From assembly GCA_944383265.1 (NCBI GenBank), contig CALWOX010000007.1, positions 62,001-126,000 of the forward strand: 64,000 nucleotides of DNA. Reading direction: 5' to 3'. The stretch is from an uncultured Lachnospiraceae bacterium. GTDB lineage: Bacteria > Bacillota > Clostridia > Lachnospirales > Lachnospiraceae. Of this stretch, positions 1 through 64,000 are shown piece by piece (position 1 is the first letter of the stretch; each line of letters opens with the position of its first letter). Under the pieces are notes generated by a model that was given only the letters and a program-made list of their open reading frames with translations, had not been told where the DNA came from and made no database searches. The position numbers and the translations under genes were made by a program.

Positions 1-1
1 C

Positions 2-481
2 CACTTCATAAAGGGATGTTCATCCTGCGTTACAGCCGCATTCATAGTAGGCTTTGCAAACGGTATAACTGTACTTATGCAGAATGGCGGGATTCTTGAT
101 ACAATAGTTTATTACCTTTCGATCCCTATAAACATGTTCGGCCCTGTAGTAGGTGCGGTGCTCATGTACATAGCAGACGTTATAGTCAGCCTCTTCATAT
201 CATCAGGTTCAGGTCAGGCTGCAGCAGTAATGCCCATTATGGTACCTATAGCAGATCTTACAGGAATTACAAGACAGGTAGCCGTTCAGGCATTCCAGTT
301 TGGTGACGGATTCACAAACTGCATAGTTCCTACAGTCGGAACACTTATGGGAGGACTCGGATTTGCCCAGCTCGGCTACGGAAAATATTTAAAGAAGGTA
401 ATGCCTCTTATCATAATTCAGATAGCCCTTGCATTGATAGCTATCATTGTTCTTCAGAGCATAGGCTGGACAGGACTTTAA
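2..481 (+). CDS. YfcC-family permease, C-terminal part (gene starts before the window)
   Basis: The reading frame is open from the first bases of the window, so only the last 159 residues are present. They hold about three hydrophobic segments and the stretch SSGSGQAAAVMPIMVPIADL, typical of the YfcC/C4-dicarboxylate-carrier-like permeases of the ion transporter superfamily. Substrates of this family are poorly defined; amino acids, peptides or carboxylates have been proposed. The stop is 23 bases before an M20 amidohydrolase, and such permeases are often paired with M20 enzymes that cleave the imported N-acyl compound or dipeptide. The family call is firm; the substrate is not known. Confidence 0.8.
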   Translation, partial: HFIKGCSSCVTAAFIVGFANGITVLMQNGGILDTIVYYLSIPINMFGPVVGAVLMYIADVIVSLFISSGSGQAAAVMPIMVPIADLTGITRQVAVQAFQFGDGFTNCIVPTVGTLMGGLGFAQLGYGKYLKKVMPLIIIQIALALIAIIVLQSIGWTGL

Positions 482-504
482 TAATAAGCGAAGGGGGAGA
501 TACT

Positions 505-1698
505 ATGCAAAACATTCACGAAATTGTAGCGGCTATAGAGCCGGAGATAAATGACATAAGAAATCAAATACACGAAAATCCCGAGCTTGGCCTTAAGGAA
601 TTTAATACAAGTGCCCTTATTGAAAAGGAACTCAGAGAGAAAACTCATGTCGATCGTATAGAGCATATAGGGGACACAGGACTTCTTGTTGAAATAAAGG
701 GAACAAAAGAAGGCCCTGCAAAGTGCATAGCATTAAGAGGAGACATGGATGCGCTTCCTATTCAGGAGGCGGAAGGGATGAATCCTCGAAGTAAGGTACT
801 CGGAGTTATGCATGCCTGTGGACATGATGTTCATACTTCTATACTGCTGGGCGCAGTAAGGACTCTTGAAAACTACAGAGATCAAATTTCGGGATCTGTA
901 CTGTTTTTCTTTCAGCCTGCCGAGGAGATAATGAAAGGAGCAAAGCTTTTTGTGGAAAGTCCCCTTGTGGATTTCTCAAAGATCGACGGAGTTGCGGCAC
1001 TTCATGTATCGCCTGAAATAGATGCGGGGACAATAGGCGTAAGGTATGGAGCGATACTTGCAAGCTCTGATGAGCTTCATATAACAGTAAGAGGAAAAGG
1101 CGGACACGGGGCACATCCTCATACCACAATAGATCCTATAGTAATTTCCGCACAGATAATATCTACATTACAGACTATAGTATCCAGAGAAATAACACCC
1201 CACGAGCCCTGTGTGGTATCCATATGTAATATTCATGCAGGCGGAGAGGCCTTTAATATCATTCCCTCCGAGGTGAAAATGGCAGGAACTATAAGGGCTG
1301 TAAGTCCTGAGGTGAGAGCTGAAGTGAATAAACGCATTCCTGAGATAGTGAAGGGAATCGCAGAGAGCATGAGAGGAGAGGCCGAAGTTGAAATAAAGCT
1401 CGGACCGCCACCCTTTGTATCTGATGATGAATGGGTAGACAGAGTAATAAGATGCGGACAAAAGCTCTTAGGTAAGGAAAACGTCATACTTATGAAAATA
1501 CCCAGCATGGGAGCGGAAGACTTTGCATATATAAAGGAAAAAGCAAAGGGAGTATTTGTAAGATTCGGCGCAAGAACTCCGGGAGGACCTTACGGAAGTA
1601 TGCACAGCCCCGGTTTCTACTGCGACAGAAAAGCTATAACCGCAGGAATCCTTACACTGAGCGGAATAGCTCTCGATTTCTTCGGGGCGGAGTATTGA
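505..1698 (+). CDS. M20 family metallopeptidase / amidohydrolase
   Basis: A 397-residue enzyme of the M20D group (HipO, IAA-amino acid hydrolase, N-acyl amino acid amidohydrolases). It hydrolyses an amide bond using two metal ions in the cytoplasm. Visible motifs are RGDMDALPIQE, MHACGHDVHTS with metal ligands around His103, Cys105 and His110, FFFQPAEE with the catalytic Glu, and GKGGHGAHPH of the dimerisation lid. The start has a strong GGGGGAG ribosome site. It follows the YfcC-type permease at once, which suggests one operon for uptake and cleavage of an acylated amino acid or dipeptide. The precise substrate cannot be read from sequence. Confidence 0.9.
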   Translation: MQNIHEIVAAIEPEINDIRNQIHENPELGLKEFNTSALIEKELREKTHVDRIEHIGDTGLLVEIKGTKEGPAKCIALRGDMDALPIQEAEGMNPRSKVLGVMHACGHDVHTSILLGAVRTLENYRDQISGSVLFFFQPAEEIMKGAKLFVESPLVDFSKIDGVAALHVSPEIDAGTIGVRYGAILASSDELHITVRGKGGHGAHPHTTIDPIVISAQIISTLQTIVSREITPHEPCVVSICNIHAGGEAFNIIPSEVKMAGTIRAVSPEVRAEVNKRIPEIVKGIAESMRGEAEVEIKLGPPPFVSDDEWVDRVIRCGQKLLGKENVILMKIPSMGAEDFAYIKEKAKGVFVRFGARTPGGPYGSMHSPGFYCDRKAITAGILTLSGIALDFFGAEY

Positions 1699-1740
1699 TT
1701 TTATATAAAAACCTGTAATTATTTAATAAAGCTGTTTCAG

Positions 1741-1784
1741 GGAGTGCTGATTTAGGGGATGAAATCGGCACTCCTTGAAGTTTT
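1741..1784 (+). terminator. Probable terminator after the M20 gene
   Basis: A 13-base-pair stem (1741-1753 with 1762-1774, one G-T pair) and an 8-base loop, followed by TTGAAGTTTT. The stem is strong but the T tract is interrupted, so efficiency is uncertain. Confidence 0.55.
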
Positions 1785-1813
1785 AGGGAGATCGGCGACT
1801 GAAAGGGCTTTTC

Positions 1814-1842
1814 TTGCTATAAAACTTCAGATATGGTATATT
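1814..1842 (+). promoter_or_regulatory. Promoter for the Crp/Fnr gene
   Basis: TTGCTA at 1814 and TATATT at 1837 are 17 bases apart, and TGG precedes the -10 hexamer as an extended -10. It lies about 75 bases before the chosen start of the regulator at 1918. Confidence 0.5.
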
Positions 1843-1917
1843 ATATACTTATAAAAATAAGAAAGCTCTGAGATGCGGGGAAAATTGCCGCGCATAAACA
1901 ATAAAGGATGTGAACTT

Positions 1918-2631
1918 ATGGGCAAAAGGATTTATGAAGACGGGAGGGAGAGGTCGGTATTTGCCGCTCCGAATCCAAGACATAAGGAGCTTGAGGAGCT
2001 TTTGAGAGATTATTCGACGGTAGTAACCTACCCTGCAAAGAAGGTCTTTTTAGAGCCGGGAGATGTGTTAAACGGCATTTACTATATAGCTGAGGGGCGT
2101 ACTTGGCATTATATTATAGACAAAGACGGAACCGAAAAAAAGATATATATGCTTTCTGCAGGGTGGTTTTACGGAGAGACACCGGCATTTTTGCAGGAGC
2201 CTACAGGGCTCTATTCCAGGACAGATGTAAAAACAACACTTTATAAGATATCTTGGAGCAATTTTCAACTCCTTTATGATACAAATAAGATTTTTAGGGA
2301 TGCGATTTTTTTATGCGTGACAAGAAAGCTGCTTATAATGCGTCACGAAATCGAAAATCTTACTTTTAATTCATGTAAGGACAGGCTTGTAAAGCTCTTT
2401 TGCTGCACAGCGAATACTGAAAAAGTCATTGAGGGAGAATGGTATGCGCTAAAGGCGCATTACACTCAATATGAACTCAGCACTATAGTGGGAGGAGCGA
2501 GAGTAACCATAAGCAAGCTTATAAATGAGTTGTGTAACGAGGGATTTATACGACTTTTGAATCATAAAATACAGGTCAATATTAAAGCGTATAATAAATT
2601 TGTTTTGTCGGAGAGCAAAGAGCATATCTGA
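1918..2631 (+). CDS. Crp/Fnr family transcriptional regulator
   Basis: A 237-residue regulator with an N-terminal cyclic-nucleotide-binding-like beta barrel (about residues 25-130, including EPGDVLNGIYYIAEG) and a C-terminal winged helix (about 160-225, TQYELSTIVGGARVTISKLI). No cysteine cluster for an Fnr iron-sulfur centre is seen near the N terminus. I chose ATG 1918 over an in-frame ATG at 1873 because AAAGGATG lies 7 bases upstream of it. It sits between the permease/amidohydrolase pair and gdpP, all on one strand; it may control the former, but nothing in the sequence proves this. Confidence 0.85.
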   Translation: MGKRIYEDGRERSVFAAPNPRHKELEELLRDYSTVVTYPAKKVFLEPGDVLNGIYYIAEGRTWHYIIDKDGTEKKIYMLSAGWFYGETPAFLQEPTGLYSRTDVKTTLYKISWSNFQLLYDTNKIFRDAIFLCVTRKLLIMRHEIENLTFNSCKDRLVKLFCCTANTEKVIEGEWYALKAHYTQYELSTIVGGARVTISKLINELCNEGFIRLLNHKIQVNIKAYNKFVLSESKEHI

Positions 2632-2651
2632 TATTGCGGACTGTAATAATT

Positions 2652-4700
2652 ATGAAGAACAAAAAGAAATCAGGAATATCCATAGCGAATTATCTGAGGT
2701 GGCCGCTGTTTTTGTCGCTGCTTCTCATAATAGCCAATATAATATTGATAAAGATATCACCGGAGACCTCGGTATACACTACAGCTGTGACGCTTTTGTA
2801 TGCCTTTATAGCCTGCGGACTTTATCTCTATACGAGGAAGGGACTTTTTTGCGGCCTTGTAAGCTTTGCCCAGGGCTTTGAGGAGATAGAACGACAGCTC
2901 TTCGATGAGATGAGCATACCCTTTGCCATGTGTGACAGGAGCGGAAACATAATATCCTCCAACAGCGCATTCCTTGAAATGCTTAAATCGGGAAAGGCAG
3001 GAAGAGGAAAGAATGTAACGGCCATATTTCCCGATATTACAAAGGAGATATTGAGGTCAGACGAGGAGGACGTAATAGTTCATACCTCCTTCGGAGACAG
3101 GCGCTACAGCGTTGAGATAGTGTGGACTCCCATCGCCGATGACGAGGAGGGCGGAAACATACTCTATGAATCCGGAAAGATAGTCGCCGCCATGTATTTT
3201 ATTGACGAGACCGAGCTTGTGGAATACAAGAAGCTCTATTCCGACAACAGACCCTGCGAGGGCCTTATATACCTTGACAATTACGATGAGGCCATGGAGG
3301 GAGTTGACGATGTAAGGCGTTCCCTCCTTACAGCGCTTATAGACAGGAAGGTCTCAAGCTACATAAGCTCCATGAACGGAGTCTTAAAAAAGCTCGAAAA
3401 GGACAAATACTTTTTCCTTGTGACCCATGAGTATCTGGGAAAGATGATAGAGGATAAATTTTCCATACTTAAGGATACAAAGTCTATAAATATAGGAAAT
3501 GAGATGGCTGTGACCCTGAGCATCGGAATCGGGGCTGACGGGACCTCAGACTACAGCCGCAATTATGAATTTGCGAGAGTCGCAATAGACCTTGCCCTCG
3601 GAAGAGGAGGAGATCAGGTCGTATTAAAGACCGCGGACAATATCCAATATTTCGGCGGAAAGACTCATGCTGTGGAGAAGAATACCAGAGTCAAGGCGAG
3701 AGTCAAGGCACATGCCTTCAGAGAGCTCCTTGAGAATAAGGACAGAGTCATTATCATGGGACATAAGATAAGCGATGTGGACAGTCTGGGAGCAGCTGTC
3801 GGATTTTATCGCATAGCGGTCTCCATGGGAAAGAAGGCAAACATAGTCTTAAACGAGGTTAGAGGTTCTATGCGTCCCCTCTATGAAAGCTTCAGAAACA
3901 ATGATTCCTATCCTAAGGAGATGTTTGTAACAGGAGACAGGGCGCTGGCTCTTGTTGATGACGGAACCATAGTTGTTGTGGTTGACGTAAACAGACCCGG
4001 ATATACTGAGGAGCCCAGGCTTCTTGCGGCTTGCGACACCGTGGTCGTGGTGGATCATCACAGAAAGAGTTCGGATACTATAGATAACGCAACCCTCTCT
4101 TATGTGGAGCCTTTTGCATCATCGGCATCGGAGATGGTTGCAGAGATACTTCAGTACATAGGAGACAACATAAAGCTCACCTCTCTTGAGGCGGACACTA
4201 TGTATTCGGGTATAATGATAGATACCCAGAACTTTACAAACCAGACAGGAGTAAGGACATTTGAGGCGGCGGCCTTCTTAAAGAGGAGCGGGGCGGATAT
4301 CATAAGGATAAGGAAGATATTCAGAGATAATCTTGCGGATTACAAGGCAAAGGCGAAGGCTGTGGATACGGCTGAGATATATAAGGATTATTTTGCTATA
4401 AGCGTATGCGACCCTTCGGGCACGGAGGCTCCTACCGTAGTGGGAGCTCAGGCCGCAAACAGCCTCCTTGAGATAAACGGCATAAAGGCTTCCATAGTGC
4501 TTACCCCCTATCAGGAAAAGATATATGTTTCGGCCCGCTCGATAGACGAGGTAAATGTCCAGGTAATGATGGAAAAGCTCGGCGGAGGCGGCCACAAATC
4601 AGTTGCGGGAGCTCAGCTTCCGGATATGAGCATCGAAGAAGCGAAGACAAAGATAAAAGAAATAATAGACGATATGTTAAATGAAGGCGAGGTATCATAA
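2652..4700 (+). CDS. gdpP: Cyclic-di-AMP phosphodiesterase GdpP (DHH family)
   Basis: Membrane-bound phosphodiesterase that turns c-di-AMP into pApA and so sets turgor, potassium uptake and wall stress responses. Two membrane helices (about residues 10-55) are followed by a PAS-like domain (FAMCDRSGNIISSNSAFLEM), a degenerate GGDEF domain, then DHH and DHHA1 domains with DVDSLGAAVGF, VVVDHHRKSSD and GGGGHKSVAGAQ. The 682-residue length fits the family. ATG 2652 has no clear ribosome site; a TTG at 2634, two bases after the previous stop, is an alternative and would fit translational coupling. The gdpP-rplI-dnaB order is widely conserved in Bacillota. Confidence 0.93.
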   Translation: MKNKKKSGISIANYLRWPLFLSLLLIIANIILIKISPETSVYTTAVTLLYAFIACGLYLYTRKGLFCGLVSFAQGFEEIERQLFDEMSIPFAMCDRSGNIISSNSAFLEMLKSGKAGRGKNVTAIFPDITKEILRSDEEDVIVHTSFGDRRYSVEIVWTPIADDEEGGNILYESGKIVAAMYFIDETELVEYKKLYSDNRPCEGLIYLDNYDEAMEGVDDVRRSLLTALIDRKVSSYISSMNGVLKKLEKDKYFFLVTHEYLGKMIEDKFSILKDTKSINIGNEMAVTLSIGIGADGTSDYSRNYEFARVAIDLALGRGGDQVVLKTADNIQYFGGKTHAVEKNTRVKARVKAHAFRELLENKDRVIIMGHKISDVDSLGAAVGFYRIAVSMGKKANIVLNEVRGSMRPLYESFRNNDSYPKEMFVTGDRALALVDDGTIVVVVDVNRPGYTEEPRLLAACDTVVVVDHHRKSSDTIDNATLSYVEPFASSASEMVAEILQYIGDNIKLTSLEADTMYSGIMIDTQNFTNQTGVRTFEAAAFLKRSGADIIRIRKIFRDNLADYKAKAKAVDTAEIYKDYFAISVCDPSGTEAPTVVGAQAANSLLEINGIKASIVLTPYQEKIYVSARSIDEVNVQVMMEKLGGGGHKSVAGAQLPDMSIEEAKTKIKEIIDDMLNEGEVS

Positions 4701-5147
4701 ATGCAGATAGTACTTTTACAGGATGTTAAGAGCCTTGGAAAAAAGGGTGATGTTGTCAAGGTAAACGACGGATATGCGAGAAACTATATCCTTCCCAAAA
4801 AGCTGGGAGTTGAGGCCAATGCGGCAAATCTCAATGACCTTAAGCTGCAAAAGGCAAATACGGAAAAGATAGAGGCGGCAAAGGTTGCGGAGGCGAAGGC
4901 TCTCTCGGAAAAGCTCAAGGATGCGTCAGTTACTTTAAAGATAAAGACAGGAGAGGGCGGAAGGACCTTCGGATCTGTCACCGGAAAAGAGATAGCTCAG
5001 GCTGTAAAGTCGGAGCTCGGGATCGAGCTTGACAAGAAGCGTATAGTACTTCAGGAGCCCATAAAGTCTGTGGGAAGCCACATTGTGACAGTAAAGCTTC
5101 ACAAGGAAGTAAATGCTGAGCTTAAGGTTAAGGTAGAGGAAGCATAA
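4701..5147 (+). CDS. rplI: 50S ribosomal protein bL9
   Basis: A 148-residue L9 protein with the N-terminal rRNA-binding lobe (MQIVLLQDVKSLGKKGDVV, GYARNYILPKK), a long central helix and the C-terminal lobe. ATG follows the gdpP stop with no gap, and GGCGAGG within the end of gdpP acts as the ribosome site, so the two are coupled. Its own stop overlaps the dnaB start by one base. Confidence 0.97.
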   Translation: MQIVLLQDVKSLGKKGDVVKVNDGYARNYILPKKLGVEANAANLNDLKLQKANTEKIEAAKVAEAKALSEKLKDASVTLKIKTGEGGRTFGSVTGKEIAQAVKSELGIELDKKRIVLQEPIKSVGSHIVTVKLHKEVNAELKVKVEEA

Positions 5148-6493
5148 TGAGTGCGGATGAGGCGATCTTAAAGAGAGTGTCTCCCCACAGCTCGGAGGCG
5201 GAGCAGTCTGTAATAGGATCAATGCTTATGGATAAGGATGCTGCCCTTGCGGCATGCGAGATACTTGAGGAGGAGGACTTTTACGAGCCTCCTTTTAAGC
5301 TTATGTTCTCCGCCATGAGGGATATGGTGGCGGCGGATACACCTGTCACACTTGTCACTTTGAGAGATAAACTCGAAAAGGACAATGCTCCTGCGGAGAT
5401 AAGAGACCTGTCTTTTATAAAGACAATAATGGACTTGAATCCGACGTCCGCCTATGTGCGAAATTATGCAAACATAGTCAAGGAGAAATCCGTACTGAGA
5501 AAGCTCATAAATCTCAGCGAAAGGACTGCCGAGAGCTGTTATTCGGGGACAGAGGAGCTTGACGCTATACTTGAGGATACAGAGAAGGGGATATTTGACC
5601 TTATTAAAAATAAGGACAGGAAGGAATTTGTTCCCATAGATGAGATAGCCATAGAGGTCATGAACAAGATAGAGGAGGCCTCAAGACTGAAGGAGCCTAT
5701 AACCGGAATCCCTTCAGGTTTTACTGATCTTGATTACATGACCACAGGCTTTCAGCCCTCGGATTTCATATTGGTTGCGGCAAGGCCTTCTATGGGAAAG
5801 ACAGCCTTTGTCCTTAATATAATGGAGCACGTCTCTCTAAAAAAGAGCCTGCCCTGCATGATATTTTCTCTGGAGATGAGCAAGGAGCAGCTTGTAAAAA
5901 GAATGTTTGCCATGGATTCGGGTATAGATTCCCAGAACCTGCGTTCGGGAAAGCTCACTGATGATGAGTGGGGAAGACTTGTGGACACGGTAGGAAGAGT
6001 CGGCAAGGCGAATCTTATGATAGACGACACTCCAGGAATTTCAGTGACGGAGCTCAGGAGCAAGTGTAGAAAGGCAAAGCTGGAGCACGGCCTAAGCCTT
6101 ATAATAATAGACTATCTTCAGCTTATGAGCGGAAGCTCAAAAAAGAGCGACAACAGGCAGCAGGAGATATCGGATATCTCAAGATCCCTGAAGGCCCTTG
6201 CGAGAGACCTTGATTGCCCTGTAATAGCCCTTTCGCAGCTTTCCCGTGCCTGTGAGACGAGGACCGACCACAGGCCCATGCTCTCAGACCTGAGAGAGTC
6301 GGGAGCCATAGAGCAGGATGCGGACATGGTAATGTTCCTTTACAGAGACGATTACTATAATCCCGATACAGAGCACCCCGGAGAGGCTGAGGTAATAATC
6401 GCAAAGCAGAGAAACGGCCCCATCGGTACTGTGACATTATACTGGCAGGCGGCTACCACAAAGTTTGTAAGCAAAGAGAGAGTTTACAACTAA
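5147..6493 (+). CDS. dnaB: Replicative DNA helicase DnaB
   Basis: A 448-residue hexameric 5'-3' helicase of the replication fork. The N-terminal primase-interacting domain (residues 1-110: HSSEAEQSVIGSMLMD) is joined to a RecA-like motor with Walker A ARPSMGKTAF, Walker B LIIIDYLQLMSG and QLSRACE...RPMLSDLRESGAIEQDAD. No intein is present. The start ATG overlaps the rplI stop (TAATG), which indicates coupled translation in the gdpP-rplI-dnaB operon. Confidence 0.97.
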   Translation: MSADEAILKRVSPHSSEAEQSVIGSMLMDKDAALAACEILEEEDFYEPPFKLMFSAMRDMVAADTPVTLVTLRDKLEKDNAPAEIRDLSFIKTIMDLNPTSAYVRNYANIVKEKSVLRKLINLSERTAESCYSGTEELDAILEDTEKGIFDLIKNKDRKEFVPIDEIAIEVMNKIEEASRLKEPITGIPSGFTDLDYMTTGFQPSDFILVAARPSMGKTAFVLNIMEHVSLKKSLPCMIFSLEMSKEQLVKRMFAMDSGIDSQNLRSGKLTDDEWGRLVDTVGRVGKANLMIDDTPGISVTELRSKCRKAKLEHGLSLIIIDYLQLMSGSSKKSDNRQQEISDISRSLKALARDLDCPVIALSQLSRACETRTDHRPMLSDLRESGAIEQDADMVMFLYRDDYYNPDTEHPGEAEVIIAKQRNGPIGTVTLYWQAATTKFVSKERVYN

Positions 6494-6519
6494 GTATTAA
6501 TATGTTAATGTATATATCC

Positions 6520-6534
6520 AAGGCGAAAGCCTTT
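6520..6534 (+). terminator. Short GAAA-capped hairpin after dnaB
   Basis: AAGGC-GAAA-GCCTT followed by only TT. The five-pair stem with a GNRA tetraloop may be a weak terminator or an mRNA-stabilising hairpin; it lies 26 bases before the selenoprotein start. Confidence 0.35.
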
Positions 6535-6560
6535 TAAATAACTTCAAGGGAGGAAGGAAT

Positions 6561-6779
6561 ATGAAGTCGATAAATAAAGATATGCTTATCGGTGAACTTG
6601 TTCAGATAGATGAAGTTATTCCCAACATACTTATGAGAGCGGGAATGCATTGTCTTGGTTGACCGGCATCACAGATGGAGTCTCTGGAGGAGGCTTGTAT
6701 GGTTCACGGTATTGACTGTGATGTTTTGGTAAACGGTATTAACGAGATCCTTGCCATGCAGGAAAAGGAGCAGGCATAA
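6561..6779 (+). CDS. DUF1858-type redox-disulfide selenoprotein (in-frame TGA read as Sec34)
   Basis: ATG 6561 has a strong GGGAGGAAGG ribosome site. Reading through TGA at 6660-6662 gives a 72-residue protein ending at TAA 6777. The upstream part contains MHCLG directly before the TGA, and PASQMESLEEACMVHGIDC follows. DUF1858 proteins (hybrid-cluster-protein-associated redox disulfide domain) carry HCLGCPAS here, so the TGA replaces the second cysteine of the CxxC pair, giving CLGU. Reading frame, family conservation on both sides and the hairpin after TGA all point to selenocysteine rather than a broken gene. The likely role is a small thiol/selenol redox carrier; partners are unknown. A ferredoxin gene follows. 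Confidence 0.85.
6672..6686 (+). promoter_or_regulatory. Candidate bacterial SECIS hairpin of the DUF1858 selenoprotein
   Basis: CAGA (6672-6675) pairs with TCTG (6683-6686) around a 7-base loop TGGAGTC. The loop starts 16 bases after the T of the TGA and has G as its second base, as in the bacterial SECIS pattern that SelB recognises. The stem is short, so the exact fold is uncertain. Confidence 0.5.
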
Positions 6780-6788
6780 TTAAGTGCA

Positions 6789-6863
6789 CTTTATTCGGAA
6801 CATGCTTGAATAAAGAACTGTGATGTTGTAATATAAAATTCGAAAAGATGCAGTTTTATATTA
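6789..6863 (+). promoter_or_regulatory. Two inverted repeats in the leader of the ferredoxin gene
   Basis: CTTTATTC/GAATAAAG (6789-6796 and 6808-6815) forms an 8-pair hairpin without a T tract. TAATATAAAA/TTTTATATTA (6829-6838 and 6854-6863) is a perfect 10-pair inverted repeat that ends two bases before the AAGGAGG of the ferredoxin gene. The second could be an operator or an mRNA hairpin that gates the ribosome site. Confidence 0.45.
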
Positions 6864-6879
6864 TAAGGAGGATACTGAT

Positions 6880-7050
6880 ATGGCATACAAGATCAATGAT
6901 GGTTGCGTTTCATGCGGAGCTTGTGCAGATGCATGTCCCGTTGGAGCTATCTCTGAGGGAGACGGAAAGTACGTTATCAATGCTGATGCATGTGTAGATT
7001 GCGGAACATGTGAGTCAACATGTCCTACAGGATCTATCGAGCAGGCTTAA
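6880..7050 (+). CDS. 2[4Fe-4S] clostridial-type ferredoxin
   Basis: A 56-residue ferredoxin, the normal length for the clostridial family. Two complete CxxCxxCxxxCP motifs are visible (CVSCGACADACPVG and CVDCGTCESTCPTG), each binding one [4Fe-4S] cluster. It is a low-potential electron carrier for enzymes such as pyruvate:ferredoxin oxidoreductase or hydrogenase. ATG 6880 has an AAGGAGG ribosome site 8 bases upstream. The gene is followed by a clear terminator and is probably transcribed alone or with the selenoprotein gene before it. Confidence 0.96.
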   Translation: MAYKINDGCVSCGACADACPVGAISEGDGKYVINADACVDCGTCESTCPTGSIEQA

Positions 7051-7084
7051 TCGGACAAAACAAAAGAGAAAATTATAAGATGAG

Positions 7085-7110
7085 GGAGCGCTTTGAGGCG
7101 CTCCTTTTTT
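7085..7110 (+). terminator. Rho-independent terminator of the ferredoxin gene
   Basis: GGAGCGC (7085-7091), loop TTTGAG, GCGCTCC (7098-7104), then six T. A textbook intrinsic terminator 35 bases after the ferredoxin stop. Confidence 0.9.
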
Positions 7111-7340
7111 CTTGTTCAAATTTATGCAAGCTCGGACGGAGTATAAAAATCAGCCGGCCTTATGGAGTAAAGAATCATCGGATTGTTTTTATTGATATTT
7201 TTTAACAAGTGTGATACCATTAAAACAAAGAAACACAAAAACAAAGAAAAAGGGAACATGAAACAAAGAAAAATATAGACTGATCTGAATGAGAAACAAA
7301 AACATAGAGAATAACTAATGCAAAGGCAGGGAGCATAACT

Positions 7341-7697
7341 ATGATTATAAAGCAAAAAGAAAAAAAAAGAATACGAATATCTCAAAAGAGGCAAATAACG
7401 ATACCGCAAAAATTTTATGAGCAGCTTGGATTCTCAGATTCCGCAGAGTGCACTGTAAAAGGAGATTCGCTCGTCATTACGCCTGTAAGAGCTTCTTCGG
7501 GAGAATTTGCAGATCTCATTCTCGAGGACCTGGTTAAAGAAGGATATGAGGGAGAAGAGCTTATCAGAGAATTCAGAAACAGGCAGAGGAAAATAAGACC
7601 TGCGGTGGAAGAACTTTTATCCGAGGCGAAGATGGTAGCCGAGGGAGGTTCTCATTATGGCACCTATGACGAAATATTTAACTCGGAGGAAGAATAA
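7341..7697 (+). CDS. AbrB/MazE-like antitoxin
   Basis: A 118-residue protein. Residues 8-52 (RIRISQKRQITIPQKFYEQL and following) form a swapped-hairpin AbrB/SpoVT/MazE DNA-binding domain. The acidic, helical C-terminal part (about 60-118) would wrap the toxin. A GGGAG ribosome site precedes ATG 7341. The stop overlaps the start of the next gene (TAATG), the classic arrangement of a type II toxin-antitoxin operon in which the antitoxin comes first and represses the promoter. The pairing of an AbrB-fold antitoxin with a RelE/ParE-fold toxin resembles PrlF-like systems. Confidence 0.8.
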   Translation: MIIKQKEKKRIRISQKRQITIPQKFYEQLGFSDSAECTVKGDSLVITPVRASSGEFADLILEDLVKEGYEGEELIREFRNRQRKIRPAVEELLSEAKMVAEGGSHYGTYDEIFNSEEE

Positions 7698-7993
7698 TGA
7701 AGACGGGAGAGGTTCGATTTCTCCCGCCTGCCGTAAAATATCTTAAGAAACTGAAGGACAAAAGGCTTAAAAAGCTTTTCAGGGAAGCAATAGACAGTAT
7801 TGTGGAAGACTATACTGTGGGGGAAGAAAAGACAGGAGATTTGTCAGGAATCTATTGTTTGGATATTTATTACAATAAAACGAATTATGAGCTTGCTTAT
7901 ACTGTTGAGGAGGTTGACGGTAAGATAATTGTAGTAATAATGGCAGGAACAAGGGAAAACTTTTATGAGGAATTAAAAAGGTATATAAAATAG
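7697..7993 (+). CDS. RelE/ParE superfamily toxin
   Basis: A basic 98-residue protein with the RelE/ParE outline: an N-terminal strand (VRFLPPAVKYLKKL), two helices, and C-terminal strands IYCLDIYYNKTNYELAYTV and GKIIVVIMAGTRENFYEEL. The ending AGTRENFYEELKRY is typical of the RelE-like toxins often paired with AbrB antitoxins. RelE members cut mRNA on the ribosome and ParE members block gyrase; which applies here cannot be told. The start overlaps the antitoxin stop by one base. Confidence 0.75.
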   Translation: MKTGEVRFLPPAVKYLKKLKDKRLKKLFREAIDSIVEDYTVGEEKTGDLSGIYCLDIYYNKTNYELAYTVEEVDGKIIVVIMAGTRENFYEELKRYIK

Positions 7994-8015
7994 TATTACA
8001 ATAATTTTATAAACG

Positions 8016-8049
8016 AAATCAGGCGGGACTTATTGTCCCGCCTGATTTT
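8016..8049. terminator. Strong hairpin between the toxin and mecA
   Basis: A 14-pair stem (8016-8029 with 8035-8048) and a 5-base loop, with T residues at the 3' side. It sits between convergent genes and could stop transcription from both sides, though the plus-strand orientation fits best. Confidence 0.8.
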
Positions 8050-8085
8050 CTCTGTGCTCCGATAAAATATGCTTTAAACCGGTTT

Positions 8086-8853
8086 TTATATCATTGCCAA
8101 TTTCTTAAGGGCATCATCCTTTATGATGACATCGTAATGCTCGTCAAAGTAAGCCTCACTTGAGGGGGTTATCTTGAGCTTTGACGCATACTCTGAAAGC
8201 ATGTTGCATACTCTTGAGAACTCATCCTTTTGAGTTCCGTCGTTGTGTATGACAAGCACGAATCTTCCGTCGCCTCTCTTGTAAAGACGATTGCGTCCTG
8301 AAAAGGCGCTTCCTACAGACTTTGATGTGACGATAGCCTTGTCAAGGTCGTCAAACAGGAAAGCTCTCTGATAGAGTTCATCACTCGCATCGGAAAGTAT
8401 AGCACTCTGAAATGCCTGTGCCTGAGGGCCCTGTCCCTGTACAGCCTGCGGCTGTGGAACTGACGAATTCTGCCCACCCCTCTCCTTCATCTGCTTAAGT
8501 ATGTCATCGGCTCCCTCCAAGAGCTCGGGTATAAGCTTCTGTATCCAAGACTCCGTGCCCTGAGGCGAAGGTGTGAACTTGGAAAACCTGGTATCAAGCT
8601 CTTCAGGATTCTCTACCTTTGATATTATAAGCTGTATGGAATCGGCGCTCAAGGGGATGGCCTCTATCATAATAGGGACATTCTCCGCCTCAAAGCCTAC
8701 CTCGTTGCTTGCCTTGGTCATCATCTCCTGAAAAAGCTTTCTTGCCTTTTCCGTGCCATATGCCATGTCACGAAGATTCAGATTGCGGACGCTAAGATCA
8801 AATCCGGTCAGCGTACATCTTATGGAGTTTTCATTTATTCTCTCTATTTTCAT
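8086..8853 (-). CDS. mecA: Adaptor protein MecA
   Basis: A 255-residue adaptor that hands substrates to the ClpC-ClpP protease. The N-terminal substrate-binding domain starts MKIERINENSIRCTL (residues 1-90). A linker rich in Gln, Pro and Ala (about 135-155) joins it to the C-terminal ClpC-binding domain (YQRAFLFDDLDKAI...NRLYKRGDGRFVLVIH). I chose the ATG at 8853 because GGTGGAGGAGA lies just upstream; an in-frame start 33 bases further out has no such site. It is a single gene between two hairpin terminators. Confidence 0.9.
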   Translation of the reverse strand: MKIERINENSIRCTLTGFDLSVRNLNLRDMAYGTEKARKLFQEMMTKASNEVGFEAENVPIMIEAIPLSADSIQLIISKVENPEELDTRFSKFTPSPQGTESWIQKLIPELLEGADDILKQMKERGGQNSSVPQPQAVQGQGPQAQAFQSAILSDASDELYQRAFLFDDLDKAIVTSKSVGSAFSGRNRLYKRGDGRFVLVIHNDGTQKDEFSRVCNMLSEYASKLKITPSSEAYFDEHYDVIIKDDALKKLAMI

Positions 8854-9025
8854 GATTCTCCTCCACCATAAATATACTATAAGCAAAGCAATTATTCAAT
8901 TGTCATACCTGAAATTTAGGAATATTTTAGATTTGCTTAAGGCATTTGTCAAGATTTGAATATTTATATATTCACTATATATTCTCAGCTATACTTTTGG
9001 CATATGTTCTCAGATTTATTTTTTC

Positions 9026-9062
9026 AAAAAACGCCGCAGATGCTTATTTATACATCTGCGGC
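9026..9062 (-). terminator. Terminator of the minus-strand membrane protein/peptidase operon
   Basis: GCCGCAGATG (9033-9042) pairs with CATCTGCGGC (9053-9062); on the minus strand the stem is followed by six T (9031-9026). Confidence 0.88.
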
Positions 9063-9075
9063 CTTAAAAATATTT

Positions 9076-10263
9076 TTAGAAGAGGTATCTGCTTATAATA
9101 CTTGCCATTACAACGGACAGGATAGTGACTACAGTTATTCCTCCGACTACATATGAAACGCTGAGCTTTGAGTTGAGCCAGAGCTTTTCGTCTTCAGTTT
9201 CACCTACGACCTCACTTACCTCACGCACGACAACGATATTTGAGGGGAAGCCGAGAAACTGCATTGCACCTATGCCGACAGCAAGGTTTCTGTTGCCTAC
9301 AAGCTTCCAACAGGGGAGTATCCAAGCCACAATGAAAATTCCGAGACATGCTGTTCCAAAGAGAACTATAAGCTGAAATGCCATTGTGCCCAACTGACCG
9401 GCGGTCACTCCTCCAAGAGCCGGGATAATGGAGCCGAATACGCATATCATTATCAATCCGAAGGCATTGCCCTTCTGAAGAGGAGTTTGAGGAACTATTC
9501 CTGTGCTGCTGCATATAAGTCCCAGAAGAAGAGCCCATATACTGTAATCGACGGGAGTCACAGAACCCAAAAGCCTTGCGATAAAGGCGCCTGCGGCAAC
9601 AATGCCGATAAGAACATTTGAGCTGAAAAGTGATTTATACTTGTCACAGAAAAGAACTTTTTGCGTTTTGCCGTCATCGGACTTTGCTTCAGTATTCATC
9701 ATGTGCAGCTTAGGATCTTTTCTGTACTCCTCAAGAAGTACTTTTGCATAGCGCCTTCCCATGGTGGAAGCTATAGGGGCTCCGACGAAACGCTGAGTTG
9801 CAAATATGACCGCGCACAGAGCGGCTGCTGTATTAAGGCCTGCGGCAGCAGCGGCGTCCGACATGATAGAAGTTGCGACAGCGGCACCGTTTATGGGAGG
9901 TATTGTGGTAAGTACGGTCTCAATGCCTACGATAGGGCCTCCGATCACTATCATGGATATGCAGGTTCCTATGAGGCACAGAGTAGCTAAGGCCACGGTC
10001 CTCCATTCGCGGATGAGTTGCCTTACGTTTATGGTTGACCCCATATTGAAGAGAAGCATGTCGGTGGAGACAGAAGCCATTTCTGTGAGTCCCGCGCGGT
10101 CTATTACATCTGCAGGCAGGATCCCTGTCAGAAATGCAATGAGAAAGAGCAGCATTACCATCATAAGACCTGACAGCTTTCCCTTTGTGAAGAAGCTTAT
10201 GAGGTCGCCTACGGCAAACACGCCTACAACAGCCATAAAGAAGAAATATACACTATCAAACAT
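9076..10263 (-). CDS. Polytopic membrane transporter, GltS-like
   Basis: A 395-residue protein with about ten hydrophobic segments. The repeated layout, with a glycine-rich loop (PPINGAAVATSIMSDAAAAAGL) in the first half and a second half GFPSNIVVVREVSE, resembles the sodium/glutamate symporter-like group of uncharacterised carriers. The start ATG has a GGAGGT ribosome site. It lies 15 bases after an S9 peptidase on the same strand and ends at a terminator, so the two form one operon; a peptide- or amino-acid-linked transport role is an inference from that neighbour. The exact family name is uncertain. Confidence 0.6.
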   Translation of the reverse strand: MFDSVYFFFMAVVGVFAVGDLISFFTKGKLSGLMMVMLLFLIAFLTGILPADVIDRAGLTEMASVSTDMLLFNMGSTINVRQLIREWRTVALATLCLIGTCISMIVIGGPIVGIETVLTTIPPINGAAVATSIMSDAAAAAGLNTAAALCAVIFATQRFVGAPIASTMGRRYAKVLLEEYRKDPKLHMMNTEAKSDDGKTQKVLFCDKYKSLFSSNVLIGIVAAGAFIARLLGSVTPVDYSIWALLLGLICSSTGIVPQTPLQKGNAFGLIMICVFGSIIPALGGVTAGQLGTMAFQLIVLFGTACLGIFIVAWILPCWKLVGNRNLAVGIGAMQFLGFPSNIVVVREVSEVVGETEDEKLWLNSKLSVSYVVGGITVVTILSVVMASIISRYLF

Positions 10264-10278
10264 ATTTAACCTCCATAA

Positions 10279-12034
10279 TTAATCTGCTTTTTTGAGGAAA
10301 CGGTTCATCCACTCGGTTATCTCTCTGAGCCTGCGGACTCTGTGAAGGGGCTTGCCCTTTGATGCAAGAGCGTGGCTCTCTCCTTTAAATATGCACATCC
10401 TTGCCTGAGTTCCGTTCAAAGCAATAGAATTGAACATTCCTATACCCTCTTGTATGGGACAGCGGAAATCTTCTGTGGAGTGTATGAACAAAGTGGGAGT
10501 CTTGCACCTGTCGGCAAACTGTAACGGAGACTGATTCCAAGAAGCTTTTATATCCTCCCAAGGAGAGTCAAGTACACTGTCAAAGCCTCTGGGCCACGAA
10601 AAATCTGAGGTGACATTTTGGGATACCCGGTTTGAGATTGAACGCTGGGATGCTGCGCAGGCAAATCTGTCGGTATGTCCTATTATCCGGTTTGTCATAA
10701 ATCCACCATAGCTTCCTCCGGTAACGCCGACTCTGTCTTTGTCAATATCAGGAAAGCTTTCAAGGACTACATCAGTGAATTTCATTATATCGTCATAATC
10801 AATGGTCCCCATTTTCCCGCGTATATCCGAGAAGTCCTCACCTCTTCCGTCACTTCCGCGGGGGTTGCAGTAAAATACAAAATAGCCCTCTCCTGCCCAA
10901 ACCTGCATCTCATGATAGTATATTTCACCATAGGTCATGCAGGGACCACCATGGATATCAAGGATAGCAGGGTACTTTTTTCCGGGCTCATAGTCCTTGG
11001 GGAAAAGGATCCATCCTGTGAGCGGAACGTTGTCGTTTTCAAAGTCTATCCTATGGGGCTCAGCTATATAATAATCGTCGAGAGCAGCTGAGTTTATGGA
11101 GGTAAGACATTCTGCAGATCCTGTCTTAAGATTTTTTCTGTATATTTCCTCAAGCTTTGTTCCCTCCATAGCCGTGTAATATATATAGTCTCCTGAGATA
11201 TCAAAGTCATTGATATTTCCGTTTACAGATACGATTTTTTCAAGGCTTCCGTCGTCGGCAAGCCGCACTACAGGCCCCTCATATCCGTCTATGATTCCTG
11301 TGTAAAAGGTATCTCCGACAGATTTATTTGCTCTCACGGCACCCAACAGCACATCTGTCCTTATTCCCGTATGCAGAGTAAATTCGTTTGAGGATATGAA
11401 TGAAAGCTCTTTTTTGGAAAGGTCGTATTTGTAAAAGTCGGGACGCTCATTCCAACCGTGCTTTTCAGCCTTTGTAGCTGCGATGAGAAGGCCGTTTTTA
11501 TACGGACATACGGTATCCACAGCCATTGTTTCCTCCTCAATCACGGTTTCCTTTTTTCCTGTTTCGATATCAATAATGAATACCCCCGGACGGCCCGCTC
11601 TTTTAAAGGTGAAATCATCTCCGACAACAGCTACGCGCTTTCCGTTATCTATGAGAGTATAGCTGTTCACAGTGAAGGTTTCAGGTTCGGTAACAGGCTT
11701 GAGCTCGGCGGAGCTTTCATCGTAGAGAAAAAGCCTCGTTCTTTTGCCGTTTGTCCATCCGGCTCCATCCGCCCTGAAAGGAGTTTCATCTACTACTATA
11801 AAGTCCTTTTCATTTTCTTTTTCAGTAAGAAGCTTTTCTTTAAGTTCTCCGTCAAGAAGCCAAAGCTTTGAAAATCTGAGATCGTAACGCACTGTAAGAA
11901 GGTATTTTTTATTGCTTATTTTTTCAATTTTTGTAACATTTAAAGGAATTGAAAAGGCTTTCTTTTTTCGGACCGCACTGAAGTCCTGAAATAAATTTAT
12001 AGTTAAGGAAATGTTCAATTTGTATTGGTTGCAT
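10279..12034 (-). CDS. S9 family peptidase (acylaminoacyl-peptidase-like), with an apparent N-terminal frameshift
   Basis: A prolyl-oligopeptidase-type serine peptidase: beta-propeller in the first 330 residues, then an alpha/beta hydrolase with nucleophile GGSYGGFMTNR, acid HSTEDFRCPIQEG and base GESHALASKGKP. The long frame opens only at a TTG (12018) with no ribosome site. A perfect AAGGAGG (12050-12044) instead serves ATG 12034, whose frame encodes MQPIQIEHFLNYKFISGL, the usual S9 N terminus, then runs off frame near 11980. Dropping one C there joins the two frames into a 584-residue protein of normal length. This is either a real one-base insertion, a sequencing error, or +1 shifting at CTT-C. 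The membrane protein downstream is co-transcribed. Confidence 0.8.
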
Positions 12035-12095
12035 AAATACTATCCTCCTTTTATAATTACTATATGCATCTGTTACAAAATTAACATCTGATCCT

Positions 12096-12148
12096 TGTCT
12101 TTAATAGGGAAATAAGTATGTCTTTAATGCAAATATATGTCCTTAAAT
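12096..12148. promoter_or_regulatory. Three direct repeats TGTCYTTAA in the divergent promoter region
   Basis: TGTCTTTAAT at 12096, TGTCTTTAAT at 12119 and TGTCCTTAAAT at 12138, all on one strand and spaced 23 and 19 bases, about two helix turns. They fill the space between the S9 peptidase operon and the regulator gene. Such tandem half-sites are what an oligomeric regulator would bind; the gene at 12161 is the obvious candidate. Confidence 0.55.
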
Positions 12149-12160
12149 AGGAGGCGTGGT

Positions 12161-13474
12161 ATGAAGATAGCTGTAATAGGAACCAAAAATATGAAGAGTA
12201 TGATAGAAGGCTTGATAGATGAGCTGCTGGAGGTCGGGTTCATATACTGCTGCACGGAATATTTTGACGAGGCGGCGAGGATAGCTGAGGATATACAAAA
12301 GAAAAAATCAGCGGATGCCATACTTTTTTCAGGCCCTACTGTATACAACCATGCAAGAAGGCGGGTGACGCCTGTGATACCTTGGGCATATCTTCCCCAC
12401 AGCAGAGTAGCGGCATTTCAGACGTGTCTTTACGGAATGGCGGTATATCACAGTGACCTTCGGGCCGTCAGCATAGATCAGTTCAGCGAAGAACTTCTCA
12501 GGGAGGCTATGGCGGAGGTCGGAATAATCAACCCGACTATAATCAGGGCAAAAGAAGATCCGGAAAAGCCGGACTTTGAGAAGCGTCTTTTGGATTTTCA
12601 CAGGAGCTCCTACAGAGAGGGCAGAGTCTCAATATGCTTTACAAGCATGGAGCATATAGCGGGGCCTCTCAGAGCTGAGGGGATACCATGTGTCAGGATA
12701 TATCCTGTGAAGGAGGTACTGCAGGAGCAAGTCTACAATCTTCAGATAAGATACATGTCTCTTCAGAAGAACAGAGGGTCATTTGCTGTCATAGCAATAA
12801 ATATCATCAGCAGATGTAAGGATGAGAGGGATCTGATGTTTCAGGAATATGATGAGATGCAGCTTAAGAATGAATACAGAGAAAAGATATACAGAATAGC
12901 CCAGCGCATGGAGGCTGCGGTATTTTCAGGTGATAATAATCTGTTTTTTATAGTTACAACAGGGGGCGACGTAAGAAATATTTTCCTTAAGGATTCAACC
13001 TATTGGGATTTCGGACAGTTGGGAAAGCGATTTCCCGATAGCAGTGTAAGGATAGGAATAGGCATGGGGAGCAGTATGCTTGAGGCAAAGACAAGTGCGG
13101 TAATGGCTCTGAATAAGTCTGTCGGGGAAAAGGATGGGGCTTTTTACCTTATGGAGGACGGCTCCGGCTCCCGCTCCGTCAGCAGACTTGAGGGATTCTC
13201 TGCTTTCGGCTTGGAAAGCGAGCGGAGAAGCCGACTTGCACAAAGGTTACATTTAAGTCCCGCAACTCTTAAAAAGCTTGTATCTGCCATTGAAGAATCC
13301 GGGGGAACGGCAGATGCGGCAAGAATAGCAGAATATCTCGGAATTACTCCGAGAAGCGCAAACCGTATAATAGCAAAGCTTGAGGATGAAGGCTATGCAA
13401 CTGTTATAGGAAAAAGTGGAGGTGAAAAGGGAAGACCTAAAAGGATAGTAAAGATCGAGCTTCCGCTGAACTGA
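12161..13474 (+). CDS. Transcriptional regulator with a C-terminal winged helix (family not recognised)
   Basis: A 437-residue protein. The N-terminal part (MKIAVIGTKNM; about residues 1-180) looks like an alpha/beta sensor domain. The middle (about 205-335) resembles a GGDEF- or GTP-cyclohydrolase-III-like fold (FSGDNNLFFIVTTGG, VRIGIGMGSSMLEAKTSAVMALN) without a GGDEF motif. The end (about 375-437) is a winged helix (AEYLGITPRSANRIIAKLEDEGY). ATG 12161 has TAGGAGG 6 bases upstream. It is divergent from the membrane protein/S9 peptidase operon, which it likely controls through the direct repeats. I do not recognise the family by name. Confidence 0.65.
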   Translation: MKIAVIGTKNMKSMIEGLIDELLEVGFIYCCTEYFDEAARIAEDIQKKKSADAILFSGPTVYNHARRRVTPVIPWAYLPHSRVAAFQTCLYGMAVYHSDLRAVSIDQFSEELLREAMAEVGIINPTIIRAKEDPEKPDFEKRLLDFHRSSYREGRVSICFTSMEHIAGPLRAEGIPCVRIYPVKEVLQEQVYNLQIRYMSLQKNRGSFAVIAINIISRCKDERDLMFQEYDEMQLKNEYREKIYRIAQRMEAAVFSGDNNLFFIVTTGGDVRNIFLKDSTYWDFGQLGKRFPDSSVRIGIGMGSSMLEAKTSAVMALNKSVGEKDGAFYLMEDGSGSRSVSRLEGFSAFGLESERRSRLAQRLHLSPATLKKLVSAIEESGGTADAARIAEYLGITPRSANRIIAKLEDEGYATVIGKSGGEKGRPKRIVKIELPLN

Positions 13475-13915
13475 AACCTTCTCTAAATAAGTAGTCTTGA
13501 CTGCACGGACTCCTTAGGATAATATATCAGCGGACTTTTCCGAAGCGGCTATGCCAAAGAGCCTTGACCGTATCGATAAATTTTTTAATATCCATAATAT
13601 CCTATTACAATTTCAGTATTTCCGAGGAATCTCTCGGAACTCAAAATTCTGTATACTATTCTGCAGAATCCCCCAATTTTTACTGAGGCTAAAAAGTGAA
13701 GGGTGAAATGAGACATCAAAGACCATTGGTATTTCTCCTTTCAGTGCCCGGTTGCAAAGAAAATTAAATCATCTTATTAAATCATTATCTGCAAAAAGTA
13801 AGTAAGCAGACGGAAAGGCAGGCGGAAGCGCTTAACAAAGGTCCCGAGGGATGCCCGTAAACTTGCTGCAAAACTCCTTTTGAATATTCGGGCAAAACTT
13901 AAGGAAGGGAGCTAT
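13475..13915. other. Intergenic region without a convincing gene
   Basis: About 440 bases with no coding frame I would defend. It holds an inverted repeat TTCCGAG/CTCGGAA (13620-13626 and 13633-13639), a TATACT hexamer at 13652 followed by the 12-base palindrome ATTCTGCAGAAT (13658-13669), and on the minus strand a 22-codon frame (13595-13527) with AGGA before its ATG that I cannot assign. It may carry the promoter of the small gene at 13916 or the remains of a lost gene. Confidence 0.5.
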
Positions 13916-14152
13916 ATGTCAGAAAAGAAGAAAAGCCTTGAGGAACTCAGGGATCTGAGAAAAAGAGGAGTCAGGGTCTTTATAGACGGAGTCGAGGAGC
14001 CTGAGAGCAGATGGAAAAAGCTGTTTAAAAAGCGCCGAGACGGAGCGTTCTATATGGGCGATTATATTACCGGAAGGGAGGAGAGAGGAGAAAGAGAAAT
14101 ATTGAAGGAGATAAGATTCGAGAGGGTAGTGTTAAAGACACAGGGCCTTTGA
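13916..14152 (+). CDS. Small charged protein of unknown function
   Basis: A 78-residue protein, rich in Lys, Arg and Glu (MSEKKKSLEELRDLRKRGVR). It has no signal peptide or membrane segment. ATG 13916 is chosen because AAGGAAGGGAG lies just upstream; an earlier in-frame ATG at 13880 has no such site. Residues 20-60 (VRVFIDGVEEPESRWKKLF) suggest a small folded unit. I do not recognise it, and its neighbours give no hint. Confidence 0.6.
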   Translation: MSEKKKSLEELRDLRKRGVRVFIDGVEEPESRWKKLFKKRRDGAFYMGDYITGREERGEREILKEIRFERVVLKTQGL

Positions 14153-14274
14153 GAATGTAAATCAGCCGAAGGACTTTTTCATGCTTAGAGAGGTATCATT
14201 TTTGTCGACCTGAAATCCCGAAAGAGTCTATCGGTTGATTTTTGTATTTCCGTAATATATAATCGGGATTATGA

Positions 14275-14301
14275 TTTTCATCTGATATAGTTTTCATCTG
14301 A
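14275..14301 (+). repeat. Tandem direct repeat before the GH18 gene
   Basis: TTTTCATCTGA occurs at 14275-14285 and again at 14291-14301, 16 bases apart, ending 13 bases before the start codon. It could be an operator or a chance duplication. Confidence 0.4.
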
Positions 14302-14314
14302 AAGAGGCGATAAA

Positions 14315-16099
14315 ATGGCACAGAGAAGATCGAGACGAAGAAATGCGGAGTATAACGCTGCAGAGGACCTTCACATTAATTCCGAGGCGTACAGCAGAAA
14401 GAGGAACATAAGGACGAGGCGCAGGAAGGAGAGAAAGATAAAGACCTTCCTTGCGGCTCTTGTTGTGCTTCTTTTGTGTGTTGGCATAGCCGGAATATTT
14501 ATATACCAAAAATACAGCCCTTCAAAGGAGCAAAAGGACCTTAACGAGTGGTTTGAGGTCAGCGGAAACGAGGTCAAGGTCCATTTGAATGACAGCAGGG
14601 CGGATATATTGGGGCTTTACGAAAACGGTACGGTTTACCTTCCGATATCCTGGGTCACGGAAAACATAAATAAAAGATTTTATTGGAATGAGGCGGAAGA
14701 GCTCCTTACCTATACGCTTCCCGATGAGATCAAAGATATGGATTCGGAATCCACAGATGATGAGGGATTACCTGTATTTATCATCGGGGACTCAGGAATG
14801 CTCCTTGGAATAAATACTATAGAAAAGTATACAGACATAAGAGTCGGAGATTTTTCGGGGGCTGAGGAGACTGCAAAGAGGATATTCATCTATACCGAAA
14901 ACGGCCCTTATAAGAGAGCCGAAGTAAAGAAGGATACAGCCATAAGGACGAAAGGCGGCATAAAGTCTCCTGTGCTTGCGGAGCTTCTTAAGGGTGATTG
15001 CGTAAATATACTTGAGGACATGGGAGACTGGTCAAAGGTAAGCTCTGAAAAGGGCTTTGTAGGCTATGTCAAAAACAACAGACTGTCGGAGCCCTATGAT
15101 TACACCTACGAGAGCGATTTTGAGGAGCCTGTATTTGAGCAGAATTCCATCGGCGAGAAGGTGGTCCTTGCATGGCATTTCGTTTCGGGAAGCGCGGGAA
15201 ACGCTACCTTTGATGAGTACTATGCAAATACAAAGGGCCTCAATGTGATATGCCCTACATGGATACAATTTAAGGATAACGAGGGCAATTACGACAACTT
15301 TACCACACAGGAATATATAGACAAGGCTCATGCCGCGGGACTTCAGGTATGGGTAATGGCAGACAATTTCAACAGTCCCACAGGACGGACAGAGTTTAAG
15401 ACAAAGGACGTCTTCAGCAATACCGAAAAGAGGCGAAGAGTAATAGATAACCTTATAAATGATGCTGTTACCTACGGCTATGACGGACTTAATCTTGACT
15501 TTGAAAGCCTTCCCACGGACGCGGGAGTCCACTATGTCCAGTTTTTCAGAGAACTCTCCGTGGCATGCAGGAGAGAGGGGATAATACTTTCTATAGACAA
15601 TTATGTTCCTTTCAACTTTAATGACCATTACGAGCTTGACGAGCAGGCCGATTTTGCGGACTATGTGATAATAATGGGCTATGACGAGCATACTGCGGGT
15701 TCCGAGGAGGCGGGTTCAGTAGCGTCTATAGGCTATGTGAGATCCGGCATTGAAAAGACTCTCGAGGAGGTTCCCAAGGAGAGAGTCATAAATGCTGTTC
15801 CCTTCTACACCAGAGTATGGGAGAAAAGCGGCCCCAACCTGAGCTCAAGGGCCCTCGGTATGAAGGATGCCGCAGAATATGTGGAAAATGAGGGAATAGA
15901 GCTCGCTTGGGATGATGAGACCGGGCAGTATTACGGTAAAAAAGTGACGGACACAGTGACCTCGGAGATATGGCAGGAGGATGCCCGTTCCATAAGACTT
16001 AAGGTGGACGCAATAAAGGAATATGGGCTTGCGGGAGTCGGAGCGTGGAGGCTCGGGTATGAGCCCTCCGAGATATGGGATGAAATGCAGCTTAATTAG
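14315..16099 (+). CDS. Membrane-anchored glycoside hydrolase family 18 protein with SH3 domain
   Basis: 594 residues. A very basic cytoplasmic tail (1-45) and one membrane helix (about 46-67) anchor the protein, with the rest outside. An N-terminal extracellular module (about 75-195) is followed by a bacterial SH3 domain (about 200-260: IRTKGGIKSPVLAELLKGD) and a GH18 barrel (about 280-590). The GH18 signature YDGLNLDFE has Asp390, Asp395 and the acid Glu397. Relatives include YaaH/SleL and YdhD, which cut peptidoglycan, so wall or cortex remodelling is more likely than chitin breakdown. The gene appears to be a single unit, with Sua5 40 bases downstream. Confidence 0.88.
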   Translation: MAQRRSRRRNAEYNAAEDLHINSEAYSRKRNIRTRRRKERKIKTFLAALVVLLLCVGIAGIFIYQKYSPSKEQKDLNEWFEVSGNEVKVHLNDSRADILGLYENGTVYLPISWVTENINKRFYWNEAEELLTYTLPDEIKDMDSESTDDEGLPVFIIGDSGMLLGINTIEKYTDIRVGDFSGAEETAKRIFIYTENGPYKRAEVKKDTAIRTKGGIKSPVLAELLKGDCVNILEDMGDWSKVSSEKGFVGYVKNNRLSEPYDYTYESDFEEPVFEQNSIGEKVVLAWHFVSGSAGNATFDEYYANTKGLNVICPTWIQFKDNEGNYDNFTTQEYIDKAHAAGLQVWVMADNFNSPTGRTEFKTKDVFSNTEKRRRVIDNLINDAVTYGYDGLNLDFESLPTDAGVHYVQFFRELSVACRREGIILSIDNYVPFNFNDHYELDEQADFADYVIIMGYDEHTAGSEEAGSVASIGYVRSGIEKTLEEVPKERVINAVPFYTRVWEKSGPNLSSRALGMKDAAEYVENEGIELAWDDETGQYYGKKVTDTVTSEIWQEDARSIRLKVDAIKEYGLAGVGAWRLGYEPSEIWDEMQLN

Positions 16100-16139
16100 T
16101 TAGATGTACAGGTTTTAGAGAAAAAGAAGGTGACAGTAT

Positions 16140-17312
16140 ATGGATACTGAATTTTTTGAACTGTCTGATTACAAAAAAACAGGGGAGATAAGTCTCTCGG
16201 ATGAGGAAAAGCTTATAAAAGCCGCGACGATCCTCAGAGAAGGCGGTCTTGTGGCATTCCCCACGGAAACGGTCTACGGTCTCGGAGGGAATGCGCTTTT
16301 AAAGGAAGCATCGAGGAATATTTACGCTGCAAAGGGAAGGCCCTCGGACAATCCCCTGATAGTTCATGTGGCTGATATGGAGAGCATAGAGCCCCTTGTA
16401 AAGGAGATACCCCGTCAGGCAAGGGTTCTTGCGAAGCGGTTTTGGCCGGGACCCCTTACGATGATCATGGAAAAATCTCCCAAGGTGCCTTACGAGACTA
16501 CGGGCGGATTGGAGACGGTTGCCATAAGGATGCCTTCAGACAAGGCTGCCCTTGAATTCATAAGGCTTGCGGGAGTTCCGGTTGCGGGACCCAGCGCAAA
16601 TACCTCGGGAAGGCCGAGCCCCACCACAGCCCTCCATGTGAAGGAGGACTTAAACGGCAGGATAGACGCAATAATAGACGGAGGCGCTACAGGTATAGGA
16701 GTGGAGTCGACTATAGTTGATGTGAGTGGCGATGAGCCGGTGCTTCTAAGGCCCGGAGCCATAACTCTTGAGATGCTTGAGGCCTGCCTCAAGGAAGACG
16801 TGGATATAGATCCCGCCCTCGAAAAGCCTATGGACAGCTCGGTTCACCCCAAGGCTCCCGGAATGAAGTACAGGCATTATGCCCCCAAGGCTCCCATGGT
16901 GATAGTTCAGGGAGACTTTTATGAGGGCTGTGACGGAATAGAGGACGGAATGAAGATATATGAGGAGCTTATGAAGATAGTCAATGCTGTCAAGGCTCTT
17001 GTCAACGAAAATGCGGCTCCGGGAAAGCGCATCGGTATCATATGCTCTGATGAGACCTGGGAGTACTACTTTGAAAAGGGTGCAAAGCTCCCTAAGGAAA
17101 AGGTATATAAGACCGAGGCCATAGATATCCGAAGCATAGGCTCAAGGAAGGATGAGAAGAGTATAGCTCATAATCTCTATGCTGTGCTCAGATCCTTTGA
17201 TGACGAAAATATAGATTACATAATAGCGGAGGGCGTAGACCCGAGAAAGCTCGGATATGCCATTATGAACCGTATGCAGAAGGCCGCGGCTCAGCATATT
17301 ATAAGGGTATAG
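16140..17312 (+). CDS. ywlC: L-threonylcarbamoyladenylate synthase (Sua5/YwlC)
   Basis: Makes threonylcarbamoyl-AMP from threonine, bicarbonate and ATP, the first step of the t6A modification of tRNAs reading ANN codons. The YrdC fold occupies residues 20-215 (VAFPTETVYGLGGNAL, AAKGRPSDNPLIVHV, GPSANTSGRPSPTTA, GVESTIVDVSG). The C-terminal Sua5 domain (about 245-390) follows the PGMKYRHYAPKAP linker that closes the active site. The length of 390 residues is slightly longer than usual, with a 15-residue extension at the start. Confidence 0.95.
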   Translation: MDTEFFELSDYKKTGEISLSDEEKLIKAATILREGGLVAFPTETVYGLGGNALLKEASRNIYAAKGRPSDNPLIVHVADMESIEPLVKEIPRQARVLAKRFWPGPLTMIMEKSPKVPYETTGGLETVAIRMPSDKAALEFIRLAGVPVAGPSANTSGRPSPTTALHVKEDLNGRIDAIIDGGATGIGVESTIVDVSGDEPVLLRPGAITLEMLEACLKEDVDIDPALEKPMDSSVHPKAPGMKYRHYAPKAPMVIVQGDFYEGCDGIEDGMKIYEELMKIVNAVKALVNENAAPGKRIGIICSDETWEYYFEKGAKLPKEKVYKTEAIDIRSIGSRKDEKSIAHNLYAVLRSFDDENIDYIIAEGVDPRKLGYAIMNRMQKAAAQHIIRV

Positions 17313-17422
17313 TTTAAGGTCTGCAGGCCATGCTTAAGGGCAAATTAAGGCTTGATAGGCACTTTAAAATAATATAGAATAGATAAAGTTTTTTATAAAC
17401 AAAGAATAAAGGAGTGTGTGAG

Positions 17423-17536
17423 ATGGCAAACGGTAAGAAGATGAGCCCCGAGAAGAAGAGAAGGATCATTTCAACTGTAGTAGTTATAATTTTGATTTTG
17501 GCTATGGTATTACCCACAGTAGCGTCATTTTTATAG
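17423..17536 (+). CDS. Small single-pass membrane protein, 37 residues
   Basis: ATG 17423 with AAAGGAG 9 bases upstream opens a 37-codon frame: a basic, polar head (MANGKKMSPEKKRRI) and one membrane helix (STVVVIILILAMVLPTVAS). Length and layout resemble the DUF4044-type miniproteins found in Clostridia and Lactobacillales, but I cannot confirm the family. The frame, ribosome site and amino-acid pattern make it a credible gene. Confidence 0.6.
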   Translation: MANGKKMSPEKKRRIISTVVVIILILAMVLPTVASFL

Positions 17537-17622
17537 GAAAACACAGAAGCTGTCCGCAAGGGAGAAGTCATCTTCAGACAAGCCCCTTTAAGGGCAGCTT
17601 CTCAGTATAGCGGTTAAAAAGG

Positions 17623-18171
17623 ATGGATATAGTTGTTATCGGTTACGCGGGGCTTTCGGGAAGCCTCGAGATATACAAGCTTAAAAGAGAGGCTTTAAGA
17701 GCCCGATACTGCAGCAGGTTCTTGAGGCCCTTTGAGGAAGGAAAGCTCGTATTTCCTGACGAAGCTGTTTTGGAAGAGTCCCTTAGGAGGGGCCTTATTT
17801 CTTATATCGAAGCTGCTGATGAAGGCGGAGTTATGGCCGCCTTGTGGCGAGTGCTTGACAAGGCAAAAAAAGGCTGCGAGTACAGCCAAAGAAAAATACC
17901 TGTTCTTCAGCAAACTGTGGAGATATGTGAGTTATACGGCATCAATCCTTACAGGCTGTCATCAAAGGGCTGCTTTGTCTGCCTTTGCAATAACGAAAGG
18001 GAGCTGTCGGCTTATCTTGAAATGTCAGGCTGCGAAGACCTTGTCTCAACATATATCGGAAGAACGGACAGCACAAAGGCGAGAAAGAGGACAGACGGAG
18101 AGGAAACAGCATTTTTGAGAAGGCCCGAGCCCGATGAGCTTTTGAGATTTAAAGATAAGATTAAGCTGTAA
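17623..18171 (+). CDS. AIR-synthase-related protein, C-terminal domain only (HypE-like)
   Basis: A 182-residue protein. MDIVVIGYAGLSGSLEIYKLK, AADEGGVMAALWRVLDKAKKG and VEICELYGINPYRLSSKGCF match the C-terminal half of the AIR synthase/HypE/ThiL fold. The N-terminal ATP-binding half with the metal-binding aspartates is missing, so it is unlikely to be a kinase- or synthase-type enzyme by itself. Full-length relatives have about 330 residues. ATG 17623 has AAAAAGG almost touching it, a poor ribosome site. It is followed by an Lrp regulator and an aminotransferase. Function unknown. Confidence 0.6.
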   Translation: MDIVVIGYAGLSGSLEIYKLKREALRARYCSRFLRPFEEGKLVFPDEAVLEESLRRGLISYIEAADEGGVMAALWRVLDKAKKGCEYSQRKIPVLQQTVEICELYGINPYRLSSKGCFVCLCNNERELSAYLEMSGCEDLVSTYIGRTDSTKARKRTDGEETAFLRRPEPDELLRFKDKIKL

Positions 18172-18245
18172 AATAAAAATATATTGATTTGAACAAAGGC
18201 ATTAACTTTAATTAACAATGGGATAATTACAGGAGGAGAGCGGAT

Positions 18246-18725
18246 ATGAGAGAAAAAATACTCATGCTTATAGAAAGAAACGCCAAGCTTACAGCCAAGG
18301 AGGCGGCAGTGCTTCTCGGTGAGGACGAGGAGAAGGTCGCTGCCGAGATCAAAAAGATGGAGGAGGAGAACATTATCTGCGGATACCATACTATGATCAA
18401 CTGGAACCTGATGCCCGAGGAGAAGGCGGATGCCATTATCGAGGTAAAGGTAGCGCCTCAGAGGGGAGTGGGCTTTGACAGGATAGCCGAAAGGATATGG
18501 CAGTATCCTGAGGTAGAGGGGATATACCTTATGAGCGGTTCCTTTGACTTTGCTATCTTCCTTCAGGGAAAGTCCATGAGAGAGGTGGCAATGTTCGTTG
18601 CTGAAAAGCTCAGCACTCTGGACTCCATACTCAGCACCTCGACCCAGTTTGTCCTTAAAAAATACAAGGATCACGGGGTGGTAATGGCAAAAAATGAAAA
18701 AGATGAAAGGATATCCATATCATGA
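18246..18725 (+). CDS. Lrp/AsnC family transcriptional regulator
   Basis: 159 residues: an N-terminal winged helix (1-60, LTAKEAAVLLGEDEEKVAAEIKKME) and a C-terminal RAM ligand-binding domain (about 70-145: ADAIIEVKVAPQRGVGFDRI, GIYLMSGSFDFAIFLQGKSM). Such proteins sense amino acids and act as octamers. The stop overlaps the aminotransferase start (ATGA at 18722), so both are translated together, and the regulator probably tunes its partner in response to an amino acid. AGGAGGAGAG precedes the start. Confidence 0.92.
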   Translation: MREKILMLIERNAKLTAKEAAVLLGEDEEKVAAEIKKMEEENIICGYHTMINWNLMPEEKADAIIEVKVAPQRGVGFDRIAERIWQYPEVEGIYLMSGSFDFAIFLQGKSMREVAMFVAEKLSTLDSILSTSTQFVLKKYKDHGVVMAKNEKDERISIS

Positions 18726-19882
18726 GAAATCCCCTTTCAAAGACAATAGAGAGCATACCGCCCTCAGGAATAAGAAAATTTTTTGACGTGGTGAATGAGA
18801 TAGAGGGAGCGGTTTCGCTCGGAGTCGGAGAGCCTGATTTTGATACGCCCTGGCATGTCAGAGACGAGGGTATATATTCCCTTGAAAAGGGGCGTACCTT
18901 TTACACTTCAAATTCAGGACTTAAGGAGCTCAGGGAGGAGATATGCCGTTTTGTAAAGAGGAAGTATGACTGTGATTATACTGTCTCCGAGACTCTTGTG
19001 ACAGTGGGCGGCTCTGAGGCCATAGATATAGCCTTCAGAGCCATGCTTGACGCTGGAGACGAGGTGATAATCCCAGAGCCCTGCTATGTATCCTACAAGC
19101 CCTGCGCTGTACTTGCGGGAGGAATCCCTGTTGTAATAGACCTTAAGGAGGAGAACAGGTTCAGGCTCACAAGGGAGGAGCTCCTTTCTGCAATAACAGA
19201 AAGGACAAAGATATTGCTTTTGTCCTTCCCCAACAACCCCACAGGAGCCATAATGGAGAGAGAAGATCTTGAAGCGATAGCGGAGGTCTGCAGGGAAAAA
19301 GACATTTTTGTAGTGTCAGATGAGATATATTCCGAGCTTACCTACGGAAAGGAGCCTCACGTAAGCATAGCGTCACTTCCGGGAATGAAGGAGAGGACTG
19401 TTGTGATAAACGGCTTTTCCAAAGCCTTTGCCATGACAGGCTGGAGGCTGGGATATGCCCTCGGCCCGGAAAATGTCATAAAGCAGATGACAAAGATACA
19501 TCAGTTCGCTATAATGTGTGCTCCCACCACCAGCCAGCTTGCGGCTGTGGAGGCTTTAAAAAACGGTGACGAGGACATAAAGGTCATGAGGGAGTCCTAC
19601 GATCAGAGAAGGAAATACCTCCTGAATGCCTTTGAGGATATGGGTCTTCCATGCTTTGAACCGGAGGGAGCCTTCTACATGTTCCCTTCCATAAAGCGCT
19701 TCAATATGAGCTCTGATGAGTTTGCGGAGAGGCTTCTCAAAGCGGAGAAGCTTGCTGTGGTTCCGGGAACAGCCTTCGGAGACAGCGGAGAAGGATTCTT
19801 GAGGATATCCTATGCATATTCCATAGACAGCCTCAAGGAGGCAATGGGAAGACTTGAGAGATTCATAAACACTCTTTCGTGA
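18722..19882 (+). CDS. Class I/II pyridoxal-phosphate aminotransferase
   Basis: 386 residues of fold type I. Visible landmarks are the cofactor-binding region GGSEAIDIAFRA, NNPTGAIMEREDLE with the conserved Asn, VVSDEIYSELTY with Asp and Tyr, the Schiff-base lysine in INGFSKAFAMTGWRLGY and the carboxylate-binding Arg in FLRISYAYS. Closest by eye are PatA- or AspC-type aminotransferases of Bacillota that act on aromatic or aliphatic amino acids. It overlaps the Lrp gene by four bases and is followed by a terminator. Confidence 0.92.
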   Translation: MRNPLSKTIESIPPSGIRKFFDVVNEIEGAVSLGVGEPDFDTPWHVRDEGIYSLEKGRTFYTSNSGLKELREEICRFVKRKYDCDYTVSETLVTVGGSEAIDIAFRAMLDAGDEVIIPEPCYVSYKPCAVLAGGIPVVIDLKEENRFRLTREELLSAITERTKILLLSFPNNPTGAIMEREDLEAIAEVCREKDIFVVSDEIYSELTYGKEPHVSIASLPGMKERTVVINGFSKAFAMTGWRLGYALGPENVIKQMTKIHQFAIMCAPTTSQLAAVEALKNGDEDIKVMRESYDQRRKYLLNAFEDMGLPCFEPEGAFYMFPSIKRFNMSSDEFAERLLKAEKLAVVPGTAFGDSGEGFLRISYAYSIDSLKEAMGRLERFINTLS

Positions 19883-19934
19883 TATTATGAATTATCCATA
19901 AATTAAAGAATTAAATATCAGTGAAAATAATCAC

Positions 19935-19976
19935 GCCGCGGCGTATCGGAAATTGATACCTTATGCCGCGGCTTTT
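19935..19976 (+). terminator. Terminator after the aminotransferase
   Basis: GCCGCGGC (19935-19942) pairs with GCCGCGGC (19965-19972), with an inner GTATC/GATAC pairing, followed by TTTT. Confidence 0.8.
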
Positions 19977-20052
19977 ATGTACCGAAAAACAGATGTTTCG
20001 GCGTAAAAACTGATATCTCATTAAAAAAACTGATATTTCATTAAATATACGG

Positions 20053-20080
20053 TTGACAATATTTTAAAAAGTGATAATAT
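20053..20080 (+). promoter_or_regulatory. Promoter of the metal-resistance operon
   Basis: Perfect -35 TTGACA (20053-20058), 16-base spacer, TAATAT (20075-20080) with TGA as extended -10. It directly precedes the operator at 20086. Confidence 0.75.
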
Positions 20081-20085
20081 AAACA

Positions 20086-20103
20086 TATGAACAATCATTC
20101 ATA
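20086..20103 (+). promoter_or_regulatory. ArsR/SmtB-type operator
   Basis: TATGAA-CAATCA-TTCATA, a perfect inverted repeat with the TGAACAnnnnTTCA core known for SmtB, CzrA and related metal sensors. It starts 6 bases after the -10 hexamer, so a bound repressor would cover the transcription start. The sensor is encoded two genes downstream at 20457. Confidence 0.75.
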
Positions 20104-20134
20104 CAAAATATGTTTAACCAAGGAGAAGAAAGCT

Positions 20135-20353
20135 ATGAAAAAGAAATTTAATCTTGAGGATCTTGATTGTGCAAACTGTGCGAGAAAGATGGAGGATGCC
20201 ATCAGAAAGATCGATGGGGTAAATGACATCAATATTTCCTTTATGGCACAGAAGCTTACTATCGATGCGGATGACGACAGATTTGACGAGATAATGAAGG
20301 AAGTGGTTAAGGCCTGCAAGAAGGTTGAGCCTGACTGCAACATACTTATGTAA
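20135..20353 (+). CDS. Stand-alone heavy-metal-associated (HMA) domain protein
   Basis: 72 residues, one ferredoxin-like HMA domain. The metal-binding motif is LDCANCARKMED, the form found at the N terminus of CadA/ZntA pumps rather than the GMTCxxC of CopZ. The last residues add another cysteine pair region (CKKVEPDC). ATG 20135 has AAGGAG upstream; an earlier ATG at 20087 lies inside the operator and is unlikely. It is the first gene of the operon with an ArsR sensor and a pump that lacks its own N-terminal HMA domain, so it probably delivers or senses Zn/Cd for that pump. Confidence 0.85.
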   Translation: MKKKFNLEDLDCANCARKMEDAIRKIDGVNDINISFMAQKLTIDADDDRFDEIMKEVVKACKKVEPDCNILM

Positions 20354-20456
20354 TCAACATCAGTCTGTAATCGGAAAATAGTTCGTGATCGGAAAACCGG
20401 CCTTACCCTGAAAAAGGAAGCGGTAAAGAGCCCGGTGACCCGATAAGAGGGGAATT

Positions 20457-20771
20457 ATGAAAAAAGAAAAGATGACGATAATAGATGTGGGAGAAAATGA
20501 ACTTTACGATCTGGCGGAGCTCTTTAAGACCTTTGGTGATTCCACAAGGATAAAGATACTCTATGTGCTTTTTGATTCGGAAAGAAGCGTGGGGGATATA
20601 GCGGAGAAGCTTAATATGACTCAGTCCGCCATATCCCACCAGCTGAAAATACTTAAGCAGGCGAGACTTATAAAATCAAGGCGTGACGGAAAGGCAATGC
20701 TTTACAGCCTTGATGACGACCATGTCAAGACGATAATAGACATGGGAAAGCAGCATATAGAGGAAAGATAA
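20457..20771 (+). CDS. ArsR/SmtB family metal-sensing repressor
   Basis: 104 residues with a winged helix (ELFKTFGDSTRIKILYVLF, LNMTQSAISHQLKILKQARLI). There is no CxC in the alpha-3 helix, but the last helix carries DxH-x10-HxxE (DDHVKTIIDMGKQHIEE), the alpha-5 zinc site of SmtB, CzrA and NmtR. It should release DNA when Zn(II) or a similar ion binds. The target is the inverted repeat at 20086-20103. It lies between the HMA protein and the pump in one operon. Confidence 0.92.
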   Translation: MKKEKMTIIDVGENELYDLAELFKTFGDSTRIKILYVLFDSERSVGDIAEKLNMTQSAISHQLKILKQARLIKSRRDGKAMLYSLDDDHVKTIIDMGKQHIEER

Positions 20772-20794
20772 AGCGGGAAAGTAATCGGGAAAGT

Positions 20795-22714
20795 GTGAAG
20801 AGCATGACGAAGAAGCAAAAGAGAGAGCTTAAAAGAATAATTGTTGCGGCAGTAATATTCTTTGTATTTATGATAGGAGAAAACATTGGGCTTTTTCCTT
20901 TTATGGAGAACAGCCTTATAAGATTTATTATATTTTTGATACCTTACTATATAGTGGGGCGTGATGTTGTCCTCGGAGCCCTCCACGGCATAAAGGAAAG
21001 GGACATATTCGATGAGGAATTCCTCATGACTGTAGCCACCATAGGAGCCTTTGCCGTGGGAGAGTATCCCGAGGCTGCGGCCGTAATGCTGTTTTACTCC
21101 GTAGGTGAGTGGTTCCAGAGCTATGCTGTGGGAAAATCCAGAAGATCCATAAAGGAGCTCATGGATATAGCTCCTGAGTATGCGAACCTTCTCGGGGAGG
21201 ACGGCCTTACGAGGGAGGTGGATCCTTCGGAAGTAAAGGTCGGAGACATAATCATGATAAAGCCCGGAGAGAAGGTCCCTGTAGACGGAGAGGTAATCGA
21301 CGGGAAGAGCATGATGGACACAAAGGCCATAACAGGAGAGTCCGTCCCGAGAAGCACAAAGCCCGGAGACATGATCATAAGCGGCTGCATCAACGGAGAG
21401 GGGCTTTTGAAGGTAAAGGTCTTAAAGAAATATGAGGATTCCACGGTTGCAAAGATACTTGACCTTGTTGAGAACGCTTCATCAAAGAAATCAAGGACAG
21501 AAAAATTCATAACAAGATTTGCGAGGGTCTACACTCCCATAGTGGTGATCGGAGCGGTGATACTTGCCTTTGTGCCTCCTGTATTGATTTATTTTGGTGT
21601 GGCTGAGGGGGTGCTCCCGGAGAGCGCCGCGGCAGGCGGACTCCTTGAGTGGATAAGAAGGGCATGCACCTTCCTTGTAATATCCTGCCCCTGCGCGCTT
21701 GTGATATCGGTGCCCTTAAGCTTTTTCGGAGGCATAGGAGCGGCGTCAAAGGCGGGAGTCCTTGTAAAAGGCTCAAACTATCTTGAAACCCTCGGAGAGC
21801 TTAAGATGCTTGTGAGCGACAAGACGGGCACTCTCACAAAGGGAGAATTCAAGGTAAGCTCCGTAATGCCTGAGGAGAACAGAGACGAAATACTGAGGCT
21901 TGCAGCCTATGGAGAGAGTTTTTCGAATCACCCTATAGCCGGATCCGTAAAATCCGCATACAATAAGCCGGTCGATGAAAAGCTTATAGAGAGCTCCGAA
22001 AATATAAGCGGACACGGAATAAGGGCTGTCGTTTCAGGAAAAGAGATACTTTGCGGAAATGACAAGCTGATGCGGGAAAACAAAATAGAATTTACCCCCT
22101 GCGATAATGCGGGAACCGTAATATATGTGGCTGAGGACGGAAAATTTAAAGGGACGATAATAATATCCGACGCCATTAAGGAAGAGGCAAAAGAAGCGGT
22201 ATCCGCTATGAAGAGCGCAGGTGTAAGAGACATTATAATGCTTACAGGAGACAGAAAGAATGTCGGAGAGTCGGTGGCGGCAGAGCTGGGACTTACAAGA
22301 GCCTATACAGAGCTTTTGCCGGGAGATAAGGTTGGTATAGTTGAGGAGCTTGAAGGAAAGCTCAACGCAAAGGAAAAGCTGGGATTCGTAGGAGACGGAA
22401 TAAATGATGCCCCTGTCCTTGCAAGAGCCGATATAGGTATCGCCATGGGCTCCATGGGCTCTGATGCCGCTATCGAGGCGGCGGATGTGGTAATCATGGA
22501 CGACAATCTCATGAGGATACCTCAGGTAATAAGGATAGCGAGAAAGACTCTTTCCATAGCAAAGCAAAACATCGTATTTGCCATAGGTGTAAAGATAGTA
22601 GTCCTGATACTCGGAGCCTTAGGAATAGCAAATATGTGGGCGGCTGTATTTGCGGACACGGGTGTGAGCTTTATCTGTGTGCTGAATTCCATGAGATCAT
22701 TAAAGTCAAAATAA
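20795..22714 (+). CDS. cadA: P1B-type Zn/Cd/Pb-exporting ATPase (CadA/ZntA-like)
   Basis: 639 residues. Motifs: the transmembrane metal site CPC (Cys298-Pro-Cys300), the phosphorylated Asp342 in DKTGTLTKGEF, ITGESVPRS of the actuator domain, the SFSNHP motif and GDGINDAPVLA. The last helices carry KIVVLILGALGIANMWAAVFADTG with the Lys and Asp of the Zn2+ group. The N terminus goes directly into the first helix, so the usual HMA domain is absent; it is supplied by a separate gene at 20135. The start is GTG 20795 (GGGA upstream) or ATG 20804. Confidence 0.93.
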   Translation: MKSMTKKQKRELKRIIVAAVIFFVFMIGENIGLFPFMENSLIRFIIFLIPYYIVGRDVVLGALHGIKERDIFDEEFLMTVATIGAFAVGEYPEAAAVMLFYSVGEWFQSYAVGKSRRSIKELMDIAPEYANLLGEDGLTREVDPSEVKVGDIIMIKPGEKVPVDGEVIDGKSMMDTKAITGESVPRSTKPGDMIISGCINGEGLLKVKVLKKYEDSTVAKILDLVENASSKKSRTEKFITRFARVYTPIVVIGAVILAFVPPVLIYFGVAEGVLPESAAAGGLLEWIRRACTFLVISCPCALVISVPLSFFGGIGAASKAGVLVKGSNYLETLGELKMLVSDKTGTLTKGEFKVSSVMPEENRDEILRLAAYGESFSNHPIAGSVKSAYNKPVDEKLIESSENISGHGIRAVVSGKEILCGNDKLMRENKIEFTPCDNAGTVIYVAEDGKFKGTIIISDAIKEEAKEAVSAMKSAGVRDIIMLTGDRKNVGESVAAELGLTRAYTELLPGDKVGIVEELEGKLNAKEKLGFVGDGINDAPVLARADIGIAMGSMGSDAAIEAADVVIMDDNLMRIPQVIRIARKTLSIAKQNIVFAIGVKIVVLILGALGIANMWAAVFADTGVSFICVLNSMRSLKSK

Positions 22715-22753
22715 TGTATATATAAGCCGAAGCCGGGATAACGGAGGTACAGG

Positions 22754-23299
22754 ATGCAAACCAAAATATCGGATACAGAAAGGCTTTATCTGAGGAGATT
22801 AAAAGAGGATGACTATGAGGCACTTTGTCTTATGCTTAAGGACGAAGCTGTCATGTACGCCTACGAGCACGCCTTCTCTGATGAGGAAGTCCATGAATGG
22901 CTTGAAAGACAGCTGAAAAGATACAAGGAATACGGCTTTGGACTTTGGGCTGTCATCTTAAAGGAGTCGGAAGAGCTCATAGGGCAGTGCGGGATAACCA
23001 TGCAGGATTGCCCTGCAGACTATGTCAGGGAAGCCGAGAAGCGGATCCCCGAGATAGGATATCTTTTCAGAAAGGAATATTGGCATAAGGGCTATGCCAC
23101 AGAGGCCGCGACAGCCTGCCGAGAGTATGGCTTTAATGTGCTTGGCTTTAGTGAACTCTACTCAATAATCAGAGATAACAATACCGCTTCAATAAAGGTG
23201 GCAGAGAGAAACGGCATGGAAAGGCGGGGGAGCTTTGTAAAGCATTATTATGGCATAGACATGCCTCACATAGTTTTCTCCGTAAAAAGAAAAAAATAA
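22754..23299 (+). CDS. GNAT family N-acetyltransferase (RimJ/RimL-like)
   Basis: 181 residues with the GNAT fold of the Acetyltransf_3 group. It begins TERLYLRRLKEDDYEAL. The acetyl-CoA site is YLFRKEYWHKGYATEAATACREYGF and the end is SIIRDNNTASIKVAERNGM. GGAGGT precedes the start. It acetylates an amino group of a protein, antibiotic or small molecule; the substrate is not predictable. The spacing of 39 bases to the pump gene suggests read-through from the metal operon but no functional link. Confidence 0.88.
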   Translation: MQTKISDTERLYLRRLKEDDYEALCLMLKDEAVMYAYEHAFSDEEVHEWLERQLKRYKEYGFGLWAVILKESEELIGQCGITMQDCPADYVREAEKRIPEIGYLFRKEYWHKGYATEAATACREYGFNVLGFSELYSIIRDNNTASIKVAERNGMERRGSFVKHYYGIDMPHIVFSVKRKK

Positions 23300-23330
23300 G
23301 CTGAATGAACAGAAAAAAGGCAAAATACCG

Positions 23331-23359
23331 GGTCTCCTTAAAGGAGGCCTTGTTTTTTT
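23331..23359 (+). terminator. Terminator after the acetyltransferase
   Basis: GGTCTCC (23331-23337) pairs with GGAGGCC (23343-23349), with a 5-base loop, followed closely by seven T (23353-23359). Confidence 0.85.
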
Positions 23360-23426
23360 GCTTTAAAACCTCTTAAAATAAAGTCGGATACATGCTAATA
23401 TATTGCTTAAAGGAAGGAGCTTTGAT

Positions 23427-23666
23427 ATGGAGAGGATAAAAGGATACTTACTTTCGGAAAAATGCATGAGGCTTGTAAATATAGTATTTCTTTTGGCATT
23501 TGTGGTGTCGAATCCTTTTGTAAGTTTTTTTGCGGGGCTTCTTTGGCTTTTGTTTTTATATTATTCGCTGAAGCGCATTGAATCATTTGCGGTAAAGGCA
23601 GTATACAGTGTGTTCGGACTTATGGCGCTTTTAATGATAATTTTATCGATAATAAGTATTTTTTAA
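23427..23666 (+). CDS. Small membrane protein of unknown function
   Basis: 79 residues with two or three hydrophobic helices (about 18-50 and 57-79) separated by YYSLKRIESFAVKA. ATG 23427 follows AAGGAAGGAG by 8 bases; an in-frame start at 23403 has no ribosome site. No motif gives a function. It stands between a terminator and the dCMP deaminase. Confidence 0.65.
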   Translation: MERIKGYLLSEKCMRLVNIVFLLAFVVSNPFVSFFAGLLWLLFLYYSLKRIESFAVKAVYSVFGLMALLMIILSIISIF

Positions 23667-23722
23667 TATGTAAGCTTTGATTCAAAATATTGTTTCAGAC
23701 GTAATTCTTAAGAGGAGGTTTT

Positions 23723-24211
23723 ATGGAGCGCAGAGATAAAATAAATTATTACCTGGACCTTGCGGAGGTCGTATCAAAGCGAGGTACCTGTCTCAGGAGA
23801 CTTTACGGGGCTGTCATAGTCAAAAATGACGAGGTCATCTCCACGGGCTATGTGGGAGCCCCCAGAGGGAGGAAAAACTGTTCTGACCTTGGCGTGTGTA
23901 TAAGAGAAAAGATGCGTATACCCAGAGGTGAAAGATATGAGCTCTGCAGAAGCGTCCATGCGGAGGCGAATGCAATAATAAGCGCCGAGAGGAACAAGAT
24001 GATAGGCTCCTCTCTCTTTCTTGTAGGTATTGACGCAAGGACGGGAAACTATGTTGAGCATGCCTCAAGCTGCTCAATGTGCAAGCGCATGGTAATAAAC
24101 GCGGGAATAGAAAGGGTCTATGTCAGAGACGACAGGGAAAATTACAGAGTCATAGAGGTCTCCGACTGGATAAAGGATGATGAGTCTCTTGAGGGAGTTA
24201 TGGGATATTAA
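23723..24211 (+). CDS. dCMP deaminase family protein (ComEB-like)
   Basis: 162 residues of the zinc-dependent cytidine/deoxycytidylate deaminase fold. The zinc site is HAEANAIISAE plus CSMCKRMVINAGIERVY. It turns dCMP into dUMP, feeding thymidylate synthesis. RGTCLRRLYGAVIVKNDEVI fits the ComEB/dCMP deaminase group. AGAGGAGG lies just upstream of ATG 23723. Confidence 0.9.
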   Translation: MERRDKINYYLDLAEVVSKRGTCLRRLYGAVIVKNDEVISTGYVGAPRGRKNCSDLGVCIREKMRIPRGERYELCRSVHAEANAIISAERNKMIGSSLFLVGIDARTGNYVEHASSCSMCKRMVINAGIERVYVRDDRENYRVIEVSDWIKDDESLEGVMGY

Positions 24212-24325
24212 ATGCCTGCAGAGCTGCAAAATCAGCTGATCGGCAGAATTATTTCTGCAGTACTTGCGGCATAGGGCATGAAAGTATATAATTACAGGAC
24301 TGACAGAACAGGAGAAAATAATATT

Positions 24326-24778
24326 ATGATAGAATCGGGAATGAAGGCTCCGGAGTTTACCTTACCGGACGAGAATGGAAACGAGATAAGTCTTTCGGAC
24401 TTTTCAGGGAAAAAGGTAGTGCTCTTTTTTTACTCAAAGGATATGACAGCAGGCTGAGCAGCTCAGGCTCAGGGCTATGCTGAGCTGTATCCTCGGTTTG
24501 AGGAAAAAAACGCTGTTGTCATAGGAATCAGCAAGGACACTTCCGCCTCCCACAAAAAATTTAAGGATAAGTACTCTCTTCCCTATATACTTCTTTCGGA
24601 TACGGAAAAGACCGTGCTTTCAGCCTATGATGTTTGGAAGGAAAAGAACATGTACGGCAAGAAGGTCATGGGAGTAGTGCGCTCAAGCTTTATAATTGAT
24701 GAGAACGGAAATATTGAGAAGATTTTCTCAAAGGTAAAGGCAAAGGAAAATCCCCGTGAGACCTTAGAGGCATTATAA
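24326..24778 (+). CDS. Selenocysteine-containing peroxiredoxin (PrxQ/Bcp-like), in-frame TGA read as Sec44
   Basis: ATG 24326 opens a frame with TGA at 24455-24457 and, if read through, TAA at 24776, giving 150 residues. MKAPEFTLPDENGNEISLSDFSGKKVVLFFYSKD and the later SDTEKTVLSAYDVW and SSFIIDENG are typical PrxQ/Bcp. TxxC of the active site (KDxTPGC in relatives) appears here as KDMTAG followed by the TGA, so the peroxidatic residue is selenocysteine. The protein has no cysteine at all, so there is no internal resolving residue; an outside thiol must reduce the selenenic acid. It reduces hydroperoxides. The stop overlaps the yaaA start, so yaaA expression depends on passing the TGA. Confidence 0.88.
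24467..24485 (+). promoter_or_regulatory. Candidate bacterial SECIS hairpin of the peroxiredoxin
   Basis: GCTCAG (24467-24472) pairs with CTGAGC (24480-24485) around the 7-base loop GGCTATG. The loop starts 18 bases after the T of TGA and begins with GG, as expected for SelB binding. GCTCAG is duplicated just upstream (24461), so an alternative 8-pair stem 24459-24466/24480-24487 with a larger loop can also form. Confidence 0.65.
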
Positions 24779-25572
24779 TGAAGATAATAATTTCACCGGC
24801 AAAAAAGATGACAGAGGACGGAGACACGCTGCAATATTCGGAGCTGCCGGTTCTTATAAATAAGACAGAGGAGCTTTTTAAATATCTTTCCGAGAGAAGC
24901 TATGAGGAGCTCAAAAATATTTGGCGCTGCAATGATAAGATTGCAGCGCTCAATTTCGAGAGAATAAAAGACATGGATATACATGGCGGTGTCTTTACTC
25001 CTGCTGTTATAGCCTACGAAGGAATACAATATCAGTACCTTTCACCTAAAACTCTTGAGAAAAATGCTCTTGATTATCTGCAGGAAAGGCTGAGGATACT
25101 CTCGGGCTTTTACGGTGTGCTTAAGCCAATGGACGGAGTTGTCCCCTACAGGCTTGAGATGCAGTCGGAGCTTTGCCCGCCGGTCATGACGGAAGCTGCG
25201 CATTCCGGTGCGGACTGCGGACATGATGAGCACTGCATCCGCAGCCTCTATGAATTTTGGGGAGAGGATATATATAAAGAGGTCTTTTCAGGAGAGGACA
25301 CAGTGATAAATCTTGCCTCAAAGGAGTATTCAAAGGCGGTGGAGCCTTATTTGAGGGACAGGGATAGATTCATTAACTGCTCTTTCTGTGAGCTTAAGGA
25401 CGGAAAGCTCAGGCAGAAGGCCACCATGGCGAAAATGGCAAGGGGAGAGGCCATCAGGTATATGGCTGAAAATAATGTGTGTAAGCCCGAGGGATTGAAG
25501 GAATTTTCAAGGCTCGGCTTTTCCTTTGAGGAAAGCTTTTCCGATGAAAACAGCTATGTGTTTGTGAAATAA
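24778..25572 (+). CDS. yaaA: Peroxide stress protein YaaA (DUF328/UPF0246)
   Basis: 264 residues. The N terminus MKIIISPAKKM and the motifs LSGFYGVLKPMDGVVPYRLEM and NLASKEYSKAV are diagnostic. In E. coli YaaA lowers free iron during hydrogen peroxide stress and binds DNA through a helix-hairpin-helix-like element. A stretch around residues 135-155 (AHSGADCGHDEHC) looks like an insertion relative to the usual protein. Its ATG overlaps the peroxiredoxin stop by one base (TAATG), and the pairing with a peroxidase fits a peroxide-defence operon. Confidence 0.9.
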   Translation: MKIIISPAKKMTEDGDTLQYSELPVLINKTEELFKYLSERSYEELKNIWRCNDKIAALNFERIKDMDIHGGVFTPAVIAYEGIQYQYLSPKTLEKNALDYLQERLRILSGFYGVLKPMDGVVPYRLEMQSELCPPVMTEAAHSGADCGHDEHCIRSLYEFWGEDIYKEVFSGEDTVINLASKEYSKAVEPYLRDRDRFINCSFCELKDGKLRQKATMAKMARGEAIRYMAENNVCKPEGLKEFSRLGFSFEESFSDENSYVFVK

Positions 25573-25659
25573 AAACCGGAAACCGGATGATAAAAAGCAA
25601 AAGCTTAAAAACCTGAAAATCGAGAAGCTTATAAAAACGATAAAGAGGAGGGAAATGAA

Positions 25660-26481
25660 GTGGAATTTTATGATAAGGTAAAGGCTTCGGCTGACTTTAT
25701 ATCGAAAAGGATAAAGGAAAGTCCTACCGTAGGTGTGATACTCGGCAGCGGCCTTGGGGATCTCGTCGATATAATGGAAGAAAAAGAGGTCATTCCCTAC
25801 AGGGAGATACCCGGCTTTCCCGTGTCAAAGGTTCAGGGACACGCGGGAAATCTTGTGATAGGAAGGCTCGGAAAAGAGGTCCTTATGGTAATGCAGGGAA
25901 GATTCCACTATTATGAGGGATTTTCCATGAAGGAGCTTACCTATCCTGTGTTTGTTATGAAGCTTCTGGGAGTAGATAAACTTATAGTGACAAACGCCTG
26001 CGGAGGAATAAACAGAGGTTTTAAGCCCGGTGACCTCATGCTTATAACGGATTTTATAAACACAGCATGGTCAAATCCTCTTATAGGAGACAACGACGAG
26101 CGCTTCGGAGTCAGGTTCCCCGACATGAGCGAGCCCTATTCTTCAGAGCTTAGAGAGAGGGCTGTAAAGGCGGCCAAGAGGCTTTCCATAGACTTTAAAG
26201 AGGGTGTTTATGCCATACATCAGGGCCCTTACTACGAGACAGCCGCGGAGATAAGGATGTACGACAGGATAGGGGCTGATGCAGTGGGCATGTCCACCGT
26301 GCCTGAGACCATAGCTGCAAACTACCTCGGAATAAAGACCCTCGCCATAGCCTGCATAACAAATATGGCGACAGGCTTAAGAGAGGGAAAGCACAGCCAT
26401 GAGGAGGTCTTAAGGATCGCCGAGGAGTCGGGTGAAAGACTTCTTAAATGGGTAAAGGAAATACTTGTTTCGGAGAATTGA
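25660..26481 (+). CDS. punA: Purine-nucleoside phosphorylase, class II
   Basis: 273 residues of the trimeric, inosine/guanosine-specific type. It splits purine nucleosides with phosphate into base and ribose-1-phosphate. Signatures: VGVILGSGLGDLVD (phosphate loop), KVQGHAGNLVIGRL, MQGRFHYYEGFS, TNACGGINRGFKPGDLM, GPYYETAAEIRMY and CITNMATGL with the base-binding Asn. The start is GTG 25660, with AAAGAGGAGGGA 7 bases upstream; the ATG at 25655 is out of frame. Confidence 0.95.
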   Translation: MEFYDKVKASADFISKRIKESPTVGVILGSGLGDLVDIMEEKEVIPYREIPGFPVSKVQGHAGNLVIGRLGKEVLMVMQGRFHYYEGFSMKELTYPVFVMKLLGVDKLIVTNACGGINRGFKPGDLMLITDFINTAWSNPLIGDNDERFGVRFPDMSEPYSSELRERAVKAAKRLSIDFKEGVYAIHQGPYYETAAEIRMYDRIGADAVGMSTVPETIAANYLGIKTLAIACITNMATGLREGKHSHEEVLRIAEESGERLLKWVKEILVSEN

Positions 26482-26482
26482 T

Positions 26483-27697
26483 ATGATAAATGTGAGGGAT
26501 GCAAGGGCATATCTTATAAAAGGTAAGGGAAAAAGCCTTAAATCAGGAGGAATGTGGGTCTATGACAATGAGATAGACCGCACCGAGGGAGATTTCGAGG
26601 ACGGAGATATAATAGAGCTCCATGATTTTGACGATTATTTTATGGGCTACGGCTACATAAACTCAAAATCAAAGATAAGGATGAGGATGCTGTCAAAATG
26701 GAAGGAGGATGTGCCTTCCGTGGAGCTCCTTGAAAAGCGCATAAGAAATGCGTGGGAGTACAGAAAGAATGTGACGGACACCTCCTCCTGCAGACTTATA
26801 TTCGGAGAGGCCGATTGGATGCCGGGTATAGTGATAGACAAGTTCTCCGATGTGCTGGTGGTGGAGTCTCTGACTCTCGGAATAGACAGGATGAAGCCCG
26901 AGATAGTGGAGCTTACAAAGAAGATCCTCTCGGAGGATGGGATAAACATCAGAGGAGTCTATGAGAGGAGCGATGCGAGGGTAAGGCTTAAGGAAGGCAT
27001 GGAGCTTTGCAAGGGCTTTATAGGGGAGCCCTTTGACACAAATGTGCTGATAGAGGAAAACGGAGTAAAGTACATGGTGGACGTGGCGGACGGCCAGAAA
27101 ACCGGATTCTTTCTCGATCAGAAATACAACAGAGAAGCCATAAAGAAGCTCTGTAAGGGAAAGCGGGTGCTTGACTGCTTTACCCACACCGGTACATTTG
27201 CCTTAAACGCCGCTGCTGCAGGGGCCGAGAAGGTCACGGCTGTAGATATATCGGAGCAGGCCATAGCTCAGGGGAGGATAAATGCTGAGCTTAACGGGCT
27301 TTCAGACAAGGTCGAATTCATTTGCGAGGACGTTTTCTCCCTGCTTACAAGATATGCGGCGGAAGGAGAGAGATTTGATGTGGTCATACTTGACCCACCC
27401 GCCTTCACAAAGTCAAAGGATACCGTAAAGCAGGCCGTAAAGGGCTACAGAGACATAAATATGAGAGGCCTTAAGACAGTAAAGGACGGAGGATTCCTCG
27501 CAACCTGCTCATGCTCCCATTTCTTCACCGAGGAGCTTATGGTAAAGACCATAAGGGAGGCTGCTGCGGGAGCAGGACACAGAAGACTGAGGCAAGTGGA
27601 ATTCAGACAGCAAGCTCCTGACCATCCTGTGCTTTGGGCGGCGGATGAGTCATATTACCTGAAATTTTTCATATTCCAGGTGTGTGACGAGCTATGA
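26483..27697 (+). CDS. Class I rRNA (cytosine-C5) methyltransferase, RlmI family
   Basis: 404 residues. A PUA domain (1-80, SLKSGGMWVYDNEI) and an RFM-type EEHEE linker precede the Rossmann methyltransferase (about 205-400). S-adenosylmethionine site VLDCFTHTGTFALNAAAAGA, motif IV DVVILDPPAFTKSK and catalytic Cys in ATCSCSHF. RlmI methylates C1962 of 23S rRNA in E. coli; the same target here is likely but not certain. The start, ATG 26483, lies 2 bases after the PNP stop with CGGAG upstream; the stop overlaps the MATE gene. Confidence 0.9.
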   Translation: MINVRDARAYLIKGKGKSLKSGGMWVYDNEIDRTEGDFEDGDIIELHDFDDYFMGYGYINSKSKIRMRMLSKWKEDVPSVELLEKRIRNAWEYRKNVTDTSSCRLIFGEADWMPGIVIDKFSDVLVVESLTLGIDRMKPEIVELTKKILSEDGINIRGVYERSDARVRLKEGMELCKGFIGEPFDTNVLIEENGVKYMVDVADGQKTGFFLDQKYNREAIKKLCKGKRVLDCFTHTGTFALNAAAAGAEKVTAVDISEQAIAQGRINAELNGLSDKVEFICEDVFSLLTRYAAEGERFDVVILDPPAFTKSKDTVKQAVKGYRDINMRGLKTVKDGGFLATCSCSHFFTEELMVKTIREAAAGAGHRRLRQVEFRQQAPDHPVLWAADESYYLKFFIFQVCDEL

Positions 27698-29040
27698 TGA
27701 CCACAAGACTTGATTCGGACAATATAAGAGGACTTGTTTTAGGGCTTGCCATCCCCAGTATGGTTGCCCAGTTTGTAAGCGTCCTTTACAGTATAGTGGA
27801 CAGGATGTATATAGGAAATATTGCGGGCATAGGGGAAGCGGCACTTGCGGGAGTAGGAGTCTGCGGACCGATAGTTACCATGATATCCGCCTTCGCCTCC
27901 CTCATAGGTATAGGCGGCGGACCCTTTGTCAGCATAAAGCTCGGAGAAAAGAAGGAGAAGGAGGCGGGAGAGATACTTTCCGACTGCTTCGTGATCTTAA
28001 GTATCATCTCCGTCATAGTGATGATCATCTCCTTCATCCTTAAGGATGAGCTTTTGATGAGATTCGGAGCCTCCGAAGCTATATTTCCCTATGCCGACGA
28101 ATATATGACATGGTATCTCACGGGAACTGTATTCGCTCTTCTCAGCACAGGAATGAATCAGTTCATCATATGCCAGGGCTATTCAAAGACCGGAATGATT
28201 TCCGTGCTTATAGGAGCGGCACTGAATATCGTGCTTGATCCCATCTTCATTTTTGTTTTGGGGATGAATGTAAAGGGTGCTGCCATAGCCACAGTCATAT
28301 CGCAGCTTGCAAGCTGTATATTCGTTTTGAAGTTCCTGTTCGGCAAAAAATCCATGCTGAGGATAAAGATAAGAAGGCCCTCATTAAAGAATGCGAAAAG
28401 GGTCATAAAGCTGGGACTTACACCCTTTCTCATAATCGCATTCGACAATGTAATGCTCATCTCCCTGAACTCCATGATAACAAAGTACGGCGCGGGCGGC
28501 ATTGGGGATATGCTTCTTTCTTGTAACACCATACTCCAGTCCTTTATGCTTATGATAACCATGCCGCTGGGAGGAATAACGGGAGGCACCCAGACTATAC
28601 TTGGTTATAATTACGGGGCAAGGAGGCCTGATAAGATAATCGAGGCCCAAAAGAACATTGCCCTATTAAGCTTTATATTCTGCGCTGTGATGTTTATCAT
28701 AGCTCAGACTGTGCCTGAATATTTCATAATGATATTCACAAGGGACCCCGAGTATATTGAGATGACAAAGGACATAACAGGCCTTTACACAAAGGGAGTG
28801 CTGCTCCTTGCTCTTCAGTACACCATAGTGGACGGCTTTACGGGCATGGGAGTTTTCAAATACGCATTTATTCTTTCGGCATGGAGAAAGCTCATATATT
28901 TTGCCTGTGTTTTCCTTATCCCTCCTGTATTCGGAGTATACAGTATATTTTATTGCGAGCCCCTCTCGGATATCCTGGGGCCTGCGGCATCTCTTATCAT
29001 ATATTTCACTTTCGGAAGAAAGCTTTTAAAGAGGCTTTGA
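27694..29040 (+). CDS. MATE family efflux transporter
   Basis: 448 residues with about twelve membrane helices in two similar halves. PSMVAQFVSVLYSIVDRMYIGN near the N terminus and the second-half start VIKLGLTPFLIIAFDNVM are typical of the DinF/NorM-like MATE group, which export drugs or metabolites against Na+ or H+. The first ATG overlaps the end of the methyltransferase (ATGATG at 27694); 27697 is an equal alternative. Substrate unknown. Confidence 0.92.
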   Translation: MMTTRLDSDNIRGLVLGLAIPSMVAQFVSVLYSIVDRMYIGNIAGIGEAALAGVGVCGPIVTMISAFASLIGIGGGPFVSIKLGEKKEKEAGEILSDCFVILSIISVIVMIISFILKDELLMRFGASEAIFPYADEYMTWYLTGTVFALLSTGMNQFIICQGYSKTGMISVLIGAALNIVLDPIFIFVLGMNVKGAAIATVISQLASCIFVLKFLFGKKSMLRIKIRRPSLKNAKRVIKLGLTPFLIIAFDNVMLISLNSMITKYGAGGIGDMLLSCNTILQSFMLMITMPLGGITGGTQTILGYNYGARRPDKIIEAQKNIALLSFIFCAVMFIIAQTVPEYFIMIFTRDPEYIEMTKDITGLYTKGVLLLALQYTIVDGFTGMGVFKYAFILSAWRKLIYFACVFLIPPVFGVYSIFYCEPLSDILGPAASLIIYFTFGRKLLKRL

Positions 29041-29051
29041 TATCCGTTTTC

Positions 29052-29825
29052 ATGAAAAATATCCACATAAGAAATCATATTTTAAATATAGCTATAGCAA
29101 TAGGCAGCGCACTGCTGCTTATTTGCGCTGCGAAAATATTCGCGGAGTCCTATGATATAAGAAGACAGGAGGCTTTGGAGGAAAGGCTTAGGGGAAGCGA
29201 TGCCACGGCATCCGAGACCTGCTCTCCTTCGGAGGAACTGTATCCCGGATTTTATGAGAGGCTTTCCGAGCTTAAGGCTGAGAATGACGACCTTAAGGGA
29301 TGGATATATATAGAAGGCCCTGAGATCAGCCTTCCTGTGATGCAAAGCGGCGAAGAGGACAGGGATTTCTACCTTAAGAGAGATTTTTACGGTAATGAGT
29401 CAAAGCGCGGTACTCTATATATGGATAGCGCCTGCGACAGGATAATCTATGGCCACAACATGAAGGACGGAAGCATGTTCGGAGAGCTGGACAGGTACAC
29501 AGACAGGGAATACATGAGACGTTTTCCGCAGATACTTTTATATCTCATAGGGGATGATGGAAAAATCATATCGGAAAAGTATGAAATGGTATCATCCTTC
29601 ACGATTTCAGAAAAAAAGTTCAAAACAGAGGGCTTCCTCAGAATGATAAAGGGAGAGACCGCAAAGGACCGATATGACCTTGGGGAATACCTTGAGGGGG
29701 TAAATCCGGTGCCGGTAAGTGAAAAAATTAACGATATCAGGGAAATTGAATTTTTGCTGCTTGTGACCTGCGAATATTCAACTGAAAACGGGCGGCTTTT
29801 TGTGGTCGCGAAGAAAATTTCTTAA
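29052..29825 (+). CDS. Class B sortase
   Basis: 257 residues. An N-terminal signal anchor (about 5-30) is followed by the sortase barrel. WIYIEGPEISLPVMQSGEEDRDFYLKRDF, the catalytic His in RIIYGHNMKDGSMF, the catalytic Cys in LLVTCEYSTENGRLFVVAKK and the following Arg are all there. Class B enzymes attach proteins with NPQTN-like signals, often haem proteins, or build pili. No substrate gene is near. The start has no good ribosome site and lies 11 bases after the MATE stop, suggesting coupling. Confidence 0.9.
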   Translation: MKNIHIRNHILNIAIAIGSALLLICAAKIFAESYDIRRQEALEERLRGSDATASETCSPSEELYPGFYERLSELKAENDDLKGWIYIEGPEISLPVMQSGEEDRDFYLKRDFYGNESKRGTLYMDSACDRIIYGHNMKDGSMFGELDRYTDREYMRRFPQILLYLIGDDGKIISEKYEMVSSFTISEKKFKTEGFLRMIKGETAKDRYDLGEYLEGVNPVPVSEKINDIREIEFLLLVTCEYSTENGRLFVVAKKIS

Positions 29826-29854
29826 TGGACAAAATGTATTAAAAAGAGTACAAT
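29826..29854 (+). promoter_or_regulatory. Promoter of the V-type ATPase operon
   Basis: TGGACA (29826-29831), exactly 17 bases, TACAAT (29849-29854). It begins directly after the sortase stop codon and lies 38 bases before the first V-ATPase gene, so the operon has its own start. Confidence 0.7.
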
Positions 29855-29891
29855 TATTTAACGAGATTACTTAAGTAAGGAGGGGCAAAAG

Positions 29892-30203
29892 GTGGCAAAA
29901 GAGATTATCGATGCGATCAAGGACGCCGAGCTTAAGAGCTCAGAAGCTGTCAAGCTTGCGAAGGAAGCGGCTGACACTCTGATCTCCGATACAAAGCGTC
30001 TGACATCCGAAGAATTCGAGAAGAAAGTCGAAGAGATGTCTGCAAAGAGAGATGCTGCTGTGGCCGAGGCCGAGAAGAAGGCTCAGGACATGGTGGATGA
30101 GGCTTGTCGCAAGGCAAAAGAGGATATCGCATCTCTTAAAAATTCAGTAACCTCTAAGGAAAACGAAGCTATAGACAGTATTCTTTCCGAACTTTTAAGC
30201 TGA
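29892..30203 (+). CDS. V-type ATP synthase subunit G/H-like
   Basis: 103 residues, almost entirely charged helix (AKEAADTLISDTKRL, EKKVEEMSAKRDAAVAEAEKKA), the coiled-coil stalk subunit that pairs with subunit E in the peripheral stator. The start is GTG 29892 after AAGGAGGGG. It is the first gene of the V-ATPase operon, where this subunit is usually found, which supports the call more than its low-complexity sequence does. Confidence 0.82.
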   Translation: MAKEIIDAIKDAELKSSEAVKLAKEAADTLISDTKRLTSEEFEKKVEEMSAKRDAAVAEAEKKAQDMVDEACRKAKEDIASLKNSVTSKENEAIDSILSELLS

Positions 30204-30240
30204 TTTTTAAGGAAAATATTTGGGAGAGGAGGTAAAGGAT

Positions 30241-32750
<2,510 letters not shown>

Positions 32751-32790
32751 TTAATACAAATTGAAAAACGAAGAGGGAAGGAGGACGAAG

Positions 32791-33387
32791 ATGGAGAGCG
32801 GACTTGAAAAGATATTAAGCCACATCAAGGCTGAGGCCGATAGAGAAGCTGCAGGCATAAAGGCCGAGGCTGACGAGAAGGCTGCCGCTATTAAGGCTGA
32901 AGCGGCTGAGAAGCTTAACGCCGAGCTGCAGCGCATAGAGAGAAAAACTCAGGAAGATGTCGCAAACATCCTCGAGAGAGGTACCTCATCGGCGGAGCTG
33001 AAGAGAAAGCAGATCCTTCTTAAGGAAAAACAGGAAATAATAAACGAAACTGTCGCAAAGGCGGGGGAGAAGCTCCTCGCGCTTGACGATAAGGAATATT
33101 TTAATATCGTGGAGCAGCTTTTCAAAAAGTATGCCCCCGCAAAGAAAGGCTATATAAGCTTTAACAAAAAGGACGTTGAAAGGCTCCCTCAGGGCTTCAT
33201 TGACAGTTTAAAGAAGGCAGCCCTTGAAAAGGGAGGAGAGATAGAGCTTTCGGACAAGTGCTCCGACATAGACGGAGGCTTCATCCTTATATACGGAGGA
33301 ATCGAAGAAAACTGTTCCTTCAAGGCTCTTATTGACGACAACGTTGAAATTTTTCAGGATAAGGTACAGAAGGTTTTGTTTGGATAA
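32791..33387 (+). CDS. ntpE: V-type ATP synthase subunit E
   Basis: 198 residues. A long Ala/Glu/Lys-rich N-terminal helix (1-95) forms the peripheral stalk coiled coil with subunit G, and a globular C-terminal domain (about 110-198: LSDKCSDIDGGFILIYGGIEEN) binds the catalytic head. ATG 32791 follows GGAAGGAGG; an in-frame TTG start 30 bases upstream is less likely. Confidence 0.9.
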   Translation: MESGLEKILSHIKAEADREAAGIKAEADEKAAAIKAEAAEKLNAELQRIERKTQEDVANILERGTSSAELKRKQILLKEKQEIINETVAKAGEKLLALDDKEYFNIVEQLFKKYAPAKKGYISFNKKDVERLPQGFIDSLKKAALEKGGEIELSDKCSDIDGGFILIYGGIEENCSFKALIDDNVEIFQDKVQKVLFG

Positions 33388-33410
33388 GCAGGCTTCAGTA
33401 GGAGGTTATA

Positions 33411-34391
33411 ATGGAATCAACCTATGTAGATAAAAATTATGTATACGCTGTAGCCGCCATCAGGTCGGAGGAGTTAAAGCTCCTTAATGCCTCGTTTTTA
33501 GATCAGCTTATTCAAGCAAAATCCGCAGATGAATGCATGAGGATCCTTGCGGAAAAGGGCTGGGGACGGGAGGATACAAAGACTCCCGAGGACATGCTCG
33601 CTGCGGAGAGAGAAAAGACATGGGAGACAGTCACTCAGTTTGTGCCCAACAGGTCAGTGTTCGATGTTTTCCTTTTGGAGAATGACTACAACAACCTTAA
33701 GGCTGCCATCAAGGAGTCGGTCATGGAATATGACTATCCCGGCATATATATCAAGGAGTCGACAGTTCCCTTTGAGCTTATCAGAACAGCCATAAAGGAG
33801 AGAGACTATGAGGCTCTCCCCGATGATATGCAGGAGATCGCAAAGGAGGCCCATGATACCTTCCTCCATACAAAGGACGGACAGCTCTGTGATGTAATGG
33901 TGGATAAGGCGTGTCTTTTGGCGATACTCAAGGCCGGAAAGGAGAGCAAAAATGAATTCCTCTCCATGTACTCCGAGCTCATTGTGGCAGGTGCGGACAT
34001 AAAGATAGCCGTGCGCGCGGCAGGCTGCGGAAAGGACAAGGATTTCATCCTTCAGGCTCTCGCTCCCTGCGATACTGTAGAGATCAACGCTCTTTCAAAT
34101 GCGGCTATGCAGGGCACAGAGGCGGTTTGCAGCTACCTTGCGACTACAGACTATGCTGATGCCGCCGACAGGCTCAAGGAATCTCCCCAGGCTTTCGAGT
34201 GCTGGTGCGATGACCTGATAATAACCAGAATGAGATCCGAGCTTTACCATTCGTTCGGATTAGGCCCTATAGCGGCATATGTTCTCGCAAGAGAGAACGA
34301 GATAAAATCAGTAAGAATCATCCTCTCGGCTAAGCTCAACGGCTTCCCGGAGGAAATAATCAGGGAAAGGGTGCGTGAGACTTATGTATAA
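33411..34391 (+). CDS. ntpC: V-type ATP synthase subunit C
   Basis: 326 residues, all helical, of the AC39/NtpC type that docks the central shaft onto the K ring. MESTYVDKNYVYAVAAIRSEE and GPIAAYVLARENEIKSVRIIL are typical. GGAGGT precedes the ATG. The end overlaps the subunit F gene by 8 bases. Confidence 0.93.
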   Translation: MESTYVDKNYVYAVAAIRSEELKLLNASFLDQLIQAKSADECMRILAEKGWGREDTKTPEDMLAAEREKTWETVTQFVPNRSVFDVFLLENDYNNLKAAIKESVMEYDYPGIYIKESTVPFELIRTAIKERDYEALPDDMQEIAKEAHDTFLHTKDGQLCDVMVDKACLLAILKAGKESKNEFLSMYSELIVAGADIKIAVRAAGCGKDKDFILQALAPCDTVEINALSNAAMQGTEAVCSYLATTDYADAADRLKESPQAFECWCDDLIITRMRSELYHSFGLGPIAAYVLARENEIKSVRIILSAKLNGFPEEIIRERVRETYV

Positions 34392-34704
34392 GATAGCCGT
34401 TATGGGCGACAGAGACAGCATATACGGTTTCGCTGCCGTAGGGCTTGAACCCTTCCCGATCACAAACGAGGATGAGGCTAGAGCAAAGCTTCGTGAGCTT
34501 GCGGACGGGAACTACGCGGTCATTTATATAACCGAGGCGCTGGCTGCAAAGCTTGAGAAGGAAATCGAGTATTTTTCCGAGAGGAGATTACCTGCGATCA
34601 TATTGATCCCCGGAGTATCCGGTAACACCGGAAAGGGATTACAGGCTGTAAAGAGGTCTGTTGAACAGGCAGTCGGTTCGGATATTATCTTCGGCAATGA
34701 TTAA
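34384..34704 (+). CDS. ntpF: V-type ATP synthase subunit F
   Basis: 106 residues, a small Rossmann-like fold that joins the shaft ([38 protein letters not shown]). ATG 34384 is chosen because family members start here; a GTG three codons earlier (34375) is possible. It overlaps the end of subunit C, indicating coupled translation. Confidence 0.93.
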
Positions 34705-34727
34705 AGGCCGAAATTTTGGAGGAAGAC

Positions 34728-36500
34728 ATGAGCAAAGGTGTAATTAAAAAAGTAGCCGGACCTTTGGTTATCGCCAAGGGCATGAGAGACGCCAACATGT
34801 ACGATGTTGTAAGAGTCTCGGATGAGCACCTTATTGGCGAGATCATTGAGATGCACGGTGATGAGGCTTCGGTACAGGTTTACGAGGAGACCTCAGGACT
34901 TGGTCCCGGAGAGCCTGTAGAGTCCACGGGAGTTCCCCTTTCGGTAGAACTCGGACCGGGACTTATAAGCAGTATATATGACGGTATTCAGAGACCCCTT
35001 GTAAAGATCAAGGAGAAGACTAATTCAAATCTTCTTCAGAGAGGTGTTGAGGTTCCCTCTCTTGACAGAGAGAAGAAGTGGCATTTCGTTCCCTGCGTAA
35101 ATGCGGGTGACGAGGTCGAGTCGGGAGACGTTATCGGAACAGTTCAGGAGACTGACGTTGTTCTTCATAAGATAATGGTTCCCTACGGAGTAAAGGGAAA
35201 GGTAAAGGCTATCTCGGAGGGCGACTATACTGTAGAGGAAAATGTCGCAACAGTTGAGACCGAGAAGGGCGAGACAAATGTGGGTCTTATGCAGAGGTGG
35301 CCTGTTCGTCAGGGAAGACCTTACAAGACAAAGCTTTCTCCCGATATGCCTCTTGTAACAGGACAGAGAGTAATCGACACACTTTTCCCCATTGCAAAGG
35401 GTGGTGTTGCCGCAGTTCCCGGACCCTTCGGTTCAGGTAAGACTGTAGTTCAGCACCAGCTTGCAAAGTGGGCTGATGCGGACATCGTTGTTTACATCGG
35501 ATGCGGAGAGCGTGGAAACGAGATGACAGACGTTCTTAACGAGTTCCCCGAGCTTAAGGACCCCAGAACAGGAAAGTCCCTCATGGAGAGGACAGTCCTT
35601 ATAGCAAATACTTCGGATATGCCCGTTGCGGCTCGTGAGGCATCTATATATACAGGTATCACTATAGCCGAGTACTTCAGAGATATGGGATATTCAGTAG
35701 CTCTGATGGCTGACTCCACATCACGTTGGGCGGAGGCTCTCCGTGAGATGTCAGGAAGACTTGAGGAGATGCCCGGTGAGGAGGGATATCCCGCTTACCT
35801 CGGATCAAGACTTGCACAGTTCTACGAGAGAGCAGGACGTGTTATCTCTCTCGGTAAGGACGGAAGAGAAGGAGCTCTTTCAGTTATCGGAGCCGTATCC
35901 CCCGCAGGTGGTGATACCTCTGAGCCCGTAACTCAGGCTACCCTTCGTATAGTAAAGGTATTCTGGTCACTTGACTCGAACCTTGCATATAAGAGACATT
36001 TCCCCGCCATCAACTGGCTGACCTCTTATTCTCTGTATCTTGACAATATGGAGAAGTGGTTCAATGAGAATGCGGCTAAGGATTGGGCAAAGCTTCGCGG
36101 CGAGATCATGCTTCTCCTTCAGGAGGAGGCAGAGCTTGACGAGATCGTTAAGCTTGTCGGAATGGATGCTCTTTCAGCACCCGACAGACTTAAGCTTGAG
36201 GCTGCACGTTCTATCCGTGAGGACTACCTCCACCAGAACGCCTTCAGCGATACAGACACATACACCTCTCTTGAAAAGCAGCACATGATGATGCAGCTCA
36301 TCCTTGAGTACTACCATGTTGCGGCTGACGCTCTTTCAAAGGGAGCAAAGGTAAATGATCTTGTAAATATCCCTGTAAGAGAGGATATAGGACGTTTCAA
36401 ATACGTTGAGGAGTCAAAGACTGCAGAAGAATACAAAAATATCGTAGAAGAGCTCAAGAAGGAATGCGAAGAGGCTCTTTCAAGAAAGGAGGACTTCTAA
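34728..36500 (+). CDS. ntpA: V-type ATP synthase catalytic subunit A
   Basis: 590 residues. Walker A is [14 protein letters not shown], followed by [15 protein letters not shown] with the catalytic Glu and the non-homologous insert typical of A subunits (about residues 115-185). The Walker B region is [24 protein letters not shown] 34728 has GGAGG 7 bases upstream. Subunit B follows with no gap. Confidence 0.97.
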
Positions 36501-37880
36501 ATGCCTAAGGAGTATAGGACGATACAAGAGGTTGCAGGTCCTCTGATGCTTGTAAAGGGCGTTGAGGGAGTAACATATGACGAGCTTGCTGAGATAGAAC
36601 TTCCCACAGGCGAAAGACGCCGTTGTAAGGTTCTTGAGATAGATGAGGGAAATGCCCTCGTTCAGCTGTTCGATGCATCTACAGGAATCAACCTTGAATC
36701 ATCAAAGGTAAGATTCCTCGGAAGATCAATGGAGCTTGGAGTTTCCGAGGATATGCTCGGAAGAATGTTCGACGGAATGGGACGTCCCATTGACGGAGGC
36801 CCCGAGATCCTTCCCGAGAAGCGTATGGATATAAACGGACTGCCCATAAACCCGGCAGCCAGAAGCTACCCTGAGGAGTTCATTCAGACAGGAGTTTCAG
36901 CTATCGACGGACTTAACACACTTGTCCGCGGACAGAAGCTTCCTATCTTCTCCTGTTCAGGACTTCCTCATGCAAACCTTGCCGCACAGATAGCAAGACA
37001 GGCAAAGGTTAGAGGAACGAAGGAGCCCTTCGCCGTTGTATTCGCGGCAATGGGTATCACCTTCGAGGAGGCGAACTTCTTCATGAGCTCCTTCAGAGAG
37101 ACAGGAGCTATTGACAGAGCTGTAATGTTCATAAACCTTGCAAACGACCCTGCCGTAGAGCGTACATCAACACCCAAGATGGCTCTTACAGCTGCAGAGT
37201 ACCTTGCATTTGAAAAGGATATGCACGTTCTGGTAATCCTTACAGATATCACAAACTACGCTGATGCCCTTCGTGAGATATCAGCGGCTCGTAAGGAGGT
37301 TCCCGGACGTAGAGGATATCCCGGATACATGTACACAGACCTTGCTACTATGTATGAGAGAGCAGGACGTCAGACAGGAAAGAAGGGATCCATCACCATG
37401 ATTCCCATACTTACCATGCCTGAGGACGATAAGACTCACCCCATTCCCGACCTTACAGGATACATCACAGAGGGACAGATAATCCTCAGCCGTGAGCTTT
37501 ACAGAAAGAATATAGCTCCTCCTATCGATGTTCTTCCTTCACTGTCACGTCTTAAGGATAAGGGTATCGGTGAAGGCAAGACCAGAGCTGATCACGCTGA
37601 TACCATGAACCAGCTGTTTGCGGCTTACTCAAGAGGTAAAGACGCCAAGGAACTCATGGTGGTTCTCGGTGAGGCTGCTCTTACAGATATGGACAAGCTT
37701 TATGCAAAGTTTGCCGATGAATTCGAGAAACAGTATGTAAATCAGGGCTATGAGACCAACAGAGACATAGAGGAGACACTTGACCTCGGCTGGAAGCTCC
37801 TTGGAATTCTTCCCAAGTCAGAGCTTAAGCGTATCAAGGACAAGTTCATTGATGAGTACTATCATCCCTATGAGGATTAG
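36501..37880 (+). CDS. ntpB: V-type ATP synthase subunit B
   Basis: 459 residues, the non-catalytic partner of A in the A3B3 head. The P-loop is replaced by [15 protein letters not shown], as expected for B subunits, and [18 protein letters not shown] contributes the arginine finger. ATG follows the stop of subunit A directly (TAAATG); AGGAGG lies within the end of ntpA. Confidence 0.97.
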
Positions 37881-37914
37881 GATCTTATCCTGATCCGTAC
37901 CGGAAGGAGAAAGA

Positions 37915-38610
37915 ATGGCACAGGCACATGTAAATCCTACCAGAATGGAGCTGACAAAGCTTAAAAACAAGCTCAAGACAGCTATCAGAGGACATAAGCT
38001 CCTCAAGGATAAGCGAGATGAGCTTATGAGACAGTTCCTCATTTTGGTAAGAGAAAATAAGGCCTTGAGAGAAAAGGTCGAAAACGAGATCAAAAACTGC
38101 AATAAGAACTTTGTGCTTGCCGGAGCGGGGATGAGTACTGAAGCCTTAAATGTGGCTCTCATGGCTCCCAAACAGGAGGTATATCTCGAGACCGGAACAA
38201 AAAACGTTATGTCGGTTGAGATCCCTGTATTTGAGTACAAGACAAGAACATCAGACAACAATGACATATACTCTTACGGACTCGCCTTTACTTCGTCGGA
38301 TCTTGACGGCGCGGTAAAGAGCATAGCGGACATACTTCCGGACATGCTCAGACTTGCGGAATGCGAGAAATCCTGCCAGCTTATGGCAAAGGAGATCGAG
38401 AAGACAAGAAGAAGAGTTAACGCTCTTGAGCATGTTATGATACCTCAGACTCAGGAAAGCATAAAGTTTATAACAATGAAGCTTGACGAGAACGAAAGAA
38501 GCTCTCAGGTAAGACTCATGAAGGTTAAGGATATGATGCTTGAAGAGGCGCATCACTATTCCGAGAAGGATAGTGCAGGGGCCGTAAAGGTAGAAGTGGA
38601 GGCCTTATGA
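37915..38610 (+). CDS. ntpD: V-type ATP synthase subunit D
   Basis: 231 residues. The long antiparallel coiled coil of the central shaft is seen at both ends (NPTRMELTKLKNKLKTAIRGHKLLKDKRDEL and RRVNALEHVMIPQTQESIKF). It is the last V-ATPase gene; the stop overlaps the next gene, a nucleotidyltransferase, by four bases. Confidence 0.95.
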   Translation: MAQAHVNPTRMELTKLKNKLKTAIRGHKLLKDKRDELMRQFLILVRENKALREKVENEIKNCNKNFVLAGAGMSTEALNVALMAPKQEVYLETGTKNVMSVEIPVFEYKTRTSDNNDIYSYGLAFTSSDLDGAVKSIADILPDMLRLAECEKSCQLMAKEIEKTRRRVNALEHVMIPQTQESIKFITMKLDENERSSQVRLMKVKDMMLEEAHHYSEKDSAGAVKVEVEAL

Positions 38611-39530
38611 TAAAGACAACTCTGGTTATAATGGCGGCCGGAATCGGCTCCAGATATGGCGGAGGGATCAAGCAGCTTGCAAAGGTCGGACCCTCAGGAG
38701 AGATAATCATGGATTATTCCATCCATGACGCCCTGAAGGCGGGCTTTGACAAAACAGTTTTCATTATCCGAAAGGATATTGAGGACGACTTCAGAGAAAT
38801 AATAGGAAAAAGAATAGAAAAGATAACAGATGTTGATTATGCTTTTCAGGATATTAATGATCTTCCCGCAGGTTATACCGTGCCTGCGGGAAGAACTAAA
38901 CCCTGGGGAACAGGGCAGGCTATCCTTAGCATAAGAGGCAAGGTGGATACTCCCTTTGCCGCCATCAACGCGGATGATTACTACGGAGTACATTGCTTCA
39001 AGCATATTCACGACTATATGACTGAGAATCCTGATGCCACATCATCAGGAAAGCTTGACATATGTATGTCGGGATTCAGACTTGGAAATACTCTTTCCGA
39101 CAACGGTACTGTGACAAGAGGAGTATGCAATGTAAAAGACGGAATCCTGCAATCTGTTACAGAAACATTTGATATTTCGGAAAAAGCCGGTAAAATAGCA
39201 GGAAGGGACGCTTTTGGAAATGAAGTGGCACTTTCAGCAGACGATCCGGTCTCTATGAATATGTGGGGGCTTCCGCCCTCGATACTCGGAGAGCTTGAGG
39301 AGAGATTTCCTGTATTCCTTGACAGCATAAAGGAGGGAGATCTTAAGGCGGAATATCTTCTGCCTTCCGTTATAGACAGCCTTATAAAAGAAGGAAAGGC
39401 CTGCGTTAAAGTGCTTCCCACTGAAGACAAATGGTTTGGCGTTACCTATATCGAGGACAAGGAATCCGTTGAGAGATCCCTGAGAGACCTCGTAAATAAG
39501 GGTGTTTATAAGGAGAAACTCTTTGGATAG
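38607..39530 (+). CDS. Sugar-phosphate nucleotidyltransferase-like protein
   Basis: 307 residues of the GT-A-type NTP transferase fold. The nucleotide loop is MAAGIGSRYGGGIKQL and the metal-binding region is AAINADDYYG. It would join a sugar 1-phosphate, or a choline-like phosphate, to a nucleotide. The C-terminal part (about 240-307) has no left-handed helix domain. It overlaps ntpD by four bases and the following DUF5711-like gene by eight, so it is translated with the end of the ATPase operon. Substrate unknown. Confidence 0.82.
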   Translation: MIKTTLVIMAAGIGSRYGGGIKQLAKVGPSGEIIMDYSIHDALKAGFDKTVFIIRKDIEDDFREIIGKRIEKITDVDYAFQDINDLPAGYTVPAGRTKPWGTGQAILSIRGKVDTPFAAINADDYYGVHCFKHIHDYMTENPDATSSGKLDICMSGFRLGNTLSDNGTVTRGVCNVKDGILQSVTETFDISEKAGKIAGRDAFGNEVALSADDPVSMNMWGLPPSILGELEERFPVFLDSIKEGDLKAEYLLPSVIDSLIKEGKACVKVLPTEDKWFGVTYIEDKESVERSLRDLVNKGVYKEKLFG

Positions 39531-40764
39531 CAGAAATATCAACCGAGAGAGAAGAAAAAGACAATTAAAATCACGCATAATAAATAGCCAAGAGACTGAC
39601 GCTCCCAAGAGGGGATTCCTTAGGGGACGGCGGAAAGTCGTCTTGGCTATATTTGCCGCTCTTTGTATCATACTTGCGGCTGGATTTTTATACATAGATA
39701 ATAAGCATTATACAGGCTATTCTGTAGCCTGGGAGAGGGAGCTTGAACACGGAGACACCGGTACAGAGAGCTTTAAAGGGTATGAAAGCTTCTGTGGAGG
39801 TGTGATAAGCTACTCAAAGGATGGCGCGTCCTACACAAACTCTGAGGGAAAGGTCATCTGGGAGAGGAGCTATGAGATGACCAACCCCATAATTTCCGTG
39901 TGCGGAGAATATGCCGCTATCGCGGACAGAGGGAGCCACAATATTTATATTTTTAACGATGATATAAATACCGGCGCGGCCGAGTCAGTCCTCCCCATAA
40001 CAAAGATAGCTGTCTCGGGACAGGGAATAGTCTATGCCGTTTTGAGAGACTCTGAGGCTGACTACATTACAGCCTTTAACAATGACGGAAGTGCTGTGGT
40101 GCTCAGCATAAAGTCCGTGCTTACGGGAGACGGATATCCCTTTGATATTTCGGTCTCTCCCGACGGCACACAGCTGATATCGTCATATTATAAGCTGGAC
40201 GGAAGCAATGTGGTGACAAGCGTCATATTCAGAAACTTCGGCGAAGTCGGAGAGAGCGCAGATGCGAGGAAGGTAGTCGGCGGCTTCAGCGAGGAATTTC
40301 AGGGGCATATTCCCGGAAGAGTGCATTTTTCCGATAATACCTATTCTCAGGCTGTATATGACGGGGGCATAGTATTTTTCTCCACCAAGGTCCTGAATTC
40401 TCCCGAGATAATAAAGACAGTTACCTTTGAGGAGGAGATAAACTCTGTTGCTTTCAGCGATGATTATGTGGGGATCATATTGAACCGGGAATCGGCTGAA
40501 ATGCCTTACAGGCTTGAGATCTACAAAAAGAACGGTGGAAAGATATCTACCGTGGAGTTTGATTATCAGTATGACAGCTTTGAGATAGACGGAGGATATG
40601 TGCTTCTTTACACTGAAAACAGCTGCAGAGTGTACAATACCGGAGGAAAAGAGAAGCTTTCTGCGGATTTTGACCTTCAGGTATCGAAGATGATAAAGGG
40701 AAGATTTCCCGGAGAGTTCCTGCTTGTGGGAAACAACGTAATGCAGAAGATAAAGATGAGATAA
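39523..40764 (+). CDS. Membrane-anchored beta-propeller-like protein (DUF5711-like)
   Basis: 413 residues. A very basic cytoplasmic head (1-45) and one membrane helix (about 42-65) precede an extracellular part built of short repeating beta strands (ISYSKDGASYTNSEGKVIWE, ISVSPDGTQLISSYY), which suggests a WD40/PQQ-like propeller. The layout fits the DUF5711 family of Lachnospiraceae. I chose TTG 39523 because AAGGAG lies 7 bases upstream; GTG 39502 is possible. Function unknown, perhaps wall- or envelope-linked. Confidence 0.65.
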   Translation: MDSRNINRERRKRQLKSRIINSQETDAPKRGFLRGRRKVVLAIFAALCIILAAGFLYIDNKHYTGYSVAWERELEHGDTGTESFKGYESFCGGVISYSKDGASYTNSEGKVIWERSYEMTNPIISVCGEYAAIADRGSHNIYIFNDDINTGAAESVLPITKIAVSGQGIVYAVLRDSEADYITAFNNDGSAVVLSIKSVLTGDGYPFDISVSPDGTQLISSYYKLDGSNVVTSVIFRNFGEVGESADARKVVGGFSEEFQGHIPGRVHFSDNTYSQAVYDGGIVFFSTKVLNSPEIIKTVTFEEEINSVAFSDDYVGIILNRESAEMPYRLEIYKKNGGKISTVEFDYQYDSFEIDGGYVLLYTENSCRVYNTGGKEKLSADFDLQVSKMIKGRFPGEFLLVGNNVMQKIKMR

Positions 40765-40798
40765 AACAATAATAAGACAGTAATCGGAGGAGAACGGC

Positions 40799-41743
40799 AT
40801 GAAATACTGTGTCGGAGTTGACGTCGGAGGAACGTCGGTAAAGCTCGGTATATTTGAGGATACGGGCAGACTTATCATGAAATGGTCCATACCCACAAGG
40901 AAGGATGACGGAAGCGCTCATTTGTTTGAGGATATAGCCGAGAGCATAAATAAAAAGCTTGCGGATGCAAAGATATCAAAGGATGAGGTGACAGGAGTAG
41001 GTATGGGAGTTCCCGGGCCTGTCCTTCCCGACGGCTATGTGGAGGTATGTGTAAACCTCGGCCTCAAGGACAGATTTCCCGCAAGAGAGCTCTCCGCCCT
41101 AATGGACGGAATGCCTGTAAAGCTTTCAAACGATGCAAATATTGCAGCTCTCGGAGAAATGTGGCAGGGCGGCGGAAAAGGCTATGACTCCATATGCATG
41201 GTCACACTCGGAACAGGAGTAGGAGGAGGAATCATCCACGAAGGAAAGATAGTGAACGGAACTCACGGAATCGCCGGAGAGATAGGCCATATGCATGTGA
41301 CAGACGGTGAGGAGGAGGCCTGCAACTGCGGAGGACATGGCTGCCTTGAGCAATATGCCTCAGCCACAGGTATAGTGAGAGTGGCAAAGAGAAAGCTTGC
41401 TGAGGGAAATGTTAAATCAGGCCTGAGAGCATTTGGAGGAAAATTCAGTGCAAAGGACGTGTGCGATCTTGCAAAGTCAGGAGATGAGATAGCCCTTGAA
41501 ACTCTTGAGTACAGCATGGGAAAGCTGGGACTTGTGCTCTCATATGTGGCTATGTGCTCGGATCCGGAGGTATTTGTTATAGGCGGAGGTGTTTCAAAGG
41601 CGGGAGAATTTATCTCTGATATAATAATGAGACATCTCAATGCATACCTTAACATGATCAAAAAGAAAGAAAAGAATGTTGTCCTTGCGAAACTTGGAAA
41701 TGACGCCGGAATATACGGCGCGGCAAAAATGGTGCTGGAATAG
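40799..41743 (+). CDS. glk: ROK family glucokinase
   Basis: 314 residues. ATP-phosphate loop VDVGGTSVKLGIF, sugar-binding LSNDANIAALGEMW, second phosphate loop VTLGTGVGGGII, EIGHMHV and the zinc motif CNCGGHGCLEQYAS are present. It phosphorylates glucose to glucose-6-phosphate with ATP. CGGAGGAG precedes ATG 40799. It closes the operon before a shared terminator. Confidence 0.94.
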   Translation: MKYCVGVDVGGTSVKLGIFEDTGRLIMKWSIPTRKDDGSAHLFEDIAESINKKLADAKISKDEVTGVGMGVPGPVLPDGYVEVCVNLGLKDRFPARELSALMDGMPVKLSNDANIAALGEMWQGGGKGYDSICMVTLGTGVGGGIIHEGKIVNGTHGIAGEIGHMHVTDGEEEACNCGGHGCLEQYASATGIVRVAKRKLAEGNVKSGLRAFGGKFSAKDVCDLAKSGDEIALETLEYSMGKLGLVLSYVAMCSDPEVFVIGGGVSKAGEFISDIIMRHLNAYLNMIKKKEKNVVLAKLGNDAGIYGAAKMVLE

Positions 41744-41794
41744 AAAAGAGAAATAAAATTCCGAAATCAATTTTTTACAGTCGGAGAAAATAAG

Positions 41795-41838
41795 AAAGTG
41801 TCGCCAAATCGTAAATAACAGATTCGGCGGCACTTTTT
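41795..41838. terminator. Bidirectional terminator between glk and the histidine kinase
   Basis: A 16-base stem with one mismatch (41795-41810 with 41821-41836) and a 10-base loop, T tract on the right and A-rich flank on the left. It serves convergent genes. Confidence 0.88.
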
Positions 41839-41888
41839 GCGCTGTATAAAAAACTATCCTATTAATGTTTATTCGAAATTACTTAATA

Positions 41889-43298
41889 TTAATATGTTTC
41901 GTCCGCACATGGCAGTGAAAAAATAAACTCTGTGCCGACTTTTTCTGTGGAAACCACATCTATCTGCTCTCCGTGGGATTGGATTATTTCCTTTACTATG
42001 GCAAGGCCGAGTCCTGTGCCCTTTTTATCCTTTCCTCTCGAGGAATCGCTCTTATAGAACCTGTCCCAGATCTTTTTTATACTGTCTTTCGGTATACCTA
42101 TGCCGGTATCCTTTACAGATACAAAGGTCTTTCGTTGTCTTATGGTCACCTGGATATATATCACGGAATTGTCGTGACTGAATTTAATGGCATTATCCAC
42201 AAGGTTGTAGAGGACCTGTTGGATCTTTGAAAGATCCGCAAATACCTGTTCCTTCTCCTCGGCAAAGGTGAGATCAAAGCTGATGCCCCTCTTATTGCAT
42301 ACTCCCTCAAATGAGGTGCAGACGTCCTTTATCACAGCGTTTATATCAAATACAGACCTGCTTAAAAAGCCCTTTGAGTCAAGTGAATTCAGGGTGAGCA
42401 TGCCCTGAGTAAGCTTTGTGAGCCTTTCTGTTTCCGATATGACTCTTCCTATATATTTTTCGGTGAGCTCAGGTGGGATGGTCCCGTCAAGTATGGCCTC
42501 GAGATAGCCCTTTATGCTGGTGAGGGGAGACCTGAAGTCATGGGATACATTTGCGATAAAATCCTTCTGGTATTTTTCAAGATTGTTGAGCTCCCCTGCC
42601 ATGTAGTTTAAGGTCTGAGCAAGGTAGCCCATCTCGTCATGCTTATTGTCCATATCTATCTTGTAGGACAGATTCCCCTTTGCATACTCGTTTGCCCCGT
42701 CAGTTATCTTCTTAAGCGGAATATAGACCGTGAAGGTGAATACAGGGATTATTATCAGGGACAAAAGAAATATAATGGCTGCGGAAATATATATGATATT
42801 TATAAAGCTGTCGGATGCGGCCATTATAGAATTTATGGATTTGTGTATGAGTATATATCCTGTAGTGGTGTATCCTGAGATAAGCGGCGCTGACACCGTG
42901 AGCATATCTGAGGTGAACATGCCGCCGAAATTTCCCGTGGTATAAAGTCCCTGGCCGGAGGCGGGATTAAAGTCGGGGATGGTGACTCCGTTAAAGCTCC
43001 CCGAGTTGCTGTCAAGGACAATGAGTCCGCTGTCGTCTGCAACCCAGATATAGGCGTCAAGATATTCCGCGATTATGTCTATCTGAGAAGACACATTGCT
43101 TTCTATGTCGCCGTAGGAATTAAATATTTCGGTGTAGGTATCCGCCATTAGGGATGCCTCATTGTAGAGATTTTCCGATGTGCGGGACAGGAGAAAATCG
43201 TAGGTAAGGCGCGAAGAAATAAAGGCTACAGTGAGAAAACCCAGAAGCCCGAATACTATGTAGCCCAATATAAATTTTGTATAAAGAGACCTTCTCAT
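41889..43298 (-). CDS. Two-component sensor histidine kinase
   Basis: 469 residues. One helix (about 8-28), an extracellular sensor (about 30-165) and a second helix (about 167-190) lead into a HAMP domain (about 190-245). The HisKA motif is FIANVSHDFRSPLTSIKGYLE with the phosphorylated His. The ATPase domain has N (LVDNAIKFSHDN), G1 (DTGIGIP) and G2 (GTGLGLAIV) boxes. It lies 21 bases after its response regulator. The sensed signal is unknown; the layout resembles PhoR/WalK-like kinases. Confidence 0.93.
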   Translation of the reverse strand: MRRSLYTKFILGYIVFGLLGFLTVAFISSRLTYDFLLSRTSENLYNEASLMADTYTEIFNSYGDIESNVSSQIDIIAEYLDAYIWVADDSGLIVLDSNSGSFNGVTIPDFNPASGQGLYTTGNFGGMFTSDMLTVSAPLISGYTTTGYILIHKSINSIMAASDSFINIIYISAAIIFLLSLIIIPVFTFTVYIPLKKITDGANEYAKGNLSYKIDMDNKHDEMGYLAQTLNYMAGELNNLEKYQKDFIANVSHDFRSPLTSIKGYLEAILDGTIPPELTEKYIGRVISETERLTKLTQGMLTLNSLDSKGFLSRSVFDINAVIKDVCTSFEGVCNKRGISFDLTFAEEKEQVFADLSKIQQVLYNLVDNAIKFSHDNSVIYIQVTIRQRKTFVSVKDTGIGIPKDSIKKIWDRFYKSDSSRGKDKKGTGLGLAIVKEIIQSHGEQIDVVSTEKVGTEFIFSLPCADETY

Positions 43299-43319
43299 AA
43301 AACCGCCGCAAAGCTGATG

Positions 43320-44030
43320 CTATTTTTTTACCTCAAATTTGTATCCTATTCCCCAGACTGTGCTTATGGCCCAGCTGCTGTTGTCGCTGAGCTTTTCGCG
43401 CAGTCTCTTGATATGAACGTCGACAGTTCTCGTATCTCCCAGATACTCATAGCCCCAGATATGATCGAGAAGCTGTTCCCTTGTAAAAACCTGATTGGGA
43501 GATGAGGCAAGGAAATATAAAAGCTCAAGCTCCTTCGGAGGCATGTCGACCGTGTGCCCCTTATATATTACCGAATAATTTGTCAAATTCACTATAAGAT
43601 CGGGATACTCCACATAGTCGCCCTGGCGGGTCGAGCCGTCAGAGGCCTTCTGCATACAGCTTGTATATCTGCGAAGCACCGCCTTTACTCTTGCCACAAG
43701 CTCCTTTGAATCAAAGGGCTTTATAATGTAGTCGTCGGCTCCGAGCTCAAGGCCCAAGACCTTATCAAATACCTCACCCTTTGCGCTCATCATAATAACA
43801 GGGGTGTCATGCTCCATCCTCAGCTGACGGCATACCTGATATCCGTCGATTCCGGGAAGCATCAGGTCAAGGAGAACAAGATTCGGCTTGTAGAGTGATA
43901 TCTCTTTAAGGGCTTCCTCTCCGTCTCCGACTATTTTTGTGTCATAACACTCCTTGTTAAGATAAAGAGATATGAGCTCGGCTATGCTGTAGTCATCGTC
44001 AACTATCAAAATTTTTTGTCTGTCTGCCAT
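43320..44030 (-). CDS. OmpR/PhoB family response regulator
   Basis: 236 residues. The receiver domain has the acidic pocket VDDD and the phosphoacceptor Asp in LVLLDLMLPGIDGYQV, Thr/Ser switch in IMMSAKG and Lys in IIKPFDSKEL. The C-terminal winged helix (about 140-234) ends RTVDVHIKRLREKL and WGIGYKFE. GGAG precedes the ATG. It is paired with the downstream kinase and follows mutS2 by 46 bases. Confidence 0.95.
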   Translation of the reverse strand: MADRQKILIVDDDYSIAELISLYLNKECYDTKIVGDGEEALKEISLYKPNLVLLDLMLPGIDGYQVCRQLRMEHDTPVIMMSAKGEVFDKVLGLELGADDYIIKPFDSKELVARVKAVLRRYTSCMQKASDGSTRQGDYVEYPDLIVNLTNYSVIYKGHTVDMPPKELELLYFLASSPNQVFTREQLLDHIWGYEYLGDTRTVDVHIKRLREKLSDNSSWAISTVWGIGYKFEVKK

Positions 44031-44076
44031 TTTTATACTCCGAAAGGCTATGAATGCAACGATTCAAAAGCCGTAT

Positions 44077-46476
44077 TTACTTAAATGTGACTATTGTAAC
44101 TCCGGTATCACCCTCGCCGAATTCTCCGAGACGGTAGCTCTTTATGTAGTCAAGGCGTTTTAAGTGATTGTGAACCGCCTTTTTCAGAGCTCCTGTCCCT
44201 CTTCCGTGAACTATCCTTGCAGTGGAAAGATGGGCAAGGTATGCGTCATCAAGATACTTGTCAAGGACAGGTATAGCCTCGTCTGTAGTCATTCCTATGA
44301 GATTTATCTCAGGACTCACGGACATAGACTTCGGCTTAAAGCTGCTCTTTCCGGAGCTTCCGGAGCCGTTATATGAAGCCTTTTGGGAAATTCCGGGGCC
44401 TGATACAGTGCTTTCGTTAATAAGCTCGATATCCCTTGCGTTTACCTTTGACTTCATGATACCTATGCTGACAAAGAGGTTTCCGTTTTTGTCGGGGAGG
44501 CTGCTCACGGTTCCCGTGATATTGTTCATAAGAGGAAGCCTTACGCCGTCACCTATCTTAAGCTTCTTCGGAGAAACGGGCTTTTCGGGACCCTTGACCT
44601 TCATGCCAAGTCCTGATTCCGTCTCCTTAAGCTTTTCGCGAAGCTTTTGGCGCTCGCCCTCGACTGCAGTCTGAAGCCCTGCTCCTGAGGAAAGCTTATT
44701 TATATTCCTTATGGTCTTGTCAGCAGTCTCTTTTGCATCTTTTAGTATCCTTTGTGCTTCCGAGCGGGCGTCTCTGAGGATCTTTTCGCGGCTTTCGTCT
44801 ATTCTGGATTCCTTTGCCTTTATCCTTGAGCGAAGGATCTCGATCTCCTTTTTGTAGCTCTCGGTCTCTTCTCTGTTTCTTTCTATCCTTATCCTGTCGG
44901 CCTCAAGCTTTTGTATAACGTCCTCGAAGCTTTCCGCCTCCGCCTTGATATGCTTCCTTGCTTCATCGATTATGTAGTCGGGAAGTCCGAGGCGCTTTGA
45001 TATGGCAAAGGCATTGGACTTTCCCGGTATTCCTATAAGGAGCCTGTAGGTGGGCCTCAGGGTTGAGACATCAAATTCACAGCAGGCATTCTCGACACCC
45101 TCAGTCTCAAGAGCATATATCTTAAGCTCCGAGTAATGAGTGGTGGCCACCGTGCGGGTCTTCATATTGTGGAGAAAGCCCAGTATAGCCATGGCAAGGG
45201 CCGCACCCTCGGTGGGATCTGTACCCGCCCCAAGCTCATCAAAAAGACAGAGAGAATTGCTGTCCGCCTTCTGAAGGATGTCAACTATGTTTGTCATGTG
45301 GGCGGAGAAGGTGGAGAGGCTCTGCTCAATGCTTTGCTCATCGCCTATATCCGCGTAGACCTCATCAAATATCCCGAGCCTTGAGCCCTCGTCCGCAGGT
45401 ATATGAAGCCCCGCCTGTCCCATGAGTGTGAAAAGTCCTGTGGTCTTCAGTGAGACTGTCTTTCCTCCGGTGTTAGGTCCCGTGATCACGAGAAGATCAA
45501 ATTCCTCTCCCAGACGAATGTCTATGGGGACGACCTTTTCGCGAGGGATAAGGGGATGCCTTGCGGATTTTATGTCTATTATCTTTTCTGTATTAAATAC
45601 AGGCTCGGTGCCCCTGTAGGATGCCGAAAATACAGCCTTTGCAAATATGACGTCAAGAGTCGTAAGGGCCTTAAGGTCCTCGCGAAGCTCCCCGGTGTGA
45701 GAAGAAAGCTCGGCGCTTAAGGCGACAAGAACAGCCTCTATCTCCTTTTTCTCGTCAGCGTAGAGCTCCCTCAGATCATTATTGAGCTTTACTACAGATG
45801 CGGGCTCTATAAAGAGGGTGGAGCCTGTGGAGGAGGCGTCATGGACCATACCTGAGACAAGGGACTTGTACTCGGCTTTTACAGGCAGACAGTATCTTCC
45901 GTCTCTTTGTGTGATTATGGCATCCTGAAGATAATTCCTGTAGGAATTTAAAGCTGCCTGCATAGCGCTGTGGATTCGGTCGGAGCTGAGCCTTATCTGC
46001 CTCCTCACATGTCTGAGTCCCGGGGAGGCGTCATCGCTTATCTCCTCCTCGGATATGATGCATCGCTTTATCTCATTATTTACAGGAGTGAGAGGTGCAA
46101 GCTCTGAAAACAGCTCCGTAAGGCTGTCCGAGAGCTCCTCCTTGTCATCCGATCTGTCGTAGGATTTTGCGCGGGCGCAGACAGTGAGAAGAGAGCTCAC
46201 ACAAAGAAGCTCATGAGCATTCAATGAGCTTCCGACCTCAAGTCTCTTAAGAGATTCACCTATGTCCTTTACCCCGGAGAAGGAAAGAGAGCTTCCTTTA
46301 AGTCTCATTCTGTTAAGAGCATCCGAGGTGTTTTTAAGAAGCTCCTTTATCCTCTGCGGGTCAGTCTGCGGCACCAATCTGAGGCATTTTTCCTTTCCCT
46401 TTGCGGAGGTGGCGCAGTCTGAAAGGAGCTTGAGTATCTTGTCAAATTCCAATGTTTTTAATGCTTTAGTATTCAT
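44077..46476 (-). CDS. mutS2: Endonuclease MutS2
   Basis: 799 residues. It lacks the mismatch-recognition domain of MutS. The ATPase has Walker A VITGPNTGGKTVSLKTTG and the signature DEQSIEQSLSTFSAHM, LCLFDELGAGTDPTEGAAL. A coiled coil (about 515-620) and a KOW-like region precede the C-terminal Smr nuclease (ARIVHGRGTGALKKAV). MutS2 acts in anti-recombination and, as RqcU, in rescue of collided ribosomes. There is no ribosome site; the -10 hexamer lies only 8 bases from the A of the ATG, so the mRNA may be leaderless. Confidence 0.95.
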   Translation of the reverse strand: MNTKALKTLEFDKILKLLSDCATSAKGKEKCLRLVPQTDPQRIKELLKNTSDALNRMRLKGSSLSFSGVKDIGESLKRLEVGSSLNAHELLCVSSLLTVCARAKSYDRSDDKEELSDSLTELFSELAPLTPVNNEIKRCIISEEEISDDASPGLRHVRRQIRLSSDRIHSAMQAALNSYRNYLQDAIITQRDGRYCLPVKAEYKSLVSGMVHDASSTGSTLFIEPASVVKLNNDLRELYADEKKEIEAVLVALSAELSSHTGELREDLKALTTLDVIFAKAVFSASYRGTEPVFNTEKIIDIKSARHPLIPREKVVPIDIRLGEEFDLLVITGPNTGGKTVSLKTTGLFTLMGQAGLHIPADEGSRLGIFDEVYADIGDEQSIEQSLSTFSAHMTNIVDILQKADSNSLCLFDELGAGTDPTEGAALAMAILGFLHNMKTRTVATTHYSELKIYALETEGVENACCEFDVSTLRPTYRLLIGIPGKSNAFAISKRLGLPDYIIDEARKHIKAEAESFEDVIQKLEADRIRIERNREETESYKKEIEILRSRIKAKESRIDESREKILRDARSEAQRILKDAKETADKTIRNINKLSSGAGLQTAVEGERQKLREKLKETESGLGMKVKGPEKPVSPKKLKIGDGVRLPLMNNITGTVSSLPDKNGNLFVSIGIMKSKVNARDIELINESTVSGPGISQKASYNGSGSSGKSSFKPKSMSVSPEINLIGMTTDEAIPVLDKYLDDAYLAHLSTARIVHGRGTGALKKAVHNHLKRLDYIKSYRLGEFGEGDTGVTIVTFK

Positions 46477-46483
46477 GGCTTCA

Positions 46484-46492
46484 ATTATAGCA
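46484..46492 (-). promoter_or_regulatory. Extended -10 promoter of mutS2
   Basis: On the minus strand TGC-TATAAT (46492-46484) is followed by seven bases and then the mutS2 ATG at 46476. The -35 region is poor, as is normal for extended -10 promoters. Transcription would begin at or one base from the start codon. Confidence 0.6.
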
Positions 46493-46520
46493 TGACAGGG
46501 AATGCTTTTCTATGTTTTTC

Positions 46521-46549
46521 TTGCATATACAGGTACTAAAAAGTATAAT
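46521..46549 (+). promoter_or_regulatory. Promoter of the HtrA-like gene
   Basis: TTGCAT (46521-46526), exactly 17 bases, perfect TATAAT (46544-46549). The A of ATG 46556 is 7 bases downstream, the normal distance to a transcription start, and no ribosome site is present. Confidence 0.7.
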
Positions 46550-46555
46550 GTAGCT

Positions 46556-47854
46556 ATGGCTGAAAATGAGAAGGATAAGAGAAAATTTATCAGCGAAAAG
46601 ATAGTCGGAAGGCCTATCACATTGAAGCATGCGGGGAAGCGTATCCTGCTTGCTCTTTTGTGCGGCCTTGTTTTCGGTGCGGCTGCGGCATTTTCAATGA
46701 TACTGATAAATAAGCTCTCACCGGATCATGGCAGTGAAAATATTTCAGAGTCGGTGCCTTCAGGAGAGTCAAAGGACAGCTCCTATGATGAGACTCCTGA
46801 GGATGAGACTGAGGAGACCGGGGAGACGGAAGTACTTGAAGAGACGGAGCCCATAGAGGATATAGTAAGGACAGAGGTGGAGAACCACGAGTACAGCAGA
46901 GCGGATTTCGAGTCCATTATCTCAAATGTAAAGGAGATAAAGCTTGAGGTCGAAAAGAGCGTGGTCACTGTGAGATCTGTCTCCTCCGACAGGGGATGGT
47001 TCAACGACCCTATAGACACGGTAGATAATTACTCCGGAATAATAATAGGCCGTGAGGGAGGCAGTATAGATATCCTTACCACAGAGGGAGCTGTAATAAA
47101 CGCCGACAGCCTTGAGATAATATTTTCAAACGGAACAAAAGCTGCCGCAGAGACTGTACGCTCTTCCCACTATGACAATATCGCTGTCATAAGGGTGAGA
47201 GAGGAGGGCATTTCGGGAGAGGCCCTCTCAGGTATCGAGCCTGTAACCTGGGGAAATGCCGCGGCGGCGGACACAGGTGATTTTATAATAGCGGCGGGTG
47301 CGCCTTTAGGCGTGGTGAATTCTTATGACTACGGCTTTATAAATTTTGTGTATGAAAATGCGCCTTCACCTGACGATGAGATAAAGAGGCTTTACACGGA
47401 TGTACGGTCGGATTCCAAGATGGGAACCTTTATCTTTGACGATTCCGGAAGATTCATAGGCTTTGCTCAGGGGGCGGACTCGGAGATGTCCGCAACAGGC
47501 GTAGCTTCGGCATCAAACTATATAAAGGTGATAGAAAAGCTTGCCGCAGGTACGGCTATCCCCTTTATAGGAATAGAGGGGCAGGCGGTGAACAATGACA
47601 TGAAGGCAAGCGGAATGCCTGAGGGAGTATATGTCACCGGCGTGATCGAGGACAGCCCGGCTTACGCTGCGGGCATACGCAGAGGCGATATCGTGACATC
47701 CATAGCGGACACAGCATGCTCTGATATATCGGAATTTTCGCGGGTATTGTCGGGACTTTCTTATGAAAGCCCTGTAAAGCTTTTGGTCTCGAGGCAGGGA
47801 GCGGGAAACGAGTATCAGGAGATGGAATTCAACATGATAGTCGGAGCAAGATAA
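46556..47854 (+). CDS. HtrA/DegP-like membrane protein with a degenerate catalytic triad and a PDZ domain
   Basis: 432 residues. Cytoplasmic head (1-25), one membrane helix (about 27-50), an acidic linker (55-110), a trypsin-like domain (about 125-320) and a PDZ domain (about 325-430: GVYVTGVIEDSPAYAAGIRRGDIVTSI). In the trypsin-like domain only the Asp is kept (Asp207 in YDNIAVIRV). The region of the catalytic His reads ILTTEGAV instead of LTNxHVV, and GNSGG is replaced by SKMGT (Met289 at the Ser place). It is therefore probably a non-proteolytic scaffold or sensor. No ribosome site precedes ATG 46556; an upstream in-frame ATG at 46502 lies before the promoter. Confidence 0.75.
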   Translation: MAENEKDKRKFISEKIVGRPITLKHAGKRILLALLCGLVFGAAAAFSMILINKLSPDHGSENISESVPSGESKDSSYDETPEDETEETGETEVLEETEPIEDIVRTEVENHEYSRADFESIISNVKEIKLEVEKSVVTVRSVSSDRGWFNDPIDTVDNYSGIIIGREGGSIDILTTEGAVINADSLEIIFSNGTKAAAETVRSSHYDNIAVIRVREEGISGEALSGIEPVTWGNAAAADTGDFIIAAGAPLGVVNSYDYGFINFVYENAPSPDDEIKRLYTDVRSDSKMGTFIFDDSGRFIGFAQGADSEMSATGVASASNYIKVIEKLAAGTAIPFIGIEGQAVNNDMKASGMPEGVYVTGVIEDSPAYAAGIRRGDIVTSIADTACSDISEFSRVLSGLSYESPVKLLVSRQGAGNEYQEMEFNMIVGAR

Positions 47855-47886
47855 CTACAAATAAGAGGACAACAGGAGAAATTCAG

Positions 47887-48843
47887 ATGAAATATATAGA
47901 GACATTGAGAGACGGAATGCATGTGAGCGGGGTGTATCTCTGCAAGACAAAGACTATAGCTCTCACAAAGAATGGCAAGGAATACGGAAGCATTACGCTT
48001 CAGGATAAGACCGGACAGCTGGACGGGAAGATATGGGACATAAACTCCCCTGCCATAGGAGATTTTGAGCCTATGGAATATATCCATGTGGACGGAAATG
48101 TGACTGTTTTCAACAACGCAAACCAACTCAACATTACGAGGATAAGAAGAGCCGAGGAGGGAGAGTATTCCACATCGGATTATTTTCCTGTGTCCTCAAA
48201 GGACACGGACAAGATGTATGGCGAACTCAAGGCTTATATAGCTTCCTTTAAGAACAAATATCTTAAAGAGCTCATGACAGCCATATTTATCAATGACAAG
48301 GAGTTTGCGAAGTCCTTTTGCGAGCACTCTGCGGCAAAGACCGTTCACCACGGCTTTATAGGTGGGCTCCTTGAGCACAGCTTAAGCGTCACAAAGATCT
48401 GCGATGACATGGCGGAGCATTATCCTTTCCTTAACAGGGATCTTCTTTTGAGCGGCGCCATGACCCACGATATAGGAAAGACAAAGGAGCTCTCATCATT
48501 CCCCATGAATGATTACACTGATGACGGACAGCTTTTGGGTCATATAATTATGGGAGTTCAGATGATAGATGAAAAGATAAAGGAAATACCTGATTTCCCT
48601 CATAAGCTTCGCTCCGAGCTTTTGCACCTTGTGCTTTCCCACCACGGGGAGCTGGAGTTCGGCTCACCAAAAAAGCCTGCGCTTATGGAGGCACTCGTAT
48701 TAAGCAGCGCCGACAATCTGGATGCAAAGCTTGAGACTATGTATGAGGCGTTGGAGTCCAAGGCTCCTCAGAATGACTCGGGTTGGGTAGGCTATAATAA
48801 GCTTTTGGAGTCGAATATAAGGAAGACATCCACAGAGGACTGA
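47887..48843 (+). CDS. yhaM: YhaM-family 3'-5' exoribonuclease (OB fold plus HD domain)
   Basis: 318 residues. The N-terminal OB fold (about 10-95, YGSITLQDKTGQLDGKIWD) binds nucleic acid. The HD domain (about 150-300) has HHGFIGGLLEHSLSV, MTHDIGKTKEL and LVLSHHGELEFGSPKKP, which hold the metals. YhaM trims single-stranded RNA ends and may also act on DNA. CAGGAG precedes ATG 47887. Confidence 0.92.
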   Translation: MKYIETLRDGMHVSGVYLCKTKTIALTKNGKEYGSITLQDKTGQLDGKIWDINSPAIGDFEPMEYIHVDGNVTVFNNANQLNITRIRRAEEGEYSTSDYFPVSSKDTDKMYGELKAYIASFKNKYLKELMTAIFINDKEFAKSFCEHSAAKTVHHGFIGGLLEHSLSVTKICDDMAEHYPFLNRDLLLSGAMTHDIGKTKELSSFPMNDYTDDGQLLGHIIMGVQMIDEKIKEIPDFPHKLRSELLHLVLSHHGELEFGSPKKPALMEALVLSSADNLDAKLETMYEALESKAPQNDSGWVGYNKLLESNIRKTSTED

Positions 48844-48886
48844 TGCTTAAAAATTTGGTTTAGGAAATTTTTCAAAAAAGACAGAC

Positions 48887-48930
48887 AGCTGTCGCGAAAT
48901 CAAATAAGAGGTTTTGCGGCAGCTTTTTTA
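48887..48930 (+). terminator. Terminator after yhaM
   Basis: A 15-pair stem with wobbles (48887-48901 with 48910-48924) and an 8-base loop, followed by a T tract. Its stem sequence (TGTCGC-AAATC / GCGGCA) is strikingly like the glk terminator at 41795. Confidence 0.85.
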
Positions 48931-48947
48931 AGAAAAGGATAAATAAA

Positions 48948-50372
48948 ATGACGCTAAAAAATGAAATATTTAAGGTAAAAATCACTGATATGAGCGATGA
49001 GGGAGCGGGTATAGGAAAAACAGAGGACGGATTTACCTGGTTTATAAAAAACACAGTTATCGGAGATACTGTAGAAGCCTTGGCTATGAAAGTAAAGAAA
49101 AATTACGGCTTCGGAAGACTTGTAAAAATAATTGAGCCCTCTCCTGAAAGGGTGGAGCCCTTCTGCAGGATCGCGGGAAGATGCGGGGGATGCCAGCTTC
49201 AGGCCATGAGCTATGAAGCACAGTTTGCCTTCAAAAAAAGAAAGGTATTGAATAATCTTTCCAGAATAGGAGGCTTTGACATCCCTGAGGAGGAGCTTGA
49301 GATATTACCTGCGGATAAGGATAAGCTGTTACGTTACAGAAATAAGGCTCAGTTTCCCATAGGGAGGAATAAGGAGGGACAGGTCACAGCAGGATTTTAT
49401 GCGGGAAGGACTCACAGCATAATTTCCTGCGATGACTGTCTGCTGGGGGTGCCTGAGAACAAGTGTATACTGGAATATGTGCTCTCTTGGATGAAAAGAT
49501 ATAAGATCGAGCCATATGACGAGGCGACAGGCAAGGGTGTTATGCGACATCTTCTTATAAGGAAGGGCTTTAATACAGGCGAGATCATGGTATGCCCCGT
49601 GATTAATTCCAAGAAGCTTCCATGCGAAAAGGAATTTGTGGACGGACTTTTAAAGCTTTCTATGCCTGAAGGAGCACACATTGCATGTGTGTCCTATTCC
49701 TCCAACATGGAAAATACAAATGTGATAATGGGAAAGGAAGCGGTAAATATTTTCGGAAGGCCTTATATTGAAGATGTTATCAGAAGAGAGGGCACAAATG
49801 AAAATATCAGATTCAGGATATCGCCGCTATCCTTTTATCAGGTAAATCCTGCACAGATGGAAAAGCTTTACTCAAGAGCTCTTGACTATGCGGGCCTTAC
49901 AGGAAAGGAAACGGTTTGGGATCTGTACTGCGGAACAGGCACTATCTCTCTCTTCCTTGCCAGAAACGCAAAGAAGGCCTACGGTGTTGAGATAATACCG
50001 CAGGCAATAGAAAACGCTCGGGAAAATGCTCGGATAAACGGAATAGAAAATGCTGAATTTTTTGTGGGAAAGGCGGAGGAGGTACTGCCCGAATGGTATG
50101 AAAAGAACCGGGATTCAGAGGGGGCTCATCCTGATGTGATAGTAGTGGACCCTCCCAGAAAGGGCTGTGATGAGCAGTGCCTTGAGACTATAGTGAGGAT
50201 GTCCCCCGAAAGAGTGGTATATGTCTCCTGTGATTCTGCGACGCTTGCAAGGGATCTGAGATACCTGTGCGACAGGGGCTATGAGATAAAGAAGGCAACG
50301 GCCTGCGACATGTTCCCGATGACGGTGCATTGTGAATGTGTGGTGAGGTTGGAGCGGAATGGGAAATATTGA
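48948..50372 (+). CDS. 23S rRNA (uracil-5-)-methyltransferase, RumA/RlmCD family
   Basis: 474 residues. The N-terminal TRAM domain (about 5-60, KVKITDMSDEGAGIGKTEDG) is followed by the iron-sulfur cysteines (CRIAGRCGGCQLQ) and the methyltransferase fold (VWDLYCGTGTISLFLARNA; VVDPPRKGCDE). The catalytic Cys is in VVYVSCDSATLARDL. It methylates C5 of U in rRNA (U747/U1939 in other bacteria). A second, TRAM-less relative lies at 52784. The gene has its own region after the yhaM terminator. Confidence 0.93.
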   Translation: MTLKNEIFKVKITDMSDEGAGIGKTEDGFTWFIKNTVIGDTVEALAMKVKKNYGFGRLVKIIEPSPERVEPFCRIAGRCGGCQLQAMSYEAQFAFKKRKVLNNLSRIGGFDIPEEELEILPADKDKLLRYRNKAQFPIGRNKEGQVTAGFYAGRTHSIISCDDCLLGVPENKCILEYVLSWMKRYKIEPYDEATGKGVMRHLLIRKGFNTGEIMVCPVINSKKLPCEKEFVDGLLKLSMPEGAHIACVSYSSNMENTNVIMGKEAVNIFGRPYIEDVIRREGTNENIRFRISPLSFYQVNPAQMEKLYSRALDYAGLTGKETVWDLYCGTGTISLFLARNAKKAYGVEIIPQAIENARENARINGIENAEFFVGKAEEVLPEWYEKNRDSEGAHPDVIVVDPPRKGCDEQCLETIVRMSPERVVYVSCDSATLARDLRYLCDRGYEIKKATACDMFPMTVHCECVVRLERNGKY

Positions 50373-50455
50373 AACCACATAAAGAAGAATTGTATGTAAT
50401 TCGCAGCAGACAATTGGATCTCCAAAGTGCATAAACATCAAAAAGAAATAAGTTT

Positions 50456-51262
50456 ATGCAATCGGTAGAAATAAAAATGTTGCCGCTTTCATTCAGCGAG
50501 TTCCTCTCCTTTCATGATTTTAAGATCAAAGAAACTGAGACCGTTTTGAGAGGTATGCACAGGCAGGCAATTGATAAATATGGTGAACGCTATGAGTTGC
50601 GAGAGGTGTTTGATGCATACATGAGATTTGGCGGGGTGCCGGGCATTGCGGATGTGGGATTGGAACAGGAAAAGGCGATGATTCTGCCGGATGGGATATA
50701 TTCGACTGTTGTGATGCGGGATATTTTGGAAAGGGAAAATCGCAGAGGCCTGAAGCGTATCACAGATCCGATCCTACTGCGTAAGATCATCCTGTTTTTA
50801 GCTGATAATATCGGAAACAGTGTTTCTGTTTCGTCCATTGGAAACACATTGGTAAATGAAGGCCTTTTGGAAGAAGGAAAACGTAAAGGGAGCCCAAGTG
50901 CACATACGGTTCAGGCATATGTAAATGCATTGTCAGAAGCTTATTTCTTCTATGATATCAAACGATTTGATATCAAGGGGAAGGAGTATTTGAGAACGCT
51001 CGGCAAATATTATATCGTAGATATTGGATTGCGAAATTACCTTTTAGGCTTCCGTGACCGTGACAGCGGACACGCCCTGGAAAATGTGGTCTATTTTGAA
51101 CTTCTGCGCCGGGGATATGATGTTGCTATCGGTAAGATAGATAATATGGAGGTAGACTTCATTGCAACAAAAATGGATGATAAGCTATATGTGCAGGTAA
51201 CAGCCTCCACACATTATGGGAATGCATTTAAATCAGAGTGGATAAAATATAGGGGGTACTGA
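50456..51262 (+). pseudogene. Fragment of an AAA ATPase with DUF4143 (N-terminal ATPase domain lost)
   Basis: 268 codons starting SVEIKMLPLSFSEFLSFHDF, which in full-length relatives comes after an N-terminal AAA_14 ATPase of about 130 residues. The DUF4143 body (AYMRFGGVPGIAD, KYYIVDIGLRNYLLG, ENVVYFELLRRGYDVAIG, EVDFIATK) is intact, but the end is cut after VQVTASTHYGNAFKSEWIKY, short of the usual C terminus. The start has no good ribosome site. Codon use differs from all neighbours (more ATC, CGC/CGT, CTG), so it was probably acquired by transfer. It separates two related methyltransferase genes. Confidence 0.75.
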
Positions 51263-51265
51263 AAA

Positions 51266-51436
51266 GTGATCAAGGCCGGGATAACCATCATCGAATCAAA
51301 AATCAAAAGAAAATACAACATAAAAAAAGGCAGTGCAGCCGAGATGGGATATTATGTCTTTAAACGGACTTTAGCACTTACACTCATTTTCTTTATACTT
51401 GTTTTGAGCTTATATATAATAGGAAAAGCTCTTTGA
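51266..51436 (+). CDS. Small single-pass membrane protein, 56 residues
   Basis: GTG 51266 with AGGGGG 9 bases upstream opens 56 codons: a basic head (KAGITIIESKIKRKYNIKKGS) and a C-terminal membrane helix (about 36-54, LALTLIFFILVLSLYIIG). It starts 3 bases after the stop of the DUF4143 fragment. It could be a real miniprotein or the tail of a gene brought in or cut by the same rearrangement. Confidence 0.4.
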   Translation: MIKAGITIIESKIKRKYNIKKGSAAEMGYYVFKRTLALTLIFFILVLSLYIIGKAL

Positions 51437-51527
51437 GCCTTGTGTATTATCGTAAATTTGAATCGCATATATAATCATCAGCTTTTTAATATTCTCTTTT
51501 TTAAATATCATCATCCTTATTGCCGGG

Positions 51528-51566
51528 TACCCTCTTTGCCGAATAAAGCGGTGAGGAGGGTATTTT
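51528..51566 (+). terminator. Hairpin terminator before rsmH
   Basis: A 14-pair stem with three wobbles (51528-51541 with 51549-51562), a 7-base loop, then TTTT. It closes off the fragment region from the methyltransferase genes downstream. Confidence 0.7.
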
Positions 51567-51680
51567 CATATTTATTTAATAAAGAGAACAATATGTTCTT
51601 GTCATATGTTACAATAAAATAAATCTTCTTATTTTATTGAATTACAGAAGATACATTTTATTCAGAGAGGAACAGCATTA

Positions 51681-52772
51681 ATGGAAATAAATCGTGAAAC
51701 TCATGAGAATCATGAGGAAAATAATTCCGAAGTAAAGCACAAAAGACGTCCGAGGTACTCGGGACTTTATCCGAAGAAATTCAGCGAAAAATATAAGGAG
51801 CTGAATCCTGAAAAATACGGAGATACCATAGAGCACATTATTGAAAAGGGCGGTACTCCCGCGGGAATGCATATATCCATAATGGTAAAGGAGATATTGG
51901 AATTTCTTGATATAAAGCCCGGACAGACAGGCCTTGATGCTACCCTCGGATATGGAGGACACACAAAGGCAATGCTTGAATGCCTTAAGGGAGAAGGGCA
52001 TATATACGCCCTTGACATTGACCCTATAGAGTCTGCAAAGACTCGTGAAAGGCTTTTAAAGGAGGGCTACGGGCCTGATATCCTCACCATAAAAAACATG
52101 AATTTTGCCGACATAGATAAGCTTAAGGAAGAGACAGGGGGCTTTGACTTTGTGCTTGCCGACCTCGGAGTATCGTCAATGCAGATAGATAATCCCGAGA
52201 GAGGCTTTACCTTTAAGGACGACGGGCCTCTTGATCTGAGGATGAATCCGCTTGAGGGAAAGAGCGCGGCCGAGAGGCTTTCGGAGATGAGCTATGAGGA
52301 GATCTGCGGCATGTTTGTGGAAAATTCCGATGAACCCTGTGCCGAGGAGATAGCCCGTGTTATAGTAAACAAGAGAAAAAAGGGTGAAAAGACCGACACC
52401 ACAGGGAAATTAAAGGCCGCCATAGAGGAAGCTCTGTCCTTTGTGCCGGAGGAGGACCGCAAGGAAGCTGTGAAGAAATCCTGTCAGAGATGCTTTCAGG
52501 CATTAAGGATAGATGTAAACAATGAATTTGAATCATTGTATGCTTTCCTTGAAAAGCTTCCTATGGTGCTTAAGCCCTCAGGAAGAGTCGCCATACTTAC
52601 TTTTCATTCAGGCGAAGACAGACTTGTAAAAAAGGCCTTTAAGGAGTGCTTCAGGGAGGGACTTTACTCGGAGATAGCAAGGGACGTTATAAGGCCTTCG
52701 GCAGAGGAATGCATAAGAAACAGCAGGGCTCATTCCACAAAAATGAGATGGGCTATAAGAGCAGAGGAGTAA
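51681..52772 (+). CDS. rsmH: RsmH-family 16S rRNA (cytosine1402-N4)-methyltransferase
   Basis: 363 residues. Motifs: GLDATLGYGGHTKAML, ALDIDP, FDFVLADLGVSSMQIDNPERGF, GPLDLRMNP and ILTFHSGEDRLVKKAF. It is about 50 residues longer than usual because of a basic N-terminal extension (residues 1-60). It is not in an mraZ-rsmH-ftsL cell-division cluster, so it may be a second RsmH-type gene with an altered target, or the only one in an unusual place. AGAGAGGAAC precedes ATG 51681. Confidence 0.88.
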   Translation: MEINRETHENHEENNSEVKHKRRPRYSGLYPKKFSEKYKELNPEKYGDTIEHIIEKGGTPAGMHISIMVKEILEFLDIKPGQTGLDATLGYGGHTKAMLECLKGEGHIYALDIDPIESAKTRERLLKEGYGPDILTIKNMNFADIDKLKEETGGFDFVLADLGVSSMQIDNPERGFTFKDDGPLDLRMNPLEGKSAAERLSEMSYEEICGMFVENSDEPCAEEIARVIVNKRKKGEKTDTTGKLKAAIEEALSFVPEEDRKEAVKKSCQRCFQALRIDVNNEFESLYAFLEKLPMVLKPSGRVAILTFHSGEDRLVKKAFKECFREGLYSEIARDVIRPSAEECIRNSRAHSTKMRWAIRAEE

Positions 52773-52783
52773 ACATTCGTAAC

Positions 52784-54052
52784 ATGGAAAAGAAAAATTC
52801 AGATAATAAAAACAAGTACAGAGAAAAAGGCGAAGGACAAAAAAACGAGAGAAAGCATGTTCTTTCAAGTGACGACAGAAATTGTAAAAGCTGCAATATC
52901 GCAAAAAAGTGCGGAGGCTGCAGATATCAGGGAATGAGCTATGAGGAACAGCTGGGGATAAAGCAAAAGGAGATAAAAAAGCTCTTGTCTCCCTTTGGGG
53001 ACCCCGAGAAGATAATAGGTATGTATTATCCTTATCATTACAGAAACAAGGTCCACGCAGTTTTCGGAAGGAAGAAAAACGGAGAGATAATCTCAGGAAT
53101 TTATGAGGCAAACACCCACAGGATAGTGCCTGTTGAGGAGTGTCTTATCGAGGACGAAAAGTCTCAGGAAATAATAAGAAGCATAAGAGATATGCTCAGA
53201 TCCTTTAAGATAAAGACCTACGATGAGGACACAGGCTACGGGCTTTTCAGGCATGTACTTGTAAGAAGAGGCTTTAAGACAGGAGAGATAATGGTGGTGC
53301 TTGTGCTGAGTTCACCTATACTTCCCTCAAAGAATAATTTTGTAAAGGCCCTCTTAAAGGCTCATCCCGAGATAAGCACTGTGATCCTCAATGTAAATGA
53401 TAAAAAGACAAGCATGGTCCTCGGAGACAGAAATATCGTGCTTTACGGAAAGGGCTTCATAAGAGACGAGCTCTGTGGATTGAGCTTCAGGATATCTCCT
53501 GATTCCTTTTATCAGGTAAATCCCATGCAGACAGAGAAACTTTACAATATAGCTATGAGCTTTGCGGGGCTTGACAGCAAGAATGATAAAAATAATGAAA
53601 AAGGCCCGGTGGTGATAGATGCCTACTGTGGCATAGGAACTATAGGTCTTGTAGCTTCGAAGAATGCGGGTGAGGTAATAGGCGTAGAGCTCAATAAGGA
53701 CGCGATCCGTGATGCAAAGATAAATGCACGCGAAAACAAGAGGGAAAACATCAGATTTTATCAGGGTGATGCGGGAGAATTTATGGAAAGTATGGCGGAA
53801 AACGGAGGCCATGCCGATATCGTATTTATGGATCCTCCGAGAGCGGGGAGTGATGAGAGATTCCTCTCTTCTCTGGTAAAGCTTGCGCCTGAGACAGTAG
53901 TCTACATATCCTGCAATCCCGAAACGCAGGCAAGGGATCTTAAGTATCTGAGAAAGAACGGATATGAGGTGAAGAATATTCAGCCTGTGGACATGTTCCC
54001 TTGGACAGAGCATTGTGAGTGCATTGTGAAGCTGACGAAGAAGGCTGTATAG
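52784..54052 (+). CDS. Second RumA/RlmCD-family RNA (uracil-5-)-methyltransferase, without TRAM domain
   Basis: 422 residues. A basic head (1-35) leads into the cysteine cluster (CKSCNIAKKCGGCRYQGM) and the methyltransferase core: VVIDAYCGIGTIGLVASKN, MDPPRAGSDE and the catalytic Cys in VVYISCNPETQARDLKYL. The TRAM domain found in the relative at 48948 is missing. ATG 52784 is the first methionine after the rsmH stop; GAGGAG is 13 bases upstream, rather far. The target may be a different uridine of 23S rRNA or tRNA. Confidence 0.88.
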   Translation: MEKKNSDNKNKYREKGEGQKNERKHVLSSDDRNCKSCNIAKKCGGCRYQGMSYEEQLGIKQKEIKKLLSPFGDPEKIIGMYYPYHYRNKVHAVFGRKKNGEIISGIYEANTHRIVPVEECLIEDEKSQEIIRSIRDMLRSFKIKTYDEDTGYGLFRHVLVRRGFKTGEIMVVLVLSSPILPSKNNFVKALLKAHPEISTVILNVNDKKTSMVLGDRNIVLYGKGFIRDELCGLSFRISPDSFYQVNPMQTEKLYNIAMSFAGLDSKNDKNNEKGPVVIDAYCGIGTIGLVASKNAGEVIGVELNKDAIRDAKINARENKRENIRFYQGDAGEFMESMAENGGHADIVFMDPPRAGSDERFLSSLVKLAPETVVYISCNPETQARDLKYLRKNGYEVKNIQPVDMFPWTEHCECIVKLTKKAV

Positions 54053-54091
54053 TATCCGCTTTATAGTAGTGTAAATCAAAGGAGAGTAAAT

Positions 54092-57000
54092 ATGAAGAAC
54101 CCCTATATATGGACCTGCTTAAAGAAAAGGACCGCAGCATTTTTGGTCTGTGCCCTGGTATTCCAAAATGTCTTCTCTGCCATGGCGGGTACGGAAAATG
54201 CTGTGGAGGCATCGGGGAGAACTGCAGACAGCATGGAATCGGAGAGGGCTTTGGAAAGCGGGAATACAAGCTTTGTCAGCTTTCCGGGACGTTTTTCTGA
54301 TAATATAGCAGAGGGATATGATGACATGTATTACAGCTTTACTCTGGACAGTGAGACGGATATCTCCATATCGGTGGAATCCGATGACAGCAGCTGTCAG
54401 TACGGGGCGGAGCTTTTAGACAGCGGACTTAAAAGCCTTAAGATATCCGAGAGGAAGACGGGACAGCGCATTTCCGGGAGTGACCTTCCTTCAGGTACAT
54501 ACTTCCTCAGAGTATTTCCCCTTTCTGAAAATACATGGGAGCCGTTTTACGTTTCTTTGCAGAAGCTGAAGCTTTCGGCACAGGAGGTATATAATACGGA
54601 TTTTTCCGAGCTGCATATGGTGGCGGCACTTCAGGGGAATGATTCTCCCTACCGCATGAACGGATTGGACCCGAACTACGCTTATGACGAAGACCTTTAT
54701 TATCAGGATGGACTTTATCTTTATCAGTGGTACGAACGGGATACCCCGGAATATGACGGCATGGGAGTAAATAACGGAGGCATATACCCTATGCCCCAGA
54801 GCTACTATGCTTCTTGGCTCGGACCTGTGGCTGAGTATGTATTACCCATGAGCGAAATCAAGCCTTTTACGGGGAATACCTATGAAGACTTTGTGGAATA
54901 TGAGGCTTATTTACAGGATGAAGGAATAGTATATAAAGAGGGGGATACTCTTATCCATGTGCAGAATGCCATGGCCCTTCCTCAAAGATATACCGGTTTT
55001 TATGAGAACGGTGAAGGAATTGAAAATCCCGGCTGGGAGGCTCATATCAAAGCGGGCATCATGAACTACGGCGCATTGACAACAGGTATTTATTGGGGAA
55101 ATCTTGCATGCAAATATGAAGAGAACTATTACTACAGCGGATGGGACTATACCTATGCGGAAGATGAGGACGGCAATCAGGTTCCGGTTCTTGAAAACAT
55201 GCTTAAGGATATGCACTATCAGAATCATGAGGTCGTGGTAGTGGGCTGGGATGATGATTACCCGAGAGAAAATTTTCTTTACGATATAGATAAGGCCACC
55301 GTAGGTATAATACCGGACGAGGAAGTGCCTGAGGCCACAGATTCAGAAGCGGAGAAAGAAAATGTAATACAAGAACTTTCTTCAGAAAAGAAGCGAGCAT
55401 CCGTAAGGACTGCAACTCCGACGCAGGCTGATGAAGCTCAGAATTATGAGGAAGAGGATTGGGAAGAATTTGCCGAATCCCTGCTTCCCGAGCGTGACGG
55501 CGCATGGATAGTCAGAAATTCCTGGGGAAATTATTCAGGAGACGGTGGATATTACTATGTATCCTACTGTGATAAGCAGATCTTCGGAAATGACAATACA
55601 TGGGCATATACCGCCACGGAGACTGCAGGAAATTATAATAAACTATATGAAGTCATGACTCTGCCCTATACGAGAGATGTCACATGGACGACCAATGCAA
55701 ATATGCTTTTGCTATCTACGGTTTTTACAGCGGATGAGGAGGGCGCTGATGTGCTTAAAGCGGTGAATTTTTCGCTTTTAAACAACAATACCCGCTATGA
55801 AATAGCTGTAAACACCGGGGATGATGTCGGAACCAGCCGTAATGAGGAAAATATCTGTGCCGCAGGTTCGAAGCTCTACGCGGGCTATTATACAGTGCGT
55901 CTTGAAAAGCCTGTCATTTTGGAGCCGGGCGAGCCCTTCGAGGTGATTTTAAAGCTTCAGGGAGACGGAAGAGAGATATTGGAGATACCCCTTGTTACAA
56001 ACGACCGGCTGGTGGCGAGTATACCGAGTGAGGAGGGCGTATGCAGATTGTACGATCCTGAGGTCGGATATTGGCTTGATATAGGGGAAGGCTTTACAAA
56101 GGATAATGGCTCTAATAATTACTATGGATATTTTGATATAAAGGCGATGTGCAATGACGCCTCACTTGAAGAAGGCGAGACAGAGCGAGTGACAGCCATT
56201 GAATCGGATCCTGATATATACTATGGATTGAGGGATAACGATAATCAGAAACCGGAACCCGATGAGGAAGCCTCTCCTTCCGTAGCTTCAAAAGGAGCCT
56301 CGGACGAAGGAACCTCAGAAGGCCTTATGATTAAGGACGGACATGTCTTTCAGAGAAGAATAGCGGAAAACCGCATGGAAGCGGCTGAACCGGATGAGCC
56401 CGGCACTGTTTTCCCTGAGGAATTTGACCTGAGGGACGAAGGCATTTTGACACCTGTAAAGGATCAGGAGTACACGAATACCTGCTGGTCTTTCGGCTCT
56501 ACTGCGGCAGTGGAATCAAGCTATCTTATAAACGGAAGCAACCTTTATGATTTCAATTACTCCTCAGGCATCAGCTTGGAGACGGATCTGCCCCTTACAG
56601 AGGAAGGAACAGTACTTTATACCTTTGACAAAAATGATCCTGAAAGCATGGAAAAAGCTTTGTTCTTCCCGAAGCTTCTTGCTTGGGATGACGGGCCTGT
56701 TGAGGATGTGGATGGAAAGCTTCGTTGGGAGCTTTCGGGAGACCTATCCTCAGTGGATACTTCTCGCTTTGAGGATGAAACAGAAGGTACCGGGATTACG
56801 GAAAACGGAGAAGAGGTGCTTTTGTTTACACCTGAGGAAAGCGGGATGCTTACGGTAAAGGTAAGCTCTGCCGATGACCCGACAAAGACGGCATCCTGCA
56901 GAGTACTGCTTTTGGAGGAAAACGCTGTGGACAGTATTTCTGTCTCTCCCGAGACTATGACTCTGAAAGCGGGAGAGTCTGTAAGGCTTGATGTGATCAT

Positions 57001-57631
57001 CGAAGCTTCTGAGGGAAGTGACGCAAAGCCTGTATTTTCTTCGGACAATCCTAATATTGCCATAGTAGATGACAGCGGCCTTGTGCTTGGAGTAAGTCGC
57101 GGAACTACATTGATAAGAGTGCGCGCAGGCGGTTTGGAAGCGGTATGCACTGTGACAGTAAGAAAGCCCGGCACAGGCGGAGGTTCGGACAGGGATATCG
57201 GACGTAATTCAGGCGGCAATGCTTTAAGCGGAAGTTGGATATTTAACGCGGACGGAAGCTGGAGCTTTTCTGCAGACGGAAACAACTATGAAAACTCTTG
57301 GGGATACATTTATAACCCCTACGGAAATGCGGGAGCGGGAGAAGCGGGATGGTTTCGCTTTGACGGGGAAGGAAAGATGTTGACAGGCCTGTTCAGAGAA
57401 ACAGACGGAAGTCTTTACTATTTGAATCCCGTTTCTGACGGAAGTCTGGGAAAGATGCTGACAGGTTGGCAGTGGATACCCGATGAATCAGGAAAGGAAT
57501 ACTGCTGCTATTTCTATCCGAATTCGGGAATGCCTATGGGAGCTATGGCCTCGAATGTTCGGACCACTGACGGGTATGAGGTGGATGCTATGGGGCGTTG
57601 GTGTGTAAACGGAACGCCTCAGACCCGGTAG
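54092..57631 (+). CDS. Large secreted papain-like (C1) protein with permuted catalytic segments, lectin-like and Ig-like domains
   Basis: 1179 residues. A signal peptide (about 1-32) and a PPC-like domain (about 60-160) precede the middle and C-terminal part of a C1 peptidase of the lectin-like-domain family: TDFSELHMVAAL (about 170), His379 in NHEVVVVGWDDDY and Asn476 in GAWIVRNSWGNYSGDGGYYY. A lectin-like domain follows (about 525-690), then an acidic linker. Only then comes the segment that normally starts the enzyme: FDLRDEGILTPVKDQ with Gln792 and Cys798 in NTCWSFGSTAAVESSYL. A Big_2-type Ig domain (about 945-1025) and aromatic/glycine-rich repeats that probably bind the cell wall (1048-1179) end it. 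About 85 residues are inserted between His379 and Asn476. There is no sortase signal. Confidence 0.85.
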   Translation: MKNPYIWTCLKKRTAAFLVCALVFQNVFSAMAGTENAVEASGRTADSMESERALESGNTSFVSFPGRFSDNIAEGYDDMYYSFTLDSETDISISVESDDSSCQYGAELLDSGLKSLKISERKTGQRISGSDLPSGTYFLRVFPLSENTWEPFYVSLQKLKLSAQEVYNTDFSELHMVAALQGNDSPYRMNGLDPNYAYDEDLYYQDGLYLYQWYERDTPEYDGMGVNNGGIYPMPQSYYASWLGPVAEYVLPMSEIKPFTGNTYEDFVEYEAYLQDEGIVYKEGDTLIHVQNAMALPQRYTGFYENGEGIENPGWEAHIKAGIMNYGALTTGIYWGNLACKYEENYYYSGWDYTYAEDEDGNQVPVLENMLKDMHYQNHEVVVVGWDDDYPRENFLYDIDKATVGIIPDEEVPEATDSEAEKENVIQELSSEKKRASVRTATPTQADEAQNYEEEDWEEFAESLLPERDGAWIVRNSWGNYSGDGGYYYVSYCDKQIFGNDNTWAYTATETAGNYNKLYEVMTLPYTRDVTWTTNANMLLLSTVFTADEEGADVLKAVNFSLLNNNTRYEIAVNTGDDVGTSRNEENICAAGSKLYAGYYTVRLEKPVILEPGEPFEVILKLQGDGREILEIPLVTNDRLVASIPSEEGVCRLYDPEVGYWLDIGEGFTKDNGSNNYYGYFDIKAMCNDASLEEGETERVTAIESDPDIYYGLRDNDNQKPEPDEEASPSVASKGASDEGTSEGLMIKDGHVFQRRIAENRMEAAEPDEPGTVFPEEFDLRDEGILTPVKDQEYTNTCWSFGSTAAVESSYLINGSNLYDFNYSSGISLETDLPLTEEGTVLYTFDKNDPESMEKALFFPKLLAWDDGPVEDVDGKLRWELSGDLSSVDTSRFEDETEGTGITENGEEVLLFTPEESGMLTVKVSSADDPTKTASCRVLLLEENAVDSISVSPETMTLKAGESVRLDVIIEASEGSDAKPVFSSDNPNIAIVDDSGLVLGVSRGTTLIRVRAGGLEAVCTVTVRKPGTGGGSDRDIGRNSGGNALSGSWIFNADGSWSFSADGNNYENSWGYIYNPYGNAGAGEAGWFRFDGEGKMLTGLFRETDGSLYYLNPVSDGSLGKMLTGWQWIPDESGKEYCCYFYPNSGMPMGAMASNVRTTDGYEVDAMGRWCVNGTPQTR

Positions 57632-57707
57632 ACCCCGGCAGATACTTTTAAAAGGGCTTTGCTTTAATGAATATTAACAGGAAATATATTGTAGTAGGAG
57701 GAACATC

Positions 57708-59546
57708 ATGAACTTTGCCACCATCGGCAGCGGTAAGATAGTTAAAAACTTTTTGGAGGCTGCGAGAAAGCTTCCTGATTTTTATTATGCCATGGCATAC
57801 TCAAGAAGCATGGAGACAGCCGAGAAGCTGAAAAACGAATATGAAGCGGACTACGCGGTATGCAGTCTTTCGGATATAGCGGATTCGGATAAAGTGGACG
57901 CTGTATATATAGCATCTCCCAACAGCCTGCATTTTTCTCAGGCAAAGAAGATGCTCCTTTCGGGAAAACATGTTCTCTGTGAAAAGCCTGCCTGCACAAA
58001 TGCAAGGCAGCTGAGGATACTTGAGAGGATAGCTGATGAAAACTCCCTTTTGTTTATGGAGGCCTTAAGGCATATATATGACCCTGCGGCTTCAGTGATA
58101 AAGGAAAATCTCACAAAGCTCGGAAGCCTCAGATATGCGGATATACATTACATGCAGTACTCCTCACGATATGACAAACTTAAGGCAGGCATAGTGGAAA
58201 ACGCCTTTAAAAAGGAGCTCTCAAACGGAGCCCTTATGGATATAGGCATATATTGCACAAGCCTTGCAGCCTATCTTTTCGGTGAACCCGAGGATATAAA
58301 GAGCATGAGCCAAAGCCTTTCTACAGGCGCGGACGGCGAGGGCTGCGCTATGCTCTCTTATGAGGACGGACTGCTCCTTCAAATGAGCTGGTCAAAGATA
58401 TGCGATGACCTAAGCCCTTCACGAATAACAGGTGAGGAGGGGACTATGCTCATAGATTCAATAGCAAATCCGAACAAGGTGGAGATAGAATACAGGTCCG
58501 GTGAAAGAGAGCTTATTTATGACAAGGCTCGGGATGCTTTGCCTTGGGAGCAGGAAAGTAATGGGCCTTCGATATCCGGTCAATTTCAAAACAACATGGT
58601 CTATGAGCTCTGCTATTTTATAAAGACTGCAGAAAAACTAAAAAACTGTTCAGATACTGAGCCGCGCCCTAATTATGAGAAAGAACTTGAGGGCGTAAGT
58701 CGTATAAGCATGAAGACAGCCGATGCCATAAGGCGGGAGCAGGATATGATATTCCCTGATGACAGAATAGAGGGGAGAGCATTGCTTGCGACGGATTATG
58801 ACGGAACCTTTCATTTCGGATTTGACAATCCGCCCTGCAGAAAAAATTATGAGAGCATAAAGAGATTCAGAGAAAGCGGAAATATATTTGCATATGCCAG
58901 CGGAAGGTATTGGGACGAATTGCCTGAGAGCCCCGAGACCTATGATTACTATGTCTGCCTTAACGGATCATTGATAAAGGACGGAAAGGGGGAAACAGTA
59001 TTCAGAAGGCCTATAGAGGAAGACACAAGGAAGATACTTGAAAGGCTCAGGGCAAACGGAGCCAAAAATATCAGGGCGTATACAGAGGAAAAGGCATATT
59101 TTGACTACAGCACCAAGGATGATAAGGCAATAAAGGGAGAGTTCCTTAAGACAAGGCATTTTGATGACATAAGAGAGCTTTGCCCTGACACATCTCCTGT
59201 ATATATGCTTTCTGTGTCCGAGAAGGACGTGGAGTCTGCGACCGGGCTTTGTGAAAGACTTAAAAAAGAGAATCTTAACTGTTGTTTTATAAGAAATGAC
59301 GTATTTATCGACATCATGGCGACAGGAGTCGGCAAGGAGTTCGGAGTAAAAAAGGTGGCGGAAATTGAAAATATCCCCGACGAAAATATCTTTACCATGG
59401 GTGACGGAGGAAATGACAAGGGAATGCTGGCTTGCTTTAACGGCTATACAGTAAAAAATGCGGCAAAGGATGTAAAGGCTGTGGCCCTTGGCGTTTTGAA
59501 CGAGGTATATGAGCTTTCGGATCACATAATGAAATTAAATAGTTAA
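57708..59546 (+). CDS. Fusion of a Gfo/Idh/MocA oxidoreductase and a Cof-type HAD phosphatase
   Basis: 612 residues. The first 345 form an NAD(P)-dependent dehydrogenase: FATIGSGKIVKNFLEA, IASPNSLHFSQAKKMLLSGKHVLCEKP. The last 255 form a HAD hydrolase of the Cof/YidA type: motif I LATDYDGT (Asp363, Asp365), motif II YASGR, and motif IV MGDGGNDKGMLACF. No stop or start separates them. Joined in one chain they may act on a sugar or polyol and its phosphate in turn. GTAGGAGG precedes ATG 57708. Confidence 0.88.
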   Translation: MNFATIGSGKIVKNFLEAARKLPDFYYAMAYSRSMETAEKLKNEYEADYAVCSLSDIADSDKVDAVYIASPNSLHFSQAKKMLLSGKHVLCEKPACTNARQLRILERIADENSLLFMEALRHIYDPAASVIKENLTKLGSLRYADIHYMQYSSRYDKLKAGIVENAFKKELSNGALMDIGIYCTSLAAYLFGEPEDIKSMSQSLSTGADGEGCAMLSYEDGLLLQMSWSKICDDLSPSRITGEEGTMLIDSIANPNKVEIEYRSGERELIYDKARDALPWEQESNGPSISGQFQNNMVYELCYFIKTAEKLKNCSDTEPRPNYEKELEGVSRISMKTADAIRREQDMIFPDDRIEGRALLATDYDGTFHFGFDNPPCRKNYESIKRFRESGNIFAYASGRYWDELPESPETYDYYVCLNGSLIKDGKGETVFRRPIEEDTRKILERLRANGAKNIRAYTEEKAYFDYSTKDDKAIKGEFLKTRHFDDIRELCPDTSPVYMLSVSEKDVESATGLCERLKKENLNCCFIRNDVFIDIMATGVGKEFGVKKVAEIENIPDENIFTMGDGGNDKGMLACFNGYTVKNAAKDVKAVALGVLNEVYELSDHIMKLNS

Positions 59547-59657
59547 AATGACGGAAATATGTGCCGAATATTAGCAATAATTAAGCGAAAATCATATTTT
59601 TAGGCATTTTTTCCTTTGAAAACACCTCCTTAAATGTGCTAATATATAAGTAGTGAT

Positions 59658-59724
59658 ACGGCTTTTGGCCGTTAAGGTCGTGGATACAATTTATCCCTGC
59701 GGCGGTTTTTACCGCCGTAATTGT
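59658..59724 (+). promoter_or_regulatory. Structured leader of the CarD gene
   Basis: Two hairpins in the 240-base gap before carD: ACGGC/GCCGT at 59658-59672, and ACAATT...CGGCGG-TTTTTA-CCGCCG...AATTGT at 59686-59724. No T tract follows. It may be a 5' leader structure; I do not recognise a known riboswitch. Confidence 0.35.
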
Positions 59725-59786
59725 TTATTGCGGCAGTTCTTAGGGGACTTGCTGTTGTTTTTGTTATACAAAAAAGGAGGAAAGGA

Positions 59787-60314
59787 ATGTTTGAGGTAGG
59801 AAAAAATGTAGTATTCGGAAGCCATGGTATATGCCGAGTTGAGGACATAGGGACAGGAATAGAGTTCGGAATGCCGAAAAATATGGAGAGGTCAAAGCTT
59901 GTTTATTATAAACTTTCTCCGCTGTTTGTGACGGCATACAGCGTTATCTATACTCCTGTGGAAAACACGGAGCATCTCAGGGAGGCAATATGCGGGGAAG
60001 AGGCGGAACGATACTTAAAGGGTCTTACCTCAGCGGAAGTACAGGTATTTGCGGACAACAGTCAAGGAAGGCTTAAAGAGCATTATAAAGAGCTTACAGC
60101 AATGGAGGAGCCGAAGGCTTACTTAAGGATCATAAAGGAAGTCAGCAAAAAGAGAAGGGATGCCATGATAAGACACAAGAGACTGGGGCAGGTGGATGAG
60201 GTATATCTGAAAAAAGCTGAGGAGCTTGTGTGCAGGGAGTTTGCGGCGGCTCTGAACACCACTCCGGAGCTTGTAAAAAACAGGATATATGAGGAAATAA
60301 AAAACAGTCTCTAA
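59787..60314 (+). CDS. CarD/CdnL family transcription regulator
   Basis: 175 residues. The N-terminal RNA-polymerase-interacting domain (MFEVGKNVVFGSHGICRVEDI, YYKLSPLFVTAYSVIYTPVEN; 1-65) is followed by a helical DNA-binding domain (70-175). CarD proteins stabilise open promoter complexes. ATG 59787 has AAAGGAGG 6 bases upstream; an in-frame ATG at 59721 lies inside the leader hairpin and is rejected. It is followed by a Crp/Fnr gene 25 bases on. Confidence 0.88.
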   Translation: MFEVGKNVVFGSHGICRVEDIGTGIEFGMPKNMERSKLVYYKLSPLFVTAYSVIYTPVENTEHLREAICGEEAERYLKGLTSAEVQVFADNSQGRLKEHYKELTAMEEPKAYLRIIKEVSKKRRDAMIRHKRLGQVDEVYLKKAEELVCREFAAALNTTPELVKNRIYEEIKNSL

Positions 60315-60339
60315 GGATTGATCGAAAGGAATATTTCTG

Positions 60340-61125
60340 ATGAATTCAGACAAAAGATACGGTGATACAGGCAGAGATAAAAAAACGGACAGCCGGAGGG
60401 AAAAAGAAAAGGAAAAAAGGACGGAAATAACCGGGGAAAACGGAATTGTTGAAAGGCTTAAAGCCTGCTCTGTTTTTGAAAGCTTTGATGAAAAAGATAT
60501 CAGAGCCTTGATAAAATATCTTCATCCGAGAGTCTCCTTGTTTAAGAAGAACGAAAATATAGCAAGAGACGGAGAAATGCTATATGAGGTCTGCATAGTA
60601 AGCAAGGGTAAAGTGTATCTCTCACACTGTGACAGCAACGGAAACAGCAATCTGATAGAAGTCCTTGGCAAAGGCGGTTCCTTCGGAATGGTCAATTATG
60701 TGGGAGGTTACAAGCTTAACATTGCGGCCACCGCAACAGAGGATGTTGAGGTAGTGTTTATCTCTGTAAAGGAATTTTTTGAAAAGCCCGGAGATATACC
60801 CTGCGAGCTGCATATAAGATTCCTTCAAGCTGTCTCGGGAGATCTTGCCACAAAGGCTCAGTATCTTGCAAAAAAGCTTGAGGAAAGCATAAGACGCTCT
60901 ACGAGAGAGCGTCTTACAGATTATTTATCCCACGAATATCACAAGGCCGGGGAGAGAGTCTTTTCCATACCGCTTAACAGGCAGGATCTTGCGGATTTTC
61001 TGTTTGTGGACAGAAGCGCCCTTTCAGCCGAGCTTTGTAAAATGAGGGACGAAGGCCTTTTAAAGTTTGATAAAAGTAAATTTGAGCTTCTGATAGAAAT
61101 GCCCATTACAGAGGAAGATCCCTGA
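60340..61125 (+). CDS. Crp/Fnr family transcriptional regulator
   Basis: 261 residues with an unusual, highly charged N-terminal extension (about 1-35). The cyclic-nucleotide-binding fold follows (about 40-155: LHPRVSLFKKNENIARDGEMLYEVCIVSKGKVYL), then a winged helix (about 180-250: LNRQDLADFLFVDRSALSAELCKMRDEGLL). The residues that bind cAMP in Crp are not evident. It probably forms an operon with carD. Its end overlaps the convergent DUF308 gene by 20 bases. Confidence 0.88.
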   Translation: MNSDKRYGDTGRDKKTDSRREKEKEKRTEITGENGIVERLKACSVFESFDEKDIRALIKYLHPRVSLFKKNENIARDGEMLYEVCIVSKGKVYLSHCDSNGNSNLIEVLGKGGSFGMVNYVGGYKLNIAATATEDVEVVFISVKEFFEKPGDIPCELHIRFLQAVSGDLATKAQYLAKKLEESIRRSTRERLTDYLSHEYHKAGERVFSIPLNRQDLADFLFVDRSALSAELCKMRDEGLLKFDKSKFELLIEMPITEEDP

Positions 61126-61642
61126 TCTCAAAGAGAAGGGCGATTCCTGTTATAATGAAGAGTATTCCCCAGCTCCATTGGAGAGTAAACCAGCCTGCTA
61201 TGGGATTCATTATTATAATGATGCCCAACAGAAGCCTTAGTATTCCTCCCGCAAGGAAGAAGCCCGTAAGTCCGAATCCGTTTTTTCTTAGAGAAAAGTA
61301 GGAGGCGGTCATGCTTATTCCGTTAAATACGGACAAAAATCCCGCTGTAAGGGAGATGGTGACAAGCATTTCAACCTGCCCCACAGGGCCCTTTAAGGCG
61401 TCAAAAAGTATCATGCCTCCGAGAAGAGCGGATATGACTCCGTCCGCAAGAAAGAATCCGCTTCTTATTTCCTTGGGGGTATTCGCCCATGTAATTACCT
61501 TTAAAATACCATAAATAAAAAAGCCTGCTGTTATGAGATAGGCAATTCCGAGCCCCGCAATATCCGGAGCGGCTACAGCCACGACGCCGATAAGCGTTAT
61601 GACAGCCGCAATAATATATGCGGGCTTTTTCAATTCGTTCAT
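61106..61642 (-). CDS. HdeD-like membrane protein (DUF308)
   Basis: 178 residues with six membrane helices in a repeated pattern (LGIAYLITAGFFIYGILKVI; AGFLSVFNGISMTASYFSL; LGIIIIMNPIAGWF), typical of DUF308/HdeD. ATG 61642 has GAGGTG 6 bases upstream; a GTG at 61651 overlaps that site. In E. coli HdeD takes part in acid resistance; here the role is unknown. It converges on and overlaps the Crp/Fnr gene. Confidence 0.78.
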   Translation of the reverse strand: MNELKKPAYIIAAVITLIGVVAVAAPDIAGLGIAYLITAGFFIYGILKVITWANTPKEIRSGFFLADGVISALLGGMILFDALKGPVGQVEMLVTISLTAGFLSVFNGISMTASYFSLRKNGFGLTGFFLAGGILRLLLGIIIIMNPIAGWFTLQWSWGILFIITGIALLFEIRDLPL

Positions 61643-61779
61643 AAAATACACCTCGTTTCTTTATGTACAAAGCATACGCTTATATTCATATAAAAGCTGT
61701 GGGAAAAACAACGGAAATAAAAAATTATAAGGCGTATAATCTCAAATAAAAGAAAAAGGATAAAGATTAGGAGAAATAC

Positions 61780-62724
61780 ATGGAAATACAGAATCTTATA
61801 CATTACACCGTATGGGACTGGCTGATGTTCTTTTACATATACAGCTTTATAGGCTGGGTATGGGAATCCGGCTATGCGTCTGTAGGGCAGAAGAGATTTG
61901 TAAACAGAGGCTTCCTTCACGGGCCTATAATACCTATATACGGGTTCGGAGCCATAGGTATACTTATTTGCACCATGGGAGTACGGGAAAATACAGCCCT
62001 TATATTTATATTCGGAATGATCGGCGCAACAGCCCTCGAGTACGCGACAGGATGGACCATGGAGAAGATATTTCATGTGAAATATTGGGATTACAGCAAC
62101 TTTAAGTATAACCTGAACGGGTATATATGCCTTCCGGCTTCAATAGCGTGGGGATTTTTCTCGGTGATCCTTGTAAAGGTGATAAATGTGCCCATACAGG
62201 ATCTTGTGCTTCAGGTAAAGAATGTATTCACAGAGCTTGCAGTCCTTATACTTACGGCAGCGACTGCTGTGGATGTACACAGCTCCGTAGGCGAGGCTTT
62301 GGATCTGAAGGAGATGTTGGAAAAGCTCAGCGAGAGCAAGGAATACATAAAAAGGATGCAGAAGCGTATGGAGGTCGTATCTGCTGTAAGGCTTGAGGAT
62401 TATAAAGAGAGAAGAGCTAAGCAGGCAAAGCTCCTTATATCACAAAAGGAAAAATTTGAGAGAAATCTTGCAATGTTCAGGGAGATAAGAACAAAGCAGC
62501 TCAACGAACTTTTGGAAAAGGCAAATTCCATGAGAGAAAATACTCTGTTCGGAAACGATGAATTCAGACAGATAACCGACGGAATATATAAGCAGTTCAC
62601 CGAGATGGCGGGGAGACGTGACAAGGATTTCAGAAGGATAGCAAAGCATCTTAAGAGAAACCCGACTGCGGCATCAGAGAAATACAGCGAGGCTCTTGAG
62701 AGGATAAAGGAGCTTATGGAATAA
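61780..62724 (+). CDS. Putative ABC-transporter permease family protein (CmpB-like) with coiled coil
   Basis: 314 residues. Five membrane helices fill residues 15-170 (YIYSFIGWVWESGYASVGQKRFVNRGFLHGP, YGFGAIGIL, IGATALEYATGWTMEKIF), the CmpB signature. The rest (about 185-314) is a charged coiled coil in the cytoplasm. Despite the name no ABC ATPase gene is near. AGGAG precedes the ATG, and TATAAT lies about 45 bases upstream. Function unknown. Confidence 0.8.
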   Translation: MEIQNLIHYTVWDWLMFFYIYSFIGWVWESGYASVGQKRFVNRGFLHGPIIPIYGFGAIGILICTMGVRENTALIFIFGMIGATALEYATGWTMEKIFHVKYWDYSNFKYNLNGYICLPASIAWGFFSVILVKVINVPIQDLVLQVKNVFTELAVLILTAATAVDVHSSVGEALDLKEMLEKLSESKEYIKRMQKRMEVVSAVRLEDYKERRAKQAKLLISQKEKFERNLAMFREIRTKQLNELLEKANSMRENTLFGNDEFRQITDGIYKQFTEMAGRRDKDFRRIAKHLKRNPTAASEKYSEALERIKELME

Positions 62725-62747
62725 GAAAATCTACAGGGCAAATATAT

Positions 62748-62780
62748 GCGGACGGCAGCAAAAACTGCCTCCGCTTTTTT
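62748..62780 (+). terminator. Terminator after the CmpB-like gene
   Basis: GCGGA-C-GGCAG (62748-62758, one bulged C) pairs with CTGCCTCCGC (62765-62774), followed by six T. Confidence 0.88.
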
Positions 62781-62851
62781 ATTGAAGGCCTCTTTAATGG
62801 ATGTTATAATTTATTCAAATATACAGTATTTCAGGAAAAGGAAGGAGCTTT

Positions 62852-63976
62852 ATGAATATTGATAAAAAGCTGGGATTTGGCCTTATGAGGCTTCCCCTTA
62901 CAGATGCCGACGACAATACAAAGATAGATTATGATACAGTAAAAGGGATGGCGGACAAATTTATTTCCGAGGGTTTTACATATTTTGATACAGCGGCCCC
63001 TTACCACAAGAGTACAAGCGAGATCGTCTTCAGGGAATGCGTGGCAAAGAGATACCCGAGGAGCGCTTATCTTCTTGCGGATAAACTCTCTATCTTTATG
63101 ATCGAAAAGGCTGAAGATATTCCGGGATTTTTCGCTTCTCAGCTTGAACGCTGCGGAGTGGATTATTTCGACTATTATCTCCTTCACGCCATGTCAAAGG
63201 AGAGACTTGATAAGTGCGAAGCCTTCGGAGCCTTTGATTTTGTATCGAAGATGAAGGTGGAGGGAAAGATAAAGCATGTGGGATTTTCATTCCATGACAC
63301 TCCTGAGGCTCTTGAGGAGATACTTACAAAGCACCCCGAGATGGAGTTTGTTCAGCTTCAGATAAATTACATGGATTGGGAGGCACCTGATGTGGAGTCC
63401 CGAAGATGCTATGAGATATGTAAAAAGCACAATAAGCCCGTCATAGTTATGGAGCCCGTAAAGGGTGGCCTCCTTGTAAATATGCCGAAGGAGGCTGAAA
63501 TGCTCCTTAAGGACAGAGAACCTTCTATGTCAACAGCCTCATGGGCAATACGCTATGCCGCATCCTTGGGCAATGTATTTATGGTATTAAGCGGAATGAG
63601 CGATATGGGGCAGATGGAGGACAACATCTCCTTTATGAAGGATTTCAAGCCTCTTACAGAAAATGAAAAGGAGCTTGTGGCAAGGGTTGCGGAGATAATT
63701 AAATCAAAGGAGCATGTGGCATGTACCGCCTGCCGATATTGTGTGGACGGGTGTCCTATGAATATACCCATACCTGATATTTTCAAGCTCGTAAACAAGG
63801 TAAGCATGTTCGGAGAGGCTCAGCTTGCCTCCGCTAAAGCATCATATGAGAATACTACAAAGGAAAAGGGAAAGGCGTCATCCTGTATCGCCTGCGGTCA
63901 GTGCGAGGGACAGTGCCCTCAGCATCTGACTATAATCGATTACCTTAGGGAAGCGGCCGGAATGCTTGAACAATAA
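62852..63976 (+). CDS. Aldo/keto reductase with C-terminal 2[4Fe-4S] domain
   Basis: 374 residues. The barrel (about 1-275) has GFGLMRLPL, the Asp in YFDTAAPYHKS with the catalytic Tyr, and HVGFSFHDTPEAL. The C-terminal domain binds iron-sulfur clusters through CTACRYCVDGCPMNIPIPDIF and CIACGQCEGQCPQHLTI. Such enzymes are common in anaerobes and may couple ferredoxin to carbonyl reduction. AAGGAAGGAG precedes ATG 62852. The gene ends 24 bases before the window does. Confidence 0.93.
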   Translation: MNIDKKLGFGLMRLPLTDADDNTKIDYDTVKGMADKFISEGFTYFDTAAPYHKSTSEIVFRECVAKRYPRSAYLLADKLSIFMIEKAEDIPGFFASQLERCGVDYFDYYLLHAMSKERLDKCEAFGAFDFVSKMKVEGKIKHVGFSFHDTPEALEEILTKHPEMEFVQLQINYMDWEAPDVESRRCYEICKKHNKPVIVMEPVKGGLLVNMPKEAEMLLKDREPSMSTASWAIRYAASLGNVFMVLSGMSDMGQMEDNISFMKDFKPLTENEKELVARVAEIIKSKEHVACTACRYCVDGCPMNIPIPDIFKLVNKVSMFGEAQLASAKASYENTTKEKGKASSCIACGQCEGQCPQHLTIIDYLREAAGMLEQ

Positions 63977-64000
63977 TACAGCAAAATAATATGACAAGGC

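Follow-up and report, generated by a model that had tools for sequence, protein, structure and literature searches.

Candidate natural circular permutation of a surface-attached C1-lectin cysteine protease in Clostridia

The window, a stretch of 64,000 nucleotides from an uncultured Lachnospiraceae bacterium, contains on its forward strand an uninterrupted open reading frame (54092-57631) encoding a secreted protein of 1179 amino acids with permuted C1 peptidase and lectin-like parts. All features described below lie on the same strand. By reading, the ATG is preceded by a Shine-Dalgarno-like site, AAAGGAGAG (54078-54086), and the protein begins with a putative Sec-type signal peptide (residues 1-32, 54092-54187). 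A PPC-like beta domain (residues 58-165, 54263-54586) lies just ahead of the point where the C1 domain now begins. In the structural model of the window protein this domain matches the pre-peptidase C-terminal domain of 5sv5 (Foldseek). The Pfam PPC profile remains below threshold in the window protein (15.5 bits vs. the cut-off of 25.9) and exceeds the cut-off in one relative (L209).

The second part of the C1 domain, identified by hhalign (residues 168-525, 54593-55666), contains the SE helix and the His and Asn strands, with the catalytic residues His379 (55226-55228) and Asn476 (55517-55519). It is followed by a lectin-like domain (residues 526-690, 55667-56161), where Pfam Lectin_like (PF18560) matches residues 536-628 with 48.7 bits against a cut-off of 27. 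Residues 691-772 (56162-56407) form a linker, acidic in composition by reading, that leads to the Cys segment and has pLDDT blocks of 23-51 in the window model. The first part of the C1 domain, displaced C-terminally and found by both hhalign and Pfam, occupies residues 773-822 (56408-56557). It carries the oxyanion Gln792 (56465-56467) and the nucleophile Cys798 (56483-56485), which is residue 1 of a modelled helix (DSSP). The domain right after the Cys segment (residues 823-944, 56558-56923), labelled Ig-like here, matches no Pfam family at E up to 1; it occupies this position in all the permuted proteins described below but G689 (18 of 19). A Big_2 domain (56924-57166; Pfam 45.6 bits, cut-off 22.8) precedes cell-wall-binding-like repeats (57209-57628). 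The latter score 24.0 bits with Choline_bind_3, under the cut-off of 27, which is exceeded in relatives L105, L106 and L043. CWB2, the family of the wall-binding repeats of Cwp84, has no Pfam match in the window protein at E up to 1.

The sequence-only reading had described a papain-like protein in which the His/Asn part comes first and the Gln/Cys segment only after a lectin-like domain and an acidic linker. This order was confirmed in the 1179-aa frame, and His379, Asn476, Gln792 and Cys798, the full catalytic set, were found where they had been placed, with 322 residues from Asn to Cys. Pfam Peptidase_C1 (PF00112) scores 46.9 bits in the window protein vs. the cut-off of 20.7, its best stretch being residues 775-818 (profile positions 2-47). 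The Cys segment by itself yields 37.0 bits, and the early piece by itself gives a sub-threshold C1 match (18.0 bits, profile positions 182-203). The permuted relatives were compared, profile to profile (hhalign), with 17 normal-order relatives (418 columns). The early piece matches columns 51-368 of the normal-order profile (probability 100, E 5e-62), and the Cys segment matches columns 5-49 (probability 99.1, E 1e-18). Thus the two pieces tile the normal C1-lectin domain, with the seam at columns 49/51. Described C1 members have the linear order Gln-Cys-His-Asn. As all 19 permuted proteins instead have the order His-Asn-(lectin)-Gln-Cys, the window protein is classed, on its sequence, as a C1-derived permuted variant rather than as an ordinary member.

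It had been suggested that other proteins with this domain order be sought, and 18 were found, giving 19 distinct proteins in all (8 genus codes, 4 family codes). Such recurrence shows that the order is not due to chance. Near-full-length relatives with 64-71% identity are present in five other species of the window's genus, and 6 of the 25 genomes of the genus carry an intact or nearly intact gene. The permuted order also occurs in other Clostridia, in further genera of the same family, order and class. Four carriers are single-contig genomes: G046 (a complete genome), G1104, G880 and G807. The whole junction is rare: within the family, 6 of the 397 genomes sampled have it, and no further genome was found among 299 genomes of the phylum. 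The partial junction matches listed as loci comprise 23 of normal order and one lone Cys segment in the family scan (24 in total), and 27 of normal order and one permuted in the order scan (28). One scan of relatives kept the best 80 of 550 confirmed relatives (79 distinct loci), and so gives no estimate of how common permuted genes are. The first scan of genome contigs, with a single protein as the query, found no relative.

All 19 permuted proteins retain Gln, Cys and His, even those of only 26-28% identity to the window protein; as the third residue, 15 have Asn and 4 have Asp. The dN/dS ratios of whole genes, computed for six chosen pairs only, are 0.089-0.179. Those of the 48-codon Cys segment are below the whole-gene value in five of these pairs and equal to it in one. 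The linker between the ends of the lectin and Cys-segment profiles is 61-238 residues long in the 18 proteins measured. Two congeners have decayed copies: in G416 a stop is present and the match ends after residue 399, and in G414 about residues 237-1151 are lost. Hence the gene is dispensable in places. By reading, the gene neighbourhoods across the genus share nothing except an upstream TraX-like gene in two species.

In a phylogenetic tree the 19 permuted proteins are separate from 105 normal-order relatives (SH-aLRT 93); six long-branch normal-order rows had been left out of this tree. In another tree all 111 normal-order rows fall outside the permuted group, with a clade support of 90. 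Both values are under the tool's mark of 95. The permuted proteins are probably of single origin. A normal-order copy coexists with the permuted one in G046, and G228 and G217 have a second locus matching the Cys segment only.

The model of the window protein has a mean pLDDT of 66.1 and pTM of 0.64; pLDDT blocks of its Cys segment are 72-87, then 61 and 43 at the segment end. The core of a shorter Hungatella homologue (AlphaFold, 507 aa, 36 rows) was modelled with a mean pLDDT of 80.4 and pTM of 0.84. Of 57 normal-order cores, 23 went into this fold, and the listed Cys segments were all left out. Here the blocks of the Cys segment are 84-95, down to 72 at the helix end, and the Cys opens a 20-residue helix. 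The linkers come out disordered in both models. In the Hungatella model 55 residues are under pLDDT 50 and the Cys segment has 52 residues; as both stretches, if unplaced, would hold pTM to about 0.8, the value of 0.84 indicates that the Cys segment is placed. Thus we infer a confident placement in the Hungatella homologue, where the segment is predicted to dock. The top Foldseek matches of both models are three chains of Cwp84 (target-normalised TM 0.68 and 0.76, rmsd 6.8 and 3.4 for the window and Hungatella models, respectively); Foldseek aligns by chain order, and this match is uninformative about the placement of the Cys segment.

Several other leads were rejected. No paralogue in the same genome that could have donated the Cys segment turned up at E up to 0.01; the 10 further matches within this genome cover residues 1032-1179 only. 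Local DNA repeats that could be a scar are short and weak among the 20 of 42 direct families listed, and the same holds for the 21 inverted pairs listed. A short ORF in G173 with the Cys segment and Big_2, considered as part of a split protein, is by reading left over from a normal-order gene and has an SE motif of its own. In L120, where Cys and His are on adjacent ORFs, a normal-order gene appears to be broken into two frames, and L154 and L172 were flagged as permuted only through tandem normal-order C1 domains.

The suggestion that the protein is a natural circular permutation, linked by an entire domain, is supported by recurrence, coding constraint, the kept catalytic residues and the homologue model. 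Most probably, this is a surface-attached Cwp84-type cysteine protease (C1 plus a lectin-like domain) that has been circularly permuted and folds as one chain. The segment that carries the oxyanion Gln and the helix of the nucleophilic Cys would have left the N-terminus and moved behind the lectin-like domain, to which the long acidic linker would tie it. The new chain would start within the loop that joins the Cys helix to the SE helix, and the new ends would bear the PPC-like domain on the N side and the Ig-like domain on the C side. After secretion both pieces may come together within the chain as one papain fold, the old ends being spanned by the lectin-like domain and the linker. One possible origin is a tandem C1-lectin duplication that lost both its ends. 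The protein is probably active as a protease, and its likely role would be to process or turn over surface proteins or proteins derived from the host.

Other explanations account for parts of these data. The permuted C1 fold could be conserved yet catalytically dead, serving for binding or as a structural scaffold in a surface protein, as might be suggested by the Asp in 4 of 19 proteins and by the several non-enzymatic surface domains around the fold. We consider this unlikely. Gln, Cys and His persist in all 19 proteins down to the most distant ones, and the Cys segment is constrained at least as strongly as the whole gene in six pairs of six. Moreover, the replacement of Asn by Asp need not kill the enzyme, since, in the available parts of the sources, Asp can take the third position in papain-like families (PMC10318531) and the residue taken as Asn287 in Cwp84 lies outside the active site (PMC4089489). 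Somewhat less probable still is that the active site which the Cys segment completes belongs to another chain, in a domain-swapped dimer or a two-chain complex. The linkers are long and modelled as disordered and thus would allow a swap; however, their length suffices for closure in one chain, and the single-chain Hungatella model is confident.

The sequence-only reading had also left room for an inactive relic or an intragenic rearrangement, and for a mis-assembly. Relics do exist in two species of the genus, yet the window gene is not one of them, because of its dN/dS (0.09-0.18) and kept catalytic residues; the gene is also present in six genomes of the genus and in other genera and families. 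Decay or a functionless rearrangement of the window gene is thus very improbable. An assembly error could be suspected in a 12-contig draft genome; its probability is negligible, and we exclude it, because 18 other proteins from several genera and families share the order, four single-contig genomes being among the carriers.

A further-reaching interpretation is possible, though doubtful: these proteins may be the first recognised circular permutations within C1, active and of one origin, in which the propeptide region has become the tether between the lectin-like domain and the Cys segment, and a cut in the linker activates the enzyme. If so, an internal cut yielding a two-chain enzyme would take the place of removal of the N-terminal propeptide. 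Visual inspection of some of the rows revealed no convincing propeptide-like motif common to the permuted linkers and the normal-order propeptides. We found no paper describing a permuted C1 enzyme, which is weak evidence of absence, as most subscription papers and all preprints were outside the scope of the search. The papain fold is among the best-studied enzyme folds, and C1, its best-known family, is described as canonical, with permutations in distant families. Since this permuted branch of C1 has many relatives of normal order, including one that shares a genome with a permuted copy, both how such permutations arise and how zymogen activation is controlled become directly testable. There is also a practical trap: the C1 profile exceeds its cut-off on these proteins despite the swapped catalytic order.

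The best PDB sequence match and the nearest solved fold of the window protein is Cwp84 of Clostridioides difficile (PDB 4ci7, 4d59), with which it shares the C1A peptidase and the lectin-like domain. Unlike Cwp84, it has the Gln/Cys segment after the lectin-like domain, a PPC-like domain in the lead and an Ig-like domain trailing, and its wall repeats are choline-binding-like, without a CWB2 match (Pfam). As far as the available text of PMC4089489 goes, Cwp84 is arranged conventionally, as propeptide - Gln/Cys - His - lectin. Normal-order C1-lectin proteins (PF00112 and PF18560) of Clostridia, Synergistota and methanogens are homologous to both pieces of the window protein, but run Cys-His-Asn-lectin. 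According to the accessible part of PMC10318531, papain and the cathepsins (cluster I) keep canonical structures, whereas in the permuted papain-like families C92, C97/PPPDE, LRAT and LupA the Cys helix lies behind the His-bearing sheet. The Pfam profiles of C92, C97 and LRAT are not among the six families matched by the window protein at E up to 1. In topology it resembles C92, C97 and LRAT, as the catalytic helix stands behind the His-bearing strands (His379 precedes Cys798). Unlike C92, C97/PPPDE, LRAT and LupA, however, the window protein is homologous to C1, and its two pieces are parted by a lectin-like domain and a linker.

The gene at 54092-57631 (plus strand) is an ORF encoding 1179 amino acids, preceded by a Shine-Dalgarno-like site. 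The protein contains the Pfam domains Peptidase_C1, Lectin_like and Big_2 above their cut-offs; a choline-binding repeat scores weakly, under its cut-off. The catalytic positions named in the sequence-only reading, which had proposed a natural circular permutation, are right: His379, Asn476, Gln792 and Cys798. At E up to 0.01 the C1 part was found only once in the same genome; the remaining 10 matches to the protein are all to residues 1032-1179.

Profile alignments show that the early (His/Asn) and late (Gln/Cys) pieces are one C1 domain in swapped order. The reference profile was made from 17 C1-lectin proteins of normal order, Cys-His-Asn-lectin (418 model columns), the early-piece profile from 8 permuted rows, starting a few residues ahead of the SE motif, and the Cys-piece profile from 11 permuted rows covering the Cys segment plus the domain behind it. 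The early piece aligned to columns 51-368 (probability 100, E 5e-62) and the Cys piece to columns 5-49 (probability 99.1, E 1e-18), leaving a seam of one column. The Cys-piece alignment ends with the Cys segment, though its rows continue further; the final 50 reference columns, which correspond to the end of the lectin-like domain, remained unaligned. Pfam divides the domain likewise in relatives: it assigns C1 positions 45-205 to residues 765-968 of the protein at locus L209 and 65-213 to residues 515-673 at L203, and positions 1-44 and 1-45 to the late segments at L088 and L210.

The same domain order, whose recurrence had been suggested as a check, was found in 19 distinct permuted proteins including that of the window, after merging records of identical contigs. 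They represent eight genus codes and four family codes; four more are named records that carry no such code. All 19 conserve Gln, Cys and His, with Asn (15 proteins) or Asp (four) as the third residue; the distance from this third residue to Cys is 280-423 residues. Within the genus, where several of the 25 genomes are incomplete, a near-full-length permuted gene occurs in six, including the source genome; two contain remnants, seven match only from residue 945 onward, and ten have no match at E 1e-20. The family (397 genomes) was searched with a three-row profile that runs from the Cys segment through the next domain. At E 1e-4, 150 genomes match, only six of them (seven loci) over the whole junction; the remaining matches listed end within positions 39-113, save one covering only 83-174. 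Twenty-four partial-match loci were opened: 23 have normal order and one the Cys segment alone. At the order level 40/392 genomes match (E 1e-10), at least two of them permuted (the source genome and G689); apart from the source and a re-used locus, 28 loci were opened, and 27 of these have normal order. Five of 391 genomes match in the class (E 1e-12), the source, G1104, G880 and G807 being permuted and the fifth normal, and three of 299 in the phylum, the source and two of normal order. Among the best 80 of 550 relatives in named genomes (79 loci), the permuted gene is intact in 12 and broken in one. The hosts include Candidatus Avilachnospira avicola and uncultured Oribacterium; Candidatus Copromonas faecavium and Clostridium sp. 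chh4-2 have two permuted copies each, and the complete genome of Hungatella hathewayi DSM 13479 contains a permuted gene.

Whole-gene dN/dS (NG86) in six pairs is 0.179, 0.089, 0.129, 0.132, 0.169 and 0.123; the values are rough in five pairs because dS there is 1.46-2.29. The pair G217/L098 has a low dS (0.226) and dN/dS of 0.179, and its Cys segments are identical in amino-acid sequence. Over this segment (48 codons) dN/dS is 0 to 0.123, below the whole-gene value in five pairs and equal to it in one. Decayed permuted copies were observed in two congeners: in G416 (L092) there is a stop and the match is over after residue 399, and in G414 (L093) a large internal deletion leaves residues ~1-236 and 1152-1179.

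The AlphaFold2 model of window residues 50-944 (13 permuted rows) has mean pLDDT 66.1 and pTM 0.64. Blocks of the Cys segment score 72-87 before dropping to 61 and 43 where it ends, and the linker blocks score 23-51; a helix begins precisely at Cys798. For the 507-residue core of the shorter Hungatella homologue (36 rows, 23 of them normal-order sequences without their Cys segment) mean pLDDT is 80.4 and pTM 0.84. Its Cys-segment blocks score 84-95, with a drop to 72 where the helix ends. Longer stretches below 50 occur only in the linker (residues 397-443) and over the final five residues. We infer that the Cys segment is docked in this model, because pTM would hardly exceed 0.8 if it were unplaced along with the 55 low-confidence residues. 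In Foldseek searches of PDB three chains of Cwp84, the normal-order Clostridioides difficile peptidase, are top for both models, with target-normalised TM up to 0.68 (window) and 0.76 (Hungatella), the alignment following chain order and leaving the placement of the Cys segment outside its test. PPC domains come next for the window model.

In 18 of 19 proteins, profile matches place a PPC-like domain ahead of the permuted C1 start and an Ig-like domain behind the Cys segment; both profiles were made from ten of these 18, so that only the other eight matches are independent. The exception, G689, has Big_2 on both sides of the module, and BspA-type leucine-rich repeats ahead of it. The domain labelled Ig-like here, which follows the displaced Cys segment, is about 120 residues long and has no Pfam match (56558-56923 in the window). 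In G201 a single 1598-residue ORF (L088:5038-9834) encodes metallophosphatase/5'-nucleotidase domains followed by the permuted module, and in G1104 and G880 the module lies behind chitobiase-C/Fn3-associated repeats. By reading, the G1104 protein (L209:2811-7250) has ahead of the permuted module, besides these repeats, a HELQH region resembling a zinc metallopeptidase, for which no Pfam hit was listed.

Motifs of the A-T-x-S-x-A type (ATPSNA, ATDSEA, ASPSVA) recur by reading in the linkers of the family (56162-56407 and 55292-55486), and similar stretches were seen in a neighbouring wall protein (L042:13127-16324). They are possible processing or modification sites. Downstream of the gene, one ORF (57708-59546) combines, by reading, a Gfo/Idh/MocA-type oxidoreductase with a HAD-type phosphatase. 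Upstream, two RlmD-type rRNA methyltransferase genes (48948-50372 and 52646-54052, by reading) flank an rsmH-like gene (51681-52772). The partial frame at 50456-51262 we take to be a DUF4143-type ATPase; in L042 an intact relative with 26% identity immediately precedes the permuted gene. The corresponding position holds, by reading, a TraX-like membrane protein gene in two congeneric species (L089:2529-3422, L091:5182-5964).

Quick, unrooted IQ-TREE trees of the shared core separate 15 permuted from 111 normal-order rows (SH-aLRT 90) and, after four permuted rows were added and six long normal-order rows omitted, 19 from 105 (SH-aLRT 93). This fits, but does not prove, a single origin of the permuted proteins. 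Tandem normal-order C1 domains exist within single ORFs, two with lectin-like domains in Rubneribacter (L154:7724-11476) and three in Methanobrevibacter (L172:4552-15402). Such proteins make plausible the usual route, in which a tandem duplication then loses its two ends. No intermediate was seen among the examined relatives.

The linker from the lectin-like domain to the Cys segment spans 61-238 residues by profile ends (18 permuted proteins); the shortest is about as long as the Cwp84 propeptide, residues 33-91 (PMC4089489). A chain leaving the lectin-like domain and re-entering as the Cys segment could take much the same route as the propeptide; the permutation would then meet little steric hindrance, and the former propeptide would become a tether. 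By eye, in part of the rows, no convincing propeptide motif common to permuted linkers and normal-order propeptides was seen. PMC4089489 also places the residue taken as Asn287 outside the active site of Cwp84, and this may explain the tolerance of Asp in the permuted proteins.

Searches of the accessible literature yielded no paper describing a permuted C1 enzyme. In the accessible text of PMC10380794, which deals with the early evolution of the papain family, no word starts with "permut". Papain and cathepsins are said to retain canonical structures (PMC10318531). The same paper describes permutation of the catalytic helix as established in other papain-like families, C92, C97, LRAT and LupA. 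Since permutation is known there and these searches found none for C1, the permuted C1-lectin proteins would be a new variant. The window protein resembles the permuted C92, C97, LRAT and LupA enzymes in topology, but it descends instead from the C1-lectin branch.
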